From positions 2,108,001 through 2,172,000 of the forward strand of contig NZ_CP014263.1 in NCBI RefSeq assembly GCF_001988955.1: DNA of 64,000 nt, given 5' to 3'. The notes beneath the pieces were generated by a model. The model was not told where the DNA came from. It saw nothing but the letters and a program-made list of their open reading frames with translations, and ran no database searches. Source of the DNA: Spirosoma montaniterrae. Lineage in GTDB: Bacteria > Bacteroidota > Bacteroidia > Cytophagales > Spirosomataceae. The translations under genes and the position numbers were made by a program. This document shows, in pieces, positions 1 to 64,000 of the stretch; within the stretch, counting starts at the first letter, position 1, and each line of letters begins with the position of its first letter.

Positions 1-775
1 TGATTGGCCCCTCAACACCCAACCGACTCGAAATCAGTCCGATACCGCCATTAACACCCCACTTGTCGGTGTTTGGTTCGCGGATGCGCACGTCGAGTAC
101 CGACGACGCCCGACCGCCGTAGGCAGCAGCCACGCCCCCCCGGTTCAGCGTCACGTCGCGCACAACGTCGGGGTTGAAGACCGAGAAAAAGCCCATCAGG
201 TGGCTCGAATTGAATACCGGCGCATCATCGAACAAAACTAAGTTCTGATCGGCACTACCCCCGCGCACGTTGAAACCCGGTGCGCCCTCGCCCACCGTCG
301 TCACCCCCGGCAGCAGCAGCAGACTCCGTACAATATCGACCTCACCCATCAGGGGCGGAATCCGGCGGATGCTGCGGATGCTGAGTTCGGTTACGCCAAT
401 CTCCACCTTCCGCACGTTGCGGTCGGGGGCTTCGCTCGTGACCACCACTTCTTCGAGGTCTTTGGTGGCGTCTTCCATCACAATCTCACGAAACAGCAGC
501 TTATCGAGCGTAATGGTGTCATATTTAGGCCGATAGCCGACGTGCGTAAATTTCAGCACATACTTACCAGGCAGCATCGTAACTACGTAGTACCCGTCTT
601 TGGCTGTAACATATCCTTTCGATACGTCGATTACTACGATATTGACGCCCTGAATAGGTTTTCCACTCTTCGCGTCGCGCACGTAGCCCGTTGCCGAGTA
701 AGCCGTTTGCGGTTTTTGCTGGGCCAACGCCCCGTTGAGCAGGCAAACAGAAAGCAGTAAAACAAGAAAACGCAT
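1..775 (-). CDS. TonB-dependent receptor, N-terminal part (runs off the window)
   Basis: About 258 residues are present and the C-terminus lies before base 1. The ATG at 775 opens a signal peptide (MRFLVLLLSVCLLNGALAQ). A carboxypeptidase-like regulatory domain follows at about residues 28-110, and then the start of the plug, with GVTTVGEGAPGFNVRGG and the conserved stretch around NLVLFDDAPVFNSSHL. It is an outer-membrane receptor for TonB-driven import; the ligand cannot be read from the sequence. The plug closely resembles that of the receptor at 56166-58532, which ends a DUF4249/kelch operon, so this copy may belong to a similar locus to the left. No partner gene is visible here. Confidence 0.9.
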   Translation of the reverse strand, partial: MRFLVLLLSVCLLNGALAQQKPQTAYSATGYVRDAKSGKPIQGVNIVVIDVSKGYVTAKDGYYVVTMLPGKYVLKFTHVGYRPKYDTITLDKLLFREIVMEDATKDLEEVVVTSEAPDRNVRKVEIGVTELSIRSIRRIPPLMGEVDIVRSLLLLPGVTTVGEGAPGFNVRGGSADQNLVLFDDAPVFNSSHLMGFFSVFNPDVVRDVTLNRGGVAAAYGGRASSVLDVRIREPNTDKWGVNGGIGLISSRLGVEGPI

Positions 776-817
776 ACGCGGAGGTTAAGGAGTCGCCTTA
801 CTCATAAAGGGCGTTAC

Positions 818-2527
818 CTACGAATTATCATGTATCCGCTTGCGACGTTTTTGCAGAAATATGTTCATCTCACTCAATGTCAAGGCATTAAATGTCATAT
901 TTTTCGTCAATCCACCCTTTCGGCCAACCGCCACGCCGTAGTGCATGTCGAGCAGCCCGGCCAGATTGTGCGCATCAGGATTGATACTCAGCATCACGCC
1001 CTGTTCCATACAGTAGTCAATCCAACGCCAGTCAATGTCGAGCCGGTAGGGGCTGGCGTTGATTTCGATAGTTACTCCATGTTCGGCGCAGGCGTCGATG
1101 ATGGCGCGGTGGTCGATGGGATAGCCTTCGCGGGCCAGTAACAACCGGCCCGTAGGATGGCCCAGTATGGTGGTGTACGGATTTTCGATGGCCCGTAACA
1201 ATCGGCTCGTAGCTTTTTCGAGCGACATCGTAAGTGTCTGATGCACACTGGCTACTACGTAATCGAAGGTTGCCAGTGTTTCGGGGTCGTAGTCTAACGA
1301 ACCGTCGCTCAGAATATCGGATTCGATGCCTTTAAAAATGCGGAAGCTATCGCCAAACCCGGCGTTGAGCGCGTCGATTTCGGCCTGCTGCGCCCGAACC
1401 CGCTCGGCATCAAGCCCGCTGGCGTAGCTGGCCGTCTGCGAATGGTCGGCAATACCAAAGTATGATAGCCCCAGTTCACGGGCGTAAGCGGCCATGTCGG
1501 CCACGCTCTGTTTGCCATCCGACCAGGTGCTGTGGTTGTGGAGCGTACCACGCAGGTCGTCCCAGGTCACAAGTTCGTCGGTACGGTGGCGGCTGGCCCA
1601 GCGGAAGGCGAAGTCATCTTCGCGCATTTCAGGCACGATATACGGCAAGCCTGCCCGCCCGTAAATGGCTGTTTCTGACGTGTCTGTGCTTACATAAGCG
1701 GCCTGTAACAGGGCTATGCCACCCGCACCTACCTGCTGCAAATGGGCATCGGCAGCGGTCTGAATAAACAGTTGCCGGTCCATCTGTTCGGGCGGCAGCA
1801 GCAGCAATTCAACCCGCACGTCGAATCCTTCGCGCTGCCCGCGCCATGCAAACGGCGACGAGTCGGCTTCGTGCTGCGCCAGGTTGGGCAGGCTGTTGAG
1901 CGTGAGCATGGCCGACACCGGATCAGCGGTTTGCAACAGCAATTGCACCGTATCGACCTCCTGCGCTTTCCGGCGCACCTGCCCGCTGATGTCTACCCGC
2001 CCGAAATGCGGCTTTAGTTCGTCGTGCAGCAGCCCGGCGAGCATGGCGGCTTTGTCCATCCGCAGTTTGCCTTTCTGCTCCTGCAAAAACTCCAGCGCGA
2101 CTAAAATTTTGTCCTGCGTGGCCTTGCCGAATCCTTTGATTTTAGCGACCTCCCCGGTTTCGCAGGCGGTTTGCAGCGCGGCCAAATCGGTAATGCCCAA
2201 CTCGCGCCAGAGGGTGCCAATCTTCTTGACACCCAGCCCTTTTATGCGAAACATGTCGAGAACTCCAGCGGGTGTTTTGGCTAAGAGTTCATCGAGGTCG
2301 GTCAGGCGACCGGTTTCGGCAATTTCGCGGATTTTCTGCGCGATGGATTTGCCCACGCCCGGCAGTTTGATGAGTTCTTCGACGGGCAGGTTGGCAAGGT
2401 CGGCGGTTGATTTATCGAGGTTAAAAGCCGCCGACGAAAACGTGCGGGTTTTAAACGTATCGTACTCGTGCAGTTCCATCAGCCGGCCCGTGAGTTCGAG
2501 CAGGTCAACGATTTCGGAATTAGTCAT
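818..2527 (-). CDS. PolX-family protein: helix-hairpin-helix/degenerate polymerase region plus PHP phosphoesterase
   Basis: 569 residues, the usual length of bacterial PolX (PolB-like domain plus PHP nuclease). Helix-hairpin-helix motifs are seen at about residues 53-70 (LPGVGKSIAQKI), 94-103 and 129-140. The PHP domain fills about 325-560 and keeps its metal ligands: HNHSTWSDG (330-338), ADHS (360-363), E402, SVHQ, GHPTGR and NPDAH. The polymerase site is abnormal: family members read GSxRRGxxTVGDID, but here the stretch is GQVRRKAQEVDTVQ (182-195). Two of the three catalytic aspartates and the serine of the GS motif are therefore missing, while D236 in FDVRVE remains. By inference it is a PHP-dependent 3'-5' exonuclease or repair phosphoesterase rather than a polymerase. 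It is transcribed alone. Confidence 0.88.
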   Translation of the reverse strand: MTNSEIVDLLELTGRLMELHEYDTFKTRTFSSAAFNLDKSTADLANLPVEELIKLPGVGKSIAQKIREIAETGRLTDLDELLAKTPAGVLDMFRIKGLGVKKIGTLWRELGITDLAALQTACETGEVAKIKGFGKATQDKILVALEFLQEQKGKLRMDKAAMLAGLLHDELKPHFGRVDISGQVRRKAQEVDTVQLLLQTADPVSAMLTLNSLPNLAQHEADSSPFAWRGQREGFDVRVELLLLPPEQMDRQLFIQTAADAHLQQVGAGGIALLQAAYVSTDTSETAIYGRAGLPYIVPEMREDDFAFRWASRHRTDELVTWDDLRGTLHNHSTWSDGKQSVADMAAYARELGLSYFGIADHSQTASYASGLDAERVRAQQAEIDALNAGFGDSFRIFKGIESDILSDGSLDYDPETLATFDYVVASVHQTLTMSLEKATSRLLRAIENPYTTILGHPTGRLLLAREGYPIDHRAIIDACAEHGVTIEINASPYRLDIDWRWIDYCMEQGVMLSINPDAHNLAGLLDMHYGVAVGRKGGLTKNMTFNALTLSEMNIFLQKRRKRIHDNS

Positions 2528-2634
2528 TGGAGAAGCCGTATTTACTCCGCAAATTAGGCATTTGGTCGGATTTTGCGGGCGTTCGGGGGTGCTTTTGGTG
2601 CATCTTTGACCTGTTCATTAACCACTAATCAATC

Positions 2635-2937
2635 ATGGCAACATACCCCGAAACCCCGCAACGCGACGAATTTTTATGGAAACAGGCCAAAAAGCGCGTT
2701 GGCTTCAAAATGCACCTACGTTCGTACCTGCTCGTCAACGCGATGTTATGGGTACTCTATTTCGTACTCAACGGCTTTCGCTTCGGCGACTTTCGGGGCG
2801 CGGGCTTTCCGTGGCCGCTGGTGGCAATGATAGGCTGGGGCATCGGCCTGGCGTCGCACTATCTCTCGGTCTATACGCAGGGCAGCGAGAAGGCTATGGT
2901 TGAGCGCGAGTACGAGAAATTGAAAAACGGGCGGTAA
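2635..2937 (+). CDS. 2TM domain-containing protein
   Basis: A 100-residue protein of the 2TM family. A basic amphipathic N-terminus (about 10-26, AKKRVGFKMHLRSYL) is followed by two hydrophobic segments (about 27-45 and 57-75) joined by a short Gly/Pro-rich loop, then a charged C-terminal helix. In other Bacteroidota this small domain occurs alone or fused to histidine kinases; its function is unknown. The ATG at 2635 follows an A-rich leader and no Shine-Dalgarno sequence, as is normal in this phylum. A palindromic repeat starts about 20 bases after the stop. Confidence 0.85.
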   Translation: MATYPETPQRDEFLWKQAKKRVGFKMHLRSYLLVNAMLWVLYFVLNGFRFGDFRGAGFPWPLVAMIGWGIGLASHYLSVYTQGSEKAMVEREYEKLKNGR

Positions 2938-2957
2938 CAATTGCCGAATAGGCTGTA

Positions 2958-3046
2958 GCTGACGCGAAAGAGACGCAAAGGGTTGCGTCTCTACATTTGA
3001 TCGTCCCGCGTAGAGACGCAACCCTTTGCGTCTCTTTCGCGTCAGC
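2958..3046. repeat. REP-like double-hairpin element (36-bp perfect inverted repeat)
   Basis: The arms 2958-2993 and 3011-3046 are perfect reverse complements separated by 17 bp. Each arm also contains its own small palindrome (AGACGCAA, four bases, TTGCGTCT), so the element can fold as one long stem or as two hairpins. The same core recurs at 20300-20364. It lies downstream of the 2TM gene and may act as a transcript end, but its dispersed copies point to a REP/MITE-like family. Confidence 0.85.
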
Positions 3047-3143
3047 AACCCTTTGCGTCTCTTTCGCGTCAGCAACCCTTTACGTCTCTTTCGCGTCAGC
3101 AACCTTTTGCGTCTCACCTGCGTCAGCAACCCTTTGCGTCTCC
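3022..3143. repeat. 27-bp tandem repeat, about 4.5 copies
   Basis: Units begin at 3022, 3049, 3076, 3103 and 3130 (partial). The first two are identical, the third differs at one base and the fourth at several. The unit is made from the right arm of the adjacent palindrome, so the array probably grew by slippage or unequal exchange from that arm. The period is a multiple of three, so it leaves the minus strand open with a nine-residue repeat; this looks like a by-product and not a gene. Confidence 0.85.
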
Positions 3144-3178
3144 TGGCTTTCTTGATGCAATAACCACGTATTGGCTAA

Positions 3179-3562
3179 TCAGGCTAAATCACCAAATTCG
3201 ATGCGTGTTACCTCATCCATAATGAGGTTTGTACCGCCTGACGTATGCAGCAGGTCGAACGGCACCTGACCATCAAGGTCAAAGGCTGGTTTGTCCATCC
3301 ACCGCCGAAACGCATCGGCGGAGCCAAAAACGCCCTCGTCTTTTTGGAAAAGGGCCATGATTTTCAGCACTTTCTCACTGTCCTGCGGATTTAGTTTTTT
3401 CTGTTCTCGCTCGTATCGCTGAAAGGTTTTCAACGACGTATCGAACACCTCGGCCAACTGCTCGCGCTTATAGCCGGTAATGTCAGCCGTTTTAAAGAAA
3501 TCCGTTGCCGATATTCCTTTCAAGGCACGCAACATAAGATTTGTGCGGTCTTGCGCTGTCAT
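3179..3562 (-). CDS. Orphan ParS/MbcA/Xre-type antitoxin
   Basis: About 127 residues counted from the ATG at 3562 (MTAQDRTNLML). A longer frame starts at 3625, but its first residues resemble no family. A helix-turn-helix-like region (about 35-60, REQLAEVFDTSLKTFQRYE) is followed by the DUF2384 toxin-binding region, ending MDEVTRIEFGDLA. The end matches that of the antitoxin at 49764-50189 (HDEITRIEHGVLA). There the stop overlaps the start of a RES toxin; here the sequence after the stop holds only repeats and no RES gene. The antitoxin is thus an orphan: a decayed module, or one guarding against toxins encoded elsewhere. Two direct CAGACAAA words in the 5' region (around 3585-3612) could be operator sites. 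Confidence 0.8.
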   Translation of the reverse strand: MTAQDRTNLMLRALKGISATDFFKTADITGYKREQLAEVFDTSLKTFQRYEREQKKLNPQDSEKVLKIMALFQKDEGVFGSADAFRRWMDKPAFDLDGQVPFDLLHTSGGTNLIMDEVTRIEFGDLA

Positions 3563-3657
3563 GATGGTAAAGATGCGGAATTTTGTCTGGTCATTTGAGA
3601 AATTTGTCTGATCTCTGATACACACATTGGTGTTGATTATCTCTATGCTTCGTTTGG

Positions 3658-3816
3658 CGTCGCGTCAGCGACCTAATGTTTGTAGAAAATCGCTTTCTAT
3701 GGCTTCTCCCGTCGCATAGCGACCAATCCTTACGCGCCTTCTTCGTTTGGTCGCTACGCGACGGTGGGGTTGGCGGGGTTCGTTATTGCTATAAACATTA
3801 GGTCGCTAACGCGACG
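3658..3816. repeat. Nested inverted-repeat element
   Basis: The outer arms 3658-3681 and 3793-3816 (24 bp, built on GCGACCTAATGTTT) are reverse complements with one mismatch. Inside them, GTCGCATAGCGACCA (3711-3725) pairs with 3748-3762, again with one mismatch. The short word GTCGC-TAGCGAC is repeated throughout. No transposase is present. The element ends directly at a DUF2442-like coding fragment, as if it had entered or replaced the front of that gene. Confidence 0.75.
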
Positions 3817-3958
3817 GACTAACGAGCAAGATTACGCCCAATACCGCCAGCCCGACCTGTTTCAATCGTTCAAAATCGACAGCGGCAACTTAGTATGGGG
3901 CGACGATTGGGACATTATCTACCCAACTTGGGATTTACACGACGGGCGGATTTGGTAA
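3817..3958 (+). pseudogene. C-terminal fragment resembling a DUF2442 protein
   Basis: The reading frame ending at 3958 encodes YRQPDLFQSFKIDSGNLVWG followed by a DWDIIYP-type end. This resembles the C-terminus of DUF2442 proteins, which often sit beside toxin-antitoxin genes. The N-terminal half is missing. The upstream codons of the open frame (from 3764) come from the palindromic repeat and look unlike any protein. I take it as a remnant; the family assignment is from memory of the motif and is not certain. Confidence 0.45.
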
Positions 3959-3998
3959 TGGCGTTGATTTCATTTTTTTGAGAAAAACAGCCATACAT

Positions 3999-4238
3999 AT
4001 GACGGCAACAGAACTCAAAACAACCTTGCATCAGCAAATCGACCACATCCAGAAAGAGGAAGATTTAGAAGATTTGCTGCTGACGGTCAACGATTTTTTG
4101 AATCATCGTACTGGCAAATCTACCGAGTCGCCCGAACTGATTGCCCAATTGGAATGTGCCTTAACATCGGCCAACGCAGGCCGTTTGGTGCCAAATACTG
4201 AGGTGATGAAGAAAGCGAAAGAATGGCTTACACGGTAG
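3999..4238 (+). CDS. Putative addiction-module antitoxin
   Basis: About 79 residues from the ATG at 3999 (an in-frame ATG at 3978 would add seven). It is acidic and helical, with the N-terminus MTATELKTTLHQQIDHIQKE and the C-terminus TEVMKKAKEWLTR. This layout fits the small antitoxins that pair with RelE/ParE toxins. A second ATG in another frame overlaps its end at 4223 and starts a typical toxin-like sequence, which supports the pairing. The toxin is truncated (next entry). Function is inferred from size, composition and context. Confidence 0.55.
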   Translation: MTATELKTTLHQQIDHIQKEEDLEDLLLTVNDFLNHRTGKSTESPELIAQLECALTSANAGRLVPNTEVMKKAKEWLTR

Positions 4239-4266
4239 CATGGGCTGAAGAAGAACTGTGTCCAAG
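4223..4266 (+). pseudogene. Truncated toxin remnant (RelE/ParE-like start)
   Basis: The frame begins MAYTVAWAEE, a common opening of RelE/ParE-fold toxins, and overlaps the antitoxin stop as in intact modules. After about a dozen codons the sequence enters the AT-rich convergent gene at 4267-5169, and the rest of the frame looks like antisense of that gene. This suggests that the AT-rich gene arrived, or a deletion occurred, at the toxin's 5' end. Confidence 0.4.
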
Positions 4267-5169
4267 TCAATACTTTTTAATAACAAACACTGAGTTAAAA
4301 TCAATTTTTTTCAGTTCATTTTTGTTGACTTCACCAGTTTCAAGATATTCATCGAGAGTTGCATTTTTTTCCCCCATCATAAGCATCCCACAATTTGACA
4401 AAGCGTCGAGGGCAGAATTTAGAGCATTATATTCAGCTATTAGAAAATTGACATTGGGGGACCACGTATTGTTTATAAGCGTCTCGTCTGACGCACTTGA
4501 TTTTTCGTTTTCTTCTTGAGATTTATTGTTAACTACCTCAAGTTCAGACTGTATTGTGCGGACCAAATCTAATATAATGATGAATTTTTGAGCAACCGCA
4601 AGTTGTAGACGCTTCTGGAACATTTTTCCTAATTCTCTTTTCAGTAACGATTTGTTAGCGAACAATCGTCCAACAACAAAACAGAACAACTCCACTGATC
4701 TACGTACATCGCTAATTAATCTTTTATCCTGTGGTGTCAATGAGCCAATGAATCCGTCCTTCGTTTGATGAACGCTAACCCAATTTGATACAGCTTCTAA
4801 ACCATTATGAACAGACATCAACATCATATTAGGTACTGTGTATTGAATTGATTCTAACTGGTTATCTACTTCTTCTAATAAATTTCTCAGTTCACTAACA
4901 TAAACTGCATCACTCTCAGTCTTAGTTGCTTTCTTCTGATCCTCCAATTGCTCTCCCTGAGCCTTAAACGTTTTATAAATTAAATAGATGCTAAAGCCCC
5001 CAATGATAGGAGACAATAACCCTCCGAACGTATCACCTAAAGGTCCTGACTTCGTAACCCAATCCTCACCAACCCAAGTACTTGCCCATTTGGCTAAAAG
5101 CGGTAAAGAAAAATAAGCGTTTGCTATAGTACACGCTACAATTAACAGTTCTGAATAGTATTTCTTCAT
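4267..5169 (-). CDS. AT-rich membrane-anchored protein of unknown function
   Basis: 300 residues. Two hydrophobic segments lie near the N-terminus (about 8-26 and about 46-64, the second after GPLGDTFGGLLSPIIGG). A charged linker follows (KAQGEQLEDQKKATKTESD) and then a long helical cytoplasmic region with a Ser/Glu-rich patch at about 215-232. A 'GDTFGG-like' segment before a membrane helix and a Gln/Glu/Lys-rich helix also occurs in proteins annotated as putative phage abortive-infection proteins, but I cannot prove homology. The base composition is clearly richer in A and T than that of dnaK next to it, which suggests horizontal transfer. It runs into the truncated toxin. Confidence 0.7.
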   Translation of the reverse strand: MKKYYSELLIVACTIANAYFSLPLLAKWASTWVGEDWVTKSGPLGDTFGGLLSPIIGGFSIYLIYKTFKAQGEQLEDQKKATKTESDAVYVSELRNLLEEVDNQLESIQYTVPNMMLMSVHNGLEAVSNWVSVHQTKDGFIGSLTPQDKRLISDVRRSVELFCFVVGRLFANKSLLKRELGKMFQKRLQLAVAQKFIIILDLVRTIQSELEVVNNKSQEENEKSSASDETLINNTWSPNVNFLIAEYNALNSALDALSNCGMLMMGEKNATLDEYLETGEVNKNELKKIDFNSVFVIKKY

Positions 5170-5181
5170 CTTCGGTAAATC

Positions 5182-5214
5182 AAAAAAGCCCCGCCAAGTT
5201 TCCTCGGCGGGGCT
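5182..5214 (-). terminator. Rho-independent terminator of dnaK
   Basis: The stem AGCCCCGCC (5187-5195) pairs with GGCGGGGCT (5206-5214) across a 10-base loop. On the minus strand it is followed by a T run. It lies 15 bases after the dnaK stop and ahead of the AT-rich gene, so the two genes are likely transcribed separately. Confidence 0.88.
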
Positions 5215-5228
5215 ACACTCAAACTGTT

Positions 5229-7157
5229 TTACTTCACCTCTTCATACGGTACGTCCGACACGTTGTCGCCGGTGGGTTGGCCTTGCGTGTTCGGGTTGGT
5301 GTTGCCGCCGTCGAAGCCAGCACCGGCCATTGGGTCGGCACCCGCGCCGTTGGTGGCATTGTATAACTCCTGCGAGGCCGCAGCCCAGGCGTTGTTCAGC
5401 GTTTCGAGAGCCGCGTCGATGGCCGCAACGTCGCGCGAGCCGTGGGCGGTACGCAGACCGGCAAGGGCCGTTTCAATCGCCGTTTTGTTGCCTTCCGACA
5501 GCTTATCGCCGTAGTCTTTCAACTGCTTCTCGGTCTGGAAAATCATAGAGTCGGCAGCGTTTACCTTCTCGATTTTTTCGCGCTCGGCTTTGTCGGCGGC
5601 TTCGTTGGCTTTCGCTTCTTCGCGCATCCGGTTGATTTCGGCGTCGGTCAGGCCGCTGCTGGCTTCGATGCGGATTTTCTGCTCTTTGCCCGTGCCTTTG
5701 TCTTTCGCCGTTACATTAAGAATACCGTTGGCGTCTACGTCGAAGGTTACTTCAATCTGCGGCACACCACGCGGAGCAGGCGGAATGTCGCTCAGAATAA
5801 ACCGGCCAAGCTGACGGTTTTGCTGCGCCATAGGCCGTTCGCCCTGCAACACGTTGATTTCCACACTCGGCTGATTGTCGGAAGCGGTCGAATAGACTTC
5901 TGTTTTCTTGGTCGGAATGGTGGTGTTGGCTTCGATCATCTTCGTGAATACGCCACCCATCGTTTCGATACCGAGCGAGAGCGGAATCACGTCGAGCAGC
6001 AGCACGTCTTTCACTTCGCCCGTCAGCACGCCACCCTGCACGGCAGCACCAATGGCTACGGCTTCGTCGGGATTAACGGCTTTCGAGGGCTTGCGGCCAA
6101 ACAATTTCTCTACCTCTTCCTGCACTTTCGGAATCCGGGTCGAGCCACCCACCAGAATCACCTCATCGATCTGAGCGGCTGACAGCCCGGCGTTTTTCAG
6201 CGCACGGCGGCAGGGTTCGAGCGACCGCTGAATGAGCGAATCGGCCAACTGCTCGAATTTCGCGCGGCTCAGCGTCCGAACAAGGTGCTTCGGAATGCCG
6301 TTCACCGGCATGATATACGGCAGGTTGATTTCGGTCGAGTTCGAGCTTGACAGTTCAACTTTCGCTTTTTCGGCGGCTTCTTTCAGGCGTTGCAGGGCCA
6401 TCGGGTCTTGCCGCAGGTCGATAGCTTCGTCGGCTTTGAACTCGTTGGCAAGCCAGTCGATAATTACCTGATCGAAGTCATCGCCACCGAGGTGTGTATC
6501 GCCATCGGTCGATTTCACTTCAAACACGCCATCGCCGAGTTCCAGAATCGAAATATCGAACGTACCGCCACCGAGGTCGAATACGGCAATTTTCTGGTCT
6601 TTGTCGGTTTTATCCAACCCGTAGGCCAGAGCCGCAGCGGTCGGCTCGTTGATGATTCGTTTAACGTCGAGACCGGCAATCTGCCCGGCTTCTTTGGTAG
6701 CCTGCCGTTCGGCGTCGTTGAAATAGGCCGGTACGGTAATAACGGCTTCAGTAACGGTTTGGCCGAGGTAATCTTCGGCGGTCTGCTTCATTTTTTGCAG
6801 AATCAGGGCCGAAATTTCCTGTGGCGTATATTGCCGGTCGCCGATGCGCACGCGGGGCGTCCCGTTGGGGCCGTTTTCCACGTCATAGGCAACGTTTTTG
6901 GTTTCGTTCGTTACCTCGCCGAACCGCTTACCCATGAAGCGTTTGATCGAGGAGATTGTGTTTTTCGGGTTTGTGATGGCCTGACGTTTCGCGGGGGCAC
7001 CGACTTTACGTTCGCCGTTGCCGTTGTCCATAAACGCGACCACCGAGGGCGTTGTCCGGGCACCTTCCGAGTTCGGAATCACGACCGGCTCATTGCCTTC
7101 CATCACGGCTACGCACGAGTTCGTGGTGCCCAAGTCAATACCAATTATCTTTCCCAT
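5229..7157 (-). CDS. dnaK: Chaperone DnaK (Hsp70)
   Basis: 642 residues, full length. The ATPase domain occupies about 1-385, with the phosphate loops [14 protein letters not shown] and [14 protein letters not shown]. The substrate-binding domain follows the linker near [15 protein letters not shown], and the helical lid ends in the usual acidic tail ([10 protein letters not shown]). It folds and refolds cytosolic proteins in an ATP cycle with DnaJ and GrpE. Neither partner gene is adjacent, as is common in Bacteroidota. The 5' region carries several palindromes that may be heat-shock control sites (see 7193-7295). Confidence 0.98.
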
Positions 7158-7192
7158 AATACCAACTGATGTTGCGGTTTAGTTTCTTGCTG

Positions 7193-7295
7193 TGGTTGTA
7201 CACTGACATACGTGACCTATCTATCAATACAAATGCCAGTTGGCAAAATTGTTCGATTTGCTGTCAGATTGGCAGAACGTGTCAGTGTACAACCA
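7193..7295. promoter_or_regulatory. Palindromic dnaK upstream region
   Basis: The 324-base gap between dnaK and the DUF937 gene (7158-7481) holds a perfect 16-bp inverted repeat, TGGTTGTACACTGACA at 7193-7208 paired with 7280-7295. Between the arms are two smaller palindromes: TGCCAGTTGGCA (7234-7245) and CTGTCAGATTGGCAG (7261-7275, one mismatch). Spacing and position fit a regulatory region for dnaK. No CIRCE sequence is seen. The rest of the gap holds CAACCAACAG-like words and the terminator of the next gene. Function is inferred. Confidence 0.45.
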
Positions 7296-7403
7296 ACAGT
7301 CATCAGCCAACAATGTCAGTTTCTACAACGAAAGCGAATAATCAGCAGCCAACCGGTATTGGCTGTTGCCAATACTGGCCAAAACACACCGTTAATTACA
7401 GTA

Positions 7404-7435
7404 AAACCCCCGCCAGGACTGCTGGACGGGGGTTT
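7404..7435 (-). terminator. Hairpin terminator of the DUF937 gene
   Basis: AAACCCCCG (7404-7412) pairs with CGGGGGTTT (7427-7435) around a 14-base loop that has some pairing of its own. It stands about 45 bases past the stop of the minus-strand gene at 7482. The T run after it is weak. Confidence 0.65.
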
Positions 7436-7481
7436 GGGGCAACCTACACGGTTGGTTGCTGGCTGTTAACTGTTGGCTGGT

Positions 7482-8024
7482 TTATCGCCCAAACAGGCCA
7501 CCCAGCATACCGCCGAGGCCACCACCGCCACCGCCCTGCTGTGTCATCACCCGCATGAGGTCGTTCATATCGAGTTTACCATCGGCCATTGCCGACGAAG
7601 CCGCACCCATCCAGTCGATACCCTGCTGACCGGTGGCCGCCCCCAGAATGCTGTTCCCGTCAACGCTGTTGTCGTTCGGGTCAGCGGCTTTGTTCATCAG
7701 TTTACCCAGTACCATCGGCACAACGGCACCGGCAATCGACATGGCTACCTGGGGCGAGATACCTAATTTCTGCATCAGGTTTTCTTCTACGTGGTGCTGC
7801 ACGTTGCCCGTTACGGGGTTATCCTGTACGTTATTCCCGCCGTTAACGACCATACCGAGCAGGTTACCTAAGCCACCGCCCTGCGCCTGCTGCCCTAAGC
7901 CGCTCAGGATGCTGCTTGCCACCGTCTGCATGACGTTGTCGTTCTGCTCGTTCGGAATCGCCGGGTTGTTAATAACAGCCTGACCCGATTGCTGTTGTAC
8001 CAAATTCATCAGGGTTTCAAACAT
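7482..8024 (-). CDS. DUF937/YidB-like protein
   Basis: 180 residues. An N-terminal helix (MFETLMNLVQQQSGQAVINN) is followed by Gln/Asn/Gly-rich stretches, a hydrophobic central segment (about 88-108, LGISPQVAMSIAGAVVPMVL) and a Gly-rich C-terminus ending in LGGLFGR. This matches the DUF937 family, related to E. coli YidB, whose role is unknown. There is no signal peptide. It has its own terminator and lies divergent to the nuclease-inhibitor gene. Confidence 0.8.
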   Translation of the reverse strand: MFETLMNLVQQQSGQAVINNPAIPNEQNDNVMQTVASSILSGLGQQAQGGGLGNLLGMVVNGGNNVQDNPVTGNVQHHVEENLMQKLGISPQVAMSIAGAVVPMVLGKLMNKAADPNDNSVDGNSILGAATGQQGIDWMGAASSAMADGKLDMNDLMRVMTQQGGGGGGLGGMLGGLFGR

Positions 8025-8144
8025 GATTGTAAGGTTTTGCTGGTTTGCGGATTGTTTTGGTTAGTTCCGCGCAAAATTAAACGGCTTTTGGTCGCTTTGT
8101 TCGCCATCGACCTATTAATTTGCCATGACTAACGTTGCCAGTTT

Positions 8145-8585
8145 ATGACGAACGAAACGCCCGAAAGTTGCAGTCAGCCGACAGAAATAATGTCATTTAC
8201 TGACCAGATTAATCCACTCGTGACCGGCTTGTTCTATCCCAGCGAATCTGACGAGCCACTCGACGCTGTCGCCTGTTATCTAAAACAGGAAGAACTGCTC
8301 ACGACCAGTCAGATTAAAGACTGGCAAATGCTGCCGCCATCGGTATACGTCGAAGAAGTACCCGTGGCCGACTTCTGGGAGCCAGTCCTGACCGAACATG
8401 ACTGGTATGGCGACGAGGAGAAAGCCCGCACGGCGCAGTTTCAGCAGCTAAAAGCGGTTATAGACAGCCAGTTGACTACTCAGCAGGTTTTCCGCGTTGG
8501 CGAATACGAGATCGACGTTTATCTGCTCGGGCGGCTTTCTACCGGCGACCGGGCGGGGTTGAAAACAAAAATCGTGGAGACCTAA
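8145..8585 (+). CDS. Nuclease A inhibitor-like protein (NuiA family)
   Basis: 146 residues. The C-terminal two thirds match my recollection of Anabaena NuiA closely: TEHDWYGDEEKARTAQFQQL, then FRVGEYEIDVYLLGR and a final GLKTKIVET. NuiA is a small alpha-beta-alpha protein that plugs the active site of the DNA/RNA non-specific nuclease NucA. About 20 N-terminal residues (MTNETPESCSQPTEIMSFTD) are extra or poorly conserved. No nuclease gene is next to it, so its target must lie elsewhere or be foreign. It ends just before a strong bidirectional terminator. Confidence 0.82.
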   Translation: MTNETPESCSQPTEIMSFTDQINPLVTGLFYPSESDEPLDAVACYLKQEELLTTSQIKDWQMLPPSVYVEEVPVADFWEPVLTEHDWYGDEEKARTAQFQQLKAVIDSQLTTQQVFRVGEYEIDVYLLGRLSTGDRAGLKTKIVET

Positions 8586-8589
8586 AACA

Positions 8590-8618
8590 CGGAAGCCCGG
8601 CCAGTGGCCGGGCTTCCG
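8590..8618. terminator. Bidirectional terminator between nuiA-like gene and rplT
   Basis: CGGAAGCCCGGCC (8590-8602) and GGCCGGGCTTCCG (8606-8618) form a perfect 13-bp stem with a 3-base loop. Short T-rich stretches lie on both sides, suiting the two convergent genes. Confidence 0.9.
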
Positions 8619-8635
8619 TTTATTGTAAGCTCTGT

Positions 8636-8980
8636 TTACTTCACTTGTTCCACAACGGCGGCAAACGCTTCGGGGTGGTTCATAGCCAGATCGGCCAGCA
8701 CTTTGCGGTTGAGTTGTACGTCTGATTTGCTCAGCGCACCCATCAGTACCGAATACGACATACCGTTGATGCGGGCACCTGCGTTGATCCGCTGAATCCA
8801 GAGTGCGCGAAAATCGCGTTTCTTGGCCCGGCGATCACGATAGGCGTAACCCAATCCTTTTTCGACGGCGTTTTTAGCAACCGTCCAAACATTTTTGCGC
8901 CGGCCAAAATAGCCTTTAGCCAGCTTCATTACTTTTTTCCGACGCGCCCGTGAGGCAACGTGATTGACGGAACGTGGCAT
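8636..8980 (-). CDS. rplT: 50S ribosomal protein L20
   Basis: 114 residues with the hallmark [19 protein letters not shown] start, then [11 protein letters not shown] and [21 protein letters not shown]20 binds 23S rRNA early in large-subunit assembly and, in other bacteria, represses its own operon. It is the last gene of thrS-infC-rpmI-rplT. A 170-base gap with a palindromic repeat separates it from rpmI, unusually long for this pair. Confidence 0.98.
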
Positions 8981-9014
8981 AATTTTTTTGTTTTTTGACG
9001 ACTGGCGGAAGATT

Positions 9015-9090
9015 CAGTGAAAAATGTAGAATGAAAAATGTAAAATAGTTACCCACTTTTCACTTTTCACTTTTCACTCTCTATTCACTT
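9015..9090. repeat. Intercistronic tandem-word palindrome (GTGAAAA type)
   Basis: The left part repeats GTGAAAAATGTA-like words. The right part is three or more copies of CACTTTT ending in CTATTCACTT. The halves are imperfect reverse complements. It sits between rpmI and rplT, just upstream of the rplT start, and is one of about ten such structures in the window with different words. Confidence 0.65.
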
Positions 9091-9149
9091 TAAAGCCCTT
9101 TGTCGGGTAAAACGTGAAACCAGGACGCAACCGCGCCCTTTCTTTGTTA

Positions 9150-9344
9150 TTAGATACTGAGCATCACTTTAATACGACGCTCATCACCCGCAAACACCAG
9201 CGTATCGTGAACTAAGTTCCGCTTACGCTTGGTCGATTTTTTCGTCAGAATATGACTGTGGAAGGCGTGCTTCCGCTTAATTTTCCCGGTGCCGGTCAGC
9301 TTGAAACGCTTTTTGGCACCTGAGTTGGTTTTAACTTTTGGCAT
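9150..9344 (-). CDS. rpmI: 50S ribosomal protein L35
   Basis: 64 residues, basic, starting [20 protein letters not shown] and containing the typical [24 protein letters not shown] core. It is a structural protein of the large ribosomal subunit. It lies 60 bases after infC in the usual order. Confidence 0.97.
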
Positions 9345-9404
9345 TGGTTTGACCGCTTAACGTGGGAAATTCAGTAAACAGGCCGCAAAGATACGGAAAA
9401 TTTC

Positions 9405-9959
9405 CTATTTCTTGATTACGACTTTCGGGGCCAGAAACATGCTCATGCGTTTGCCTTCGAGTTTGGGTTCGGCCTCTACTTTGCCGTACTCTTCCAACCC
9501 TTTCGAGAAACGCTCCAGCAACTGAAAACCACGGTCTTTGAATACAATGGCACGGCCAACAAACTGCACATAAGCTTTCACCTTCGCGCCTTCTTTCAGG
9601 AAGTTGATGGCGTGTTTGAGCTTAAACTCAAAGTCATGGTCGTCGGTGTTGGGGCCGAATCGAATTTCCTTGATAACGACTTTGGTGGCGTTGGCCTTAA
9701 TTTCTTTCTGCTTTTTCTTCTGCTCGTACTTGAACTTTGAGTAGTCAACAATACGACAGACGGGCGGCACGGCGTTGGGCGATACCTCAACGAGGTCGAG
9801 GTTTTGGGCTTTAGCCAACGCCTGTGCTTTATTTATATCGTAGATTCCCTGCTCTACATTTTCACCGACCACCCGCACTTCGCGGGCCAGAATGCGCTCA
9901 TTAACTTTGTAGGGTTCTTCAACCACGCGACGGGGTGGTCTGCGCTGGGGTAATGCCAT
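9405..9959 (-). CDS. infC: Translation initiation factor IF-3
   Basis: 184 residues. The N-terminal domain (about 15-85) has [20 protein letters not shown] and the linker [15 protein letters not shown]. The C-terminal domain (about 95-180) has [22 protein letters not shown]-3 keeps 30S subunits free and proofreads start codons. The start here is ATG, not the AUU known in E. coli, so that classical self-control by a rare start codon does not apply. A 267-base gap with a palindromic repeat separates it from thrS. Confidence 0.97.
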
Positions 9960-10100
9960 AAATTGTGTTTAGTGTGCTCCTTTGTTTCGTTTTGAAAACG
10001 TACTGTCTCCCAAAAAGTTCGGGAAAGTATTGAAAATACTGATGCCACGCAAGAAGTTGGCTGATTGTTCTATGCATTACGTGTACCGGATGGGCAAGTT

Positions 10101-10200
10101 GTTACACAGAGATGCGCTGAGAAAAAGAGATACACGGAGATTGATTTAAACCCTCCTCCGTGAATCCCCCTATTTACTCTGCGAATCTCTGTGCAATAAC
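10101..10200. repeat. Intercistronic tandem-word palindrome (ACACAGAGAT type)
   Basis: The left half starts GTTACACAGAGATGCGC and the right half ends GCGAATCTCTGTGCAATAAC. They are imperfect reverse complements over about 40 bases each. It lies between thrS and infC. Related words occur at 33076-33151 and 61946-62058, so this word family has at least three members here. Confidence 0.7.
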
Positions 10201-10226
10201 CTGTTTACAGATAGCGCGTAGAACAA

Positions 10227-12170
10227 CTATATTTTCGCTTCGGCCTGGAACATGCCGACAAACTCAGCTACGGTCATGCTGCCAAGATCGCCCTGACCCT
10301 TGCGCCGAACCGAAACTTTACCTTCGGCGGCTTCTTTCTCACCCACGATAAGCATAAATGGCACTTTGTTTACTTCAGCATCGCGGATTTTACGGCCAAT
10401 TTTCTCATCGCGCAGATCGACAAAGCCACGAATATCATGTTCCTGCAAGCCAAAAAACAGCTCGTTGGCATAGTCTTCATACTTCTCGGAAATGGGCAGA
10501 ATGGCAATTTGATCGGGCGAAAGCCAGAGCGGGAAATTACCACCCGAATTCTCGATTAAAATCGCAATGAATCGTTCCATCGACCCAAACGGGGCGCGGT
10601 GAATCATGACAGGCCGGTGCCGTTGATTGTCGGCACCGATATACTCAAGTTCGAAGCGTTCGGGCAGCGTATAATCGACCTGAATCGTGCCTAACTGCCA
10701 TTTCCGGCCCAGCGCGTCGCGTACCATGAAATCGAGTTTAGGGCCGTAGAAGGCCGCTTCTCCCAGTTCGGTTACGGTTTTCAGCCCTTTCTCGGCGGCT
10801 GCTTCGATAATAGCCGATTCGGCCTTTTCCCACAAGTCGTCGGAGCCGATGTACTTGGTGCCATTTTCAGGATCACGCAGCGAAACCTGTGCGCTATAAT
10901 CGGCAAAACCGAGCGACTGGAAAACGTACAGCACCAGATCGATCACTTTCAAAAACTCTTCTTTTACCTGATCGGGACGGCAAAAGATGTGGGCATCGTC
11001 CTGCGTGAAACCACGAACCCGCGTCAGTCCATGCAACTCGCCCGACTGTTCGTAGCGGTACACCGTACCGAATTCAGCCAGTCGCAGCGGCAGGTCGCGA
11101 TAGGAGCGCGGGCGGGTTTTATAGATTTCGCAGTGGTGCGGGCAGTTCATGGGTTTCAGCAAAAACTCCTCGTTCGGGTCGGGCGTTTTTATGGGCTGAA
11201 ACGAATCTTCGCCGTACTTTTCCCAGTGCCCCGATGTCACGTAGAGCTGTTTGCTACCGATGTGGGGCGTTACAACCTGCTGATAACCAGCCCGCACCTG
11301 CGCCCGACGCAGGAAGTTTTCGAGCCGTTCGCGCAGCATCGTGCCTTTGGGCAACCACAGCGGCAAGCCCTGCCCTACCCGCTCCGAAAATGCGAACAGG
11401 TCGAGTTCTTTACCCAATTTACGGTGGTCGCGTTTTTTCGCTTCTTCCAGCAGGTGGAGGTAATCGTCGAGTTCTTTCTGCTTCGGATACGTGACGGCGT
11501 AGATGCGCGTAAGCTGTTTGTTTTTCTCGTTGCCGCGCCAGTAGGCTCCGGCCACGTTCATGATCTTGGCAGCTTTGATAAAGCCAGTGTTCGGGATGTG
11601 TGGCCCCCGGCATAAATCCGTAAAATCGCCCTGCGTATAAAACGTAATGGTGCCGTCTTCCAGTCCGTCGAGCAAATCGAGTTTGTATGGATCACCCTTT
11701 TCTTCAAAATAAGCAATGGCCTCCGCTTTGCCCATTGGCTTACGCAGATACTGCTCTTTCCGGCGTGCCAGTTCGAGCATTTTATCTTCCACTTTCTTGA
11801 AGTCGTCCTGCGAGAACGCCTGTCCGCCGAGATCAACATCGTAATAAAATCCGGTTTCGATGGCCGGGCCGATGCCAAACTTCACACCGGGATACAGACT
11901 TTCGAGAGCCTCGGCCAGCAGGTGGGCCGACGAGTGCCAGAAGGTAGCTTTGCCTTCGGGGTCGTTCCAGGTCAGAAGCTGGATGGCGGCATCGTCGTCA
12001 ATAGGCCGGGTGGCATCCTGCACAACGCCATTTACTTTGGCAGCCAGCACATTGCGGGCCAGCCCTTCGCTGATTTGGGTGGCAATGTCCAGACCTGTCG
12101 AGCCTTTTGGATACTGCCGTACGCTCCCATCAGGCAGCGTGACGCGGATTTGTTCGTCCTGCGCAATCAT
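10227..12170 (-). CDS. thrS: Threonyl-tRNA synthetase
   Basis: About 647 residues from the ATG at 12170 ([16 protein letters not shown]). An upstream in-frame ATG at 12194 adds eight residues not typical of the family. It has a TGS domain (about 1-75), an editing domain with [11 protein letters not shown], a class II core with [22 protein letters not shown] and [13 protein letters not shown], and a C-terminal anticodon-binding domain. It charges tRNA-Thr and clears Ser-tRNA-Thr. It heads the translation operon. No T-box-like leader is visible in the short gap before it. Confidence 0.97.
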
Positions 12171-12229
12171 TGATTTGTTGGTTAATCGTGGCACCCGCAG
12201 CCTACCTACAACTGTAAGCTACTTGATTG

Positions 12230-13507
12230 TTAATTTATTGGTTTTACTGTTCGCCGGAGCGAGTCGGATTCGGTGGTTAATACGCGTGTTTTTGGCTGAA
12301 TGGTCGTGATTCTAACGCGAGTGGTATCCAGCGTAGGCCGGTTGACCGCCGACGGCAGCGGATCTGACGCATCGGGCAAAATTACGGAGTTATACGGGTT
12401 TTGTTGCGCATATTGCCGCCGTTGTGAACGCCACAGCCCAGCCGCAGCCTGCCGGTCGCCCGCATTTTGCTGCGAGGCTTTCGTGTAGGCGGCAATTGCC
12501 AGGTCATATTGTCCTGTTTGTTCATAGCAGAAGCCAATGTACGTATCAATACGCGGAAACTGCGGGCGGAGTTGCTGCACCCGCTGGTAGTTTGCCAATG
12601 CCCCGTAATAGTTCCGGTACTTCTGGTTGATCAGCCCCGACTGAAAAAACGCCTGATAATACGTTGGTTGCAGCTTGATAGTCTGCTGATAGCAGATCAT
12701 CGCGCTGTCGAGCCGACCCGACGTATGGTAAATCAGCCCTCGACCATATATCAGTTTGGCATTGTTCGGAAAATACCGCACGGCTCGTTCGTTATAGGCT
12801 AAGGCAGCGTTCAGGTTGCCCAGTGTACGGTAGATAGCCGACAGTTGATTATAGGTTTCCAGGTAACGCGGTTTGAGCCGCAGCGATTGGTCGTAGAGGG
12901 CCAGTGCCTGCGCCGTATCGCCCTGCTTAGCTGCCATCAGCCCGTTGAAAAAATACGCTTCCCCATCATAGGGAGCCATTTGCAACGCCCGCGCTACGTA
13001 TAGCCTGGCCTTGTCGAACTGATTCTGCTGTTGCAGCAAGTCTCCCTGTAATGTATAAAGTTCTGGTGTATTTACGCCCAGAATCTCAGCCCGCTGCGCA
13101 TTTTCGAGTGCCTTTGCCGGTTGCTGCAACGCCCGCAGCACTTTAGCCCGCGTCAGGAAATACGAACCGGCATTGTCATTGCGCTCAATGGCTTCGTTTA
13201 TATCGGCAAGTGCATCGGCATAGCGGCCCATCGCCAGCAAAATAACCGCCCGTTTGGCATAGGCCGATGCCGGCGACGACGTGTTGATGGCCTGTGTCAG
13301 TGCCTGCAAAGCTAACTGCGTTCGACTGCTGTCGCCCGATTTAGGCACATCGGGGATGTGCGCCATCTGTCGGTTATCAGAGGTGCAGGCAAGTAGAAAG
13401 AGCGAAAGAGCGAAAGAGTAAAAGAGTGCTGCAACAGATGCTAAACGAATGCCGCAACGAATACTGAACGGGTGAAAGGCATAGTTGGGCAGAGAAGCCT
13501 TTTTCAT
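12230..13507 (-). CDS. TPR-repeat lipoprotein
   Basis: About 425 residues from the ATG at 13507 (MKKASLPNYAF). A hydrophobic stretch ending in the lipobox LLAC (SFALSLFLLACTSD) makes it a likely lipoprotein. About nine tetratricopeptide repeats fill residues 60-350 (for example AYAKRAVILLAMGRYADALA and GEAYFFNGLMAAKQGDTAQA). The C-terminus is Thr/Pro-rich. TPRs bind protein partners; the partner is unknown. The hydrophobic part of the signal peptide is encoded by an arm of a tandem-word palindrome (13393-13428). The frame stays open to 13675, but that stretch overlaps the next gene and looks non-coding. Confidence 0.85.
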   Translation of the reverse strand: MKKASLPNYAFHPFSIRCGIRLASVAALFYSFALSLFLLACTSDNRQMAHIPDVPKSGDSSRTQLALQALTQAINTSSPASAYAKRAVILLAMGRYADALADINEAIERNDNAGSYFLTRAKVLRALQQPAKALENAQRAEILGVNTPELYTLQGDLLQQQNQFDKARLYVARALQMAPYDGEAYFFNGLMAAKQGDTAQALALYDQSLRLKPRYLETYNQLSAIYRTLGNLNAALAYNERAVRYFPNNAKLIYGRGLIYHTSGRLDSAMICYQQTIKLQPTYYQAFFQSGLINQKYRNYYGALANYQRVQQLRPQFPRIDTYIGFCYEQTGQYDLAIAAYTKASQQNAGDRQAAAGLWRSQRRQYAQQNPYNSVILPDASDPLPSAVNRPTLDTTRVRITTIQPKTRVLTTESDSLRRTVKPIN

Positions 13508-13587
13508 AAGGCTTTCACTCAATGAAACTTCAGACCGCAACGGTCCTCTTTCGCCCTTTCGCTCTTTCACTATCTCACTCTTTTTAC
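13393..13587. repeat. Tandem-word palindrome (AAAGAGCG type), split arms
   Basis: The left arm (13393-13428) is made of AAAGAGCG-like words, and the right arm (13545-13587) of CTTTCGCTCTTTCAC-like words in the opposite sense. About 115 bases lie between them. The left arm is inside the signal-peptide codons of the TPR lipoprotein; the right arm is at the 3' end of the methyltransferase gene. Confidence 0.7.
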
Positions 13588-14471
13588 AAAGGTACTGATG
13601 CAAACCGGTAGAACACACCGAGCGGCAGGCGTTTCTGATAGCTATCGGCCAAAAACAGTTCGCCCCATTCGGCATTGGCTACGTTACTGAAGGTCTGCCC
13701 CATAATATTTTCAAGAATCAGTGCCGAAAAACCAAGCGAGTACAGATTGATGATGAAGAAGAAATCGGTGCGGTCGAGCAGGTCGGCGCAGGATTTGAGC
13801 AGGTCGTTAAGCTGTTCTTCCAGCACCCATTTTTCGCCGTCGGGGCCACGTCCGTAGGCGGGTGGATCAAGAATAATGCCATTGTAGCGGTTGCCCCGGC
13901 GCACTTCCCGGCGCACAAACTTTACGGCATCTTCGACCACCCAGCGGATGTTGTCTAACTCGCTGTGGTCCATGTTTTCGCGTGCCCAGCTAATGACCGG
14001 CTTCACCGCATCAACGTGCGTGACGTCGGCACCAGCCTGCCGCGCAGCCAGCGATGCCCCGCCCGTGTAGGCAAACAAATTCAGCACTTTAGGGCGGGGG
14101 GTGTTCAATTGACTGATCGCCTTGTGCAAATAGACCCAGTTATCGGCCTGTTCGGGAAAGATACCGACGTGTTTGAAGGTAGTGAGGGCCAGCTTGAATG
14201 TCAGATTCAACCCCTCCTGCCGAAACTTCACGAACCACGGATCGCGCATGTCGGGTTTGGTTTGCCAGTCGCCCCGCTCGGGCGAATTGCGGTCGCGCCG
14301 GAAAGTGGCGTGAGCCATGCCCTGCCAGTCGCTGTCGGTCAATGACTTATCCCAAATCGCCTGCGGTTCGGGCCGGGCCAGCACAAACGCGCCGAAGCGT
14401 TCAAGTTTTTCAAAATTACCCGTATCAATCAGTTCATAATCGGGCCAGGATGCAGGAGAGATTAGCTTCAT
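13584..14471 (-). CDS. Class I SAM-dependent methyltransferase (RlmI/RlmK-like)
   Basis: About 295 residues from the ATG at 14471 (MKLISPASWPDYELID). An open frame to 14537 is repeat-derived. The Rossmann SAM site is NLFAYTGGASLAARQAGADV (about 138-157), with the acidic HVDAVKP after it. The catalytic-type motif is ILDPPAYGRGP, typical of the 23S rRNA cytosine-C5/guanine methyltransferase group. The substrate is probably rRNA, by family. The N-terminal PUA domain of RlmI is not obvious. Confidence 0.82.
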   Translation of the reverse strand: MKLISPASWPDYELIDTGNFEKLERFGAFVLARPEPQAIWDKSLTDSDWQGMAHATFRRDRNSPERGDWQTKPDMRDPWFVKFRQEGLNLTFKLALTTFKHVGIFPEQADNWVYLHKAISQLNTPRPKVLNLFAYTGGASLAARQAGADVTHVDAVKPVISWARENMDHSELDNIRWVVEDAVKFVRREVRRGNRYNGIILDPPAYGRGPDGEKWVLEEQLNDLLKSCADLLDRTDFFFIINLYSLGFSALILENIMGQTFSNVANAEWGELFLADSYQKRLPLGVFYRFASVPL

Positions 14472-14472
14472 A

Positions 14473-14547
14473 AGTAGTGATGAGTGATAAACAATGAGTG
14501 ATGAGTGGGCTGACGCACAAAACGCATCGTTTATCACGTATCACTCA
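14473..14547. repeat. Tandem-word palindrome (GTGATGAGTGAT type)
   Basis: GTGATGAGTGATAAAC words on the left face GTTTATCACGTATCACTCAA on the right across about 30 bases. It fills the gap between the EVE gene and the methyltransferase start. A single arm with the same word (TTTATCACCCATCACTCATC) occurs at about 43838-43860. Confidence 0.7.
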
Positions 14548-14947
14548 ATTTCAGTAGTAGCTCAAACTCATCGGGTCGGATGGGCATGACCGACAACCGC
14601 GACTGCCGGATGAGTGCGATAGTTGCCAGCATGGGTTCGGCTTTAATTTGCGCCAGCGTAACGGGTTGTTCAAAGGCCATCACCGGCTCCAGTTCTACCG
14701 CTACCCAGCGATTGGGCGTTTCGGTTACGGTTGGGTCGGGGTAAGCTTCGCGCACAACGGTTGCCAGCCCTACTACTGCGGGTTTGGATACGCTGTGGTA
14801 AAACAATACCTGATCGCCCAAGCGCATAGCACTGAGATTGTTACGCGCCTGATAGTTGCGAACGCCATCCCAAACAGCGCGTCCCTGCGCCGTAAAATGT
14901 GCCCACCCGTACACGTCGGGTTCGGACTTTACAAGCCAGAAATTCAA
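14534..14947 (-). CDS. EVE domain-containing protein (TTG start)
   Basis: About 137 residues if the TTG at 14947 is the start, giving LNFWLVKSEPDVYGWAHF, which is exactly where EVE proteins begin. An ATG at 15031 would add about 28 residues read from the repeat (FNHSTTLSLNHSTSL-like) and is unlikely. Conserved parts are VWDGVRNYQARNNLSAMRLG, DQVLFYHS and a VELEPV-type strand. EVE domains, related to PUA/YTH folds, bind modified bases in RNA or DNA. It is next to an rRNA-type methyltransferase, so a role in RNA modification is possible. Confidence 0.88.
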   Translation of the reverse strand: MNFWLVKSEPDVYGWAHFTAQGRAVWDGVRNYQARNNLSAMRLGDQVLFYHSVSKPAVVGLATVVREAYPDPTVTETPNRWVAVELEPVMAFEQPVTLAQIKAEPMLATIALIRQSRLSVMPIRPDEFELLLKLSDT

Positions 14948-14966
14948 GGATAGAGAGGTTGAATGA

Positions 14967-15070
14967 TTGAGTGATAGAGTGGTTGAATGATTGAATGATT
15001 GAATGGAGTGCAAGAACTGACATCCAATCATTCAGTCATTCAATCATCCAACCACTCTATCACTCAACAA
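14967..15070. repeat. Tandem-word palindrome (TTGAATGA type)
   Basis: The left arm (14967-15006) reads TTGAGTGATAGAGTGGTTGA then TTGAATGA repeats. The right arm (15021-15070) is nearly its reverse complement, with a short spacer. This is the clearest member of the set: tandem 8-mers inside each arm, and the arms inverted. It lies between the DinB-fold gene and the EVE gene. Confidence 0.85.
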
Positions 15071-15646
15071 TTAATAATAATCGTCCTGATCGTAGCTGCT
15101 GCCGAAAGGTGAGCCGAATTCGTCTTCGTCGCTTTCGGCGTAGCTCGACCCGACTCCTTTAAACGTCAGGACTTTTTTCAGGATTACGATCTGACCCGTG
15201 TGGTAGAGATCGTGGTTGATAATGCCGTGAAGCATATCGTAATACGTGTAGTCACGACCGGGTACAATGTCTTCCAGAAACTCATCGTCATCGCGCTTGT
15301 CGAGTTCATTGACAAGTTCTTCCTGACTCAGGCTGAGTTCCATTTGCAGAGCCTCCCATTCAAAATCATCGATTTTGTCGGGCAGGGCACCGAAGTTTTT
15401 GTCGGGCGTGGTAATATCGAACGTGGCGTCGCCCTGCATCTTTTTGACACAGAAAATCCGCCAGCTTGTCATATGAAAAACCAATTCGGCGATGGAGTGC
15501 GTGTTGGGCGTGATTTTGCGGCCAGCCATGTCGGGCGTAACGCCCCGCAGGGCTTCTACTACTGACGGGCCATGCCAGGCTTCTTCGCTTTCGTAGGTTG
15601 TATTGAGCAGATCAATGATCCGAATTAGTTCGTCGTTGGGTACCAT
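15071..15646 (-). CDS. DinB-fold (YfiT-like) protein with acidic tail
   Basis: 191 residues. A four-helix bundle with the expected metal-site histidines: HSIAELVFHMTSWR near residue 50 and HGIINHDLYHTGQIVILKK near 145. DinB/YfiT proteins are metal-dependent enzymes, many of them thiol transferases; the reaction here is unknown. The last 25 residues are rich in Asp, Glu, Ser and Tyr, ending SYDQDDYY, and are likely disordered. It probably leads the gene string toward the EVE gene. Confidence 0.8.
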   Translation of the reverse strand: MVPNDELIRIIDLLNTTYESEEAWHGPSVVEALRGVTPDMAGRKITPNTHSIAELVFHMTSWRIFCVKKMQGDATFDITTPDKNFGALPDKIDDFEWEALQMELSLSQEELVNELDKRDDDEFLEDIVPGRDYTYYDMLHGIINHDLYHTGQIVILKKVLTFKGVGSSYAESDEDEFGSPFGSSYDQDDYY

Positions 15647-15919
15647 AATGAAGCATTACAACGGAATTTGGCCGTCACAGTTGATTAATCTTAAGTCGCC
15701 CGAATGTGATAGCATGTTCGGGAATCTCTCACAAAGGTAAGCCAATATTTATGGCCTTCCGAAAAATACAGGCCGGTGATTAGTAGCTCCCCCCTGTTTG
15801 GGCCGGCAGAATGCTGCCGGTAACGGGTGAATCATGAATTTAGTGATAATAGCAAATGAACAAATGATTTTACGAATAAACACAAAACAAGATGGCATGT
15901 TTTATGCACGAATTGCTCC
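15647..15919. other. Divergent intergenic region with a small hairpin
   Basis: A 273-base AT-rich gap between the divergent DinB-fold and Wzi-like genes. The only structure I see is CCGGCAG-AATG-CTGCCGG at 15803-15820, a perfect 7-bp stem about 100 bases upstream of the Wzi-like start; it could be an operator or leader hairpin. I see no gene here. Confidence 0.5.
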
Positions 15920-17395
15920 ATGCGATTAGGTGTACTCTTAAGTATATGTTGGGCAGGCTGCTCGTTCGGGCAAACCCTGAAACCGGTGCATACAGGCACT
16001 GAGGTTGGCAGCTATTTCGCAACATCAGGCGAAACCCCGTTCTGGTTACGCACGAATCAGTTTGGTATCGTGCCGCGTGATGCGGCTATCCTCACGATTC
16101 GGCAGGCGGTGCGCGTCGACTACCACGATAAACCACGTACCCGGCTCGACAGCCTGCGGGCCGCCAACCGGCGCGTCGACTGGGGCTGGGGTACCGAGGC
16201 CGTACTGAATGCGGGCTATGACTATAAGCTACTTATACCCGAAGCCTACGTAAAAGTGAAAATAGGCAGCTTTGAAACCTGGGGCGGGCGTCGGCGCGAA
16301 ATCATTGGCTTAGTCGATTCTACACTCACTTCAGGGTCGTATGCGCAGTCGGGCAATGCGCTCCCGCTGCTTAAATTTCAGATGGGCTTTCCCGACTTTA
16401 CCCCCAAACGGAGTTTGTTTGCCGTGAAAGGGTTTTATGCCCACGGCTGGTTCGAGAGCGACCGGTTTGTAAAAAACACGCTGCTGCATCAGAAAGCCCT
16501 CTATGTGCGCGTAGGAAAACCCAACTGGCGGTTGAAACTATACGGCGGCATCAATCACCAGGTCATGTGGGGGGGCGGCACCGAACGGTTGCCGGGCAGT
16601 CTCATCAAAAACAATCAGCTTCCGGCTACGTTCCGCGATTACATCGACATCGTAATGGGAAATACGCTCGCCAACCGCACCAATGTCGATACAACCCGAA
16701 TCAGCAACTTCGACCGTGAAAACCGCATCGGCAATCACCTCGGCACGATTGATGTGGGGCTTGATTACACCACCGGTTCGGTCGCTATTTTCGCGTACCG
16801 GCAAAGCATTTACGAAGATGGTTCGCTGTTCTATCTCATCAACATTCGCGACGGGCTAAATGGCCTCCGCATCCGCAATCTGCGCCCAACCAACCGCGAT
16901 GGGCTGCAAATTCAGGCCATTCTGCTCGAACACCTGTACACACAAAGTCAGGGTGGCTCCGTTTTTGGGGATGGCGACCTGCTGCGTGGGCGCGATAATT
17001 ATTTCAACCACTCGCAATATCAGGATGGCTGGTCGCGCTACGGCCTCACGTTGGGAACGCCCTTCATCACCCCCAGCACCGACAGCCGTAGCGGCCTGCC
17101 GCGTTATGGGTTTACAAACAACAACCGCGTATCGGTCTGGCACCTCGGCGTATCGGGACAGGTAATGGACTTTTTCCGGTTTCAGTTAAAAGCGTCGTAC
17201 AGTCAGAATCTTGGCACCTACGTAGAGCCGTTTCCCCGCCCGATTCACCAGTTTTCATCAGCACTAACCGTTTCGGCCCCGCTCTACATCCTTAACGGCG
17301 TGACAGCGCGGGCCTCCGTAGCGGTCGATGCGGGTGAGTTGTATGACAACACCCTCGGCTTCTATGTCGGGATTCGGAAAGATGCAAGTTGGTAA
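15920..17395 (+). CDS. Capsule assembly Wzi family outer-membrane protein
   Basis: 491 residues. The signal peptide ends at SFGQ, and most of the rest is beta-barrel-like alternating sequence. Wzi-family features are TGTEVGSYFATSGETPFWLR near the N-terminus, YGGINHQVMWGGGT at about 205, and late barrel strands ending in GFYVGIRKDASW. In Gram-negatives Wzi helps to attach capsular polysaccharide to the outer membrane; Bacteroidota members are less well studied. No polysaccharide genes are adjacent, so the local context gives no support for a capsule role. The stop lies 4 bases from that of the convergent kinase gene. Confidence 0.85.
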   Translation: MRLGVLLSICWAGCSFGQTLKPVHTGTEVGSYFATSGETPFWLRTNQFGIVPRDAAILTIRQAVRVDYHDKPRTRLDSLRAANRRVDWGWGTEAVLNAGYDYKLLIPEAYVKVKIGSFETWGGRRREIIGLVDSTLTSGSYAQSGNALPLLKFQMGFPDFTPKRSLFAVKGFYAHGWFESDRFVKNTLLHQKALYVRVGKPNWRLKLYGGINHQVMWGGGTERLPGSLIKNNQLPATFRDYIDIVMGNTLANRTNVDTTRISNFDRENRIGNHLGTIDVGLDYTTGSVAIFAYRQSIYEDGSLFYLINIRDGLNGLRIRNLRPTNRDGLQIQAILLEHLYTQSQGGSVFGDGDLLRGRDNYFNHSQYQDGWSRYGLTLGTPFITPSTDSRSGLPRYGFTNNNRVSVWHLGVSGQVMDFFRFQLKASYSQNLGTYVEPFPRPIHQFSSALTVSAPLYILNGVTARASVAVDAGELYDNTLGFYVGIRKDASW

Positions 17396-17399
17396 CAGC

Positions 17400-18728
17400 C
17401 TACGCCAATACCGCTTTCTGCGAACGCAGCCACGCGGGCTTGGTGGTGCGGACGCGGGCTTTCAACTCGTTCAGCATAGCATACAGGCCGTAATACGTGC
17501 GGTTTACGTACAAACCATCCTGCGAACCACGCACAACTTTCGAGGAACGCAGTTCTTCTAATTTCGACAGTTCTTCGGCGAAGGCGTAGACTTTGGTGAA
17601 GTATTCGTTGTCGCCAAAATCAAACTCATCGACGGCGAAGGGCGCACCCAGCATCTCGATCATCTGCACAAACAGATCCGAAAAAAACCGGCGATCCTGG
17701 GGTGAATCCTGTGGCACCAGAAATTCCAGATTCGTGAAAATCTGTTGCGTCAGGGCCTCATCTTCGAGTGTGTCGGGGTTGATAAGCCGGAAATAGTTGT
17801 CGTAGTAATAGTCGGGGATGACCTTCACGCAACCAAAATCAATGACGCCCATCGTACCGTCGGGGCGCATCAGGAAATTGCCGGGGTGCGGGTCGGCGTG
17901 TACCTGCCGGAGGGTATGAATCTGGTGGTCATAGAAATCCCAGAGCAGTTGGCCGATGCGATCACGAGCATCCTGCGAGGGATTGGTTGCCAGAAACTCT
18001 TTGAGGTGCAGCCCGTCGAGCCAGTCCATTGTCAGGATGCGCTTCGAGGAATAATCGGGATAGTAGTTTGGGAACACCAGCCCGTCGATATGGGCGCAGG
18101 CTTGCGAGATTTCGATGCTGCGCCGGAGTTCGAGTTCGTAGTCGGTTTCCTCGAGCAGTTTACTTTCTACTTCGCCCATATACCGGTCGATCTGCCGCTC
18201 GTCGAGGTTGAGGAGCCGCACAGCTAATGGTTTGGCAATCTTCAGATCGGAGCTAACAGCATCGGCTACGCCGGGGTACTGCACTTTCACGGCTAACTTT
18301 TTTCCGTCTTTCCATGCCTGATGCACCTGCCCAATGCTGGCTGCATTCACGGAGTTGATGTCGAATTTATCGAACAACTCGCCCGGCGATTTACCGAAAT
18401 ACGTCCGAAACGTTTTAACAACCAGCGGCCCCGATAGCGGGGGGGCCGAGTACTGCGCCATCGTGAACTTATCAGAATAGGCTACGGGCAGCAAGCCCCG
18501 GTCCATACTGAGCATCTGCGCCATTTTCAGGGCCGAGCCTTTCAGTTCGCTGAGGGCGTCGTAAATATCAGCCGCATTGTCTTTATGCAGTTCTTCTTTC
18601 GAGCGATCCGGGTCCAGCAGTTTTTTGCTGTAATGCTTGATATAATTGCCGCCTACCTTCACTCCGGCTTTCACGAATTGGCTGGCACGGGCAACTTTAG
18701 TAGTCGGAACGGAGTTCTGGGTTTTCAT
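17400..18728 (-). CDS. ABC1/AarF (UbiB-like) atypical kinase
   Basis: About 442 residues from the ATG at 18728 (MKTQNSVPTTKVARA). The frame open to 18794 is repeat-derived. Family motifs: KGSALKMAQMLS (variant of KxGQ, about 80-91), AASIGQVHQAW, the lysine strand KLAVKVQYPGV, the catalytic loop HADPHPGNF, and VIDFG for metal binding. Family members act as ATPases or kinases in isoprenoid quinone synthesis and lipid homeostasis. Its start follows the TetR-like gene across a palindromic repeat, so the two are likely co-transcribed. Confidence 0.92.
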   Translation of the reverse strand: MKTQNSVPTTKVARASQFVKAGVKVGGNYIKHYSKKLLDPDRSKEELHKDNAADIYDALSELKGSALKMAQMLSMDRGLLPVAYSDKFTMAQYSAPPLSGPLVVKTFRTYFGKSPGELFDKFDINSVNAASIGQVHQAWKDGKKLAVKVQYPGVADAVSSDLKIAKPLAVRLLNLDERQIDRYMGEVESKLLEETDYELELRRSIEISQACAHIDGLVFPNYYPDYSSKRILTMDWLDGLHLKEFLATNPSQDARDRIGQLLWDFYDHQIHTLRQVHADPHPGNFLMRPDGTMGVIDFGCVKVIPDYYYDNYFRLINPDTLEDEALTQQIFTNLEFLVPQDSPQDRRFFSDLFVQMIEMLGAPFAVDEFDFGDNEYFTKVYAFAEELSKLEELRSSKVVRGSQDGLYVNRTYYGLYAMLNELKARVRTTKPAWLRSQKAVLA

Positions 18729-18729
18729 A

Positions 18730-18825
18730 GATTGAATGATTGAATGATTGAATTGTTGAATTGTTGAATGAAGTAGAGGGGTCTGATTATTCATTCAATC
18801 ATTCAACAATTCAATCATTCATTTA
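18730..18825. repeat. Tandem-word palindrome (TTGAATGATTGAATTG type)
   Basis: The left arm has repeated ATTGAATG and AATTGTTG words; the right arm, ATTCATTCAATCATTCAACA and onward, is the near reverse complement. It fills the gap between the TetR-like gene and the ABC1 kinase start, and includes the last codons of the former. The word is close to that at 14967-15070. Confidence 0.8.
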
Positions 18826-19499
18826 TTTTGGTAGATGAACTTGGCAAAGTCAATCAATGTATCAATGGGCGAACGGCCAATGAGGTCGAAGGAGGTATTG
18901 ACCGCTTTTTCGATGGCAGAATCGGTTTTCTCAAAATTCTTGCTGACATCACGCACCCAAAAATTGAGTACAAACAGCGTTTGCATCCAGAGTGCATTGG
19001 GGTAGCGGTCAGTTACAAACGGGCGGGGTTCCACCTCCCGGCTTTCGCGTCCCTCGGCCAGCAAATCGCGGGCGTAGTCGAAAAACGCTTCTTTGAACGG
19101 CATCAGCACACGGCTGTTGGCAGTTGTTTGACCGGCCCGCATCCGGGCTTTGGCTACCGGCGAGGCCGTTGCCGATGCTTCCTGTAGATGGCTGTAGCTG
19201 TAGACCACAAAGCTCCGCTGGGCTTTCAGCAATTCGATCCAGGTGTAATAAAAGGCCAGCAGTTTCTCACGAACCGAATATCCCTGATACGTCTGGTCGG
19301 CTTCTACAGTGGCTTTCGCATCCTGAAAAAACGCCAGCCAGATATCTGCTTCGATTGCATCGAACGACGCGTAGTAGGTATAAAATTCGGCTTCGGCCAA
19401 TTTCAGCTTTTTGGCAAACTGGAAGACGGAGGTGGGTTGTTTACCGTTTTCAAGTACGTATTCGGTGTACGACTTACGGATTTTTTCGAGCGTTTCCAT
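18819..19499 (-). CDS. TetR-like protein (TetR C-terminal type)
   Basis: 226 residues. The N-terminal part (about 1-60; METLEKIRKSYTEYVLENGK, then AEAEFYTYYASFDAIEADIW) has the length and helix pattern of a TetR DNA-binding domain, though its recognition helix is weakly conserved. The rest is a helical ligand or dimer domain. It directly precedes an ABC1 kinase gene, a pairing that suggests local regulation or shared function. No ligand can be deduced. Confidence 0.7.
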   Translation of the reverse strand: METLEKIRKSYTEYVLENGKQPTSVFQFAKKLKLAEAEFYTYYASFDAIEADIWLAFFQDAKATVEADQTYQGYSVREKLLAFYYTWIELLKAQRSFVVYSYSHLQEASATASPVAKARMRAGQTTANSRVLMPFKEAFFDYARDLLAEGRESREVEPRPFVTDRYPNALWMQTLFVLNFWVRDVSKNFEKTDSAIEKAVNTSFDLIGRSPIDTLIDFAKFIYQNK

Positions 19500-19701
19500 A
19501 TAGTTAGCTAACGGACTGTATCGCCGAAAAGTTTAGAGCTATCCGCCATCAAAATAGACGCTACACAAAGAAATTCCGTTTCTGCCAGCATCTGTCCGAA
19601 CCTCAACAGCACTAATCTTATGCTGGGGTTTCAGAAACTTTGGCGTATTTTTTTCGAACTTTGCCCAACGATAGCAACTAACAAACACTACTAACCTGGC
19701 A

Positions 19702-20253
19702 ATGAACGGATTATCGTTACGAACAACGGCCCTGACAATGGGCCTGACCATATTGTTTATCGTATCGGCTTATGGGCAGTTTATGCCCGGTGGTGGTATG
19801 GGCGGCATGGGTGGTATGGGTCGGCGCGGGCAAATGGCGCCCATGCCCAGTAGCCCGCGTGCATCGGTGCCCAACATTGCGGGCGAGATGGCAAATAAGG
19901 AAACCAACTGGCTGAGAGATAACCTCGCCCTGACTAAAGACCAGGGGAAAGCCGTGAAGAAGTTGAATAATGAATACGCTGAGATGCAGCAGGACGCCAT
20001 CAAAGACATCGTGTCAGCGAATACCGGTGCCGATGGTCGGCCCTCGCCCGAAACCATGCAACAGATTCGGGAGGTAATGCTGATGTTCAACGAAGAAAAG
20101 GAAGAAAAGCTGAAACCGATTCTGACGCCGGACCAGTGGACGTTGTACCAGTCGAAAAAAGAGCAGATGCAGAAAGACATCGGTGGTTTCCGGCCCCCGG
20201 CCCCGAAATCTGTGCAGGCCCGGCCCGATTCGGCGGGTTCAGCGAAGCAGTGA
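19702..20253 (+). CDS. Secreted Spy/CpxP-like (LTXXQ-type) protein
   Basis: 183 residues. The signal peptide (about 1-26, ending SAYGQ) is followed by a Gly/Met-rich segment (PGGGMGGMGGMGRRGQMAP). A helical core follows with DNLALTKDQGKAVKKLNNEY and LKPILTPDQWTLYQSKKEQM. The repeated LTxxQ/W pattern resembles periplasmic Spy/CpxP chaperone-like proteins. The C-terminus is Pro/Ser-rich. The Met/Gly stretch might bind metal, but this is a guess. It ends about 45 bases before a REP-like hairpin. Confidence 0.65.
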   Translation: MNGLSLRTTALTMGLTILFIVSAYGQFMPGGGMGGMGGMGRRGQMAPMPSSPRASVPNIAGEMANKETNWLRDNLALTKDQGKAVKKLNNEYAEMQQDAIKDIVSANTGADGRPSPETMQQIREVMLMFNEEKEEKLKPILTPDQWTLYQSKKEQMQKDIGGFRPPAPKSVQARPDSAGSAKQ

Positions 20254-20299
20254 TGCACCATTTGTCGTGAAGGCTGGAATGCCAATAGCTGGCGCGGGT

Positions 20300-20364
20300 G
20301 AGACGCAAAGGGTTGCGTCTCTACGTGGGACGAACAAATGTAGAGACGCAACCCTTTGCGTCTC
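20300..20364. repeat. REP-like double hairpin, second copy
   Basis: The 25-bp arms 20300-20324 and 20340-20364 are perfect reverse complements with a 15-bp spacer. Each contains the AGACGCAA/TTGCGTCT mini-palindrome seen at 2958-3046. The sequence continues CTTTCGCGTCAGCAATC, the start of the 27-bp unit that is tandemly repeated at the first site. It lies between two convergent genes and may end both transcripts. Confidence 0.85.
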
Positions 20365-20409
20365 TTTCGCGTCAGCAATCCTTCGCGCCAGCCATACGGC
20401 AAGGCAATG

Positions 20410-22533
20410 TCAATAGGGCATAAATTCTGTTGCATACGCGCCCATCTGCCGGACAGAATAACAGGCAATGTTCCGTGCTTTGGCCTCGATTAATAGCCGG
20501 TCAGTCAGGGGCGTTTTGTTGGAGTCGTCGAAAATAACGTGCCGGGCCACGATGCGGCCATTCAGGTCGTTCCAGTCGCGCAGGGCATTTCGGCGGATGA
20601 TGCAGTAATCGACCACGGCAGGTAGTCGCCAGCGTGAATAGCCTCCCAGTTTATTCACAATCAGCAGGGTTTTGCCCTGCCATACCCACAGCGCGTAGTC
20701 TTTGTGCCGTTTATAGGCCGGAACTAATTGTAGCGAATCGGCTCGAATGTTGGCAATTGTCAGATCGTCGACGCCCCACTGCCCGAACGTGTTTTTCAGG
20801 TAAAAATCATACGAACGCGTATCTGCCGTATCAAGGTCGGTAAGCAACGTACTCGTATGCCCGTCGGTCAGGCTAATGGCCGTGCGGTGCGGCAGAAAAT
20901 GCACAGCCAGCCGTCGTTGGTGACGTTGTTCGTAGTCGTTCCAGAGCGTAACGCCCGTCAGCAGCAGAGCCGATGCGCTCGTGGCCCACAGATAAGCCCG
21001 GTTTCGGGTCAGCAATACAGCCACGCCGAACAGAATCACGGCGTAGACCAGCACGAGCGCAGTGGGCGACAGCCACAGGCCATCCCAGGCAGCACCGGGC
21101 AGGCGGCTCGTTTGCATGACTACGGCGTTGAGTAGCCAGGCCGTTTTCTGCAACAGCCAGCCCAGCGCATCGTTTAGCAATGGCACCCAGCTAACCGCCA
21201 GCGTCGCCATTGCCAGCGGCAACAAAATAAACGACAGGCCCATCACTGCCGGGTTTGCCAGCAAAAAGTAGGTCGGAAACTGGTGAAAATAAAATACGCC
21301 TAATGGAAACGTAATCAGTTGCGCCACCAACGCCACGGCGGTCAGTTCCCACAGTTTATTCGCAGCTTTGTACCGAAACGTCAGCGACTGCACCAGCGAC
21401 GACTGCCACGCACCAATACCTGCCACGGCTACATACGATAGCTGAAAGCCTGCCGAGAACAACGCGTAGGGATCGAAGCAAAGAATAAAAAATGCCGATG
21501 CTCCCAATGTATTCAGCAACTGCTGCTGCCGCCCGGCTGCGTTGGCAACAATCAGCAATGTAAACATGCCCGCCGACCGCAGCACCGGGGGCGACAGCCC
21601 CGTAACGAGCGCGTAGAACCACAAAATGAGCAGTTGCAGCGCGGCCATCAGCAGCTTGCCACGGGGCCGTTTGATGAGAAAACTGAGCAGGTACGTCAGC
21701 ACTGCAAATAAAATACCTACGTGCATTCCAGACACCGACAGGATGTGTACTGCCCCGGCTGCCGAGTAGGCCCGATACAACTCAGTATCCAGATCATCGC
21801 GAACGCCCAGAATCATAGCGTTGACGATAGCGTATTCGGCACGGGTGCCAATCCGGTCGATAAACACGCTATCGGCCCAGCGGTTTACCCGTGTGGCTAA
21901 CCGTGTGACAGGGTTGGGCGGGTTGTAGGCCACCACCTGCCGCTGCCACGGACGCAGGTACTGCTGGTGGTAGATGTTACGGTGACTGAGGTAGCGTTTA
22001 TAGTTGAACTCACCGGGGTTCAGGGGTGGGTCGATAGGCCGGGGTGGGCCATTCACGAGCCAGACTTCACCGTAGCGGGGTAGCCGGCCAATGGCCTTAT
22101 CGACATACACAATAACACGCCCGCTAAGCGGATGCCACTGTCCCGAATCGGTGCGGCTGGACCAGCGGCCCCGGCTGATTTCCAGTTCAACGCGGTAGGT
22201 TTTGGCGCGTTCTTCGGGCTGAGCAGCTACGACGCCCTCATATGTCCGCAAGGTATCCCGCAAATGCACGATGTTGTCGGAGCAATTGCTGGCCGTTCGC
22301 TGGTAGGTGATGGCCCAGCCGAGAGCCAGCAACACCAGCAGGCCGCCGATGCCCTGACTTGTTTGAACGGGCTTCCTTGTTTGGCTGGCATAACGAACGA
22401 ACCCCCAGATGAGCAGTCCCGCGCCCACCAGCAACGCAGTTACCGGAATGCCATATTCGTTGGGAAAGCTCACGTACAGCAAAATGCCCGCAACCAGCCC
22501 GGCTGCGTAGCGCACAAATGGCTGGCCCTTCAT
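20410..22533 (-). CDS. comEC: ComEC/Rec2 family DNA-uptake channel
   Basis: 707 residues. Two N-terminal membrane helices (1-50) are followed by a soluble OB-like DUF4131 region (about 60-190) and a polytopic competence domain (about 230-510) with the signature HILSVSGMHVGILFAVLTYL. ComEC carries single-stranded DNA across the inner membrane in natural transformation. The C-terminal region (about 540-707) is the place of the usual metallo-beta-lactamase-like domain, but I see no HxHxDH motif, so that domain is degenerate. Its ATG overlaps the stop of the GNAT gene by four bases (ATGA). Confidence 0.9.
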   Translation of the reverse strand: MKGQPFVRYAAGLVAGILLYVSFPNEYGIPVTALLVGAGLLIWGFVRYASQTRKPVQTSQGIGGLLVLLALGWAITYQRTASNCSDNIVHLRDTLRTYEGVVAAQPEERAKTYRVELEISRGRWSSRTDSGQWHPLSGRVIVYVDKAIGRLPRYGEVWLVNGPPRPIDPPLNPGEFNYKRYLSHRNIYHQQYLRPWQRQVVAYNPPNPVTRLATRVNRWADSVFIDRIGTRAEYAIVNAMILGVRDDLDTELYRAYSAAGAVHILSVSGMHVGILFAVLTYLLSFLIKRPRGKLLMAALQLLILWFYALVTGLSPPVLRSAGMFTLLIVANAAGRQQQLLNTLGASAFFILCFDPYALFSAGFQLSYVAVAGIGAWQSSLVQSLTFRYKAANKLWELTAVALVAQLITFPLGVFYFHQFPTYFLLANPAVMGLSFILLPLAMATLAVSWVPLLNDALGWLLQKTAWLLNAVVMQTSRLPGAAWDGLWLSPTALVLVYAVILFGVAVLLTRNRAYLWATSASALLLTGVTLWNDYEQRHQRRLAVHFLPHRTAISLTDGHTSTLLTDLDTADTRSYDFYLKNTFGQWGVDDLTIANIRADSLQLVPAYKRHKDYALWVWQGKTLLIVNKLGGYSRWRLPAVVDYCIIRRNALRDWNDLNGRIVARHVIFDDSNKTPLTDRLLIEAKARNIACYSVRQMGAYATEFMPY

Positions 22534-22988
22534 TGGTTGGGATAAGCGGAGCCGGTGAGTACCATTTTGTAATGCTGGATGCCCGCTTCCTCGAACATTG
22601 GCCCAACAGCCGCAAAGCCGAAACCGGCATAGAGCGGCATGGCCGTTAGCTGTGCGTGGAGGTAGATGCTTTCGGTAGGTTCGGCGGTCTGTTGTTGTGC
22701 GAAAACATCGTCCAGCACGGCCTGTACCAATGCCTGCCCAACCCCCTGCCTTCGGAACGCGGGCAAAACGGCAAATCGCTCTAACTTGATGCCATTGGAT
22801 GTGCGTCGCCAGCGGGCGGTTCCGGCAGGGGTGACGCCAACACGGGCCAGAAAATGGGTACTGATGGACTCAAACTCGTCGTATTCTTCGTCGTGGGCTA
22901 CGTGCTGCTCGACCACAAACACGGTGTGGCGAATACCAAAAACAATGTCAAGATCGGTGGGGCTGGATATGGGTGCAACGGTAATCAT
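22530..22988 (-). CDS. GNAT family N-acetyltransferase
   Basis: About 152 residues from the ATG at 22988 (MITVAPISSPTDLDIVFGIR). The acetyl-CoA site is RFAVLPAFRRQGVGQALVQA (motif A with Q/RxxGxG/A), and the end AMPLYAGFGFAAVGPMFEEA is typical of the ElaA-like subgroup. The substrate is unknown. It is translationally coupled to comEC by an ATGA overlap, so the two are made together, but a functional link to DNA uptake is not established. Confidence 0.88.
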   Translation of the reverse strand: MITVAPISSPTDLDIVFGIRHTVFVVEQHVAHDEEYDEFESISTHFLARVGVTPAGTARWRRTSNGIKLERFAVLPAFRRQGVGQALVQAVLDDVFAQQQTAEPTESIYLHAQLTAMPLYAGFGFAAVGPMFEEAGIQHYKMVLTGSAYPNQ

Positions 22989-23052
22989 AGGCGGGCAAGT
23001 TAAAAAAATAATGCCCAACATACGCTTTCCGGCCCATATCTGCGCTTGTTTC

Positions 23053-24423
23053 CTACAAAACCAGCAGCCGCTTGCTCGCCGTTTCGCTGTCCGTTTTAAC
23101 ACGAACCACGTAAACGCCCCTCGGCAATCCGAAAACGGGAATCGTCAGGCGCGTACTCGGCACGTCGAAATACGCCATCGTGTACGTCTGTCGCCCCGAC
23201 GCATCGAATACGTCGACGGTAAACGACTGAAATCCTTTCAGCCGCACTTCCACTGCCGGGTCTGAACTGGCGGGGTTCGGGTACACAAAAACGTCGAGCG
23301 TTTCGGACTCGGTCAGGGGTGTACCAGCCGCCCGAATCAGCCGCGCCCGGCGGGGGCTAACGGTCAGTACGGTTCGCATCCGGGCCACCTGCCCCGCCGT
23401 AAACATATTCATGCAGGCATCGGGCCAGTAGTTCATATAGTTCTCCATCAGGTCGCGGGTTTGGCCGCGCCCGTTGCAGTTGGAAAACGTCTGCCGACAC
23501 GATTGGGGTGCAACAGAACCGTCCTGCATGGGTGGTGTATCGGCTACGTAATCTTCGTTGCACCCGGCTCCATCGCCCCACGTGTGAATAAGCCCCAGCC
23601 AATGCCCGATTTCATGCGTGACCGTCCGACCAAGCAGATAAAGCGGCAACGTAATCGTACCCGTCCGCCGGCCAAACACCCGATAGTCGATAATTGTACC
23701 GTCGGTTAATTCGTTGGTATTCGCCGGAAGACCGCCGAGCGTATCGGCGGCTGTCGGGAATTGCGTGTATCCCAAATAATCATCTAATTTCGTTACCCAG
23801 ACATTCAGGTAACGGTCTGACGGCCAGTAGGCTATTTGCGACAATAGCACATCATCGTCAAAAACATTGAACGACGCTTTATCGGCGTAGTAATGCCGGG
23901 TAATGCCGTTGCTGGGCTGGCCGCTGGGGTCGGTCGTGGCTAAGTAAAACTCGATCATGGCATCGGCCCCAAGCGGGTTGGTGTTAAACCCGTTTGTTCC
24001 CTCTCTTCGCCGGTAATCCTCGTTCAGCACCTGAATTTGCGACCGAATCTGCTCATCGGAAATATTGACATTGTTCGGACCGCCAATCTGCCCCGACGGA
24101 TTGCTGTGAATTACGTGTACCACCACCGGAATTCGGTAAATGGTCTGATCGGCCTGCTGACGCAGATTTTGGGTTTGGAACAACGCCTGCGCTACTTTTC
24201 GGTTCAGGTCTTCTACCTGCCGCAGCCGGTTAGGGTCGCGTTGTTGAAGAATGCGCTCATGTTCAACCAAACCGCAGCGGTGGGGAGTCATGCCAAACGC
24301 CCGCGTACTGCCTGGCATCTGCGCGTAGGTCAGTTGGCAGGCAATAAGCATAAAAGAACCGGCCAGCCAAAGCCGCCCGGTTCTGATTCGTTGGTATACC
24401 CGATTACTGACCCGCTTTATCAT
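23053..24423 (-). CDS. Secreted M43 (pappalysin-type) zinc metalloprotease with T9SS tail
   Basis: About 456 residues from the ATG at 24423 (MIKRVSNRVYQRIRTG). The signal peptide ends at LTYAQ. The catalytic motif is HEIGHWLGLIH (HExxHxxGxxH), and a downstream NYMNYWPDACMNMFT holds the Met-turn expected for this clan. The last 80 residues form a type IX secretion sorting domain (VYPNPASSDPAVEVRLKGF, then DASGRQTY and GVYVVRVKTDSETASKRLLV). It is therefore probably secreted or surface-attached. Its start overlaps the end of phoH by 20 bases. Confidence 0.92.
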   Translation of the reverse strand: MIKRVSNRVYQRIRTGRLWLAGSFMLIACQLTYAQMPGSTRAFGMTPHRCGLVEHERILQQRDPNRLRQVEDLNRKVAQALFQTQNLRQQADQTIYRIPVVVHVIHSNPSGQIGGPNNVNISDEQIRSQIQVLNEDYRRREGTNGFNTNPLGADAMIEFYLATTDPSGQPSNGITRHYYADKASFNVFDDDVLLSQIAYWPSDRYLNVWVTKLDDYLGYTQFPTAADTLGGLPANTNELTDGTIIDYRVFGRRTGTITLPLYLLGRTVTHEIGHWLGLIHTWGDGAGCNEDYVADTPPMQDGSVAPQSCRQTFSNCNGRGQTRDLMENYMNYWPDACMNMFTAGQVARMRTVLTVSPRRARLIRAAGTPLTESETLDVFVYPNPASSDPAVEVRLKGFQSFTVDVFDASGRQTYTMAYFDVPSTRLTIPVFGLPRGVYVVRVKTDSETASKRLLVL

Positions 24424-25495
24424 ATGCCACAATAATTTCCCGAACGAGTCGGTGCCGCACCACATCGCGACCATCGAGTTCAACAAAAGCAATGCCTTTG
24501 ATGTTTTTCAAAATGTCAATCGATTCAATCAAACCCGACTTCTGCTTATTGGGCAAGTCGATCTGCGAACGGTCGCCGGTGATGATGGCCTTCGAGGTTG
24601 GCCCCATCCGCGTCAGAAACATCTTCATCTGCATTGACGTTGTATTCTGGGCTTCATCGAGCAGAATAAAAGCATTGTTCAGCGTTCGACCGCGCATATA
24701 CGCCAACGGAGCAATCTCAATGATCCGATTCTCTTCGTAGAATTTCATCTTCTCCGCCGGAATCATGTCGTCGAGCGCGTCGTAGATTGGGCGCAGATAC
24801 GGGTCGATTTTTTCTTTCAGATCGCCCGGCAGGAACCCTAAATTCTCACCCGCTTCAACGGCAGGCCGGGTAATGATGATTTTCTTGACCTCTTTGTTTT
24901 TCAGGGCACGCACGGCAATAGCTACGGCGGTGTAGGTTTTACCCGTACCCGCCGGACCGATGGCAAACACCAGGTCGTGTTTTTCGGCGGCTTCCACCAA
25001 TCGTTTCTGATTGTCGGTTCTGGCCCTGACAACTACGCCCCGGTTGCCATACACAATGACTTCGTCATCGTTGGGCGGGGCAGGTGGCACCGGATTACCG
25101 CTAACGGCAATGCCACTGTGGCTGAGGTAACTCTGCACGTTTTCGTGGGTAATTTTGCCGTATCTCTGGTAATGTTCCATCAGCGAGTCGAGAATATCGC
25201 TGATGCGGCTAATCTCAGGCGTGGTGCCTTTGATGCGGATTTCATTGCCGCGTGAGATGATTTTGCTCATCGGAAACGCAGCAGCCACTTCTTTGATGTT
25301 GTGGTTCTCTACGCCCAGAAAGTCGATGAGCGAGACATTGTCGAGGGTAATGACTTTTTCGACCAAACGATGATATGCGTTAAATGTATGATTCCGAAAA
25401 GTAAGTGATTCCACTTCATTCACAACACCGTTCGTCAAAAATTTATTCGTTTTGGGCGAATTCTTATCAAATGCAAAACAATCTTCGATTCGCAC
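24404..25495 (-). CDS. PhoH-like ATPase
   Basis: 363 residues. The Walker A motif is AIGPAGTGKTYTAVA (about 178-192) and Walker B is FILLDEAQN. A KH-like N-terminal part (about 45-125) has DFLGVENHNIKEVAAAFPMS. PhoH proteins are cytosolic ATPases linked to RNA metabolism and stress. The first 40 or so residues (MRIEDCFAFDKNSPKTNKF onward) are not usual for the family, and the true start may be a non-ATG codon near residue 44. Confidence 0.93.
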   Translation of the reverse strand: MRIEDCFAFDKNSPKTNKFLTNGVVNEVESLTFRNHTFNAYHRLVEKVITLDNVSLIDFLGVENHNIKEVAAAFPMSKIISRGNEIRIKGTTPEISRISDILDSLMEHYQRYGKITHENVQSYLSHSGIAVSGNPVPPAPPNDDEVIVYGNRGVVVRARTDNQKRLVEAAEKHDLVFAIGPAGTGKTYTAVAIAVRALKNKEVKKIIITRPAVEAGENLGFLPGDLKEKIDPYLRPIYDALDDMIPAEKMKFYEENRIIEIAPLAYMRGRTLNNAFILLDEAQNTTSMQMKMFLTRMGPTSKAIITGDRSQIDLPNKQKSGLIESIDILKNIKGIAFVELDGRDVVRHRLVREIIVAYDKAGQ

Positions 25496-25686
25496 AACAA
25501 ATTGTGAGCCAATTGTTATCTTGCTCAGCCAAAGTCAGTTAATTTCGTCACATAATCCATACGCTGACACGACTATGTACCGTTGCAAAAAAAGACGTGT
25601 TTTTTTTGAGCGAGGTAGCGTCAAGATTACCAGAATGTTACGCGGCAAATGAACGCCCTGATGTCTATACGCTGACCGAACGGAAC

Positions 25687-25718
25687 TTGCCTTATGGGGG
25701 TATGATTTCGTAAACTTG
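25687..25718 (+). promoter_or_regulatory. Possible dnaB promoter
   Basis: TTG at 25687-25689 and TAAACTTG at 25711-25718 resemble the Bacteroidota -33 (TTTG) and -7 (TAnnTTTG) elements with about 21 bases between. The second ends 12 bases before the dnaB ATG, so the leader would be very short. The remaining 25496-25686 gap toward the divergent phoH shows no gene. Confidence 0.35.
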
Positions 25719-25730
25719 CAGTAGAGATTT

Positions 25731-28700
25731 ATGGAACAGAACCCCCGACCCAACCAACATCTTCGTAAGCCTTCCGCCTTTGCCGGTGGTCGTCAGCAGG
25801 CTGGTAATGCCTGGCTCGATACGGGCCTCGGCAAACTGCCTCCGCAGGCATTGGACCTCGAAGAAGCGGTATTGGGCGCACTTATGATCGAGAAAGACGC
25901 CCTCTCATCGGTGGTTGACATTCTTAAGCCCGAAACGTTCTATAAAGAAGCGCATCAGCGCATTTACAACGCTATTCTAACGCTGTTCGGCAACTCCGAT
26001 CCTATTGATTTGCTGACCGTTACGCAACAATTGCGTAAAATTGGCGAACTGGAATTGGTGGGCGGGGGCGGCTACGTATCGGAGCTGACATTCCGGGTAA
26101 ATTCGGCAGCCAACATTGAATACCACGCCCGGATTGTGTCGGAGCAGGCCCTGAAACGGGCACTTATCGCCATGTCGTCAACGATTTTGCGCGATGCTTA
26201 CGAAGATACGACCGACGTATTTGAACTGCTCGACCGCACTGAGCAATCGCTCTTCAAGATTTCGGAATCGAACATCAAGAAAAACTACGCCGACATGAGC
26301 ACCATTGTGCGCATGGCGTTGAACGAACTCGAAACCAAGAAAAACCAGGAAGGGCTGACGGGCGTTCCGTCGGGTTTTACCAACCTCGACCGCGTGACGT
26401 CGGGCTGGCAACCCACCGAATTGATTATTCTGGCAGCCAGGCCCGCGATGGGGAAATGCCTCGGCAAAGGCACCAAAGTGGTCATGTTCGATGGTTCGCT
26501 GCGCAAGGTTGAAGATGTTCGCGAGGGCGAATTGCTGATGGGCGACGACTCGACCCCCCGGCGGGTGTTGAGCATTGCACGGGGCCGCGAGCGGATGTAC
26601 TGGGTGCATCAGAACAAAGGCATTAGCTACCGGGTGAACGAAAGTCACATTCTGTCACTGAAGCGGTCGCGCACGGAAGGACCGCACCGGAAAGGCGATG
26701 TATTAAATATTTCAGTACGCGACTACCTGACCAAATCCGACAAGTTTAAAACGAATTACAAAGGCTATAAAGTAGCCGTTGCGTTTCCCGAACAGACCGT
26801 TCCCCTCGACCCGTATTTCGTGGGTTTGTGGCTCGGCGACGGTCATAGTTACAGTTCCCGGATCACAAACACAGACCCCGAAGTCATTGATTATTTGCAG
26901 GAATATGCCGATGGCCTGGGCTTGCAAATGGTAACGTATCAGCAGGCCAATCGCACGGCCAATTACGCTATTACGTCGGGGCAGCGTGGCGGGGCGCAAT
27001 ACGGCAATCGGCTGGAGATATTCAACGTGCAGGAGCAGCTTCGCGGGCTTTCGGTACTTGAAAACAAGCACATTCCGCGTTCGTACCTGATCAACTCGAC
27101 CGAAAATCGGCTGAAACTGCTGGCCGGATTAATCGACAGCGACGGGCACTATCAGGAACAGTTCAACTGCTACGAGATTACCCAGAAGAATAAAGAACTG
27201 GCCGAACAGCTAAAATATCTCTGCGACACGCTTGGTTTCCGTTGTTCGTTGAAGGAAAAACAAGCCGTTATTACCACACGTGGCTATGTATCAACCGTTT
27301 ACCGGCTACGAATCTTCGGTAATTTGGACTCGATTCCTGTTCGCATCGAACGAAAAAGAGCACGGCCATTACGTGCCCGCGCCGACTGGCGCGTGACAGG
27401 GATTCGTGTGGAGTACGACCAAGTTGATGATTACTACGGCTTCACTATCGACGGAAACCACCTGTTTTTGCTCGAAGATATGACCGTAACGCACAACACT
27501 GCTTTTGTAGTTAGTGCCCTGCGGAATGCGGCTGTGGATCATGGCAAGCCGGTGGCAATTTTCTCGCTCGAAATGTCGTCGGTGCAATTGGTCAATCGTT
27601 TGATCTCTGCTGAAGCCGAAATCGACTCCGAGAAAATCAGAAAAGGAACGCTCGCTCCGCACGAGTGGACCCAACTGCACCACAAGATTCAGCGGCTGAC
27701 CGAAGCCCCGATTTTTATTGACGATACACCGGCCCTCTCCATTCTGGAACTGCGGGCCAAATGCCGACGTCTGAAAGCCCAACACGATATTCAGATGGTG
27801 GTGATCGACTACCTGCAACTGATGTCGGGCGATACGAGCGGGCGGGGCGGTGGCAACCGCGAGCAGGAAATTGCGTCGATTTCGCGGGCGTTGAAGAACC
27901 TGGCAAAGGAGTTGAACGTGCCGGTTATCGCGCTTTCGCAGTTAAGCCGGGCCGTTGAAACACGCGGTGGCGACAAAAAGCCGCAACTCTCCGACCTTCG
28001 CGAATCGGGCTGTCTGACGGGGGATACGCTTCTGGTAGACGCCGTTACGGGCCAACGAACAACCATCCGCGAACTGGCCGAAGCCAACGCACACAACTTT
28101 TATATATCCGGCACGAGCGAAAGCTGGACTGTTGGCCCTGAGCGGGTTACGCATGTATTTAGTACGGGTCGTAAGCCGGTGTTCAAACTTACAACGCGTT
28201 CGGGCAGAACTATAAAGGCAACGGATAATCACGAGTTTCTGAAGCTAACCGGCTGGTATCGCTTAGACGAACTGAGTGTTGGCGACCACGTTGCCGTACC
28301 CCGCAAAATTCGGGTCTCGGCTCCGCAGAACCCACTTTCTGACAATGAGCTGATACTGCTGGCGCACCTGTTGGGCGATGGTTGCATTCTGCCCAAACAG
28401 CCCTATCATTACACAAGTGCCGACGAGGCCAACCTCGCCATCGTTGAAAAAACGGCAAACGCGCTATTCGGCATTGAACCACGCCGGGTGGCCCAGGGGA
28501 ATTGGCAGCACACGTATCTGCCTGCCCCCTACCGGCTCACGCATGGTAAGCGTCACCCCATCACGGATTGGTATAATCGTTTAGGTTTGGCGCGGAGCAG
28601 GAGTTATGAGAAACGCATTCCCGACGCAGTTTTCGGTTGCGATGAAGCCAAAATAGCACTCTTTTTGCACCATTTGTGGGCTACAGATGGCAACATTAGC

Positions 28701-29648
28701 TGGAAACGATTGCCAGATCGAAAACCGGGTGCGGCCATTTATTACGCGTCTTCGAGTCAGCAGTTGGCCCGCGACGTTCAGCACCTGCTGTTGCGGCTGG
28801 GCGTTCTGTCGACGGTTAAACAGGCATCGTCGACCGGGGAGTACCGGCCTATGTACCATGTTCACATTCAGGGAAAGACGCAGCAAAAGGCTTTCCTGAC
28901 ACTGGTGAACAGCTACGGGCAACGGGGTGAGTTAGCTCCTGAATTATTGGCAGCTTTAGATGAAGTTGCCGAAAATACAAATGTCGATGTAATTCCGAAG
29001 GAGGTTTGGCATTCCGTGATAACGGGCTGTAAAACTGATGATCAGATTAGCTGGCGTACATTGTCGGACCGAATCGGTATGCAATATGCGGGCAGTAGCC
29101 TGTTCAAAGCGGGCGTATCGCGGCAGCGCATGGCCCGGCTCTACGAAGCCATGCCCTACGACGTACTGAAGCAGTTGGCCGAATCTGACGTGCTTTGGGA
29201 TGAGGTTGTATCGATAGAGTCGCTTGGCGAAGAAGACGTATATGACGCCACCGTACCCTCGGTACACAATTTTGTTGCCAACGATATTATCGTTCATAAC
29301 AGCATCGAGCAGGACGCCGATATGGTTTGCTTCCTGTATCGGCCTGAGTATTACAACATTACCCAGGATGAAAGTGGCAATTCAACGGCGGGTATTGGCG
29401 AGGTAATCATTGCAAAAAACCGGAGTGGCTCGCTCGATACGATCCAACTCCGGTTCATCAACAAATACACCAAATTCTGCGACCTCGATACGTACTTCGA
29501 GCCAGTACAGGCGCAGGGCTTCGCGCCCGACGTAAACGGCCTGAGCAGTTTCGACGCTCCCCCGGCCAGCGGCAGTGTCTTTAAAAGCAAAGCCAATAAC
29601 TTGTCCAATTTCGGCAACGCCGACCCCAGTCAGGAAACACCGTTCTGA
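25731..29648 (+). CDS. dnaB: Replicative DNA helicase DnaB containing two inteins
   Basis: 1305 residues, of which about 528 remain after removal of two inteins (residues 243-589 and 761-1190). The host protein has the N-terminal DnaB domain (about 35-140, LEEAVLGALMIEKDALSSVV), a linker, and the RecA-like helicase domain. The inteins split Walker A exactly (ARPAMGK, then TAFVVSALRN) and the conserved LSDLRESG, then SIEQDADMVCFLYRPE. Both sites are known intein sites in DnaB. The helicase unwinds the replication fork as a hexamer, so it can work only after both splicing events. The C-terminus is a short variable tail. Confidence 0.97.
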   Translation: MEQNPRPNQHLRKPSAFAGGRQQAGNAWLDTGLGKLPPQALDLEEAVLGALMIEKDALSSVVDILKPETFYKEAHQRIYNAILTLFGNSDPIDLLTVTQQLRKIGELELVGGGGYVSELTFRVNSAANIEYHARIVSEQALKRALIAMSSTILRDAYEDTTDVFELLDRTEQSLFKISESNIKKNYADMSTIVRMALNELETKKNQEGLTGVPSGFTNLDRVTSGWQPTELIILAARPAMGKCLGKGTKVVMFDGSLRKVEDVREGELLMGDDSTPRRVLSIARGRERMYWVHQNKGISYRVNESHILSLKRSRTEGPHRKGDVLNISVRDYLTKSDKFKTNYKGYKVAVAFPEQTVPLDPYFVGLWLGDGHSYSSRITNTDPEVIDYLQEYADGLGLQMVTYQQANRTANYAITSGQRGGAQYGNRLEIFNVQEQLRGLSVLENKHIPRSYLINSTENRLKLLAGLIDSDGHYQEQFNCYEITQKNKELAEQLKYLCDTLGFRCSLKEKQAVITTRGYVSTVYRLRIFGNLDSIPVRIERKRARPLRARADWRVTGIRVEYDQVDDYYGFTIDGNHLFLLEDMTVTHNTAFVVSALRNAAVDHGKPVAIFSLEMSSVQLVNRLISAEAEIDSEKIRKGTLAPHEWTQLHHKIQRLTEAPIFIDDTPALSILELRAKCRRLKAQHDIQMVVIDYLQLMSGDTSGRGGGNREQEIASISRALKNLAKELNVPVIALSQLSRAVETRGGDKKPQLSDLRESGCLTGDTLLVDAVTGQRTTIRELAEANAHNFYISGTSESWTVGPERVTHVFSTGRKPVFKLTTRSGRTIKATDNHEFLKLTGWYRLDELSVGDHVAVPRKIRVSAPQNPLSDNELILLAHLLGDGCILPKQPYHYTSADEANLAIVEKTANALFGIEPRRVAQGNWQHTYLPAPYRLTHGKRHPITDWYNRLGLARSRSYEKRIPDAVFGCDEAKIALFLHHLWATDGNISWKRLPDRKPGAAIYYASSSQQLARDVQHLLLRLGVLSTVKQASSTGEYRPMYHVHIQGKTQQKAFLTLVNSYGQRGELAPELLAALDEVAENTNVDVIPKEVWHSVITGCKTDDQISWRTLSDRIGMQYAGSSLFKAGVSRQRMARLYEAMPYDVLKQLAESDVLWDEVVSIESLGEEDVYDATVPSVHNFVANDIIVHNSIEQDADMVCFLYRPEYYNITQDESGNSTAGIGEVIIAKNRSGSLDTIQLRFINKYTKFCDLDTYFEPVQAQGFAPDVNGLSSFDAPPASGSVFKSKANNLSNFGNADPSQETPF
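26457..27497 (+). other. Intein 1 in DnaB (P-loop site), with LAGLIDADG endonuclease
   Basis: 347 residues from Cys (CLGKGTKVVMFDGSLRKVED) to the terminal HN, followed by Thr as the +1 nucleophile. Block B is VNESHILSLK. The endonuclease motifs are FVGLWLGDGH and LLAGLIDSDGHY, both with intact acidic residues, so homing activity is likely. The C-terminal splicing part is YGFTIDGNHLFLLEDMTVTHN-like. The intein interrupts the ATP-binding loop, the most conserved target in the gene. Confidence 0.95.
28011..29300 (+). other. Intein 2 in DnaB (ESG/SIEQDAD site), with LAGLIDADG endonuclease
   Basis: 430 residues from Cys (CLTGDTLLVDAVTGQRTTIR) to the terminal HN, followed by Ser. Block B is ATDNHEFLKLTGW. 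The endonuclease-like motifs are LLAHLLGDGC and FLHHLWATDGN, each keeping its aspartate. The splicing C-terminus is VYDATVPSVHNFVANDIIVH followed by N. The sequence is unlike intein 1, so the two were gained independently and not by duplication. Confidence 0.95.
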
Positions 29649-29739
29649 GTAACGCGGCTGGAAAGCCGCCCTAAGCGTCAGCAATGCACATTTCGGCTGT
29701 TCTCGGCTGATGCTCGGGACGGCTTTCCAGCCGCGTTAC
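29649..29739. repeat. 20-bp perfect inverted repeat between dnaB and the LOG gene
   Basis: GTAACGCGGCTGGAAAGCCG (29649-29668) is exactly reversed at 29720-29739 with a 51-base spacer. The arms abut both convergent stop codons. It may end both transcripts. The word also looks like a dispersed element, but no second copy is in this window. Confidence 0.8.
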
Positions 29740-29740
29740 A

Positions 29741-30541
29741 TTAGAAATTCGGTTTTAGCAGGTATCTGCTGTAGAACTCGTCAATCACCTTTACGGCATC
29801 GGTAGGCGTGTCAACGATGCTGATGAGTTTCATGTCTTCGGGATTGATGTTGTGTTCCTGCCCCAGCATTACCTCGGTAATCCAGTCGATGAGACCCTGC
29901 CAGTAGGTACGTCCCACCAGCACGATGGGGAACCGGGCAATCTTGCGGGTCTGAATCAGCGTCAGAGCCTCAAACAACTCATCGAGTGTGCCCATGCCAC
30001 CGGGCATCACAATGAAGCCCTGCGCGTATTTCACGAACATCACTTTCCGCACGAAAAAGAAATCGAAGTTGATGCTCTTATCGGGGTCGATGTAGATATT
30101 GCTGTGTTGCTCGAACGGCAGTTTGATATTCAGACCGACCGATTTGCCGCCCTGTTCGTAGGCTCCTTTATTGCCCGCTTCCATGATGCCGGGACCACCG
30201 CCTGTAATAACGCCGTAGCCATGCCGCACGAGTTTGGCGGCTATTTCCTCCGTCATCTTGTAGTACGGATTGTCGGGCTTGGTACGGGCTGAGCCAAAAA
30301 TCGATACACAGGGGCCGATTTTGGCTAATTTGTCGAAGCCCTCTACAAACTCGGCCATCACTTTGAAAATGACCCACGAGTCTGCCGTTTTGATTTCGTT
30401 CCAGTTGTGATCCTGAAACGCTTCTTTAATGCGTTGTTCGTCGGGGGTAAGTAGTAATTCGTCGCGTTTGGGAATGTCTTGTGTAAGGCGTTCGGTACTT
30501 TGCGCATCAGAACGTTGAACGTTCTCTTTGGTTGCTTCCAT
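29741..30541 (-). CDS. LOG family protein (TIGR00730-type Rossmann fold)
   Basis: 266 residues. The family signatures are GGGPGIMEAGNKGAYEQGG and the catalytic PGGMGTLDELFEALTLIQT. Relatives include the cytokinin-activating phosphoribohydrolase LOG and nucleotide pyrophosphorylases such as PpnN. The protein probably cleaves the N-glycosidic bond of nucleoside monophosphates. The N-terminal 60 residues are charged and poorly conserved. It is transcribed alone, with about 190 bases of AT-rich sequence upstream. Confidence 0.9.
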   Translation of the reverse strand: MEATKENVQRSDAQSTERLTQDIPKRDELLLTPDEQRIKEAFQDHNWNEIKTADSWVIFKVMAEFVEGFDKLAKIGPCVSIFGSARTKPDNPYYKMTEEIAAKLVRHGYGVITGGGPGIMEAGNKGAYEQGGKSVGLNIKLPFEQHSNIYIDPDKSINFDFFFVRKVMFVKYAQGFIVMPGGMGTLDELFEALTLIQTRKIARFPIVLVGRTYWQGLIDWITEVMLGQEHNINPEDMKLISIVDTPTDAVKVIDEFYSRYLLKPNF

Positions 30542-30734
30542 TTTTTACTGTAAAAGGTAGTGGGTACGGTCAGTACTCGCTATGTTCAACAACTATTTAT
30601 CCGCTCGTTTGGTCAAAAAATACCCAGCCGACAGCCATATCGACCCGTATTTGTACACAGGCGGAATAGGATAACGACGAAATGCATGAAAACGTTTCTT
30701 AAATTTTTGTGACCAGCGGTGAACGCCCCTACCC

Positions 30735-32021
30735 CTACCGCCGGTGGTTTTCGAGGCACTGCGCGATACGGTCGAGTGCCACGGTCAGTTCATCGACGGT
30801 GGGCAGGCACACGATACGAAAATGATCGTTAGCGACGTAGTTGAAGCCCGTTCCGGCTACCACCAGCACCTTCTGCTCAGTCAGTAGTTTCAACACAAAA
30901 TCCTGATCGTCAACAAAGTCAAACTGTGTCAGGTCAATTTTTGGGAAGATGTACAAAGCTCCTTTGGGTTTCACGCACGTAATGCCCGGAATAGCCACCA
31001 TGCGCTCCCAGGCCAGCATCATCTGCCGGTAGAGCCGCCCTGTAGGCAGCACTAAGTCGTTGATACTCTGATAACCACCGAGTGCGGTTTGAATAGCATA
31101 CTGAGTTGGCACGTTGGCGCAGAGCCGCATACTCGCCAGCAGCGTCAGTCCCTCGATGTATGATTTGGCCCGGTGCCGCGCTCCGCTCAGAATCAGCCAG
31201 CCCCCCCGAAAACCAGCCGCGCGGTAATTTTTCGACAGCCCCCCCATCGTAATACAGAGCGTGTCGTTTACCATCTTCGAGATCGGGTAATGCACATTGT
31301 CGTTGTACAGAATCCGGTCGTAAATCTCGTCGGAGAACACAATCAGCTTGTGCCGTTCGGCAATACGGGCGATGCCCTCCAGCGCGGCTTTGTCGTAGAC
31401 GGCACCCGTAGGGTTGTTGGGGTTTATGACGACAATGGCTCGTGTGCGGGGGGTGATTTTGCGTTCGAGGTCGGCCAGATCGGGATTCCAGTCGGCGGCT
31501 TCATCGCAAACATAATGTACGGGTTTGCCGCCACAGAATGCCACAGAAGCCGTCCAGAGTGGGTAGTCGGGTGTGGGAATCAGCACTTCGTCGCCTTCAT
31601 TGAGCAACGCCTGCATGGCCAGCATAATAAGCTCGCTGACACCATTTCCAATATAAATATCGTTGATGGTAATGCCAGGCAGGCCAATGTTCTGGGTATA
31701 GTGCATCACGGCTTTGCGGGCAGCAAACAGCCCCCGCGAATCAGAATAGCCCTGTGCATTGCGAATGTTCAGGATAATGTCGTGAACGATTTCGTCGGGC
31801 GCGTCGAAACCGAAGGTTGCGGGATTGCCGATGTTCAGGCTGATAATCTTGTATCCCTGACTTTCGAGTTCGAGCGATTTTTCATAGATCGGGCCCCGAA
31901 TGTCGTATTGCAAATGGGTTAAGCGGTCGCTTTTCTGAATGTCCATACCGGGTACTTCCACACTGGATACTTGCTCGCCGGGCAAATCAACCACTGGCAC
32001 GTCTGTGTCAACTAATTCCAT
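30735..32021 (-). CDS. PLP-dependent aminotransferase (AlaA-like)
   Basis: 428 residues, class I/II aminotransferase fold. It shows the substrate-phosphate region GNGVSELIMLAMQALLNEGD, the PLP strand VINPNNPTGAVY, SDEIYDRILY, and the PLP-lysine motif GGLSKNYRAAGFRGGW. It most resembles AlaA-type glutamate-pyruvate aminotransferases. About 27 extra residues precede the usual start (MDIQKSDRLTHLQYDIRGPI), so translation may begin at that internal Met. Confidence 0.88.
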   Translation of the reverse strand: MELVDTDVPVVDLPGEQVSSVEVPGMDIQKSDRLTHLQYDIRGPIYEKSLELESQGYKIISLNIGNPATFGFDAPDEIVHDIILNIRNAQGYSDSRGLFAARKAVMHYTQNIGLPGITINDIYIGNGVSELIMLAMQALLNEGDEVLIPTPDYPLWTASVAFCGGKPVHYVCDEAADWNPDLADLERKITPRTRAIVVINPNNPTGAVYDKAALEGIARIAERHKLIVFSDEIYDRILYNDNVHYPISKMVNDTLCITMGGLSKNYRAAGFRGGWLILSGARHRAKSYIEGLTLLASMRLCANVPTQYAIQTALGGYQSINDLVLPTGRLYRQMMLAWERMVAIPGITCVKPKGALYIFPKIDLTQFDFVDDQDFVLKLLTEQKVLVVAGTGFNYVANDHFRIVCLPTVDELTVALDRIAQCLENHRR

Positions 32022-32052
32022 GCCGTAAAATTACACAATATCCGGGCCGATT

Positions 32053-33060
32053 TTACTTCCCGAAGGTCATGGCCCGGCCTTCCTGCGGCACGATGAAGCG
32101 GCTGGCTGGTACAAAGCGGGCATCCAACGCTTTTTTCAAATCGTCGGCGGGTTCGGTCAGGCCATCGTCGCCCTGTTGAAAAGTACCAAAATGAATACCT
32201 ACGGCATGTTCGGCATTGAGGTCGAGCAGGGCCTGAACGGCTCCCTCGGGCGAGACGTGAACAGGAGCCATAAACCACTGCGGGCGGTACGAACCAATAG
32301 GCAGCAAGGCCAATTCAATAGGACCGTATCGCGTGGCGATATCCTTGAAATGAGGACCGTACCCGCTGTCGCCACAGAAATAGGTTGTGCCAAATGAGGT
32401 ATGCAGCAGATAGCCCACCCAAAGCGTTCGGTCGCGGTCGCCCATGCCCCGGTTACTGAAATGCCGGGCCTGCGTACAGGTCAGCGTTAGCTGGTCATTA
32501 ACGCGTAACGTATCGTTCCAGTCGAGTTCGCGGGCAACGCGGGCACCAGCCTTTTTGGGTAGATACGACACACCGAGGGGCGTTACGAACAGCGGGTTGA
32601 AGGCTTTCACCAACCGCCGAATCGTGGGCAGGTCAAGATGGTCGTAGTGCAGATGACTGAGTAACACCACGTCGATAGGCGGTAATTCATCAAAGCGCAG
32701 CCCCGGCGGGCGTTTCCGCTTCACGCTCAGCCAGCGGGTCGGCCCGACAAAATCTGACCAAACCGGGTCGGTCAGAATATTGAGTCCGTTGGTTTGCAAC
32801 AGAAACGTTGAATGATTTACAAACGTAACCACTAAGCTATCGCCCTCCACCCGCGCAGCCGGGCGCGGACCAACAAAGGCGTTGGGCTGTTTGGGCCACG
32901 CGCCTTTGTCGCGGTGTAGCAGCCATTCCCAAACACTTGCTGACCGCTCAGGGGCGTTGGGGTTACTGAATTTTTTGCCGTTGAAGTGGTCGGTGATAGG
33001 GCCACGATAACGCGGGGCGCAGGAAGCCATTAGCATCAACAAGACAATAAATCGCTGCAT
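32053..33060 (-). CDS. MBL-fold metallo-hydrolase lipoprotein (UlaG/NAPE-PLD-like)
   Basis: About 335 residues from the ATG at 33060 (MQRFIVLLMLMASCAPRYRG), giving a lipoprotein signal with lipobox MASC. The metal site is LLSHLHYDHLDLPTIRR (HxHxDH). Later ligands lie in ARHFSNRG, FCGDSGYGPHF and GIHFGTFQ. The family hydrolyses phosphodiester or lactone bonds, and NAPE-PLD-like members act on lipids. Lipid anchoring places it at a membrane surface. A palindromic repeat lies directly upstream. Confidence 0.87.
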   Translation of the reverse strand: MQRFIVLLMLMASCAPRYRGPITDHFNGKKFSNPNAPERSASVWEWLLHRDKGAWPKQPNAFVGPRPAARVEGDSLVVTFVNHSTFLLQTNGLNILTDPVWSDFVGPTRWLSVKRKRPPGLRFDELPPIDVVLLSHLHYDHLDLPTIRRLVKAFNPLFVTPLGVSYLPKKAGARVARELDWNDTLRVNDQLTLTCTQARHFSNRGMGDRDRTLWVGYLLHTSFGTTYFCGDSGYGPHFKDIATRYGPIELALLPIGSYRPQWFMAPVHVSPEGAVQALLDLNAEHAVGIHFGTFQQGDDGLTEPADDLKKALDARFVPASRFIVPQEGRAMTFGK

Positions 33061-33075
33061 TCGTAAAAAGATTTT

Positions 33076-33151
33076 GTTGCGCAGAGAGATACGCGCTGAT
33101 TTATTGGCTTCTCCGTGCATCTCTTTTCGCTCTGTGTATCTCTGTGTAATA
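33076..33151. repeat. Tandem-word palindrome (CAGAGAGATAC type)
   Basis: GCGCAGAGAGATACGCGCTG on the left and CGCTCTGTGTATCTCTGTGT on the right are imperfect reverse complements. It stands between ogt and the MBL gene, about 16 bases before the MBL start. Words are shared with 10101-10200 and 61946-62058. Confidence 0.7.
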
Positions 33152-33166
33152 ACTAAATTTTACCCG

Positions 33167-33661
33167 TCAAAACAAACGCATCTGCCCCGGTGCAGCCTTG
33201 CCAGACGCAATGCCTTCATGTTCCAGCAGCCATTGTTTGCGCCAAAGGCCGCCTGCGTAGCCCGTCAGCGAACCGTCGGAGCCGATGATACGGTGGCAGG
33301 GTACAACAATCCAGAGCGGATTTTTGCCGTTCGCAGCCGCCACCGCCCGAATCGCTTTTTCGTCGCCCAATCGCCGAGCCAGGGTCAGATACGACAGCGA
33401 CGTACCGAACGGAACCTCCAGCAGGGCATGCCATACGCGCTGCTGAAAGGGAGTACCGGCAGGATTTAGCTTAAAATCAAACGTTTGGCGCGTACCGGCG
33501 AAGTACTCGGTTAACTGGGCGATGGCTTGCTGAACGGGTTCGGGAAGATTGTCGGGCGAAGTTGATTCGGCAGGTTCGTTCAGGCACGCAATGACCGACA
33601 CGCCCGCATCGTCGCCCGTGATACGCACTGTTCCTACCGGAGAAGTCATGTACGCAGTCAT
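33167..33661 (-). CDS. ogt: Methylated-DNA-protein-cysteine methyltransferase
   Basis: 164 residues. The active site is IVVPCHRIIGSDGSLTGYAG with acceptor C122. FQQRVWHALLEVPFGTSLSY is the DNA-binding wing region. It removes alkyl groups from O6-alkylguanine in a single-turnover transfer to its cysteine. It begins 2 bases after the response-regulator stop and is therefore the third gene of the kinase operon, an unusual partner for a two-component system. Confidence 0.95.
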   Translation of the reverse strand: MTAYMTSPVGTVRITGDDAGVSVIACLNEPAESTSPDNLPEPVQQAIAQLTEYFAGTRQTFDFKLNPAGTPFQQRVWHALLEVPFGTSLSYLTLARRLGDEKAIRAVAAANGKNPLWIVVPCHRIIGSDGSLTGYAGGLWRKQWLLEHEGIASGKAAPGQMRLF

Positions 33662-33663
33662 CG

Positions 33664-34074
33664 CTATTCAGGGAAATATCTGGCAACAATTTCGGCCAAT
33701 ATGCCGGTAGTCAAGGGTTTAGCATAGTAGCCCCTCACTACCTCAAAAGCCGCAGCCTGCCCCCGGTCGGCGGGATTTATTGACGTCGTAAGCATCATCA
33801 CCAAAACAAGGCTTTTCAATTCTTCGGGCAACCTGTGGTATTCCTCCAAAAACTCGAACCCGTTCATACCGGGCATGTTGATGTCGAGGAAGATAACGTC
33901 GGGGCGTTCATAATCAGCGGCTTCCGGCTGTGCCAGATAGCGCATAGCGGCCATACCGTTTTCGGCAATACGCACCGTTTCGCACAGGCCCGATTCCGTG
34001 ATAACAAGTTGGTGGTAAAAATTATCGTCGGGATCATCGTCAATCAACAGGATGCAATGAATTGGTTTGGGCAT
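33664..34074 (-). CDS. Single-domain response regulator (Rcp1-like)
   Basis: 136 residues, receiver domain only. The acidic pocket is LIDDDPDDN (10-18), the phospho-acceptor is D64 in IFLDINMPGMNG, the Thr switch is in MMLTTSIN and the Lys is in YYAKPL. It has no output domain, so it acts by protein contact or phosphorelay. It overlaps the 3' end of the kinase gene by 35 bases and most likely receives phosphate from that kinase. Confidence 0.93.
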   Translation of the reverse strand: MPKPIHCILLIDDDPDDNFYHQLVITESGLCETVRIAENGMAAMRYLAQPEAADYERPDVIFLDINMPGMNGFEFLEEYHRLPEELKSLVLVMMLTTSINPADRGQAAAFEVVRGYYAKPLTTGILAEIVARYFPE

Positions 34075-35254
34075 AATGCTGAACGGTTTTTATTTCTTTT
34101 GGTATGGTCAGATAGAAAGTTGTGCCAGCACCGGGTATACTGGTAAGCCAGATTTGTCCCCCATAAATGTCGATTACTTTTTTGCAGGTTGCCAGACCAA
34201 TGCCCGTACCAGGGTACTCATTGCGCCCATGCAGTCGCTGAAAAATCTGGAATACCCGCTCATGATACTGTGGCTCAATACCAATGCCATTGTCGGCCAC
34301 GGCAAACTGGTACGCATCGCCCAGATCGGTAGCCTGAATGCTCAATTTGGTGGGCACATCGACACGTCGGTACTTTAACCCGTTGGTAATCAAGTTCTGG
34401 AACACCTGTTTCAGATCAGTGCGATGCGCTGTCAGCACGGGCAACGGGCCAACCTCTACCGTTGCATTGGCCGTTTCTATATCATCCTGATGTTCAGTCA
34501 GAATTTCGGCAACGAGCTGATTCATATCTACCGGCTGAAATTCCGTAACTGATCCCACCCGTGAGAAATCAAGCAAATCGTTGATAAGGATGCGCATTCG
34601 TCCGGCAGCCGCCGTAGACGTGTCAATCAACCGCTGGGCATCGCCATCTAACTGATTACCGTATTTGGTTTCGAGCAGTGTCAGGTAATTGACAATCGTT
34701 TTCAGGGGCGACTGAAGGTCGTGCGAGGCTACGTAGGCGAACTGCTGAAGCTCCTGATTGGAGCGGGCCAGTTCCTGCATGGCCTGCTGCCGAAACACCA
34801 GTTCGCGGTCAAACTCACGCGAGGTTTTCAACCCTACGGCTTCGTTGAAATACCGAATCAGGGCAATAACGGTTGCTACTGATACTACGCCCGTCAGAAA
34901 CCGGATAAAGGCACTGAAGCGGTAGGCCGGCCACCAGAACATCATGGCATCGAGGAGATGCGTAGCTCCGCAGAGCAGGATAAACGCGCCAAACAGGACA
35001 AAAACACCGGGCAGCGGTACTCCTTTTTTAAGAACAACAAAGCGAATCAGAATCAACGGAATCGCCATGTAAGCCAGCCAGATTGTTAAGTCCGAAACAA
35101 TATAAAGCCAGCCGTGAAAGTCGGTCCAGCGGCCACAAAACCAGCGCGGGGGCCAATCATTCGTTTGAAAAAGACGCTGAAAAAAATCGATAAGCTGTTC
35201 CATGAACGCGAGCGCAAAACCACTTCGTTTCGTTGGTGGAGTTGGGTGAGTCAA
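34040..35254 (-). CDS. Histidine kinase with ethylene-receptor-like membrane domain
   Basis: 404 residues (an internal ATG at 35203 is also possible). Residues 48-135 hold three hydrophobic helices that align without gaps to the plant ETR1 ethylene-binding domain: SDLTIWLAYMAIPL and FGAFILLCGATHL. The ETR1 positions D25, Y32, I62, C65 and H69 correspond to D55, Y62, I92, C95 and H99 here. A coiled coil (140-172) leads to the HisKA domain with H178 (VASHDLQSPLK) and the ATPase domain with N-box NLITNGLKYR, DNGIGI and GTGIGL. C95 and H99 coordinate copper in ETR1, so ethylene or a similar small ligand may be sensed. No GAF domain is present. Confidence 0.9.
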   Translation of the reverse strand: MTHPTPPTKRSGFALAFMEQLIDFFQRLFQTNDWPPRWFCGRWTDFHGWLYIVSDLTIWLAYMAIPLILIRFVVLKKGVPLPGVFVLFGAFILLCGATHLLDAMMFWWPAYRFSAFIRFLTGVVSVATVIALIRYFNEAVGLKTSREFDRELVFRQQAMQELARSNQELQQFAYVASHDLQSPLKTIVNYLTLLETKYGNQLDGDAQRLIDTSTAAAGRMRILINDLLDFSRVGSVTEFQPVDMNQLVAEILTEHQDDIETANATVEVGPLPVLTAHRTDLKQVFQNLITNGLKYRRVDVPTKLSIQATDLGDAYQFAVADNGIGIEPQYHERVFQIFQRLHGRNEYPGTGIGLATCKKVIDIYGGQIWLTSIPGAGTTFYLTIPKEIKTVQHYAQTNSLHPVD

Positions 35255-35269
35255 AGTTAATCACATTTT

Positions 35270-35293
35270 AAACGATAGCGTGTACTATCGTTT
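35270..35293 (-). terminator. Hairpin at the end of the S9 peptidase gene
   Basis: AAACGATAG (35270-35278) and CTATCGTTT (35285-35293) form a 9-bp stem with a 6-base loop, overlapping the stop codon of the peptidase gene. It could separate that transcript from the downstream kinase operon. Confidence 0.6.
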
Positions 35294-37469
35294 ACTTCGT
35301 TGCCGTTGAGGAACGGTCGGATGCCAACAGGTATTTCCCGAAGAATACATCGAGTGCCTTGTAGGTCTTTACCCAATTTTTATGCAACAGAAAACTATGC
35401 ACGTCGTCGGGAAAAATCAGCACTTCGGTAGGTACGTTGCGGGCGCGGAGTTTCTGAACCAGATCAACCGTTTCGGCAAACGTTACATTGCGGTCGTCGT
35501 CGCCGTGAACGAACAAACAGGGCGACCGCCAGAAGTCGAGGTTATGATTCGGCGACGATTCGAATGCTACTTTCATGTCGGCCTCGCCAATGCCCCAGCC
35601 GCCCCCCGGCGAAAACATGTTACCCCGCCACGACCAGTCGTGAACGCCGTGCAGATCGACGCCAGCCGCGAACAGGTCGGAGTTGCGGGCCAGGCCCATT
35701 GCCGTCAGGTAGCCACCATACGACCCGCCCCATAACCCGATGCGGAGGGGGTCAACGTCGGCACGGTTCTGGAGATATTTAGCACCAGCCAGCACGTCCT
35801 GATACTCCGACGCCCCGCGCGGCCCCTGTTTGTCGGCCCGCCGAAACGCCCGCCCGTAGCCAATGCCGGCCCGAAAATTCACCGACAACACCACGTATCC
35901 CTGCGAAGCTAAATATTGATTCATGGCGTAGGCATTGGCGTAGTAGCTGCCCCGGTAATGCCAGCCCAGCAGCATCTGTCGCATGGGGCCACCGTGGAGG
36001 AAAATCAGGCCGGGGTGACGGGCAGCCGAGGTTTGCCGGGATGGCGGGGGAAGAAAGAGTTGGGCGTGAACGGTGGTGCCATCGGCAGCTTTCAGGATTA
36101 CCTGCTTAGGTTCGACCAGTGCGGCTGTCGGAAAACGTTGGGCATCGAAGTCAGCAGGTTGCGGAAACAGGGTTGTTTCGCGTGGTTCGCCCAATTTCCG
36201 GTAAGCAATACCCGTACTGCGGTTCCAGCCTGCCGAACGATAGAAAAGCCGGTCGCCCACCAGCACAGGGTCGGTTTCGATACCGGTGCCGGGCGTCAAC
36301 AGTTCGGGTTTCCCTGACCCGTCGGTGCTGACCCGCCAGATGTGTCGCCGGTCTATATCGAGCGTATCATTGGCCGGATTATTTGCGCTGAAATACAGCG
36401 TTTTGCCATCAGGCGACAGGCAGGTTTCTTCGGCTTCGTAGTGGCTGCTGCCATCGGCATTACCCGTTACATTGCGGGGTTGTCCGGGCGAGTCGGGCGA
36501 CAGGGCATATACGTGCATCCAGCCTTGATGTTCCGAAAAAAACAGGAGTTGATTGGCCGCTGTCCAGCGCAGTGGTTCGGCGGGATAATACTGGGCAAAT
36601 CCACCATCGTCGGCGGGCGAGTGCCACAGTTCGCGGCCTTCGCCAGTGGCAACGTCGGCTACCCAAACGGCAAATCGATTGCCGCCCATGATGTTTTCCA
36701 ACTCGCCATGCCGCTGCCCCGGTTGCCGCAAAAACGCCACCCGCTTCCCATCGGGCGACCATACCGGTGTCTTGTCGCGGTCGACGTCCGGAGCCAGCCA
36801 CGTAATGGTACGCTCCGCCAGCCTGTATACGCCAATCAGGTTATGATAGCCCCGATTGCTCACAAACAACACGCTGCTGCCATCGGGCGACCAATTTGCG
36901 TCGGACAGAAAGCCCCGCGCCGAAAATAGTTTGGTTGGTACGCTGTTGTTTTGCCCGTTGCGTTTGGTTTGGTTCGTTACCAAATCAGCTACCATCACCT
37001 GTCCGCCCTGCATAAACAGTAGTTGATTTTCGCTGGGCGAAAACGTCGGATGGCTACCCGCACCAATTCGGCGCGGCTGACCGTTGCCATCCACGGCAAC
37101 AACATACACGGCCTGTTCGGCACCGGCGGGGTTGCTGGTCGGGTTGGGGCTAACACCCTCCCGATTCTTGCCGCTTCCACGCACATAAGCCAACTGCCTG
37201 CCATCGGGTGAGAAGCAAAATTCGCTGAAGTCCTGCCCATCGTCAACTGTCTGGCTCGTGAGTTTCCTGGTTTTGTTGCTGGTGGGCGTATAGACATACA
37301 CGTTCCGGACGCCTTCGGTTGTACTGACCCACACCACATGGTCTGAACCGGCAGTCAGATTCGAGCAGTAGGGTGCTGATAGAACATCATCAATAGAAAA
37401 ACGGGCGGGAGTCTGGGCGTCTGCGCGATAAAAGAAGAGGAGAAGAAACAGTATAACGGCGCGTTTCAT
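35292..37469 (-). CDS. S9 family prolyl oligopeptidase-type peptidase
   Basis: About 725 residues from the ATG at 37469 (MKRAVILFLLLFFYRADAQ), a clear signal peptide. The N-terminal part is a beta-propeller with repeated SPDG motifs (FSPDGRQLAYVRG, WSPDGKRVAFLR). The C-terminal alpha/beta hydrolase carries the nucleophile GLWGGSYGGYLTAMG, the Asp in VHGDDDRNV and the His in FPDDVHSFL. It resembles DPP4/acylaminoacyl peptidases. It is exported, so it likely trims peptides in the periplasm. Confidence 0.93.
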   Translation of the reverse strand: MKRAVILFLLLFFYRADAQTPARFSIDDVLSAPYCSNLTAGSDHVVWVSTTEGVRNVYVYTPTSNKTRKLTSQTVDDGQDFSEFCFSPDGRQLAYVRGSGKNREGVSPNPTSNPAGAEQAVYVVAVDGNGQPRRIGAGSHPTFSPSENQLLFMQGGQVMVADLVTNQTKRNGQNNSVPTKLFSARGFLSDANWSPDGSSVLFVSNRGYHNLIGVYRLAERTITWLAPDVDRDKTPVWSPDGKRVAFLRQPGQRHGELENIMGGNRFAVWVADVATGEGRELWHSPADDGGFAQYYPAEPLRWTAANQLLFFSEHQGWMHVYALSPDSPGQPRNVTGNADGSSHYEAEETCLSPDGKTLYFSANNPANDTLDIDRRHIWRVSTDGSGKPELLTPGTGIETDPVLVGDRLFYRSAGWNRSTGIAYRKLGEPRETTLFPQPADFDAQRFPTAALVEPKQVILKAADGTTVHAQLFLPPPSRQTSAARHPGLIFLHGGPMRQMLLGWHYRGSYYANAYAMNQYLASQGYVVLSVNFRAGIGYGRAFRRADKQGPRGASEYQDVLAGAKYLQNRADVDPLRIGLWGGSYGGYLTAMGLARNSDLFAAGVDLHGVHDWSWRGNMFSPGGGWGIGEADMKVAFESSPNHNLDFWRSPCLFVHGDDDRNVTFAETVDLVQKLRARNVPTEVLIFPDDVHSFLLHKNWVKTYKALDVFFGKYLLASDRSSTATK

Positions 37470-37498
37470 ACAGAACAGGGTTTGCTGTTCCAAGATAC

Positions 37499-37590
37499 TA
37501 TTTAAACGCAGAGTTACGGAGGCTGACAGAGAGACCGCAGAGAAAAAACTTTGCGGCCTCCGCGTTAGCCTCTGCCACGCTGCGTTTAAA
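37499..37590. repeat. Tandem-word palindrome (AACGCAGAGTTACGGAGG type)
   Basis: The outer ends TTTAAACGCAG (37501-37511) and CTGCGTTTAAA (37580-37590) are perfect reverse complements. The inner parts GTTACGGAGGC and GGCCTCCGCGTTAGCC pair imperfectly. It lies between the PQQ sugar dehydrogenase stop and the S9 peptidase start. Confidence 0.75.
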
Positions 37591-37593
37591 ATC

Positions 37594-38829
37594 TCACTCA
37601 GAAACGATTTTTAAAATCTTGCCGCCGTAATCGCAGATAAAGAGTTCGTTATTCTGGTCTTCGCCAAAAGCTGAGATGCTGCCTGCCCGGTTGATAAGCA
37701 ATTGATTAGCGGTTTTTCGTCCCCCAGATTCACTCAACGCCCAGAGCCGACCGCTGCCGAAATCACCATAAATATATTTGCCCCGCAACGACGGATTGGC
37801 TTTACCCCGGTATATCACACCCCCCGTTACCGAATTTCCATCGGCCCCATGACTGTATTCATGAATAGGATCGATGAGCGTTTCATCGGGTTTGGGGTCG
37901 CGGTTGTTAAACGGCTCGTTGGCTTCGCGGATACGCCAGCCGTAGTTCCCCCCTTTCGTGACGATGTCGATTTCTTCTATTTCGTTCTGCCCCACGTCGC
38001 CGGTCCAGAGTCGGCCACGCTCATCAAAACTAAATCGCCACGGGTTGCGCAGTCCCCAGGCATAAATCTCTTCCCGCAGGCCGTCTTTATTGCCCGCAAA
38101 GGGGTTGTCTTTCGGGATACCGTAATTGCCTTTTTGCGTACTGTTGACGTCAATACGCAGGATTTTGCCAAGCCACGACCGTTTGTTCTGTCCGTTATTC
38201 TGTGGATCACCCCCGCTGCCACCATCGCCCGTGGCTACGTACAAAAATCCATCCGGCCCAAACGCCAGTTTACCGCCGTTGTGGTTCGAATAGGGTTGCT
38301 TAAACGTAAACAGAACCACTTCCGACACCGGGTCAACCTGCGTGGCATTCGCCGAAGCGACCTTAAATCGGCTTACCACTGTCTCGCGCGGACTGTCTTT
38401 CGTGTAGTTTACGAAGAAATAGCCGTTCTGTTTAAAATCGGGGTGAAAAGCCAGTCCCAGCAGGCCCATCTCACCACCGTATGCCACTTTTTTACGAATG
38501 TCGAGAAACACGGGTGCCGAGGTCGTGTTCGGATTGTTATCAACGACACGAATGCGTCCGGCCTGTTCCACAACGAAGACACGGTTAGTACCGTCGTTTG
38601 CGTATGTGTATTCGACTGGAGCCTCGAATGACAGTTTTGGGTACGCATTTACGGCCTTAACGGTTGATTCTGCTGCTTTTTCGGGTATTGAAACATTTCC
38701 TATAACCGATGCCTGATCTGGTGTGCTTGCCGGTATATCTTCGTCCGCACAGAAAGACGCCAGCAACCAGGCGAACCCGGCAGTGGCGACCAGCGAAACG
38801 AGAAGGATTCCAATAGTTTTGCTTAACAT
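37594..38829 (-). CDS. PQQ-dependent sugar dehydrogenase (GDH/sorbosone family)
   Basis: 411 residues. An N-terminal membrane anchor or signal (MLSKTIGILLVSLVATAGFA) is followed by a six-bladed propeller with VFVVEQAGRIRVVDNN, GLLGLAFHPDFKQNGYFFVN, NHNGGKLAFGPDGFLYVATG, GDGGSGGDPQNNGQN and GLRNPWRFSFD. These are hallmarks of the soluble glucose/sorbosone dehydrogenase family (also YliI/Asd-like). It oxidises sugars in the periplasm with PQQ. A second, unrelated PQQ enzyme is at 50719-52839; no PQQ synthesis genes are in the window. Confidence 0.92.
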   Translation of the reverse strand: MLSKTIGILLVSLVATAGFAWLLASFCADEDIPASTPDQASVIGNVSIPEKAAESTVKAVNAYPKLSFEAPVEYTYANDGTNRVFVVEQAGRIRVVDNNPNTTSAPVFLDIRKKVAYGGEMGLLGLAFHPDFKQNGYFFVNYTKDSPRETVVSRFKVASANATQVDPVSEVVLFTFKQPYSNHNGGKLAFGPDGFLYVATGDGGSGGDPQNNGQNKRSWLGKILRIDVNSTQKGNYGIPKDNPFAGNKDGLREEIYAWGLRNPWRFSFDERGRLWTGDVGQNEIEEIDIVTKGGNYGWRIREANEPFNNRDPKPDETLIDPIHEYSHGADGNSVTGGVIYRGKANPSLRGKYIYGDFGSGRLWALSESGGRKTANQLLINRAGSISAFGEDQNNELFICDYGGKILKIVSE

Positions 38830-39052
38830 GGCTATTCAATAGACTGTTGTTCACTAAATCCTAAACAAACCTGAGACCAAATTTGACAGCCGAACTTTAC
38901 GGTACGTTATTTGTTCCTGAATCAGTATAATACGTTGTTCATTTCGCGTTATTTGTTTAGCGTATCAATCACGACCTGTTGGTTCATTTCCTCATTCTGG
39001 GGCAACGTTTCCACTACCGGCATTATCAGCTACAGCATCGGCCAATCTGCAT

Positions 39053-39871
39053 ATGACCTTCGCCACAACTACGTTTCTCGATCATCTGCTCAATCAGCGG
39101 GCGCAGTATCGATACAAACTGCCATCGCGGCCCGATGCCGGGCGGTTTATCGACCAGCTTATGCGGCTGCTGTTTCCCGTAACGCAGGACTGTCAGTCGG
39201 CTTCGCAACAGGTCGAAGAAACCTACAATCGGCTCAACGAGCAGTTGGTATGCCTGTTTCGCCCCCTCGCCGATAACCTGCCCAGCCGCCCCGAAGATAT
39301 TGCCGACCGTTTTTTCGACAACCTGCCTGCCATTTACGAGCGGCTGCTGTTAGACGCCCGCGCCATTGCCAGCAACGATCCGGCGGCTGTCAGTCTGGAA
39401 GAGGTTGTGGCCGTGTATCCAGGTTTCTACGCTATTGCCGTGTACCGGATTGCTCATCAGTTGCTGCACCTCGACGTGCCGCTGCTGCCCCGGATGCTGA
39501 CCGAATACGCTCACAGTCAAACGGGTATCGACATTCACCCCGGCGCGCAGATTGGCCCGTCGTTTTTCATCGATCACGGCACAGGGGTAGTTGTTGGCGA
39601 GACAACGATTATTGGCGAGAACGTAAAAGTCTATCAGGGCGTCACGCTGGGAGCTACGCACGTTGCCAAGTCGATGGCCCAGAAAAAGCGGCACCCAACC
39701 ATCGAGAACAACGTAGTAATCTACGCGAATGCTACCATTCTGGGCGGCAATACGGTGGTGGGTCACGATTCGGTGATTGGTGGCAACGTCTGGCTGACAG
39801 AGAGCGTTGAGCCGTATTCCTTAGTTTATAATCAGCACCAGACCGACGTGCGGTCTAAAAAGACTGAATAG
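39053..39871 (+). CDS. cysE: Serine O-acetyltransferase
   Basis: 272 residues. A helical N-terminal region (1-150) is followed by a left-handed beta-helix of hexapeptide repeats ([40 protein letters not shown]). The catalytic DHG and His of the acetyltransferase site are present. It makes O-acetylserine for cysteine synthesis. No cysK is adjacent. The C-terminus ([15 protein letters not shown]) lacks the terminal Ile that normally docks CysK. It is followed after 17 bases by a YitT gene, probably co-transcribed. Confidence 0.93.
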
Positions 39872-39888
39872 ATAACCTGTTATTTCTG

Positions 39889-40761
39889 ATGGCCGAGCGC
39901 AGCAAGTCGCCTAATCGCATTATCAAAGATACCATCCTGATTGTGGCTGGGGCATTAAGTGCAGGGCTGGGGCTGGAAGGGTTTCTGTTATCGAGCCGGT
40001 TTATCGATGGGGGCGTTACGGGCATATCCATGTTGCTGGCCGACCTGCTCCACCTGCCCTTAGCCATTCTATTGGTGGTAATCAATCTGCCTTTTATTCT
40101 GCTGGGATACAAGCAGTTCGGGCGATTATTTGCCCTCAAAAGCGCGGCTGCCATTGGTGGCCTGTCGCTCTGTCTGACGTTCATTCCTTATCCCGACATC
40201 ACGCCCGATTTGCTGCTGACTGCTGTTTTTGGCGGCTTTTTCATTGGCCTCGGCATTGGGCTGACCATGCGGGGCGGGGCAGTGCTCGACGGCACCGAGA
40301 TTGCGGCTCTACTCATAAGCCGGTCGAACCTGCCCGTAAAAGTAGGTGATGCCATTCTGCTCATGAACGTGTTTATTTTCAGCGCGGCAGCCTTTTTTCT
40401 GGGCATGGACCTGGCGTTGTATTCCATGATTACCTACTTCGCGGCTTCTAAAACCGTCGATTTTGTGATTCACGGCATCGAGCAATACACCACTGTGCTG
40501 ATTATATCGCAACAACACGAAACGTTGCGTACCCGCATCATTGAACAAGGCTGGGGCGTTACGGTGCTGAACGGCGAGCAGGGCTACGGCAAACAGGGCC
40601 ACCGACAAAATACGGTTCGGGTGTTGTATGTGGTTTTAACCCGCCTGCAACTCAGCCGCTTGTTGAGTATCATTAACGAAGTGGATGCCAGCGCGTTTGT
40701 TATTCAACATAGCGTTGACGATGTAACGGGCGGCAAAATAAAAAGTCGGCCCCTGCACTAA
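39889..40761 (+). CDS. YitT family membrane protein
   Basis: 290 residues. Five or so membrane helices fill the first 190 (DTILIVAGALSAGLGLEGFL, AVFGGFFIGLGIGLTMRGGA), followed by a cytosolic DUF2179 domain (about 200-275, LIISQQHETLRTRIIEQGWG). The family has an unknown transport role. It runs in the same direction as cysE. Its stop overlaps the stop of the convergent NmrA-like gene by four bases. Confidence 0.9.
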   Translation: MAERSKSPNRIIKDTILIVAGALSAGLGLEGFLLSSRFIDGGVTGISMLLADLLHLPLAILLVVINLPFILLGYKQFGRLFALKSAAAIGGLSLCLTFIPYPDITPDLLLTAVFGGFFIGLGIGLTMRGGAVLDGTEIAALLISRSNLPVKVGDAILLMNVFIFSAAAFFLGMDLALYSMITYFAASKTVDFVIHGIEQYTTVLIISQQHETLRTRIIEQGWGVTVLNGEQGYGKQGHRQNTVRVLYVVLTRLQLSRLLSIINEVDASAFVIQHSVDDVTGGKIKSRPLH

Positions 40762-41621
40762 AAGGTGAACCGAGTCCATTCGTCAATAGTAAGTTTAGGC
40801 TTGCCAAGCTCGGCCCAGGTTTTTTCGGCTTCAAAGACTTCGGGGTATTTGTTGAGTGCTTCGCCAATGTGCCAGCCGTAGCTTGCCTGAGCCGAAAATG
40901 GCGAACCTGCTTTAAGCAGAATCGGCGGAATTGTTACGACGCGCAGCTTTTCGTTAGTATGGACCCGCGCAAACCGTTCGGCGGCTTCGGTTTGTGTAAT
41001 GGCTTCCGGTCCCTGAATCACGTATTCCTGGTTTTGGTCCTGCCTAACTATCTGCAATGCGCTCACTACCTGACTGCCGTAATCGTGGGCCGAAATATAC
41101 CACGGCTTCACGGGCGACTGCCCCAACAGCAGTACAAACCGTCCCACGCGCTGCGTCTGATTTATTGAATCCATAAAACACGACGGGTAAAAGATGCTGT
41201 AGTCTAAACCCGATGCTTTAATGAGTTCCACCGCCTGCTGCTTTACCCGAAATACCCACCAGTTGAAGCCGTTTATGCCCTGATACCGCATCACCAGCGA
41301 CGATAGGTAAGCCACCCGGCGAACGCCCGCCTGTTTGCCCGCTGCCAGCAGATGACGCATGCCATCCGTTTCGGTGTGAAAATCGCCCGGTTTCTCGGTT
41401 TGCCTGACCGATAAGTTCAGGTAAACTGTGTCGACCCCGCTCAGAGCGGTGTGCAGACTTTCGGGTTTCCGCAGGTCGCCAAATACCACCTCGACCTGCG
41501 GGAACAGTTGCTTGGTTTTTGCCACGTCGCGGGCAATGATGCGCACCTCGTATCCGGCCCAGATAAGTTGGTTCGTGACCGGCTGACCGATCATGCCAGT
41601 TGCCCCTATAATAGCAAGCAT
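40758..41621 (-). CDS. NmrA-like NAD(P)-binding protein
   Basis: 287 residues. A Rossmann fold with IIGATGMIGQPVTNQLIWAG at the N-terminus and GDLRKPESLHTALSGVDTVY after it; HRxxY-type catalytic residues are not evident. It belongs to the atypical short-chain dehydrogenases of the NmrA/HSCARG group, which are redox sensors or quinone/NADPH-binding proteins. No substrate can be inferred. Confidence 0.87.
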   Translation of the reverse strand: MLAIIGATGMIGQPVTNQLIWAGYEVRIIARDVAKTKQLFPQVEVVFGDLRKPESLHTALSGVDTVYLNLSVRQTEKPGDFHTETDGMRHLLAAGKQAGVRRVAYLSSLVMRYQGINGFNWWVFRVKQQAVELIKASGLDYSIFYPSCFMDSINQTQRVGRFVLLLGQSPVKPWYISAHDYGSQVVSALQIVRQDQNQEYVIQGPEAITQTEAAERFARVHTNEKLRVVTIPPILLKAGSPFSAQASYGWHIGEALNKYPEVFEAEKTWAELGKPKLTIDEWTRFTF

Positions 41622-41666
41622 TGTCTCTTAAATGCGATGTCCACTGCAAAATGGCCCGTTCGGGCG

Positions 41667-42308
41667 TTATTCAGGAGAATTGAGCGCGCGCTTTACGTTG
41701 GCTTCGAGGGCATCGTAGGGCAAATACCCCCGCGCTACCTGATACAGTTTATCCCCGGTATCGACAATCACCGATGGGAAACCGTTGATACCGTATTGCG
41801 ACACCAGATTGAACTCAGCCCAGGTTTGTTCTTTGATGGCCGCATCGGAAACGTGGGCCACAAACTCGTCGGGGTCAATACCGAACGGCTCAACCAACGG
41901 CCCATAATGAGCATCGACGTTCAGATCGACGCCGTCGTAATAGAGAGCATGTTGCAGGGTGCTGGCAAACAAAACGGCCTGATCGGGGCTGATAGCTTTG
42001 AAAAGTGTCATCGCCATACCGGGCTTCTCGGAGTCGGACAGGTAGGTGCCTTTTGCCAACAGTCCGTTCAGGTACGCATCGCCGAACCGAACGCCCGTAT
42101 GATCTTCCACGGTTTTGTACGCCTGCTGAATATACCCCATCGATTCTGATACGGGCCGAACCCGCGTGCCAGTCATCATGCCGCCACTCAACACGTCGAA
42201 ATCAGCCTGATCACCGTAGCTGGCGTAGAGTTGACGGATTACCGGGCTGAAGCCGTAACACCACCCGCACAGGGCGTCATAAACATAAATAATTCGGGGA
42301 CGAGACAT
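41667..42308 (-). CDS. DsbA family (FrnE-like) thiol-disulfide protein
   Basis: 213 residues without a signal peptide, so probably cytosolic. The thioredoxin-fold active site is YDALCGWCYGFSP (C14, C17). The cis-Pro region is YGINGFPSVIVD. This fits the FrnE/2-hydroxychromene isomerase-like DsbA group. It is preceded by a TetR-type regulator 17 bases upstream in the same direction, so the two likely form an operon. Confidence 0.9.
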   Translation of the reverse strand: MSRPRIIYVYDALCGWCYGFSPVIRQLYASYGDQADFDVLSGGMMTGTRVRPVSESMGYIQQAYKTVEDHTGVRFGDAYLNGLLAKGTYLSDSEKPGMAMTLFKAISPDQAVLFASTLQHALYYDGVDLNVDAHYGPLVEPFGIDPDEFVAHVSDAAIKEQTWAEFNLVSQYGINGFPSVIVDTGDKLYQVARGYLPYDALEANVKRALNSPE

Positions 42309-42325
42309 TTATTCGTAAAAAGTGT

Positions 42326-42919
42326 TTACCGCAGGCCGCGTACAAATCGGCGCATGGTGTCGCGGAAAATCTGTTCCGATTTCTCTAAAGGCTGTTCCTC
42401 TTTCAGCAACATCGCCATTGAGATCAGCCCATGCGACACCGACCACCACTCAAAATAGAGCTGCCGGATACTATCCTGCGATTTGGGGATAAACGAAAAA
42501 ATAGCCTGACTTACTAACTTACCAACGTCCTGCGTAGCACCCGACTGGTAGACAGGCAACGAGCAGAAAGCACCATCGAGGTTATACATCACCTGGTAAC
42601 TTTCGGGGTGTTCGACAGCAAACGTCCACAGGCTGACCGACATTTCGTATAACCGCTTTTCGGGATCGCGATAGAGCTTCAGAATACGCTCATATTCGGT
42701 GTGCAGGTGACGAAAACCCTCATCGCGGATTTCGGACAGCAATACGTCTTTGCTATCAAAATATTCATACACGATAGGTGCACTATAGTCAATGGCATCG
42801 GCAATTTTGCGAATTGAAACGGCCTGCCAGCCCTCACATCGGGCAATAGTTTTAGCCGTACACATGATGCCAGAGCGGACTTGGTCGCGTGACCGCACTT
42901 TTCGCTCAAGACTTTCCAT
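42326..42919 (-). CDS. TetR/AcrR family regulator
   Basis: 197 residues. The DNA-binding domain lies at about 15-62, with GWQAVSIRKIADAIDYSAPI and VYEYFDSKDVLLSEI, a classic TetR helix-turn-helix. The C-terminal helical domain (TetR_C type) binds an unknown ligand. It is the first gene before the DsbA-like gene and may regulate itself and that gene. Confidence 0.92.
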   Translation of the reverse strand: MESLERKVRSRDQVRSGIMCTAKTIARCEGWQAVSIRKIADAIDYSAPIVYEYFDSKDVLLSEIRDEGFRHLHTEYERILKLYRDPEKRLYEMSVSLWTFAVEHPESYQVMYNLDGAFCSLPVYQSGATQDVGKLVSQAIFSFIPKSQDSIRQLYFEWWSVSHGLISMAMLLKEEQPLEKSEQIFRDTMRRFVRGLR

Positions 42920-43064
42920 ACAGTTTGTTGCAGTTAGGTAGCAGTTAACGGTGTTATACTGGCTGAAAACTACGGATTTATGCTTACTTATTAAAAAAAT
43001 ACCATGTATTTATTTGAATTTTTTATCTAAGCAACTTTCAGGGAAGGTCCGCCCTGAAAGTTGC

Positions 43065-43820
43065 TTAAGACCGTTCGGCAAGTATCCACACACCTTCATC
43101 ACCAAGTTCATACGGTTCGCCGTCAACAGTGCCATAGCAGGTTATCACTGATAAGCCCGCTTCCGTAAACAGCCGACAAAGTTCGGCCAGTGTGTACACA
43201 TAATGCTGGGCGGTACGATGCTGTACAATGCCATTCTGCACGTAAGTCAATCGCGACTCGATGCGGCTTTCGAGCGGGTGGTATTCATTCTCGACCAGAA
43301 ATAAAAAATTATCGCCAACGGGTTGCCAGTTGCGAACCTGATAGTCGGGCAATACCGATTCGGCTACCATTTCGGTGTGCGCCAGAAACCGCCCGCCCGG
43401 CTTCAACCGTTCGGCAATACGGGTTAGAAAAGTTACCATATCAGCTCTGGGAAAAAAGCTGAAGCTATTGCCTAAGCAGTAAGCCGCATCGAAGGCAGCC
43501 CGGTGTGCCAGTGCCTGATCGGGCAAGGTGGTAAAATCCCCTAACACAGCCGTCAATGCCAGCTTTTCGGTGTCTGCCGCCCGGCTTAATTCAGCAATGT
43601 ACTCGTCCGAAATATCAACGCCAACCACCTTTGCGCCCATACGCGCCAGCGGGAGCGCGTGCCGGCCATAGCCACAAAAGACATCGAGCAGTTGATCGCC
43701 GGGGCCAAATTCAAGCGTTTCGACCAGTAGTTCAAGATCGAGTTGCGTCTGCTCGTCGGTTTGGGCCGCTTTCCAGGCCGTTTGTGGCAATCCATGAAAA
43801 AAGTCGTGATACCAGGCCAT
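43065..43820 (-). CDS. Class I SAM-dependent methyltransferase
   Basis: About 251 residues from the ATG at 43820 (MAWYHDFFHGLPQTAWKAAQ). The SAM-binding motif is LLDVFCGYGRHALPLARMGA, with VVGVDISDEYIAELSRAA after it and AAYCLGNSFSFFPRADM as motif II. It is of the UbiE/ubiquinone-type fold; the substrate is unknown. The upstream in-frame Met at 43844 lies in a repeat-derived stretch. Confidence 0.88.
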   Translation of the reverse strand: MAWYHDFFHGLPQTAWKAAQTDEQTQLDLELLVETLEFGPGDQLLDVFCGYGRHALPLARMGAKVVGVDISDEYIAELSRAADTEKLALTAVLGDFTTLPDQALAHRAAFDAAYCLGNSFSFFPRADMVTFLTRIAERLKPGGRFLAHTEMVAESVLPDYQVRNWQPVGDNFLFLVENEYHPLESRIESRLTYVQNGIVQHRTAQHYVYTLAELCRLFTEAGLSVITCYGTVDGEPYELGDEGVWILAERS

Positions 43821-43857
43821 TTCATGTTTAGTATCGTTTATCACCCATCACTCATCA

Positions 43858-44325
43858 CTACTTCAGCTTTGTCAGCGTTTCCTGGATGGCCTGGAAATTA
43901 GGCACTTCGCCCGCATTGTCGAGGACTTCGGCATATTGTACAACGCCGTCGCGGTCAATAACAAAAGCCGAGCGTTTGCTGACGCCTTTAAGATTGAAAA
44001 CGAACGTTTCGTAAATCGAATCGTAGGCGGTCGATGCCTCTTTATTGAAATCTGACAGCAGCGGAAACGGCAGATTTTGCTCCTCGCGGAATTTGGCAAG
44101 CGTAAACGGCGAATCGACCGAAACGGCGAGAATATCGGTGTTCAGACCAGCATAGGTGCTGATGCTGTCGCGCATTTCGCACAGTTCGGCGGTGCAAACA
44201 CTGGTAAACGCCATCGGGAAAAACAGCAAAACCACATTTTTGCCGCGATAATTCTGGAGCGACACTTCCTGTTTGTCGCTGCTAAACAGCATGAAGTCAG
44301 GAGCTTTTTGTCCGGGAGAAAGCAT
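43858..44325 (-). CDS. Peroxiredoxin (BCP/AhpE-like)
   Basis: 155 residues. The peroxidatic site is PMAFTSVCTAELCEMRD (PxxxTxxC, C44), with C49 as a possible resolving cysteine. FPLLSDFNKEASTAYDS and SAFVIDRDGVVQYAEVLDNA are typical. It reduces peroxides in the cytosol with thioredoxin or a similar donor. It is divergent from the ROK kinase gene and upstream of the methyltransferase across a short repeat. Confidence 0.94.
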   Translation of the reverse strand: MLSPGQKAPDFMLFSSDKQEVSLQNYRGKNVVLLFFPMAFTSVCTAELCEMRDSISTYAGLNTDILAVSVDSPFTLAKFREEQNLPFPLLSDFNKEASTAYDSIYETFVFNLKGVSKRSAFVIDRDGVVQYAEVLDNAGEVPNFQAIQETLTKLK

Positions 44326-44478
44326 AGAAATTTATGAGATAGATTCGGTACACTGTTCGAGTTGCTCTGCCTGAGCGACAGAATGTGCGTACAAAGGTAC
44401 GGTTGCGTATTTATAAAAATCGTAAATCGTGCCTTATAACCGGGCGGGCATCCCCGTCATAAATTTATACATCCATCC

Positions 44479-45399
44479 ATGCAAACGTTTTGGGGCATCG
44501 ACCTGGGCGGTACTAAGGTCGAGGGCGTAGTGTTGGCGGCTCCATCGCCAGAAGCTGTTTTACTGCGCAAACGCATTGATACAGAAGCTCATAAAGGCTA
44601 CGATCACATCATAAGCCAAATTATCCGGCTCATCGACCTGATGAAAGCAGAAACGGGTCTGACACCCGAGCGCGTTGGCTTCGGCACACCCGGCACGTTC
44701 GACCCGGCCCGGCTGGTCATGAAAAACTGTAATACGACGGTGCTGAACGGCAAGCCCATGAAGCAGGATTTAGCCCGGCGGCTGGCTGTTCCGGTTGAAG
44801 TTGCCAACGACGCCAACTGTTTCGCGCTGGCCGAAGCTACAATGGGCAGCGTGCCGGTTACTGCGCCAAATTTTCAGACCATGTTTGGCGTCATCATGGG
44901 TACGGGCGTTGGTGGTGGCGTAGTGGTTCGCGGACGCGACGGCGTGCCGTTCGTGCTGAATGGCCTACAGGGCATCGGGGGCGAATGGGGCCATAATATT
45001 CTCGAAGAGAACGGATTTCCGTGCTATTGTGGCAAACGCGGCTGTACCGAGCAGGTGCTTTCCGGCCCGGCTCTGCAACGATTTTACCACGAAAAAAGCG
45101 GCCAACAGCGCACCATGAAACAGATCATGGAGCACTATGCCGCTGGCAACGATCCAGCAGCCAACCAAACGGTAGATCGGCTGCTGGAGTATTTTGGACG
45201 GGGTATTTCAACAATTATCAACGTGCTCGACCCCGATGTAATCGTGCTGGGCGGGGGCGTCGGCAATGTCGATCTGTTGTATACAGAAGGCGTAGAACGG
45301 GCTAAAAAATATGTCTTCAATTCGGGCAACCTAAGTACCAGATTTCTGAAGCCCAGGCTTGGCGACAGCGCGGGCGTATTCGGAGCCGCGCTATTGTAA
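44479..45399 (+). CDS. ROK family sugar kinase
   Basis: 306 residues. The ATP site is WGIDLGGTKVEGVVLA. The catalytic Asp is in NDANCFALAEA. The zinc-binding ROK motif is CYCGKRGCTEQVLSGPA, preceded by GGEWGHNILEENG. It most likely phosphorylates glucose, fructose or N-acetyl sugars. It stands alone, 9 bases from the convergent receptor gene. Confidence 0.93.
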   Translation: MQTFWGIDLGGTKVEGVVLAAPSPEAVLLRKRIDTEAHKGYDHIISQIIRLIDLMKAETGLTPERVGFGTPGTFDPARLVMKNCNTTVLNGKPMKQDLARRLAVPVEVANDANCFALAEATMGSVPVTAPNFQTMFGVIMGTGVGGGVVVRGRDGVPFVLNGLQGIGGEWGHNILEENGFPCYCGKRGCTEQVLSGPALQRFYHEKSGQQRTMKQIMEHYAAGNDPAANQTVDRLLEYFGRGISTIINVLDPDVIVLGGGVGNVDLLYTEGVERAKKYVFNSGNLSTRFLKPRLGDSAGVFGAALL

Positions 45400-45408
45400 G
45401 GCGAGTGC

Positions 45409-48057
45409 TTAACGGGGTCGGCGACTACCGCCCGGTGCGCCACCGGCGGGTGCATTGCCCCCACCCTGCGGTTGTCCGCCACCGCTGTCGCTCCCTTCGT
45501 CTTTAAGGTCGTTTTCGTTGTTACGTCCCCGCTGCCGTTGGGGCTGATCGAAGCTGAGCTTGCCAAGCCGGTAGCTGAAATTCACCCGGACACCTGCGTT
45601 GTAGAGGCTCGTCAGGCTGCTTTGGCTCAGCAACGGCGTTTGTGTTTCAGAGCGGATGCGGAATGGGTGGTTGAAGAAGTTTTCACCCGCAATGCCAATG
45701 CTTCCGCGCTTGTCTTTAAAGTCTTTTTTAACACCCAGGCTGTAGAAGGCAAACCCGCCCTGATACCCCTGCAACTGCACCTCGCGGCCCCGTATAAAAC
45801 TGAAGCCCGATACGCCCCAGCCGTTTTTCAGCGTCAGGTTGGTAAACAACCGGCCCGACACGACCCATCCCGAATTACTGGCCTGATAGGCTGGGTTAGG
45901 GCTATTATTGGTCAGTATGGCGTAGAATACATCAACACCCCCGCCAATCTGCCATTTTGAGAACAGGGTGGCGTTTCCGAAAATATTAGCACCCACCGCT
46001 TCTTCGCGGCCAATGTTCAGGAAAAACGTGCGAATCGGGCGCGGCAGCGACGGGTTCGTAACTTCGCCGGTGCTATTGGTGATCGTGTCGCGTACACTGG
46101 TGATCGAATTGTTGGTACGCCGGTAGAAAAGCGTGGTGTTAACGTAGACGCTTTTAACATAAGCACTGGTGCCAAGCTCAACATTGTCGGTTAGTTCGGG
46201 CATCAGCAGCGGGTTTCCCTGGGTGATGTTGGTGGGGTTGGCCGCGTTGGCGTTCGGATTCAGAAAGCGCAGACCGGGCCGCTGCAACCGGCGGTTGTAA
46301 GCCAATTTAACGGTTCGGCCCCCTTTCAGCGTCTTCGAAATGTTTATGCTCGGCACCAGATTCCCGTAATTGGGTATGCCCAGGTCTTCACCGGCTCCCC
46401 CACCCAGTTCGCCCGGCTGACTCAATTTATAAAACGCCCTGATGGTTGTGTACTCATACCGCGCTCCGGCTTTGATGGTATACTTGTTTTTGGTCGAGAG
46501 CGTGTACGACAAATAGCCGGCAGCAATGTTTTGGTCATAATTCAAGGTATTGGCCGGTCGATTCGGGTCGGTTTCCAGTGGGCCATTACCCGCAGCAAAC
46601 TTGTAGCCAAACGCACTTTCTACCTGCCGGAAAATACCTTTGCCGCCAAATTCAACCAACTGATTTTTGCCAATAGGCGTCTGATAATCAGCTTTTATCG
46701 TTGTTTCCTGATTGTAGCTTTCGTTCAGGTTCTGCTGCCGGGCAATAATAGACGCCCGGTCGCTGTAGTTGAGAATATCAGCCGTGAAATCATTGTTACG
46801 ATTGTTGCGGCTGTACTGCGCCGACACGCTGAACTCGTGTTGCGGCTTGTACGTCTTCGTGTAGTCAAGATTGGCATCGACCGTTCCCGACAGGTCTTTG
46901 GTCAGCACGTCGCGCAGGTTATAGACCGGGAAATACGGGCCGGTGGATTTTGTCAGAAAGTTGGTTTGATCGACGATGTTGTTGCGGGTTCCGTAGCGCA
47001 GGCTGGCCGTGATAGCACTCGTCTTTGAGATGTCATAATCCCAGCCGAGGGTATACTGCCCAAACATACCCCGGTTCAGCGTGTTGGCCGACTGTTCGGT
47101 AAACGCAGTGCCTACGCGCTGGGTGTTCTCGAACTGACCTCGAACGTTGTAATTGGCCCGCCCGAAACCACTGAGTGAAAAGCCCATTTTACCCGTCCGC
47201 AGGTTGCCGTTCAGGCCGAGGTTGGCTCCCCGGTTGCCTACGCCCGTATCGAGGTTGAGCGTAAAGCCCTGCAATGTATTTTTCTTGGTAACGATATTGA
47301 TAATCCCGGCTGAGCCTTCGGCGTCGTATTTAGCTGATGGGCTGGTAATTACCTCTACCGTCTTGATCATATCTGCCGGAATCTGCTTCAGCGCATCGGC
47401 TACGCTGCTGGCAACAATTGTGCTGGGTTTATTATTGATCAACACCTGTACGTTCTGGCTCCCGCGCAGGCTCACATTTCCGTCAAGATCAACTGTCAGC
47501 AGCGGAACTTTGCGCATTACGTCGGCAGCATCACCCCCTTTGTTGGTGATGTCTTTATCGGCGTTGTACACAATACGGTCTACTTTTTCTTCGACGATTG
47601 ACGCCTGCCCTACCACTTCAACTTCTTTCAGCGTTCGGATGTCGGCAGCTAACTTCACCTGACCCAGATTTACGTCGCCCCGGCGGTCGAGTTTTACGCT
47701 CGACAGGGTGCGGTTCCGGTAGCCAACAAATGAAATCAACACCTGAAAATCGCCTTGTGGGAGTTTGGTGAGCGTGAAGCGGCCCTGATCATCGGCTACG
47801 GTGCCGTCGATAGGTTTTTTAGTTGTCGGATCAACAAGGGCAATGCTGGCGAATTCGACGGGTTTGTTGGTGGCCGAGTCGACCACAACGCCGGTTAGTT
47901 TGGCGTTGCCGCGTGGCGAATTGTCGGTACTGGTGCCGGGGATAGCGGCAGGCGGCTGTTGTCCTCCGCCCGGTGCGCCCGGAAACTGGGCCAGGGTTAT
48001 ATGTGCTGACGACAGCGCAATTGTACCAAAAAACAAGAACAGTAATGGGTTTTTCAT
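45409..48057 (-). CDS. TonB-dependent receptor (outer-membrane beta-barrel, CarboxypepD_reg type)
   Basis: About 882 residues from the ATG at 48057 (MKNPLLFLFFGTIALSSAHI). After a Pro/Gly-rich linker there is a carboxypeptidase-like regulatory domain (about 55-140), the plug (AADVMRKVPLLTVDLDGNVS, then INNKPSTIVASSVADALKQI and GIINIVTKK) and a large barrel. The C-terminus is unusual: after the barrel comes an Arg/Asn/Asp-rich and Gly/Pro-rich tail ending APGGSRRPR, likely disordered. The ligand is unknown. It is not closely related to the receptors at 1-775 and 56166-58532. Confidence 0.9.
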   Translation of the reverse strand: MKNPLLFLFFGTIALSSAHITLAQFPGAPGGGQQPPAAIPGTSTDNSPRGNAKLTGVVVDSATNKPVEFASIALVDPTTKKPIDGTVADDQGRFTLTKLPQGDFQVLISFVGYRNRTLSSVKLDRRGDVNLGQVKLAADIRTLKEVEVVGQASIVEEKVDRIVYNADKDITNKGGDAADVMRKVPLLTVDLDGNVSLRGSQNVQVLINNKPSTIVASSVADALKQIPADMIKTVEVITSPSAKYDAEGSAGIINIVTKKNTLQGFTLNLDTGVGNRGANLGLNGNLRTGKMGFSLSGFGRANYNVRGQFENTQRVGTAFTEQSANTLNRGMFGQYTLGWDYDISKTSAITASLRYGTRNNIVDQTNFLTKSTGPYFPVYNLRDVLTKDLSGTVDANLDYTKTYKPQHEFSVSAQYSRNNRNNDFTADILNYSDRASIIARQQNLNESYNQETTIKADYQTPIGKNQLVEFGGKGIFRQVESAFGYKFAAGNGPLETDPNRPANTLNYDQNIAAGYLSYTLSTKNKYTIKAGARYEYTTIRAFYKLSQPGELGGGAGEDLGIPNYGNLVPSINISKTLKGGRTVKLAYNRRLQRPGLRFLNPNANAANPTNITQGNPLLMPELTDNVELGTSAYVKSVYVNTTLFYRRTNNSITSVRDTITNSTGEVTNPSLPRPIRTFFLNIGREEAVGANIFGNATLFSKWQIGGGVDVFYAILTNNSPNPAYQASNSGWVVSGRLFTNLTLKNGWGVSGFSFIRGREVQLQGYQGGFAFYSLGVKKDFKDKRGSIGIAGENFFNHPFRIRSETQTPLLSQSSLTSLYNAGVRVNFSYRLGKLSFDQPQRQRGRNNENDLKDEGSDSGGGQPQGGGNAPAGGAPGGSRRPR

Positions 48058-48219
48058 AAGCGATCTAACAAGCAATCAGGTGTTAGTAGTATAAACGGTT
48101 GAAGCCGAATATGTTCCCGGAAAAAGACAACTTTGTTGACCAAAATTCGTGCTAAACGCATGTAGCGGCCCGGAATACTACATAAACGGCCCGCCAAGTT
48201 GACGAACGGCCCCGATTAC

Positions 48220-48978
48220 TTAGGTAAAAAGCTCTGGGTGCTGAGCCAGTTCTGGATAAATAGCCGGTTCGAGTACTGTCGGCACGTCGCTCGGTTCGGT
48301 GCGCGAGGTAATGCGTTTACTGATGCTATGACTGTGCATTCGTTCAGCCGGATAAGGTGCCGACAGCAGTTCAACTACCTCTTTTTCAGACAGATTTTCG
48401 TGCAGCCAGGCGTATTCCTGTTCGGGCGTGAGCAGGCAGGGCATTCGTTTTTTGGTGTTGTGAATAGCCGCCAGCAGCGGGTTTGCATCGGTAGTTAGCA
48501 GCGTATAAGTCGGGATGAGTTCGCCCGTTTTAGTCGGGGTCGCGCCCGACTCAGGCCATTCGTCCCATAAACCCGCAATAGAGGTAATGTTCTGGTCGAT
48601 GGCGTTGATGTAAAACGGGTATTTTTTCTTGCCTGTAGTGTACCACTCGAAGAAGCCCGTAACCGGAATCAGACACCGTTGGCCTTTTTGGGCGGCAGTT
48701 CGGTACGACGGCTTTTCGTAGATGGTTTCTGAGCGGGCGTTGATGGTTCGGGTGCGGATTTCGGCGGCATCGCCGGGCGATTTGACCCAGTGCGGAATCA
48801 GGCCCCATTTCATCAACTGCAACTGACCCGGTTGTTGCCGCGTCACAATGGGCCATGCCGGAAATTCGTAGGCATTAGCGTGATATACCGGCTGAAACCG
48901 TTCGGCTTCGGGCATGGTGGCGTCGTAGCGTGTTTGCAGGTCAGCCGCCGTAACGTTGAGCGATTTGTGATAACACAT
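48220..48978 (-). CDS. SRAP domain protein (YedK/HMCES family)
   Basis: 252 residues. The catalytic set is present: C2 (MCYHKS), N80 (RTINARSET), E111 (FFEWY) and H173 (HNTKKRMP). SRAP proteins form a stable thiazolidine cross-link with abasic sites in single-stranded DNA and so shield stalled forks. It is divergent from the flavin oxidase-like gene across a palindromic repeat. Confidence 0.95.
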   Translation of the reverse strand: MCYHKSLNVTAADLQTRYDATMPEAERFQPVYHANAYEFPAWPIVTRQQPGQLQLMKWGLIPHWVKSPGDAAEIRTRTINARSETIYEKPSYRTAAQKGQRCLIPVTGFFEWYTTGKKKYPFYINAIDQNITSIAGLWDEWPESGATPTKTGELIPTYTLLTTDANPLLAAIHNTKKRMPCLLTPEQEYAWLHENLSEKEVVELLSAPYPAERMHSHSISKRITSRTEPSDVPTVLEPAIYPELAQHPELFT

Positions 48979-48984
48979 TTTTTA

Positions 48985-49099
48985 AGTTGTAGGGTTGTAA
49001 GGTTATAGAGTTGTACAGTTGCCGGGTCCGTTCAGGATAGTTTGTTTTCAGCATGCCAACCCTACGACCATACAACTCTATAACCCTGCAACTTTCTAA
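48985..49099. repeat. Tandem-word palindrome (TTGTAGGGTTGTAAGG type)
   Basis: The left arm AGTTGTAGGGTTGTAAGGTT and onward (48985-49022) and the right arm CCAACCCTACGACCATACAA and onward (49057-49099) are imperfect reverse complements sharing TTATAGAGTTGTA. It lies between two divergent genes. The right arm can be read as the N-terminus of the next gene (PYNSITLQLSNF), so its start is uncertain. Confidence 0.75.
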
Positions 49100-49109
49100 C
49101 TTCTACTCT

Positions 49110-49697
49110 GTGAATTCATTAAACGATCTGGAACGCGACGCATGGCTCTGGCTGACGTCGGCCCCTAAACGTAAACGCGACGGGTTCAAAACAATGACGC
49201 TTGCCACCCGAACTCTCGACGGTGTCAATGCCCGAACGGTGGTGCTGCGGAAAGCCGATGCCGACGCTAAAACACTCTGGTTTCATACCGACGTCCGCTC
49301 CGACAAAGTAGGCGAACTGAGTCGTCACCCGAAGGCCACGCTGCTTTTCTGGGACAACCGGCGGCAGATACAGCTCCGGCTCAGCGTGACCACGGCACCC
49401 CACACCGACGATGCCATTGCCAGCGAACACTGGGCCGGTTTGTGGGTTGGTGGCCGCAAAATGTATTTATCCGAGCACATGCCCGGACTCCCCTACCCCG
49501 AACCCTATCCCGGCTTCCCGGCGCAGTTCGGCGAAAACCTGCCCACCGAAGCCGAAAGCGAAGCCGGGCGCAACAACTTTTTAGTGGTTGAATGCCGGGT
49601 ACTAACAATGGACTATCTGCACCTGAGCCGGGCCGGGCAAACCCGCGCCAGATTCCGGTATGAGCCGTTTCCGGGCATGGAATGGTTGGTGCCGTGA
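49110..49697 (+). CDS. Pyridoxamine 5'-phosphate oxidase family protein
   Basis: About 195 residues if the GTG at 49110 is used (VNSLNDLERDAWLWLTSAPK). An ATG at 49053 would add 19 repeat-derived residues. The FMN-binding split barrel has RTVVLRKADADAKTLWFHTD and KVGELSRHPKATLLFWDNRR, and ends in LHLSRAGQTRARFRYE. It resembles PNPOx-like proteins of the Alr4036 type. The substrate is not certain. Confidence 0.85.
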   Translation: MNSLNDLERDAWLWLTSAPKRKRDGFKTMTLATRTLDGVNARTVVLRKADADAKTLWFHTDVRSDKVGELSRHPKATLLFWDNRRQIQLRLSVTTAPHTDDAIASEHWAGLWVGGRKMYLSEHMPGLPYPEPYPGFPAQFGENLPTEAESEAGRNNFLVVECRVLTMDYLHLSRAGQTRARFRYEPFPGMEWLVP

Positions 49698-49704
49698 TGG
49701 AAAG

Positions 49705-49769
49705 TTGCATAGCTTATTCTCGTCAATTGTCGTTACATTTACGACAATTGACGAGAATAAGCTATGCAA
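49705..49769 (+). promoter_or_regulatory. Perfect 29-bp palindrome over promoter and start codon of the antitoxin
   Basis: The arms 49705-49733 and 49741-49769 are exact reverse complements around a 7-base loop (TACATTT). The antitoxin ATG (49764-49766) lies inside the right arm. As DNA it is a likely operator for autorepression by the antitoxin-toxin complex. As RNA it would bury the start codon in a long stem. Confidence 0.8.
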
Positions 49770-50189
49770 ACCAGCAACATTAACGCGTATCTTGGGCTTA
49801 CCAACGCGCAACCCATCCGGTCGACCTACGATCTTGTGCTACTCAGTAGGCAAGGGATTACCAAAAAAGCGGTTGATACGCTTGCTCAACGGCTGTCGAT
49901 TCCATTGCCTGTTTTGTTCGACGTTCTGCATGTTTCGGCCCGTACCTGGCAGCGGTATACTAACGACAAGCTTTTGCCACAGAACGTGACCGAACATGCA
50001 TTGCTGCTGGCCCGGCTCTACGACCGGGGCGAGCGCGTTTTTGGCGATTTAGATCGATTTAAAGCGTACATGACGCACCCTATCATTGCGCTGAATGGCA
50101 AACGGCCCATCGATTTGTTAGATACTACGTTTGGCTTTCAGCTTATTCATGACGAAATCACCCGCATTGAACACGGCGTATTGGCATGA
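49764..50189 (+). CDS. ParS/MbcA/Xre-type antitoxin of a Xre-RES module
   Basis: 141 residues. The helix-turn-helix-like region is about 40-80 (AVDTLAQRLSIPLPVLFDVL, SARTWQRY). The DUF2384 part has YDRGERVFGDLDRFKAYMTH and ends HDEITRIEHGVLA. It neutralises the RES toxin and likely represses the operon through the upstream palindrome. Its TGA overlaps the toxin ATG. It is a divergent paralogue of the orphan at 3179-3562. Confidence 0.93.
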   Translation: MQTSNINAYLGLTNAQPIRSTYDLVLLSRQGITKKAVDTLAQRLSIPLPVLFDVLHVSARTWQRYTNDKLLPQNVTEHALLLARLYDRGERVFGDLDRFKAYMTHPIIALNGKRPIDLLDTTFGFQLIHDEITRIEHGVLA

Positions 50190-50644
50190 TCGATGTTTTT
50201 CGGATTACCACCGGCCCGTATGCCAATGATCTGAGCGGCACCGGAGCTAAATTAGTGGGCGGACGCTGGAACCGACCGGGCATTTCCGTACTGTATACGA
50301 GCAGTTCGCGGGCGTTGGCAACGCTGGAAGTGTTGGTACACGCACCGATTTTTGCAGTGCCGAAAGACTATTTTGTATTGACTATCAGACTGCCGGAAGA
50401 CAGTATGCAAACCGTTCCTGCCGATCATCTTCCCGACGGATGGGACGCTACACAACCGCCCGAATCAATCAAAGACATTACTGAAGAATGGATTCGGGAA
50501 GGTCGTTTTTTAGTGTTGAAAGTACCGTCGGCTATTGTATTGCATGAGTACAATTATTTAGTTAATCCGGCTCATCCACGTGCGTTGGAGGTCTACACGC
50601 TTGACAAACAACCGTATCGCTTCGACCCCCGTTTAATGCGGTAA
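50186..50644 (+). CDS. RES domain toxin
   Basis: 152 residues. The name-giving residues are present: Arg in FRITTGPYANDLSG and GGRWNRPG, Glu in ALATLEVLVHAP, and Ser in VPSAIVLHEYNYLVNPAHPR. RES toxins (MbcT, ParT, Res) destroy or modify NAD+ or a nucleotide-synthesis enzyme and stop growth. It is full length and translationally coupled to the antitoxin, so the module looks functional. Confidence 0.94.
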   Translation: MIDVFRITTGPYANDLSGTGAKLVGGRWNRPGISVLYTSSSRALATLEVLVHAPIFAVPKDYFVLTIRLPEDSMQTVPADHLPDGWDATQPPESIKDITEEWIREGRFLVLKVPSAIVLHEYNYLVNPAHPRALEVYTLDKQPYRFDPRLMR

Positions 50645-50718
50645 CACTCGGCTGGGGCAGCATAGAATTGCACAAATAGCGGATTTATTGGTAACTTGTC
50701 GGTTCGTTACCATCCGCT

Positions 50719-52839
50719 ATGAAACGTTTCCTTCTTCCGCTTGGCACAATGGCTCTGCTGGTTTTCGGCTGGTCGCAGTACCGCCAGAACCTGACCGATG
50801 ACAAACCCAACGACTATACCAACTGGAGCGAGTACCTCGGCGGTCCCGACCGCAGCCACTACTCGGCTCTGACGCAGATTACGCCCGAAAACGTTGCCCA
50901 GTTACAGGTAGCCTGGACGTATACCACTGCCGACAGCGGGCAGATTCAGACCAACCCGATCATTATTGACGGAGTGCTGTACGGCGTAACACCTACGGTT
51001 CAGGCGTTTGCGCTCGATGCCGCTACAGGTAAAGAAATCTGGAAGTTTGGCGACCCGCTCAAGGTCTGGCACAGCACCAGCCGGGGCGTTGCCTACTGGC
51101 AGGACGGTTCCGACAAACGAATCCTGTACACGGTTGGTCCGAAGCTCTACGCCCTCGATGCCACGACCGGCAAGCTCATTTCCGACTTTGGCGAGCATGG
51201 AGCCGCCGACCTGCACGCGGGTCTGGGCGAATCGGCTAAAGACAAATTCGTGATCTCAAACACCCCCGGCACTATCTTCGATGACCTGATTATCATGCCG
51301 ATGCGGTTATCGGAAGGAGCCGATGCCGCCCCCGGCTACGTGCAGGCGTTCAACGTGCGGACGGGTAAATTAGCCTGGACGTTCCACACCATTCCGCGAC
51401 CGGGCGAGTACGGTTACGAGACATGGCCCAAAGATTCATACAAAAACACCGATGTGGGCGCGGCCAACAACTGGGCGGGTATGTCGGTCGACCGTAGGCG
51501 GGGTATTCTGTATGTACCGACCGGCTCGGCAGCTTTCGATTTCTACGGCGGCAATCGCAAGGGGCAAAACCTGTTTGCCAACTGCCTGCTGGCACTGGAT
51601 GCCCGCACCGGCAAACGACTCTGGCATTTTCAGGCCGTTCATCACGACATCTGGGACCGCGACTTTCCGGCTCCGCCCAACCTCCTGACCGTGACGCACA
51701 ATGGCAAGCGAATCGACGCCGTGGCCCAGATCACCAAATCGGGCCATGTCTTTGTGTTCGACCGGGTCACGGGCAAGCCACTGTTTCCGATCAAAGAAAC
51801 GCCCGTCCCCAAATCCGACGTGCCGGGCGAAGAAGCCTGGCCCACACAGCCGCTGCCCCTGCGTCCGGCCCCGTTTGCCCGGCAGACGTTCGCCGAAAAA
51901 GACCTCAACCCGTATTCTACCGATCTCGATTCGCTAAAGGTACGTTTCCGCAAAAGCCGAAATGGTGTTTTTCAGCCGCTTAGCAAAGAAGGTACGTTTA
52001 TTTTTCCGGGTCTCGATGGCGGGGGCGAATGGGGCGGTGCCGCCACCGACCCCGACGGCATTCTATACGTAAACAGCAACGAAGCGGCCTGGCTCATTGC
52101 CCTGCGCGAAGCCCCCAAACAAGACGAACTGGCACACCTCAGCCCCGGCAATCGGCTCTATACGCTCAACTGTTTAGCTTGCCACGGAGCCGACCGCAAA
52201 GGCAACACGGCCAGCGGCTACCCGTCGCTGGTAAACATCGGCCAGAAACGCGACCGCGACTATGTGCAGCAGCTTATCAGCAACGGAAAAGGCATGATGC
52301 CCGGTTTCACGCAGCTTTCTGCCGACGACAAACGGGCGTTGGTGGCGTTTCTGTTCGGCGATGAAAAGCAGGAAGTAGGCGCGGCTGAGTCGAAAGTCAG
52401 TAAAGTGCCGTTTGTGCCGTACAAGATTTCGGGCTACAACAAGTTCTTAGATAGTAAAGGCATGTCGGGGATTGCGCCACCGTGGGGAACACTCAACGCC
52501 ATCGACCTCAACACCGGTAATTATCTGTGGAAAATTCCGCTCGGCGAAGAACCCGAATTAGCCGCCAAAGGCATTCGGAACACCGGCACCGAGAATTACG
52601 GCGGACCGGTTGTTACGGCCAGCGGGCTGCTGTTTATTGCCGCCACCAAAGACGAAAAATTCCGGGCGTTCGACAAGAAAACAGGCAAACTACGCTGGGA
52701 AACGACGCTTCCGGCGGCTGGTTTTGCTACCCCGGCCACCTACCAGGTAAACGGGAAACAATACGTAGTGATTGGCTGTGGCGGAGCGAAATTGGGGGCT
52801 AAAAAAGGGAATCAGTACGTTGCATTTGCTTTGCCATGA
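50719..52839 (+). CDS. PQQ-dependent dehydrogenase with embedded cytochrome c domain
   Basis: 706 residues. An N-terminal signal or anchor (FLLPLGTMALLVFGWS) is followed by an eight-bladed quinoprotein propeller with EYLGGPDRSHYSALTQITPE and repeated AlDa(a)TGK-type turns. A c-type heme domain with CLACHG (C485) interrupts the propeller at about 475-555, and the last blades follow it. This is the layout of the membrane or periplasmic glucose/alcohol quinoproteins of Bacteroidota. It passes electrons from sugar or alcohol to heme. Its stop overlaps the next start (ATGA). Confidence 0.92.
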   Translation: MKRFLLPLGTMALLVFGWSQYRQNLTDDKPNDYTNWSEYLGGPDRSHYSALTQITPENVAQLQVAWTYTTADSGQIQTNPIIIDGVLYGVTPTVQAFALDAATGKEIWKFGDPLKVWHSTSRGVAYWQDGSDKRILYTVGPKLYALDATTGKLISDFGEHGAADLHAGLGESAKDKFVISNTPGTIFDDLIIMPMRLSEGADAAPGYVQAFNVRTGKLAWTFHTIPRPGEYGYETWPKDSYKNTDVGAANNWAGMSVDRRRGILYVPTGSAAFDFYGGNRKGQNLFANCLLALDARTGKRLWHFQAVHHDIWDRDFPAPPNLLTVTHNGKRIDAVAQITKSGHVFVFDRVTGKPLFPIKETPVPKSDVPGEEAWPTQPLPLRPAPFARQTFAEKDLNPYSTDLDSLKVRFRKSRNGVFQPLSKEGTFIFPGLDGGGEWGGAATDPDGILYVNSNEAAWLIALREAPKQDELAHLSPGNRLYTLNCLACHGADRKGNTASGYPSLVNIGQKRDRDYVQQLISNGKGMMPGFTQLSADDKRALVAFLFGDEKQEVGAAESKVSKVPFVPYKISGYNKFLDSKGMSGIAPPWGTLNAIDLNTGNYLWKIPLGEEPELAAKGIRNTGTENYGGPVVTASGLLFIAATKDEKFRAFDKKTGKLRWETTLPAAGFATPATYQVNGKQYVVIGCGGAKLGAKKGNQYVAFALP

Positions 52840-53693
52840 GAGATTTGATTCAATACGCCATTCCGGGCTTTGTTGTGTTGCTGGTAGCCGAAGTGCTGGT
52901 AACGGCGCATCAGCAAAAAGATTATTACGACGCCAAAGACACCGCCAGCAGTTTGGCGATGGGTATCGGCAACGTGATTGTGGGGCTGGTGGGCAAAGTT
53001 ATTGTGTTCGGTGCCTATTCGTTCGTGTACCAGTTCCGGCTGTTCACCATCGACATGAGTCAGTGGTGGGCATGGGTGATGCTGTTCTTCGCCGACGATT
53101 TCAGCTACTACTGGTTTCACCGCATCAGCCACAGCAGCCGCTACTTCTGGGCCTCGCACGTGGTGCATCATTCGTCGCAGAAGTACAACCTCGGCACGGC
53201 CCTGCGCCAAACCTGGACGGGTGCGCTCACCGGCGCGTGGGTGTTCTGGCTCTGGATGCCGCTGCTGGGTTTCTCGCCCGTGGCCGTCATGACCATGCAG
53301 GCCATCAGCCTGTTGTACCAGTTCTGGATTCATACCGAACTAATCGACAAACTCCCCGCCCCCATCGAGTTTGTGTTCAATACGCCGTCGCACCACCGCG
53401 TACACCACGGCTCCGACCTCGATTATTTAGACAAAAACCACGCCGGTATCCTTATTATCTGGGATCGGCTTTTCGGCACCTTCGCGCCCGAAAAACAACG
53501 CCCTACCTACGGCCTGACCAAAAATATCGACTCATACAACCCCGTCCGCATCGCCTTCCACGAGTGGACCGACATCCTGCGTGACCTACGCCGGGCCGGT
53601 TCGTTCCGCAACGCCCTCGGCTACCTCTTCGGCCCACCCGGCTGGAGCCACGACGGTAGCCGCAAAACCACGAAGCAACTGCGGGGCGAGTGA
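52836..53693 (+). CDS. Sterol desaturase/fatty acid hydroxylase family protein
   Basis: 285 residues. Four membrane helices carry the di-iron histidine motifs HRISH, HVVHHS and HHRVHHG. The family hydroxylates or desaturates lipids at the membrane. It is translationally coupled to the quinoprotein, suggesting that redox supply or substrate is shared, although that link is only inferred from the overlap. Confidence 0.92.
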   Translation: MRDLIQYAIPGFVVLLVAEVLVTAHQQKDYYDAKDTASSLAMGIGNVIVGLVGKVIVFGAYSFVYQFRLFTIDMSQWWAWVMLFFADDFSYYWFHRISHSSRYFWASHVVHHSSQKYNLGTALRQTWTGALTGAWVFWLWMPLLGFSPVAVMTMQAISLLYQFWIHTELIDKLPAPIEFVFNTPSHHRVHHGSDLDYLDKNHAGILIIWDRLFGTFAPEKQRPTYGLTKNIDSYNPVRIAFHEWTDILRDLRRAGSFRNALGYLFGPPGWSHDGSRKTTKQLRGE

Positions 53694-54142
53694 GAAGATT
53701 TAAACCTTTACTACCGTTTAGTCAATTCGGAGTTAAATAGTATGAATATGCATGTCTCTTTCTCGCATACTCTACTGGCGATTCTTATGATTGTGATAGC
53801 ATAGTACAATTCAACAGTCGTTGAATTCATGCAGGAGTCGCTAATCAGTAGGATCAACATTAACCTACTGATTTTGAAAGAGTTAATATTAAGCGAGTTT
53901 ACGTACAATGAGTAGTTGGGTGGTGCCAAACAGCGAGTGCTTCAAAGTCCGGCTTCCGTGCGACAAGGGGGCCGTCCCCAGACCAGGCGGTTTTGGCTCG
54001 TTAGTCAGCTTCGTTCGACACGAGAAACGCCCCGGTTGAGGCAGTCAAAAAAGTGCATATGCCACGTAGCGTTCGACAAAGGGAACTCTTTGATAAACGT
54101 ACCAAAAGCTGTTATAAATCAAGTCTCTAATTAAATCCAAGA
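53694..54142. other. 449-base gap without a gene
   Basis: This stretch has many stop codons in all frames. Its first 200 bases are AT-rich; 53930-54060 is GC-richer, with words such as GGGGGCCGTCCCCAGACC. No hairpin of note and no repeat copy were found. It marks the left edge of the island that holds the Rpn gene. Confidence 0.5.
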
Positions 54143-54562
54143 ATGAGTTTTCAAAATCTTCTTGCCACACTTACCGCTTTAGGGCTTGGGGCTATTTTGA
54201 CGAAGTTTTTTGAGTATGCTTCTGACAGGCAAAAGACGAAAGAACAAACTAAGCATGATTTCAAACAGACGCGCTACAAGGCAATTATTCTACTGATGTA
54301 TTCATTGCTGGATTTTGAGAAGCAGAATAAAATGCTTCAGCAAAACAACCGGCATTTCACGGATAAAACGGAGCTATGGGAGGAGCTAAAAGCGGAGTGG
54401 ACGAACATGACTTTGTATGCCTCAGACAATGTCGTTAGAGCCATGAAACAGTTTTTACGAGAGCCAACCCTTGATAGCTATAACGTAACGACACTTGCTA
54501 TGCGAAAGGACTTGTACAACATCAAGACCAAACTCACTCTTGAAGATTTACGGTTAGATTGA
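54143..54562 (+). CDS. Small membrane-anchored protein of unknown function
   Basis: 139 residues. The N-terminal helix MSFQNLLATLTALGLGAILT is hydrophobic enough to anchor the protein, followed by a Lys/Gln-rich helix (YASDRQKTKEQTKHDFKQTR) and a helical cytosolic domain. I do not recognise the family. Codon use is more AT-rich than in the flanking genes. The coding region is cleanly open and lies beside the Rpn element, so it may be accessory cargo. Confidence 0.6.
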   Translation: MSFQNLLATLTALGLGAILTKFFEYASDRQKTKEQTKHDFKQTRYKAIILLMYSLLDFEKQNKMLQQNNRHFTDKTELWEELKAEWTNMTLYASDNVVRAMKQFLREPTLDSYNVTTLAMRKDLYNIKTKLTLEDLRLD

Positions 54563-54690
54563 TGGGCAGGCTGTCCGGCGACAGGTTGCACGTCCCGAAA
54601 CAAGGTTTAAGCTCCCAACGCGACGGGGGGTGTAAATGTCTCGCTTCCCTATCCATTAGCCACTGCGGGCGTTGGGCGAATAGTCCAAAC

Positions 54691-54794
54691 AGTGCTTCCC
54701 TGTCCAGCGTTGGGCGGCAGGTTGCCAACTGCTTCGGTAGTTGTCGCTTTTGCGGTAACTTTACCGCATGGACTTGTACAATGACAACGAGCGG
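54691..54794. repeat. 104-bp direct repeat, left copy (promoter and first codons of rpn)
   Basis: It matches 55742-55845 over the same 104 bases with eight differences and no gaps. It contains the upstream region of the Rpn gene (with the palindrome GCGGTAACTTTACCGC) and its first nine codons. A weaker similarity extends further upstream (ACAGGTTGCACG against ACAGGGTGCAGG). Confidence 0.85.
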
Positions 54795-55652
54795 TTTATT
54801 TCCATTCTTTCTGATTACGGTTTTAAAGTAACTTTCGGCAATGAGTCCGATACGAGGTTTTTGCGTAGGGCGTTACAGGCTCTGATTCAGTCGCCGGCGA
54901 CTATCACGCAGGTTGAGTTTATCGAAAGCGAGATTCCCGGACTGACCCGCGACAGTCGCAGTGGTGTTTACGACCTTGCCTGTGTGGATGAGCGGGGAAA
55001 CCAGTTTATCGTTGAGATGCAGTTGAGCAAGTACCCCGACTTCATTCAACGCATGAAATTTTATTCGTTTTATCGGTTAAACACACTGGTTCGTAAAGGC
55101 AAATACAAGTTTGAGGGCTTACCAAGGATTTATTGTATTGGCATTTTGGCTTTCGATATTTTTCCCCACGTTGGCGATTATCATAACGTTGCGATGCTGA
55201 GAAACGAAAAAGGCGAACTGATTGACGACCAGACAACGTTTATTACGGTAGAACTGGCTAAATTCAAAAAGCGGTTAGCCAATGTACAAACCGACCTTGA
55301 CAAACTGATTTATACGATGAAAGCGACCCACAAAGCAACCAAACCCAAACAGTTTCCGCAGTTCTGGAACGAGGAGTGGTTAGAAGCGGCCATCAAGGAG
55401 TTGGACACCAGACAGATGACGCCGGAAAAGCGAATGGCTTACGAGATGACGCTTTCAGCTAATGCACTGGCTGTTGAGAACGAAAACCGGAAAATTGAGG
55501 AAGCGGAAGAACGTAGAGAGAAACTTGTAAAAACTGAAACTGTCACAAAAGCCTTGAAACGCGGTAAGCTCACAATTGAGGAAATTGCCGAAGACAGTGG
55601 TGTTAGTGTCGATTTCGTTTTAGAAATTCAGCGCGGCCTTATCAAAAATTAG
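54768..55652 (+). CDS. Rpn family recombination-promoting nuclease/putative transposase
   Basis: 294 residues. The PD-(D/E)XK nuclease core has GVYDLACVDERGNQFIVEMQ (Asp then ExQ) and FYSFYRLNT. The N-terminus DNERFISILSDYGFKVTFG is typical of the family. A Glu/Lys-rich helix and a small helix-turn-helix-like end (TIEEIAEDSGVSVDFVLEIQ) follow. Rpn proteins are DNA nucleases found in mobile clusters. It is intact here and lies between direct repeats. Confidence 0.9.
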   Translation: MDLYNDNERFISILSDYGFKVTFGNESDTRFLRRALQALIQSPATITQVEFIESEIPGLTRDSRSGVYDLACVDERGNQFIVEMQLSKYPDFIQRMKFYSFYRLNTLVRKGKYKFEGLPRIYCIGILAFDIFPHVGDYHNVAMLRNEKGELIDDQTTFITVELAKFKKRLANVQTDLDKLIYTMKATHKATKPKQFPQFWNEEWLEAAIKELDTRQMTPEKRMAYEMTLSANALAVENENRKIEEAEERREKLVKTETVTKALKRGKLTIEEIAEDSGVSVDFVLEIQRGLIKN

Positions 55653-55741
55653 TAAGTCAGGTCTTCGGCAACAGGGTGCAGGCCGTAAGATCAAGGCTCG
55701 TACCACACCATCCTCCCGGCGCGTTGGATGCATCGGCTATA

Positions 55742-55845
55742 AGTGCTTCCCTGTCCAGTGTTTGGCGGCAGGTTGCCAGCCGCCCCGGTAGTTGTCGCTT
55801 TTGCGGTAATCTTACCGCATGGACTTGTACAATGACAACGAGCGG
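55742..55845. repeat. 104-bp direct repeat, right copy
   Basis: The copy of 54691-54794 lies 90 bases after the Rpn stop. It holds the same upstream palindrome (GCGGTAATCTTACCGC, keeping the outer arms) and the same nine codons (MDLYNDNER). Confidence 0.85.
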
Positions 55846-55887
55846 CAACGTAAAGTCAATAAAGCGTATATCGTAAACACAGACTAA
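55819..55887 (+). pseudogene. Stub of a second rpn gene
   Basis: ATG at 55819 gives MDLYNDNER, identical to the start of the intact Rpn protein, then unrelated codons and a stop at 55885-55887. A second Rpn gene was therefore present in tandem and lost all but its first codons, or the start was copied by a recombination event. Confidence 0.75.
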
Positions 55888-55933
55888 AATCAGTATCTTG
55901 AAGCTTAAATGGCACAAAACCTGTTAACAGCCG

Positions 55934-56239
55934 ATGAAAACCGTCCTACTTGCATTCTTAACGTTGTCGGCCTGTACAGGATGGGCGCAGACTATCGACA
56001 GCTCGAAAACTAAACCTGCTAATTCGCTCTCCAAGTATCAGGAGCCGAGCCGTTTTAGTCTTACACAGCCTACGGCCACCTCGGCAAGTCAGCCAGTTCC
56101 TGCGATCAAAACGACAACGCAAAGCCGCACTAAATCGACGTACATCTACGCGCAGGATAGCCCCCTCACCACGTCAAATTCCAGCTTACCGAGGGTATTA
56201 CCGTGCCAAACACAGAGAGCTGATAGCTGCGGGTGGTAG
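55934..56239 (+). CDS. Possible small secreted protein
   Basis: 101 residues. It begins with a plausible signal peptide (MKTVLLAFLTLSACTGWAQ), followed by a Ser/Thr/Pro/Gln-rich segment. The last 25 codons overlap the 3' end of the convergent TonB receptor gene. I recognise no family. It may be the truncated front of a longer protein. Moderate doubt. Confidence 0.4.
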   Translation: MKTVLLAFLTLSACTGWAQTIDSSKTKPANSLSKYQEPSRFSLTQPTATSASQPVPAIKTTTQSRTKSTYIYAQDSPLTTSNSSLPRVLPCQTQRADSCGW

Positions 56240-58532
56240 TATTAACCCGCTGAAAATAAATCGAATACGCATTGCGCCGGGCATACACGTTGTAGAGCGA
56301 GACCGACCAGTTGCTGTATCGCCGTTGCCCCGGCGTGCGCCGACCGTCTTTGCTGAACGATACGTCTAAACGGTGGTAGTCGGGAATGCGGTCGGCGTTG
56401 CGCTGCGAATAATCGAGTACGACCACGCCGTTGAGTCGGTACGTACCGTCCGGGTACGTTGTCGGGCGTCCGCTGGTGTACACGAAGTTGGTGCCGAAGG
56501 TCCAGCCGCGTTTCCATTTCCACTGCGTCGAAACGGTCAGGTTATGAGGGCGGTCGAAGGTAGCCGGATACCAGTTGCCGGCGTTAATCTGATCGACGGC
56601 ATAAGGGCTGTTCACCCTGGCAAATGTGCGGGCGTAGGTGTAGGCCAGCAAGCCCGTGAGCAGGCCGCGCGTTTTTTGCACGCTCATTTCTGCACCATAT
56701 GCCCGCCCCTGCGCCCGCAGCAGGTCGGCATCTAAGGCCGGGTTCAGGAGCAGCGTGGCCCCGTTGCGGTACTCAACCAGATCGGTCAGTTGCTTCTGAT
56801 ACACCTCTACCGACGCTTCGTACATATTCTCGCGGAAATTGCGAAACAGCCCCACCGCCCACTGATCGGCCAGTTGGGGCGGCACGAGCGCGTCGGAGAG
56901 TTTCCAGAAATCGACCGGCGAGATAGAGGTTGTGTTGGAAATCAAATGCAGATACTGACGGGTGCGGTTGTAGCTCAGTTTCAGCGATGTATTGGCCGCC
57001 ACTGTGGCCCGCACCGTCAGGCGGGGTTCCCAGCCGCCGTATTGTGCGATGGTCTGACCCGCTCCTATTTGCAGCGTATCGGTGATGGTTTCGCGCGAAC
57101 GGGGTAAACCTTCGGCGTATTGATAAACCACACCCGGCCCCCGGTTGGTGAACTGCACATAACGCACCCCCGCCTGCACCGACAGCCACCGCACAGGCGT
57201 CCACTCGTCCGAGACGTAGGCAGCCGACTCCACAGCCTGCTCGGTGGGCAATGTTTGGGGATTGATATTGGTGTCGGTGCCGGTAGGCTGGATGCTGCCG
57301 GGCCTGATTCGGTAGCTCGTCAGGCTCCCCCCCCACTCCAAGCGGTGGCGGTTGGGCGTAAAAAGCCAGTCGAGCCGGGCATCCTGCTGGCGGATTTCCG
57401 ACTGGTATCGGTAGGTGTTTCGGGATGTCAGCCCGTCTAAGAAAAAGCGGTAGTCGCTATGACTGGCTCCGGCGTTCAGGCTCAGCCGGGGCGTTAGCCG
57501 CTGACTCCAGCGCAGGGTTGCCAGCGTACTCTGCCAGCCAAAAACGGTATCCTGCGGAAACTTAAAACTATCATAGGCATGGTAGGCCGTAGCGGTCAGT
57601 TGACTCCCTTCGGCCAGCCGGTAGGTCAGCCGCCCGTTGAGGTCGTAGAACGAAGCCCGGTTGCGTCGGGTAGGATCAGGAAACAGCCCCAGCATCAGGT
57701 TGGGGTAGGCCACGCGTCCGCCCGCCACAAACGTTAGCTTTTTGTTTTTAGTGAGCGGCCCGTTTGCCAGCAGTCGGCTGGTTATCAACCCAATACCGCC
57801 CGTTATGCTCAAGCGTTCGTCGTTGCCGGGTTTGGTGTTGAGCAGCAGCAGGCTCGACAGCCGCCCGCCGTACTGCGCCGGAATACCGCCTTTGTAGAGC
57901 GTTACGTCCTGAATGGCATCTGCGTTGAGGTTGCTCAACAGGCCCAGCAAATGGCTGGTATTGAAGATGGGAGCACCGTCGAGCAGCACTAAGTTCTGGT
58001 CGGCGGCACCGCCCCGCACGTTGAAGCCTGCTGCTCCTTCGCCCACACTCGTCACGCCCGGTTGTAAAAGCAACGCCTTCAGCACGTCGACCTCACCAAA
58101 CACGACAGGAATATTTTTGAGGTTTTTCATATCGAGCCGCACCACGCTCATTTCGGCGGCTGTTACGTTGGCATCGGGGGCGCGGCCTTTTACCTCCACC
58201 TGCGCCAGTTCGCGGATGTCGGGGTTGAGTGTTATGTCGAGGTAAGCATCGCCCCGGCTCATGTCGATGAAGCGGCTACGGGCGTAGTAACCGACCGCCG
58301 AAAACGTCAGGTTATACGGGCCGGGCAACACGCGCAGGCTGAACTGCCCCGCGCTGTCGGTGCGGGTGCCCGCGCCCTGTTTAGCATCGACCACCGACAC
58401 GTTGGGGAGCGGCTGCCGGGTGGTGCCATCGATGACTTCCCCACTGATAACGAAGCGTTTCTGGGCGTGGGCCGTTAACCCTCCGAACAGCAGCAGGGTT
58501 AGTAAACCAATCAGCGCATAAAGTTTTTTCAT
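56166..58532 (-). CDS. TonB-dependent receptor, last gene of the DUF4249/kelch operon
   Basis: 788 residues. The signal peptide ends LTAHAQ. A carboxypeptidase-like regulatory domain spans about 27-110, and the plug has GVTSVGEGAAGFNVRGGAAD and LDGAPIFNTSHLLGLLSNLN. The barrel ends in an aromatic C-terminal strand (SVFGTVIPSVSWNLTW). DUF4249 proteins regularly accompany receptors of this group, much as SusD accompanies SusC. By inference the receptor imports a ligand captured by the lipoproteins encoded just upstream. The gap to the upstream DUF4249 gene is 43 bases. Confidence 0.93.
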   Translation of the reverse strand: MKKLYALIGLLTLLLFGGLTAHAQKRFVISGEVIDGTTRQPLPNVSVVDAKQGAGTRTDSAGQFSLRVLPGPYNLTFSAVGYYARSRFIDMSRGDAYLDITLNPDIRELAQVEVKGRAPDANVTAAEMSVVRLDMKNLKNIPVVFGEVDVLKALLLQPGVTSVGEGAAGFNVRGGAADQNLVLLDGAPIFNTSHLLGLLSNLNADAIQDVTLYKGGIPAQYGGRLSSLLLLNTKPGNDERLSITGGIGLITSRLLANGPLTKNKKLTFVAGGRVAYPNLMLGLFPDPTRRNRASFYDLNGRLTYRLAEGSQLTATAYHAYDSFKFPQDTVFGWQSTLATLRWSQRLTPRLSLNAGASHSDYRFFLDGLTSRNTYRYQSEIRQQDARLDWLFTPNRHRLEWGGSLTSYRIRPGSIQPTGTDTNINPQTLPTEQAVESAAYVSDEWTPVRWLSVQAGVRYVQFTNRGPGVVYQYAEGLPRSRETITDTLQIGAGQTIAQYGGWEPRLTVRATVAANTSLKLSYNRTRQYLHLISNTTSISPVDFWKLSDALVPPQLADQWAVGLFRNFRENMYEASVEVYQKQLTDLVEYRNGATLLLNPALDADLLRAQGRAYGAEMSVQKTRGLLTGLLAYTYARTFARVNSPYAVDQINAGNWYPATFDRPHNLTVSTQWKWKRGWTFGTNFVYTSGRPTTYPDGTYRLNGVVVLDYSQRNADRIPDYHRLDVSFSKDGRRTPGQRRYSNWSVSLYNVYARRNAYSIYFQRVNTTTRSYQLSVFGTVIPSVSWNLTW

Positions 58533-58575
58533 CTTGTTATCTTAATGACATAAATGACACAAACACAGCCTGATA

Positions 58576-59613
58576 TTACCGCGCTGGCCAGCCTCGGGGT
58601 GGCACCAGAATCGGATTAGAAAAATTGCTGAAACAATCCCCCGTGGGCAGAATAAACAGCTTGCCGTAGCGCACCAGAAATCGGTCATAGTTGATCGTGT
58701 CGCCCGCAATGGTGATGCGTCGGCGACTCACCGCCGAGGCCCCCCAGAAACCTAACGCCCGAATAGTAGTATCATTCACTGCCCGTACATTGCCCTCGAT
58801 GCTGGCGGGCTGCGCATCGAACAATGACCCGGTACGAGTCCGCTGCTGCTCAAAGAGCGTCCAGTACTGGTAAGCAGCCTGCGTGATAGAAAACTGCTCC
58901 ACCTGCACGTACTGCGGGGCAATGGCAAGCACTGGCAGGCTATAAACCAGTCGCTGGGTGATTCGGTTGCCGTTGATGAGCGCGTCACTCAGCACATCGC
59001 CCGGCGGGCCATAGTCAGGTATCCAGCACGAACAGGTGTTACAAGGTATCCTTGGGTTTTTGGGGTCTGACTGCACCCAGCGACGCACCCAGCCCAGGGC
59101 CGACCAGCGGTAGTAGTTACCCGGTGTAGGCGAGTCCTGCGTGTCGATGCGGATGTCATAGAAATCGGGTTGGCCCGTTTCGGGTACACCCTGCCGAAGC
59201 GTAGCCCGTAACGGTTCGAGTACCGGTACGGGGTTGAGCCGTTCGGGACGAGATTCGTAGCGGGTACCATCGGGCAGGGTGATATAGAGCGTATATGTAC
59301 GACCCACTTCACCCCGGAAGGTGCTGTCGCGCGGGGTGTAGTACGAAAGCGCGAACGGGTCGGGCAAGAGCCGAACGCTGCGGTCCAGGTCATCTTGCAG
59401 TACTACCAACGCGTCGTTCACGACAAGTTGCGGGGGCGACGGATTGTTGGAATTATATCGCCCTGAATAAGTCAGTCGCACCCACGGGAACGGCTCGTTG
59501 GTCAGCAGCCCCTCCACCACTAACCGCCGGTCTACTTGCCGGATAGGCAGTTGTACCTCCTGCACACAGGTCATGAGCAACACGCAGAGACAAGCTATTA
59601 GCAGTTTATTCAT
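58576..59613 (-). CDS. DUF4249 lipoprotein, copy 1
   Basis: 345 residues. Lipoprotein signal MNKLLIACLCVLLMTC, then the family opening EVQLPIRQVDRRLVVEGLLT. Later conserved parts are LPDGTRYESRPERLNPVPVL, IDTQDSPTPGNYYRWSALGW and QPASIEGNVRAVNDTT. It carries a Cys cluster (CNTCSCW) absent from copy 2. It is probably surface-exposed and paired with the receptor that follows. The function of the family is unknown. Confidence 0.92.
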   Translation of the reverse strand: MNKLLIACLCVLLMTCVQEVQLPIRQVDRRLVVEGLLTNEPFPWVRLTYSGRYNSNNPSPPQLVVNDALVVLQDDLDRSVRLLPDPFALSYYTPRDSTFRGEVGRTYTLYITLPDGTRYESRPERLNPVPVLEPLRATLRQGVPETGQPDFYDIRIDTQDSPTPGNYYRWSALGWVRRWVQSDPKNPRIPCNTCSCWIPDYGPPGDVLSDALINGNRITQRLVYSLPVLAIAPQYVQVEQFSITQAAYQYWTLFEQQRTRTGSLFDAQPASIEGNVRAVNDTTIRALGFWGASAVSRRRITIAGDTINYDRFLVRYGKLFILPTGDCFSNFSNPILVPPRGWPAR

Positions 59614-59641
59614 GGCTTAATCTCCCACCAGTCTGAACACC

Positions 59642-60892
59642 CTACCAACCGAATGCCCCCACGCCGGTGGGTTGCTGCTCGTAACCCCAGCCCAGAAACG
59701 TGCGACCCCGCTGCATCTGCGCCACCACCACGTAGGTACTACCCTGGCCGGGATAATCCGTTACGTATTGCCAGCGGTCGCCCAGAGGGTCATACTGCCA
59801 GATGTCCCGTAACGTCTCTTCGTTAGGGTTGATACCCAAACCAAAATAAGCGTTTCCGGCAACGGTGAACCCTACGCCCAAACTGCGAGCCGGGCCGGGA
59901 AAATCGGCCCGGCGACTCCACTGCTCTGTTTTAGTATCGAACGCCCACAGGTGAGCGGGCTGGCCTGAGCGTTGGTTGACAGCATAGCCAGTGCTACCAA
60001 TGCGGAAAGTAGCCAGCGTACCAGTTGGTTCGGGCAGGTCGGCGGTGCGGTACTGTGCCCAGTTACCCTGACGTACCCACAACTCTTGTGAGCCATCGGT
60101 AAGCTGATAGGCCCGGTCGCGTGTAGCGAACCAGCGTAGTTCACCATCGGGTCCGGCGTAAAAAGGTACCACTAATCCACTACTAACCATGCTCTTCAGG
60201 TACTGCCGCTGTCCAGGTCTTAGCTCGTCGGAGAGAAACCCCAACCCGGCAAAGTCATAGACAAGCCCGGCTTCTGCCTGTAATCGGTAACGTACCGTTC
60301 GGTGTGACCGTCCTCCAGTGGTAGAAGATCGCACCACCCACTCGTTATTCGGCACAAGATAATCAAGTCGCTTGGCATAGAATCCGTTTTGACTTACCGA
60401 CAGTAGCTTGGTTTCCTCCGATTCGGTAATGTTATCCGTACTCATGGCAGTTCCGGCAAAGTCGCCCTGGTCAATGGGAGCGTGAGCGAGTCGTAGCCAG
60501 CGTGGGCCACTGGTGCGGTGGGTGTATGTGCGCTCGATACGCACCGAGTCGCCCCCAGCGTTGCGTGTACGCATTCGCAGTCGGTAGGTTTGCTCCGGTC
60601 TCAGGCCCGTAACCCGGCAGGGTACAATGTTGAAGAGGCCGAGCCGCAGAACGGGGTTAATACTGAGCGCGACGGGTCGGTCGCTGGCGTCGGTCATGGT
60701 TAGATGCCAGTCAGTCGCGCCGAACTCGGAGCCAGTTTTGAGTACCACCTCAGCTTGTTCTGACGACGTAGTATTAACGCTCACCAGCGTAGGCGAGAGA
60801 ATATTGGGCAGCACCTCGGCCAGTGGCACCGGCTCAGTGGGGCCGCAACTGACCGCCAGTAGCAAGAGCATCCAAATACAGAGTTTCTTCAT
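59642..60892 (-). CDS. Kelch-like beta-propeller lipoprotein, copy 1
   Basis: About 416 residues from the ATG at 60892 (MKKLCIWMLLLLAVSCGPTE; lipobox AVSC). A fibronectin-like N-terminal domain (about 25-140; GLRPEQTYRLRMRTRNAGGD) is followed by kelch-type repeats (LWAFDTKTEQWSRRADFPGP, IWQYDPLGDRWQYVTDYPGQ). It may bind glycans or proteins at the surface. It lies between two DUF4249 genes and is in frame throughout. Confidence 0.85.
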   Translation of the reverse strand: MKKLCIWMLLLLAVSCGPTEPVPLAEVLPNILSPTLVSVNTTSSEQAEVVLKTGSEFGATDWHLTMTDASDRPVALSINPVLRLGLFNIVPCRVTGLRPEQTYRLRMRTRNAGGDSVRIERTYTHRTSGPRWLRLAHAPIDQGDFAGTAMSTDNITESEETKLLSVSQNGFYAKRLDYLVPNNEWVVRSSTTGGRSHRTVRYRLQAEAGLVYDFAGLGFLSDELRPGQRQYLKSMVSSGLVVPFYAGPDGELRWFATRDRAYQLTDGSQELWVRQGNWAQYRTADLPEPTGTLATFRIGSTGYAVNQRSGQPAHLWAFDTKTEQWSRRADFPGPARSLGVGFTVAGNAYFGLGINPNEETLRDIWQYDPLGDRWQYVTDYPGQGSTYVVVAQMQRGRTFLGWGYEQQPTGVGAFGW

Positions 60893-60947
60893 ACTTATTC
60901 GTACAGAATAACGAAACACAGGTAGAATGGTACGCGTTGGTGGTTGC

Positions 60948-62069
60948 TTATCGACCATATGTGAGCCAGTTGGGGGGCGGGGCTGCCTGCGTTTGTTCAC
61001 GGGCGAGACCGGGCACCGAAGGGGGTGTATTGCTGAACAACACCGGTCCGAAGCGGGCTACGAAATCGTTGTAATCCAGCGTGTCCGTTTCCATAACGAT
61101 GCGTCGGCGGCTCACCGCCGATACCCCGAAATAGCCGAGGGCCAGCCGGGTGCTGTCGCCCGCAGCATACACGTTACCTTCAATGCTGGCGGGCTGAGCG
61201 TCGAACAGCGTGCCGGAGCGGGCCAGTTGCTGCTCGTAGCGGGTCCAGTATTGGTAGGCTTCGCGCGAGAGGCTGTACTGCCGCACTTCCACGTACTGCG
61301 CCCCCAACCCTACCAACGGCGGTGTCAGTACCAGCCTCCCCGCAACGCGGTTGCCGTTGATAAGCTGATCGCTCAGCACATTGGTCAGTAGCCCGTAGAA
61401 AGGCGCGTAGGAAATCGCACCCCGGCCCCGTAATGGGTCACTACCGCTCCAGACCGGCATGTAACACATGGCCTGCCAGCGGTAGTAGTTACCGGGCGTA
61501 GGCGGGTCCTGGGTGTCGATGCGTACCAGAAACGTATTTAGCTGGGAGGTGTTCCGATCCGATTCGCGGTACTCGCCATAAACGCGTTCCAGTTCGGGTA
61601 CGGGGGCCATCCGCTCCGGGCGCGACTGGTAGCGCGTGCCATCGGGCAGGGTAACGCGCAGGGTGTACGAACGCCCCGGCACACCCCGCAACCGGGCATC
61701 GCGCAGCCAGTAGAAGGCCGGGTTGAGCGGGTCCTGGAGTAGCTGCGTCCGATTGCCGAGGTTATCGTCAACGAATACAACGGCCCCGTTGATAGCCAAC
61801 TCGTCGGGAATCAGCAGCGACCGGCTCAGGTTGCCCGAATACGTCAGTTTGATAGGATACGGCGGGGGTTCGTCGGTAATCAGGCCATCGACCACTAATC
61901 GACGCTCCATCTGCCGAATGGGTAGCTGCACTTCGTTAATGCAGGAAAGAGTTGTGAGACAGAAAAAAGTTGTGACACAGAGATACACAAAGCTTTTTTT
62001 CCTCTGTGCATCTCCCGCTCCGGCGTACCGGTACTGTCTCTGTGTATATCTGTGTCCCAAAAAATTCAT
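60948..62069 (-). CDS. DUF4249 lipoprotein, copy 2
   Basis: About 373 residues from the ATG at 62069. That ATG overlaps the TGA of the upstream kelch gene, which supports this start. The first 45 residues (NFLGHRYTQRQYRYAGAG and onward) come from a tandem-word palindrome, and include the signal core FVYLCVTTFFCLTTLSC with a lipobox. After it comes INEVQLPIRQMERRLVVDGL, strongly like copy 1. The C-terminal part keeps QPASIEGNVYAAGDSTRLAL. It is a paralogue in the same operon. Confidence 0.9.
   Translation of the reverse strand: MNFLGHRYTQRQYRYAGAGDAQRKKSFVYLCVTTFFCLTTLSCINEVQLPIRQMERRLVVDGLITDEPPPYPIKLTYSGNLSRSLLIPDELAINGAVVFVDDNLGNRTQLLQDPLNPAFYWLRDARLRGVPGRSYTLRVTLPDGTRYQSRPERMAPVPELERVYGEYRESDRNTSQLNTFLVRIDTQDPPTPGNYYRWQAMCYMPVWSGSDPLRGRGAISYAPFYGLLTNVLSDQLINGNRVAGRLVLTPPLVGLGAQYVEVRQYSLSREAYQYWTRYEQQLARSGTLFDAQPASIEGNVYAAGDSTRLALGYFGVSAVSRRRIVMETDTLDYNDFVARFGPVLFSNTPPSVPGLAREQTQAAPPPNWLTYGR
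61946..62058. repeat. Tandem-word palindrome (ACACAGAGATACACA type) inside a coding region
   Basis: GTTGTGACACAGAGATACAC on one side faces CTCTGTGTATATCTGTGTCC on the other, imperfect reverse complements around TTTTTCCTCTGTGCATCTCC. The whole structure lies within the first 45 codons of DUF4249 copy 2 and encodes its signal peptide. Confidence 0.7.
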
Positions 62070-63444
62070 GGCGTTAGTTCCCACCAGTCTGTGCATCCTA
62101 CGACGCGGTTAAAGCCCTCACTCGTCAACTGCGCTTCGTAGCCCCAGCCCACATAAGCCCGCTCAGGCCTGGCCCCGTCGGGTGCACTGAAGACGGCCAC
62201 AAACTGATTGCCCTGACCCGGATAGTCCGTGATGTACTGCCAGCGGTCGGCCACAGGGTCATACTGCCAGAGGTCGCGCAGCCCCGGCCCTCAGCCGTTA
62301 CGCCCAGACCGAAGTAGCCCTGGCGGGCCATAGCGAAGCCCACCCCCCGCTGCCGGGCATCGCCGGGAAAGTCGGCTCTCTTCGTCCACGAATCGGTAGC
62401 GGGGTTGTAGGCCCACAGGCGCGTAGGCTGACCAGGGCGTTGATTGACGACATAACCGATGTTGCGAATCGAAAAAGTAGCCATCAGGCCGGGGGGTTCG
62501 GGCAGGGGGGCACGCACGGTCTGGGTGAATACAGCGTCGATGCTCCGCATGGCTGGTGAGCCATTTTGGGTTAGAAAGTAGGCTTCGTCGGTGGTGGTGA
62601 AAAATACCAGTTCCCCATCTTCGCCCCCATAACTTGGATTAACAGGACTGCCACCAACCGGAAAAATAGCCCCCATCCCCCGGAAAAAGAAATACTTACT
62701 GGCCGAACGCTCTTCGATAATATACCCCAATCCACTAAATTGATGACGGTCAACGCCCTGAAAAAACACATTATACTGCACAAATCCATGCCGGGGCGTC
62801 CGACGGTCAGCCGACAGTAACTGCCATTCATCGGCCTGACGATTGTAGATTTTCACATCCATAAACGGTTGAGTAGGCCCTGCGTATCGTACCACCTGTA
62901 CCTGATTTCCCACGTAAGCCCCAATTGTGGGGTTTCCACAACCGTTCATTGGATTAGACCCGCAGATGCCATCGACTGCCACCGGACAGGTCGTGTAGTC
63001 GCCCCCGCTGAACGACGCATGGGCCAGCCGCGTCCAGCGGGGGCCGCCGGTGGGCGAGTTGTTAAGCCGGTGCGTGTACGTGCGCAGAGCCGTAATCGAG
63101 TCGCGGTCGGCAAAGCGAAACGCCAGCCGTAGTTGATACGTCTGCCCCACCGTCAGACCGCTCAGCCGTAGCGACGTTAACATGAAATCGCGCAACGTCT
63201 GTGTTTCGCCCACCGTGAACGGCACTACCCCACCCTGCCCGGTTTGGGCCGTGAGCCGCCAGCCCGACGGCTCCATACGAATGCTTTTCACTATCACCTC
63301 TGCCGACGAAGCCCCCGTTGCCTGCACACTCACCAGCGATGCCTGCGAAGCCGTAACGGGGTCCGGCTGCACTACCACCGGCACCGGCTCGGTCGTTCGG
63401 CAACCAGCAAAGAGTATTAGCAAGATCAGGTAAGTGTTTTTCAC
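62066..63444 (-). pseudogene. Kelch-like lipoprotein, copy 2, frameshifted near the C-terminus
   Basis: It probably starts at GTG 63444 (VKNTYLILLILFAGCRTTEP; lipobox FAGC). It is like copy 1 up to RQGVGFAMARQGYFGLGVTA. Between about 62280 and 62291, in a C-rich run on the plus strand, the frame breaks. The homologous end (LRDLWQYDPVADRWQYITDY, then the WGYEAQLT part) continues in another frame to the TGA at 62066. Read without a shift, the protein gets about 35 unrelated residues, ending at 62125. This is either a true mutation, a programmed shift, or a sequencing error. Confidence 0.8.
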
Positions 63445-63459
63445 AACGGTAAGGACAGC

Positions 63460-63512
63460 AATTTGGTCAGCGTGTGCCCTATCTTTGCGATAGGGCACAC
63501 GCTGACCAAATT
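63460..63512. promoter_or_regulatory. Perfect 23-bp palindrome with 7-base loop
   Basis: The arms 63460-63482 and 63490-63512 are exact reverse complements around CTTTGCG. It lies between DUF4249 copy 3 and kelch copy 2 in the operon. No T run follows on the minus strand, so it is more likely an RNA-processing or stability hairpin, or an operator, than a terminator. Confidence 0.75.
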
Positions 63513-63532
63513 AAACAAAATTTTTTATTTGC

Positions 63533-64000
63533 TTACTCCTGCCAGCCTTCGGGCTTGATCGGCGTTCGGGTGGGGCCGGGTACACATAGTGCCAAAGGCG
63601 GGCGACCCCGAATGCCCGATACAGGTTCTTTGTAGGGGGTCCGTCCGTTTAAGTAGGTAAACAGCTTAGGCCGGTCTGGGTCGGCAGGCGATGCCGGTAG
63701 CTCATTTGTCACATTTCGCCGGGTGAGCCAGTAACGCACAGCCGACACACCCGACGCCGTGAAATAGCCGACAACCTCTTCGCGGTCATTACTTAGGTTG
63801 CGAATGTTACCAACGGGAGCCGCCGGGGGCGTGTCGGTCAGGCCACCGGTTTGCTGGCTTTGTTCATCTAAACGCCGAAAGTATCGGTAAGCCTCTGCCG
63901 TCAGTGCCGACTGACGAATCTCCACCAAAGCTGGGTAGTACTGATAAAACGGAATCTGGGCCACCCGTCGATTTGTGATGCGTTTCCCATCGCTGAGTGC
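63533..64000 (-). CDS. DUF4249 protein, copy 3 (C-terminal part; runs off the window)
   Basis: The frame is open to the window edge and reads ALSDGKRITNRRVAQIPFYQ, matching the LSDALINGNRITQRLVYSLP region of copy 1, then LTAEAYRYFRRLDEQSQQTG (as in AYQYWTLFEQQRTRTG). The end is Pro-rich. It is a third paralogue at the front of the visible operon. Confidence 0.88.
   Translation of the reverse strand, partial: ALSDGKRITNRRVAQIPFYQYYPALVEIRQSALTAEAYRYFRRLDEQSQQTGGLTDTPPAAPVGNIRNLSNDREEVVGYFTASGVSAVRYWLTRRNVTNELPASPADPDRPKLFTYLNGRTPYKEPVSGIRGRPPLALCVPGPTRTPIKPEGWQE

Follow-up and report, generated by a model that had tools for sequence, protein, structure and literature searches.

The window, that is the whole stretch of 64,000 nucleotides of Spirosoma montaniterrae DNA analysed here, carries on its minus strand a gene for an ethylene-receptor-like sensor histidine kinase, the end of which is overlapped over 35 bases by the start of a response regulator gene (Table 1). 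The kinase reading frame covers 404 codons when counted from a TTG at 35254, the start adopted in the original prediction, and its stop ends at 34040. Comparison with five near relatives makes this TTG less likely than an ATG at 35203: since the first 17 residues show little conservation (12-33% identity) and the sequences align from M18 onwards (MEQLIDFF...WPPRWFCG.W), the ATG is the most likely start, and residue numbers below refer to the resulting 387-residue form unless stated otherwise. The rejected TTG is overlapped by a match to TAnnTTTG, which we take to be the Bacteroidota -7 promoter motif; the signal is weak, 10 of 56 homologues having the motif in their upstream region compared with 5.0% of 8516 background windows of 150 bases. 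Where the S9 peptidase gene ends, immediately upstream of the kinase gene, an inverted repeat with arms of 9 bases and a loop of 6 (35270-35293) was also noticed by eye; it is absent from the terminator-like sites found.

The regulator is receiver-only, with no output domain in Pfam. Using an HMM built from its own matches, a regulator was found directly downstream of the kinase in 42 of 81 loci (the window and the best 80 of 182 relatives) and was missing from this position in 39. The locus displays the intact HisKA/HATPase_c motifs and the overlapping gene for a putative partner regulator that are required of a bacterial-type receptor. The operon first proposed stands for the kinase-regulator pair, which the relatives support, but a wider gene set has no such support. 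An extended version including the S9 peptidase (35292-37493) and MGMT (33167-33661) genes was rejected because these neighbours are rarely kept: MGMT, separated from the regulator by 2 bases, lies nearby in 5 and directly downstream in 3 of the 80 related loci (best 80 of 182 relatives), and S9-peptidase-like matches, of 24-26% identity, occur at 4 of the same 80. The genome holds a Cu-ATPase over cut-off, which is uninformative since 13 of 14 control genomes have one too. As for ACC deaminase, its two matches in the genome both fall below the family cut-off. Elsewhere in the window, the plus strand (25731-29648) encodes a DnaB helicase of 1305 residues in which two insertions resemble inteins (Pfam Hom_end_hint/Hom_end and Intein_splicing/LAGLIDADG_3).

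Table 1. Features of the kinase-regulator locus (window positions) and of three related loci (positions in each locus)
Feature	Position	Strand	Basis
Ethylene-receptor-like sensor histidine kinase, 387 aa	34040..35203	-	Pfam ETR1_N, HisKA and HATPase_c; start from relatives
TAACTTTG, match to TAnnTTTG overlapping the rejected TTG start	35252..35259	-	weak
Putative ethylene-binding domain as aligned, 98 codons, residues 27-124	34832..35125	-	Pfam and alignment
D38 (ETR1 D25)	35090..35092	-	alignment
Y45 (ETR1 Y32)	35069..35071	-	alignment
I48 P49 (ETR1 I35 P36)	35057..35062	-	alignment
I75 (ETR1 I62)	34979..34981	-	alignment
C78 (ETR1 C65, Cu(I) ligand in ETR1)	34970..34972	-	alignment; ligand role, PMC13012798
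H82 (ETR1 H69, Cu(I) ligand in ETR1)	34958..34960	-	alignment; ligand role, PMC13012798
R101 (ETR1 K91, AzoEtr1 K98), proposed partner of the Asp	34901..34903	-	alignment
H161, phospho-accepting His of HisKA (ASHDLQ)	34721..34723	-	Pfam and motif
Single-domain response regulator, 136 aa, starting inside the kinase gene; acceptor D64 by motif	33664..34074	-	Pfam Response_reg, E=9e-15
159-aa protein, then PAS-HisKA-HATPase_c kinase, then regulator, in the same order	L131:3923-6342, L132:3923-6346, L115:3923-6328		

The profile search agreed with the ethylene-binding domain originally proposed for the membrane part. Residues 47-140 (TTG numbering) match Pfam ETR1_N (PF25487) with 107.6 bits against a cut-off of 27 (E=4e-31); this is the only match in the whole genome (5.80 Mb, one contig), and no other Pfam family matches the membrane part. 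The domain is joined directly to HisKA (169-234) and HATPase_c (278-387, same numbering), and all seven residues required in ETR1 are present, in keeping with the proposed identity as an ethylene-receptor-like sensor kinase. These residues are D55, Y62, I65, P66, I92, C95 and H99 in the 404-codon numbering, Y62 corresponding to what we take to be Y32 of ETR1. D25, I35, P36, I62, C65 and H69 are named as ethylene-site residues of ETR1 in PMC6586836, and the requirement for seven is stated in PMC11819568 and PMC6682694. The protein shows no further Pfam domain at E<=0.001, whether GAF, phytochrome or PAS, which confirms that it lacks the GAF domain of plant receptors. A receptor of both light and ethylene, the two inputs combined in SynEtr1 (PMC11819568), is for want of a GAF or phytochrome domain hardly conceivable here.

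Conservation was evaluated on 101 aligned domains, comprising the window, 79 of the 80 loci taken from the best 80 of 182 relatives, two plasmid loci and 19 loci of the phylum sample. The mean frequency of the top residue is 98.6% at the seven sites versus 63.5% in the 92 other columns, and the full set is found in 94 of the 101 domains; the patterns used for recruitment partly favoured the Y, I and P sites, the D, I62, C and H sites being in no pattern. The full set also occurs in 15 of the 19 phylum-sample matches (22 found, three from the family of S. montaniterrae left out). A broader collection of 204 loci yielded a match in 203 (all but L183) and, once three gappy sequences were dropped and identical ones merged, 175 distinct domains remained, which keep the Cys in 169 cases, the His in 163, the Asp in 165 and all seven residues in 147; both sets over-represent the window's relatives and do not constitute a census. 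A Cys followed three or four residues on by a Trp, before helix 1 (C23 here), is found in 98 of the 101 domains and recalls the lone Cys present in cyanobacterial receptors (PMC6682694). One copy, in Fibrella rubiginis (L082 4001-4294 / L035), was dropped from the alignment as interrupted, a single in-frame TGA inside the ethylene-binding domain pointing to either a disrupted gene or an error in the sequence. The domain has no relative among viral contigs and no solved structural relative, the one match (E=0.7) being taken as chance.

The copper-site His is replaced in 12 of the 175 domains (by Tyr in 7, Phe in 4 and Gln in 1) and the Cys in 6. Such losses within the phylum lend some credit to the view that the window protein is a remnant sensor devoid of ligand binding, its membrane part serving as an anchor only or its kinase being constitutive. 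This is nevertheless quite improbable for the window copy, which has every residue and a domain apparently under strong purifying selection: comparison with L062 gives a dN of 0.08 for a dS of 2.8, the latter saturated. The domain is moreover better conserved than the kinase in L067, L071 and L065 (84-86% versus 67-69% identity), the two being less clearly apart for L062 (86 versus 79%) and L063 (82 versus 81%).

Beyond the copper site, the alignment to ETR1 departs from what was first described. The constant offset of 30 (404-codon numbering) holds from D25 through H69 but ends after the copper-site His, and the alignment is not gap-free over residues 48-135, the TM2-TM3 loop being three residues shorter than in ETR1. 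D25, C65, H69 and K91 of ETR1 are equated in PMC11819568 with D35, C75, H79 and K98 of AzoEtr1, giving offsets of 10, 10, 10 and 7; D38, C78, H82 and R101 of the window protein give 13, 13, 13 and 10. The spacing from the His to the basic residue is accordingly 22 in ETR1 (H69/K91) and 19 both in AzoEtr1 (H79/K98) and in the window protein (H82 to R101), so helix 3 is shifted by three relative to ETR1. The basic residue of helix 3 is thus present as R101, which is followed by S108 among the positions listed in the 387-residue form. The K91 site holds Arg in 133 of the 175 domains, Lys in 31 and another residue in 11, that is a basic residue in 164.

The D25 and K91 sites are acidic and basic in 163 of these domains, acidic and non-basic in 4, non-acidic and non-basic in 7 and non-acidic and basic in 1, an association with a Fisher p of 3e-9 for rows that are related by descent. 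On the tree, each trait changed 6 times; the covariation cannot reach significance because, of 4 independent supported pairs, about 2 change the same way and 2 do not differ (0 opposite). By corrected mutual information, the column pair comes 182nd of 4465. The covariation of Asp25 and Lys91 is suggestive and not significant. Where Asn or Ser occupies the D25 site (L044, L045, L143, L050, L149, L165 and L208), the K91 site is Asp or Leu, a pattern that fits the proposed ion pair over too few independent events.

Homology does not fix the ligand, and the copper-bound domain could here respond to CO, the redox state, Cu(I) itself or a small olefin or alkyne other than ethylene. The prevalence of Arg at the site where ETR1 and AzoEtr1 have Lys would be in line with a different ligand, as would the members found in Maribacter and Gramella, which we take to be marine genera and where plant ethylene should be scarce. 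All seven residues of the ethylene site are nonetheless retained in 147 of the 175 domains, the window's included, none of the five neighbouring genes compared with Pfam indicates copper handling, and ethylene also originates from bacteria, fungi and photochemistry (PMC11819568), so that we consider another ligand unlikely.

An AlphaFold2 model based on 34 sequences predicts the three transmembrane helices expected for ETR1_N proteins (29-58, 65-87 and 94-124), followed by a continuous helix (128-184) holding H161. The model is a monomer without metal (mean pLDDT 78.8, with blocks of 58-83 across the membrane part, and pTM 0.56), and AlphaFold models of the ETR1 membrane part fit EPR data worse than an ab initio model (PMC13012798). 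Simple hydropathy delineates hydrophobic stretches at 32-91 and 95-125, helices 1 and 2 not being parted.

The window protein is, in our opinion, quite probably a Cu(I)-dependent, membrane-bound ethylene receptor kinase of the bacterial two-component type, a reading built directly on the domain identity, the residue conservation, the predicted three-helix topology, the kinase and receiver motifs and the gene overlap. In a dimer, as modelled for ETR1, Cu(I) would be coordinated by C78 and H82 of helix 2, and D38 of helix 1 and R101 of helix 3 would lie near the copper site. For ETR1, PMC6586836 reports a single Cu(I) in each monomer. Binding of ethylene to the copper would shift the helices, and this shift could travel down the single long helix directly into the kinase dimerisation domain, changing the phosphorylation of H161 and in turn that of D64 in the regulator. 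As for copper and ethylene, we infer the direction of the kinase response and the transfer to the regulator of the overlapping gene. By analogy with Azospirillum and Synechocystis, attachment, gliding or metabolism are candidate final effects.

The distribution of the domain is patchy. It was found in 22 of 36 genomes of the genus (14 without it), 80 of 222 genomes of the Spirosomataceae (that of S. montaniterrae included) and 22 of 392 genomes of the phylum sample, as well as in 6 of 80 genomes of the family of G405, 39 of 244 of the family of G347 (37 over cut-off) and 6 of 397 of the family of G438 (2 over cut-off). The 14 control genomes gave none in the surveys of the family, the phylum sample and the G405, G347 and G438 families. 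The family of G347 is taken to be Chitinophagaceae because the domain of L153 is identical to that of a Chitinophagaceae record (L126). Carriers among the best 80 of 182 relatives include Spirosoma, Fibrisoma, Larkinella, Dyadobacter, Mucilaginibacter, Flavisolibacter, Maribacter and Gramella, presumably not only plant associates by their habitats. In the phylogeny of the domain, inferred from 99 columns, 47 of 98 inner branches are unresolved.

The relatives display several variants. Among ten proteins scanned, Mucilaginibacter L098 and L105 are devoid of PAS, which is present in Mucilaginibacter L096 and Dyadobacter L107. In Maribacter (L131), Gramella (L132) and a Bacteroidia MAG (L115), the domain forms a free-standing protein of 159 residues beside a separate kinase of 494-500 residues; the regulators of these loci are close to that of the window (E of 2.7e-37, 7.2e-36 and 3.8e-38), matches at 17 Dyadobacter and Mucilaginibacter loci reaching only 4e-12 to 5e-20. 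The gene order suggests that the free-standing domain of flavobacteria is possibly a receptor working in trans via the separate kinase, a subunit arrangement that, to our knowledge, is not known from plants. No free-standing form occurs in the family of G247, where the domain is present in 9 of 92 genomes, always in frames of 390-670 codons, and the one frame of 165 codons in the family of G438 is the Maribacter locus again (L221 lies wholly inside L131). The His-replaced domains are L144, L151, L171, L173 and L175-L182, the Cys being also gone in L144, L177-L179 and L182, and they provide a natural series of losses at the ligand site; ten of the twelve come from the family of G347, in frames of 343-365 codons. 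Taken jointly, these variants could tentatively be read, with more doubt than confidence, as a long-established and diversified Bacteroidota branch in which the 387-residue protein is near-minimal, the domain acts in trans in some flavobacteria, and the His of the copper site has disappeared from a side branch of Chitinophagaceae, maybe with a change of ligand.

Few microbial ethylene receptors have been proven so far: PMC11819568 names those of Synechocystis and the fungus Rhizophagus, then adds that of Azospirillum, and mentions putative receptors in "other bacterial phyla". The role of the domain in Bacteroidota had been presented as unexplored, which agrees with the top-ranked papers of the open-licence literature, among which no work on Bacteroidota ethylene receptors was found, but the same paper had already placed putative receptors in other phyla, and Bacteroidota members may have been listed earlier. 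The mention of Bacteroidetes in PMC10452086 concerns ACC deaminase. The window protein is thus probably a well-supported addition to an already known receptor type, in a phylum for which the open-licence literature surveyed yielded no functional study. A proven Bacteroidota receptor would widen the set of bacteria perceiving a plant hormone.

Among known systems, the window pair recalls AzoEtr1-AzoRRetr1 of Azospirillum by its membrane domain, seven residues, short TM2-TM3 loop and HisKA kinase, and by a receiver-only regulator (135 residues in AzoRRetr1) encoded downstream of the kinase gene, whose stop is overlapped by the regulator start in A. brasilense (PMC11819568). AzoEtr1, for which binding and phenotypes are demonstrated and which its authors call the first in a proteobacterium, binds ethylene through a fragment of residues 1-130 cloned from strain Sp245, and its C75A and D35A variants fail to rescue (PMC11819568). 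It differs in having a PAS domain between sensor and kinase, absent from the window protein in Pfam, and in carrying Lys where helix 3 of the window protein has Arg. The domain of the window protein and its counterpart in A. brasilense Sp7 have 38.5% identity over 96 columns, and the shared kinase-regulator layout may be convergent because the regulators are only 28% identical over 64 residues. SynEtr1 of Synechocystis likewise has an ethylene-binding domain driving a His kinase with a separate regulator, slr1213 (PMC6682694), but is also a photoreceptor, whereas Pfam reveals no light-sensing domain in the window protein. Plant ETR1 and ERS1 share the N-terminal three-helix copper and ethylene domain and the His kinase, and differ by the GAF domain of plant receptors, the fused receiver of ETR1 and, in ETR1, a TM2-TM3 loop three residues longer by the residue numbers of PMC11819568. 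A minimal receptor kinase is also found in another phylum, as a plasmid protein of Novosphingobium sp. ES2-1 (L209, 384 residues) with ETR1_N directly on HisKA/HATPase_c, an overlapping regulator gene and a domain 36.9% identical to that of the window; the direct fusion of sensor and kinase is therefore not special to Bacteroidota.
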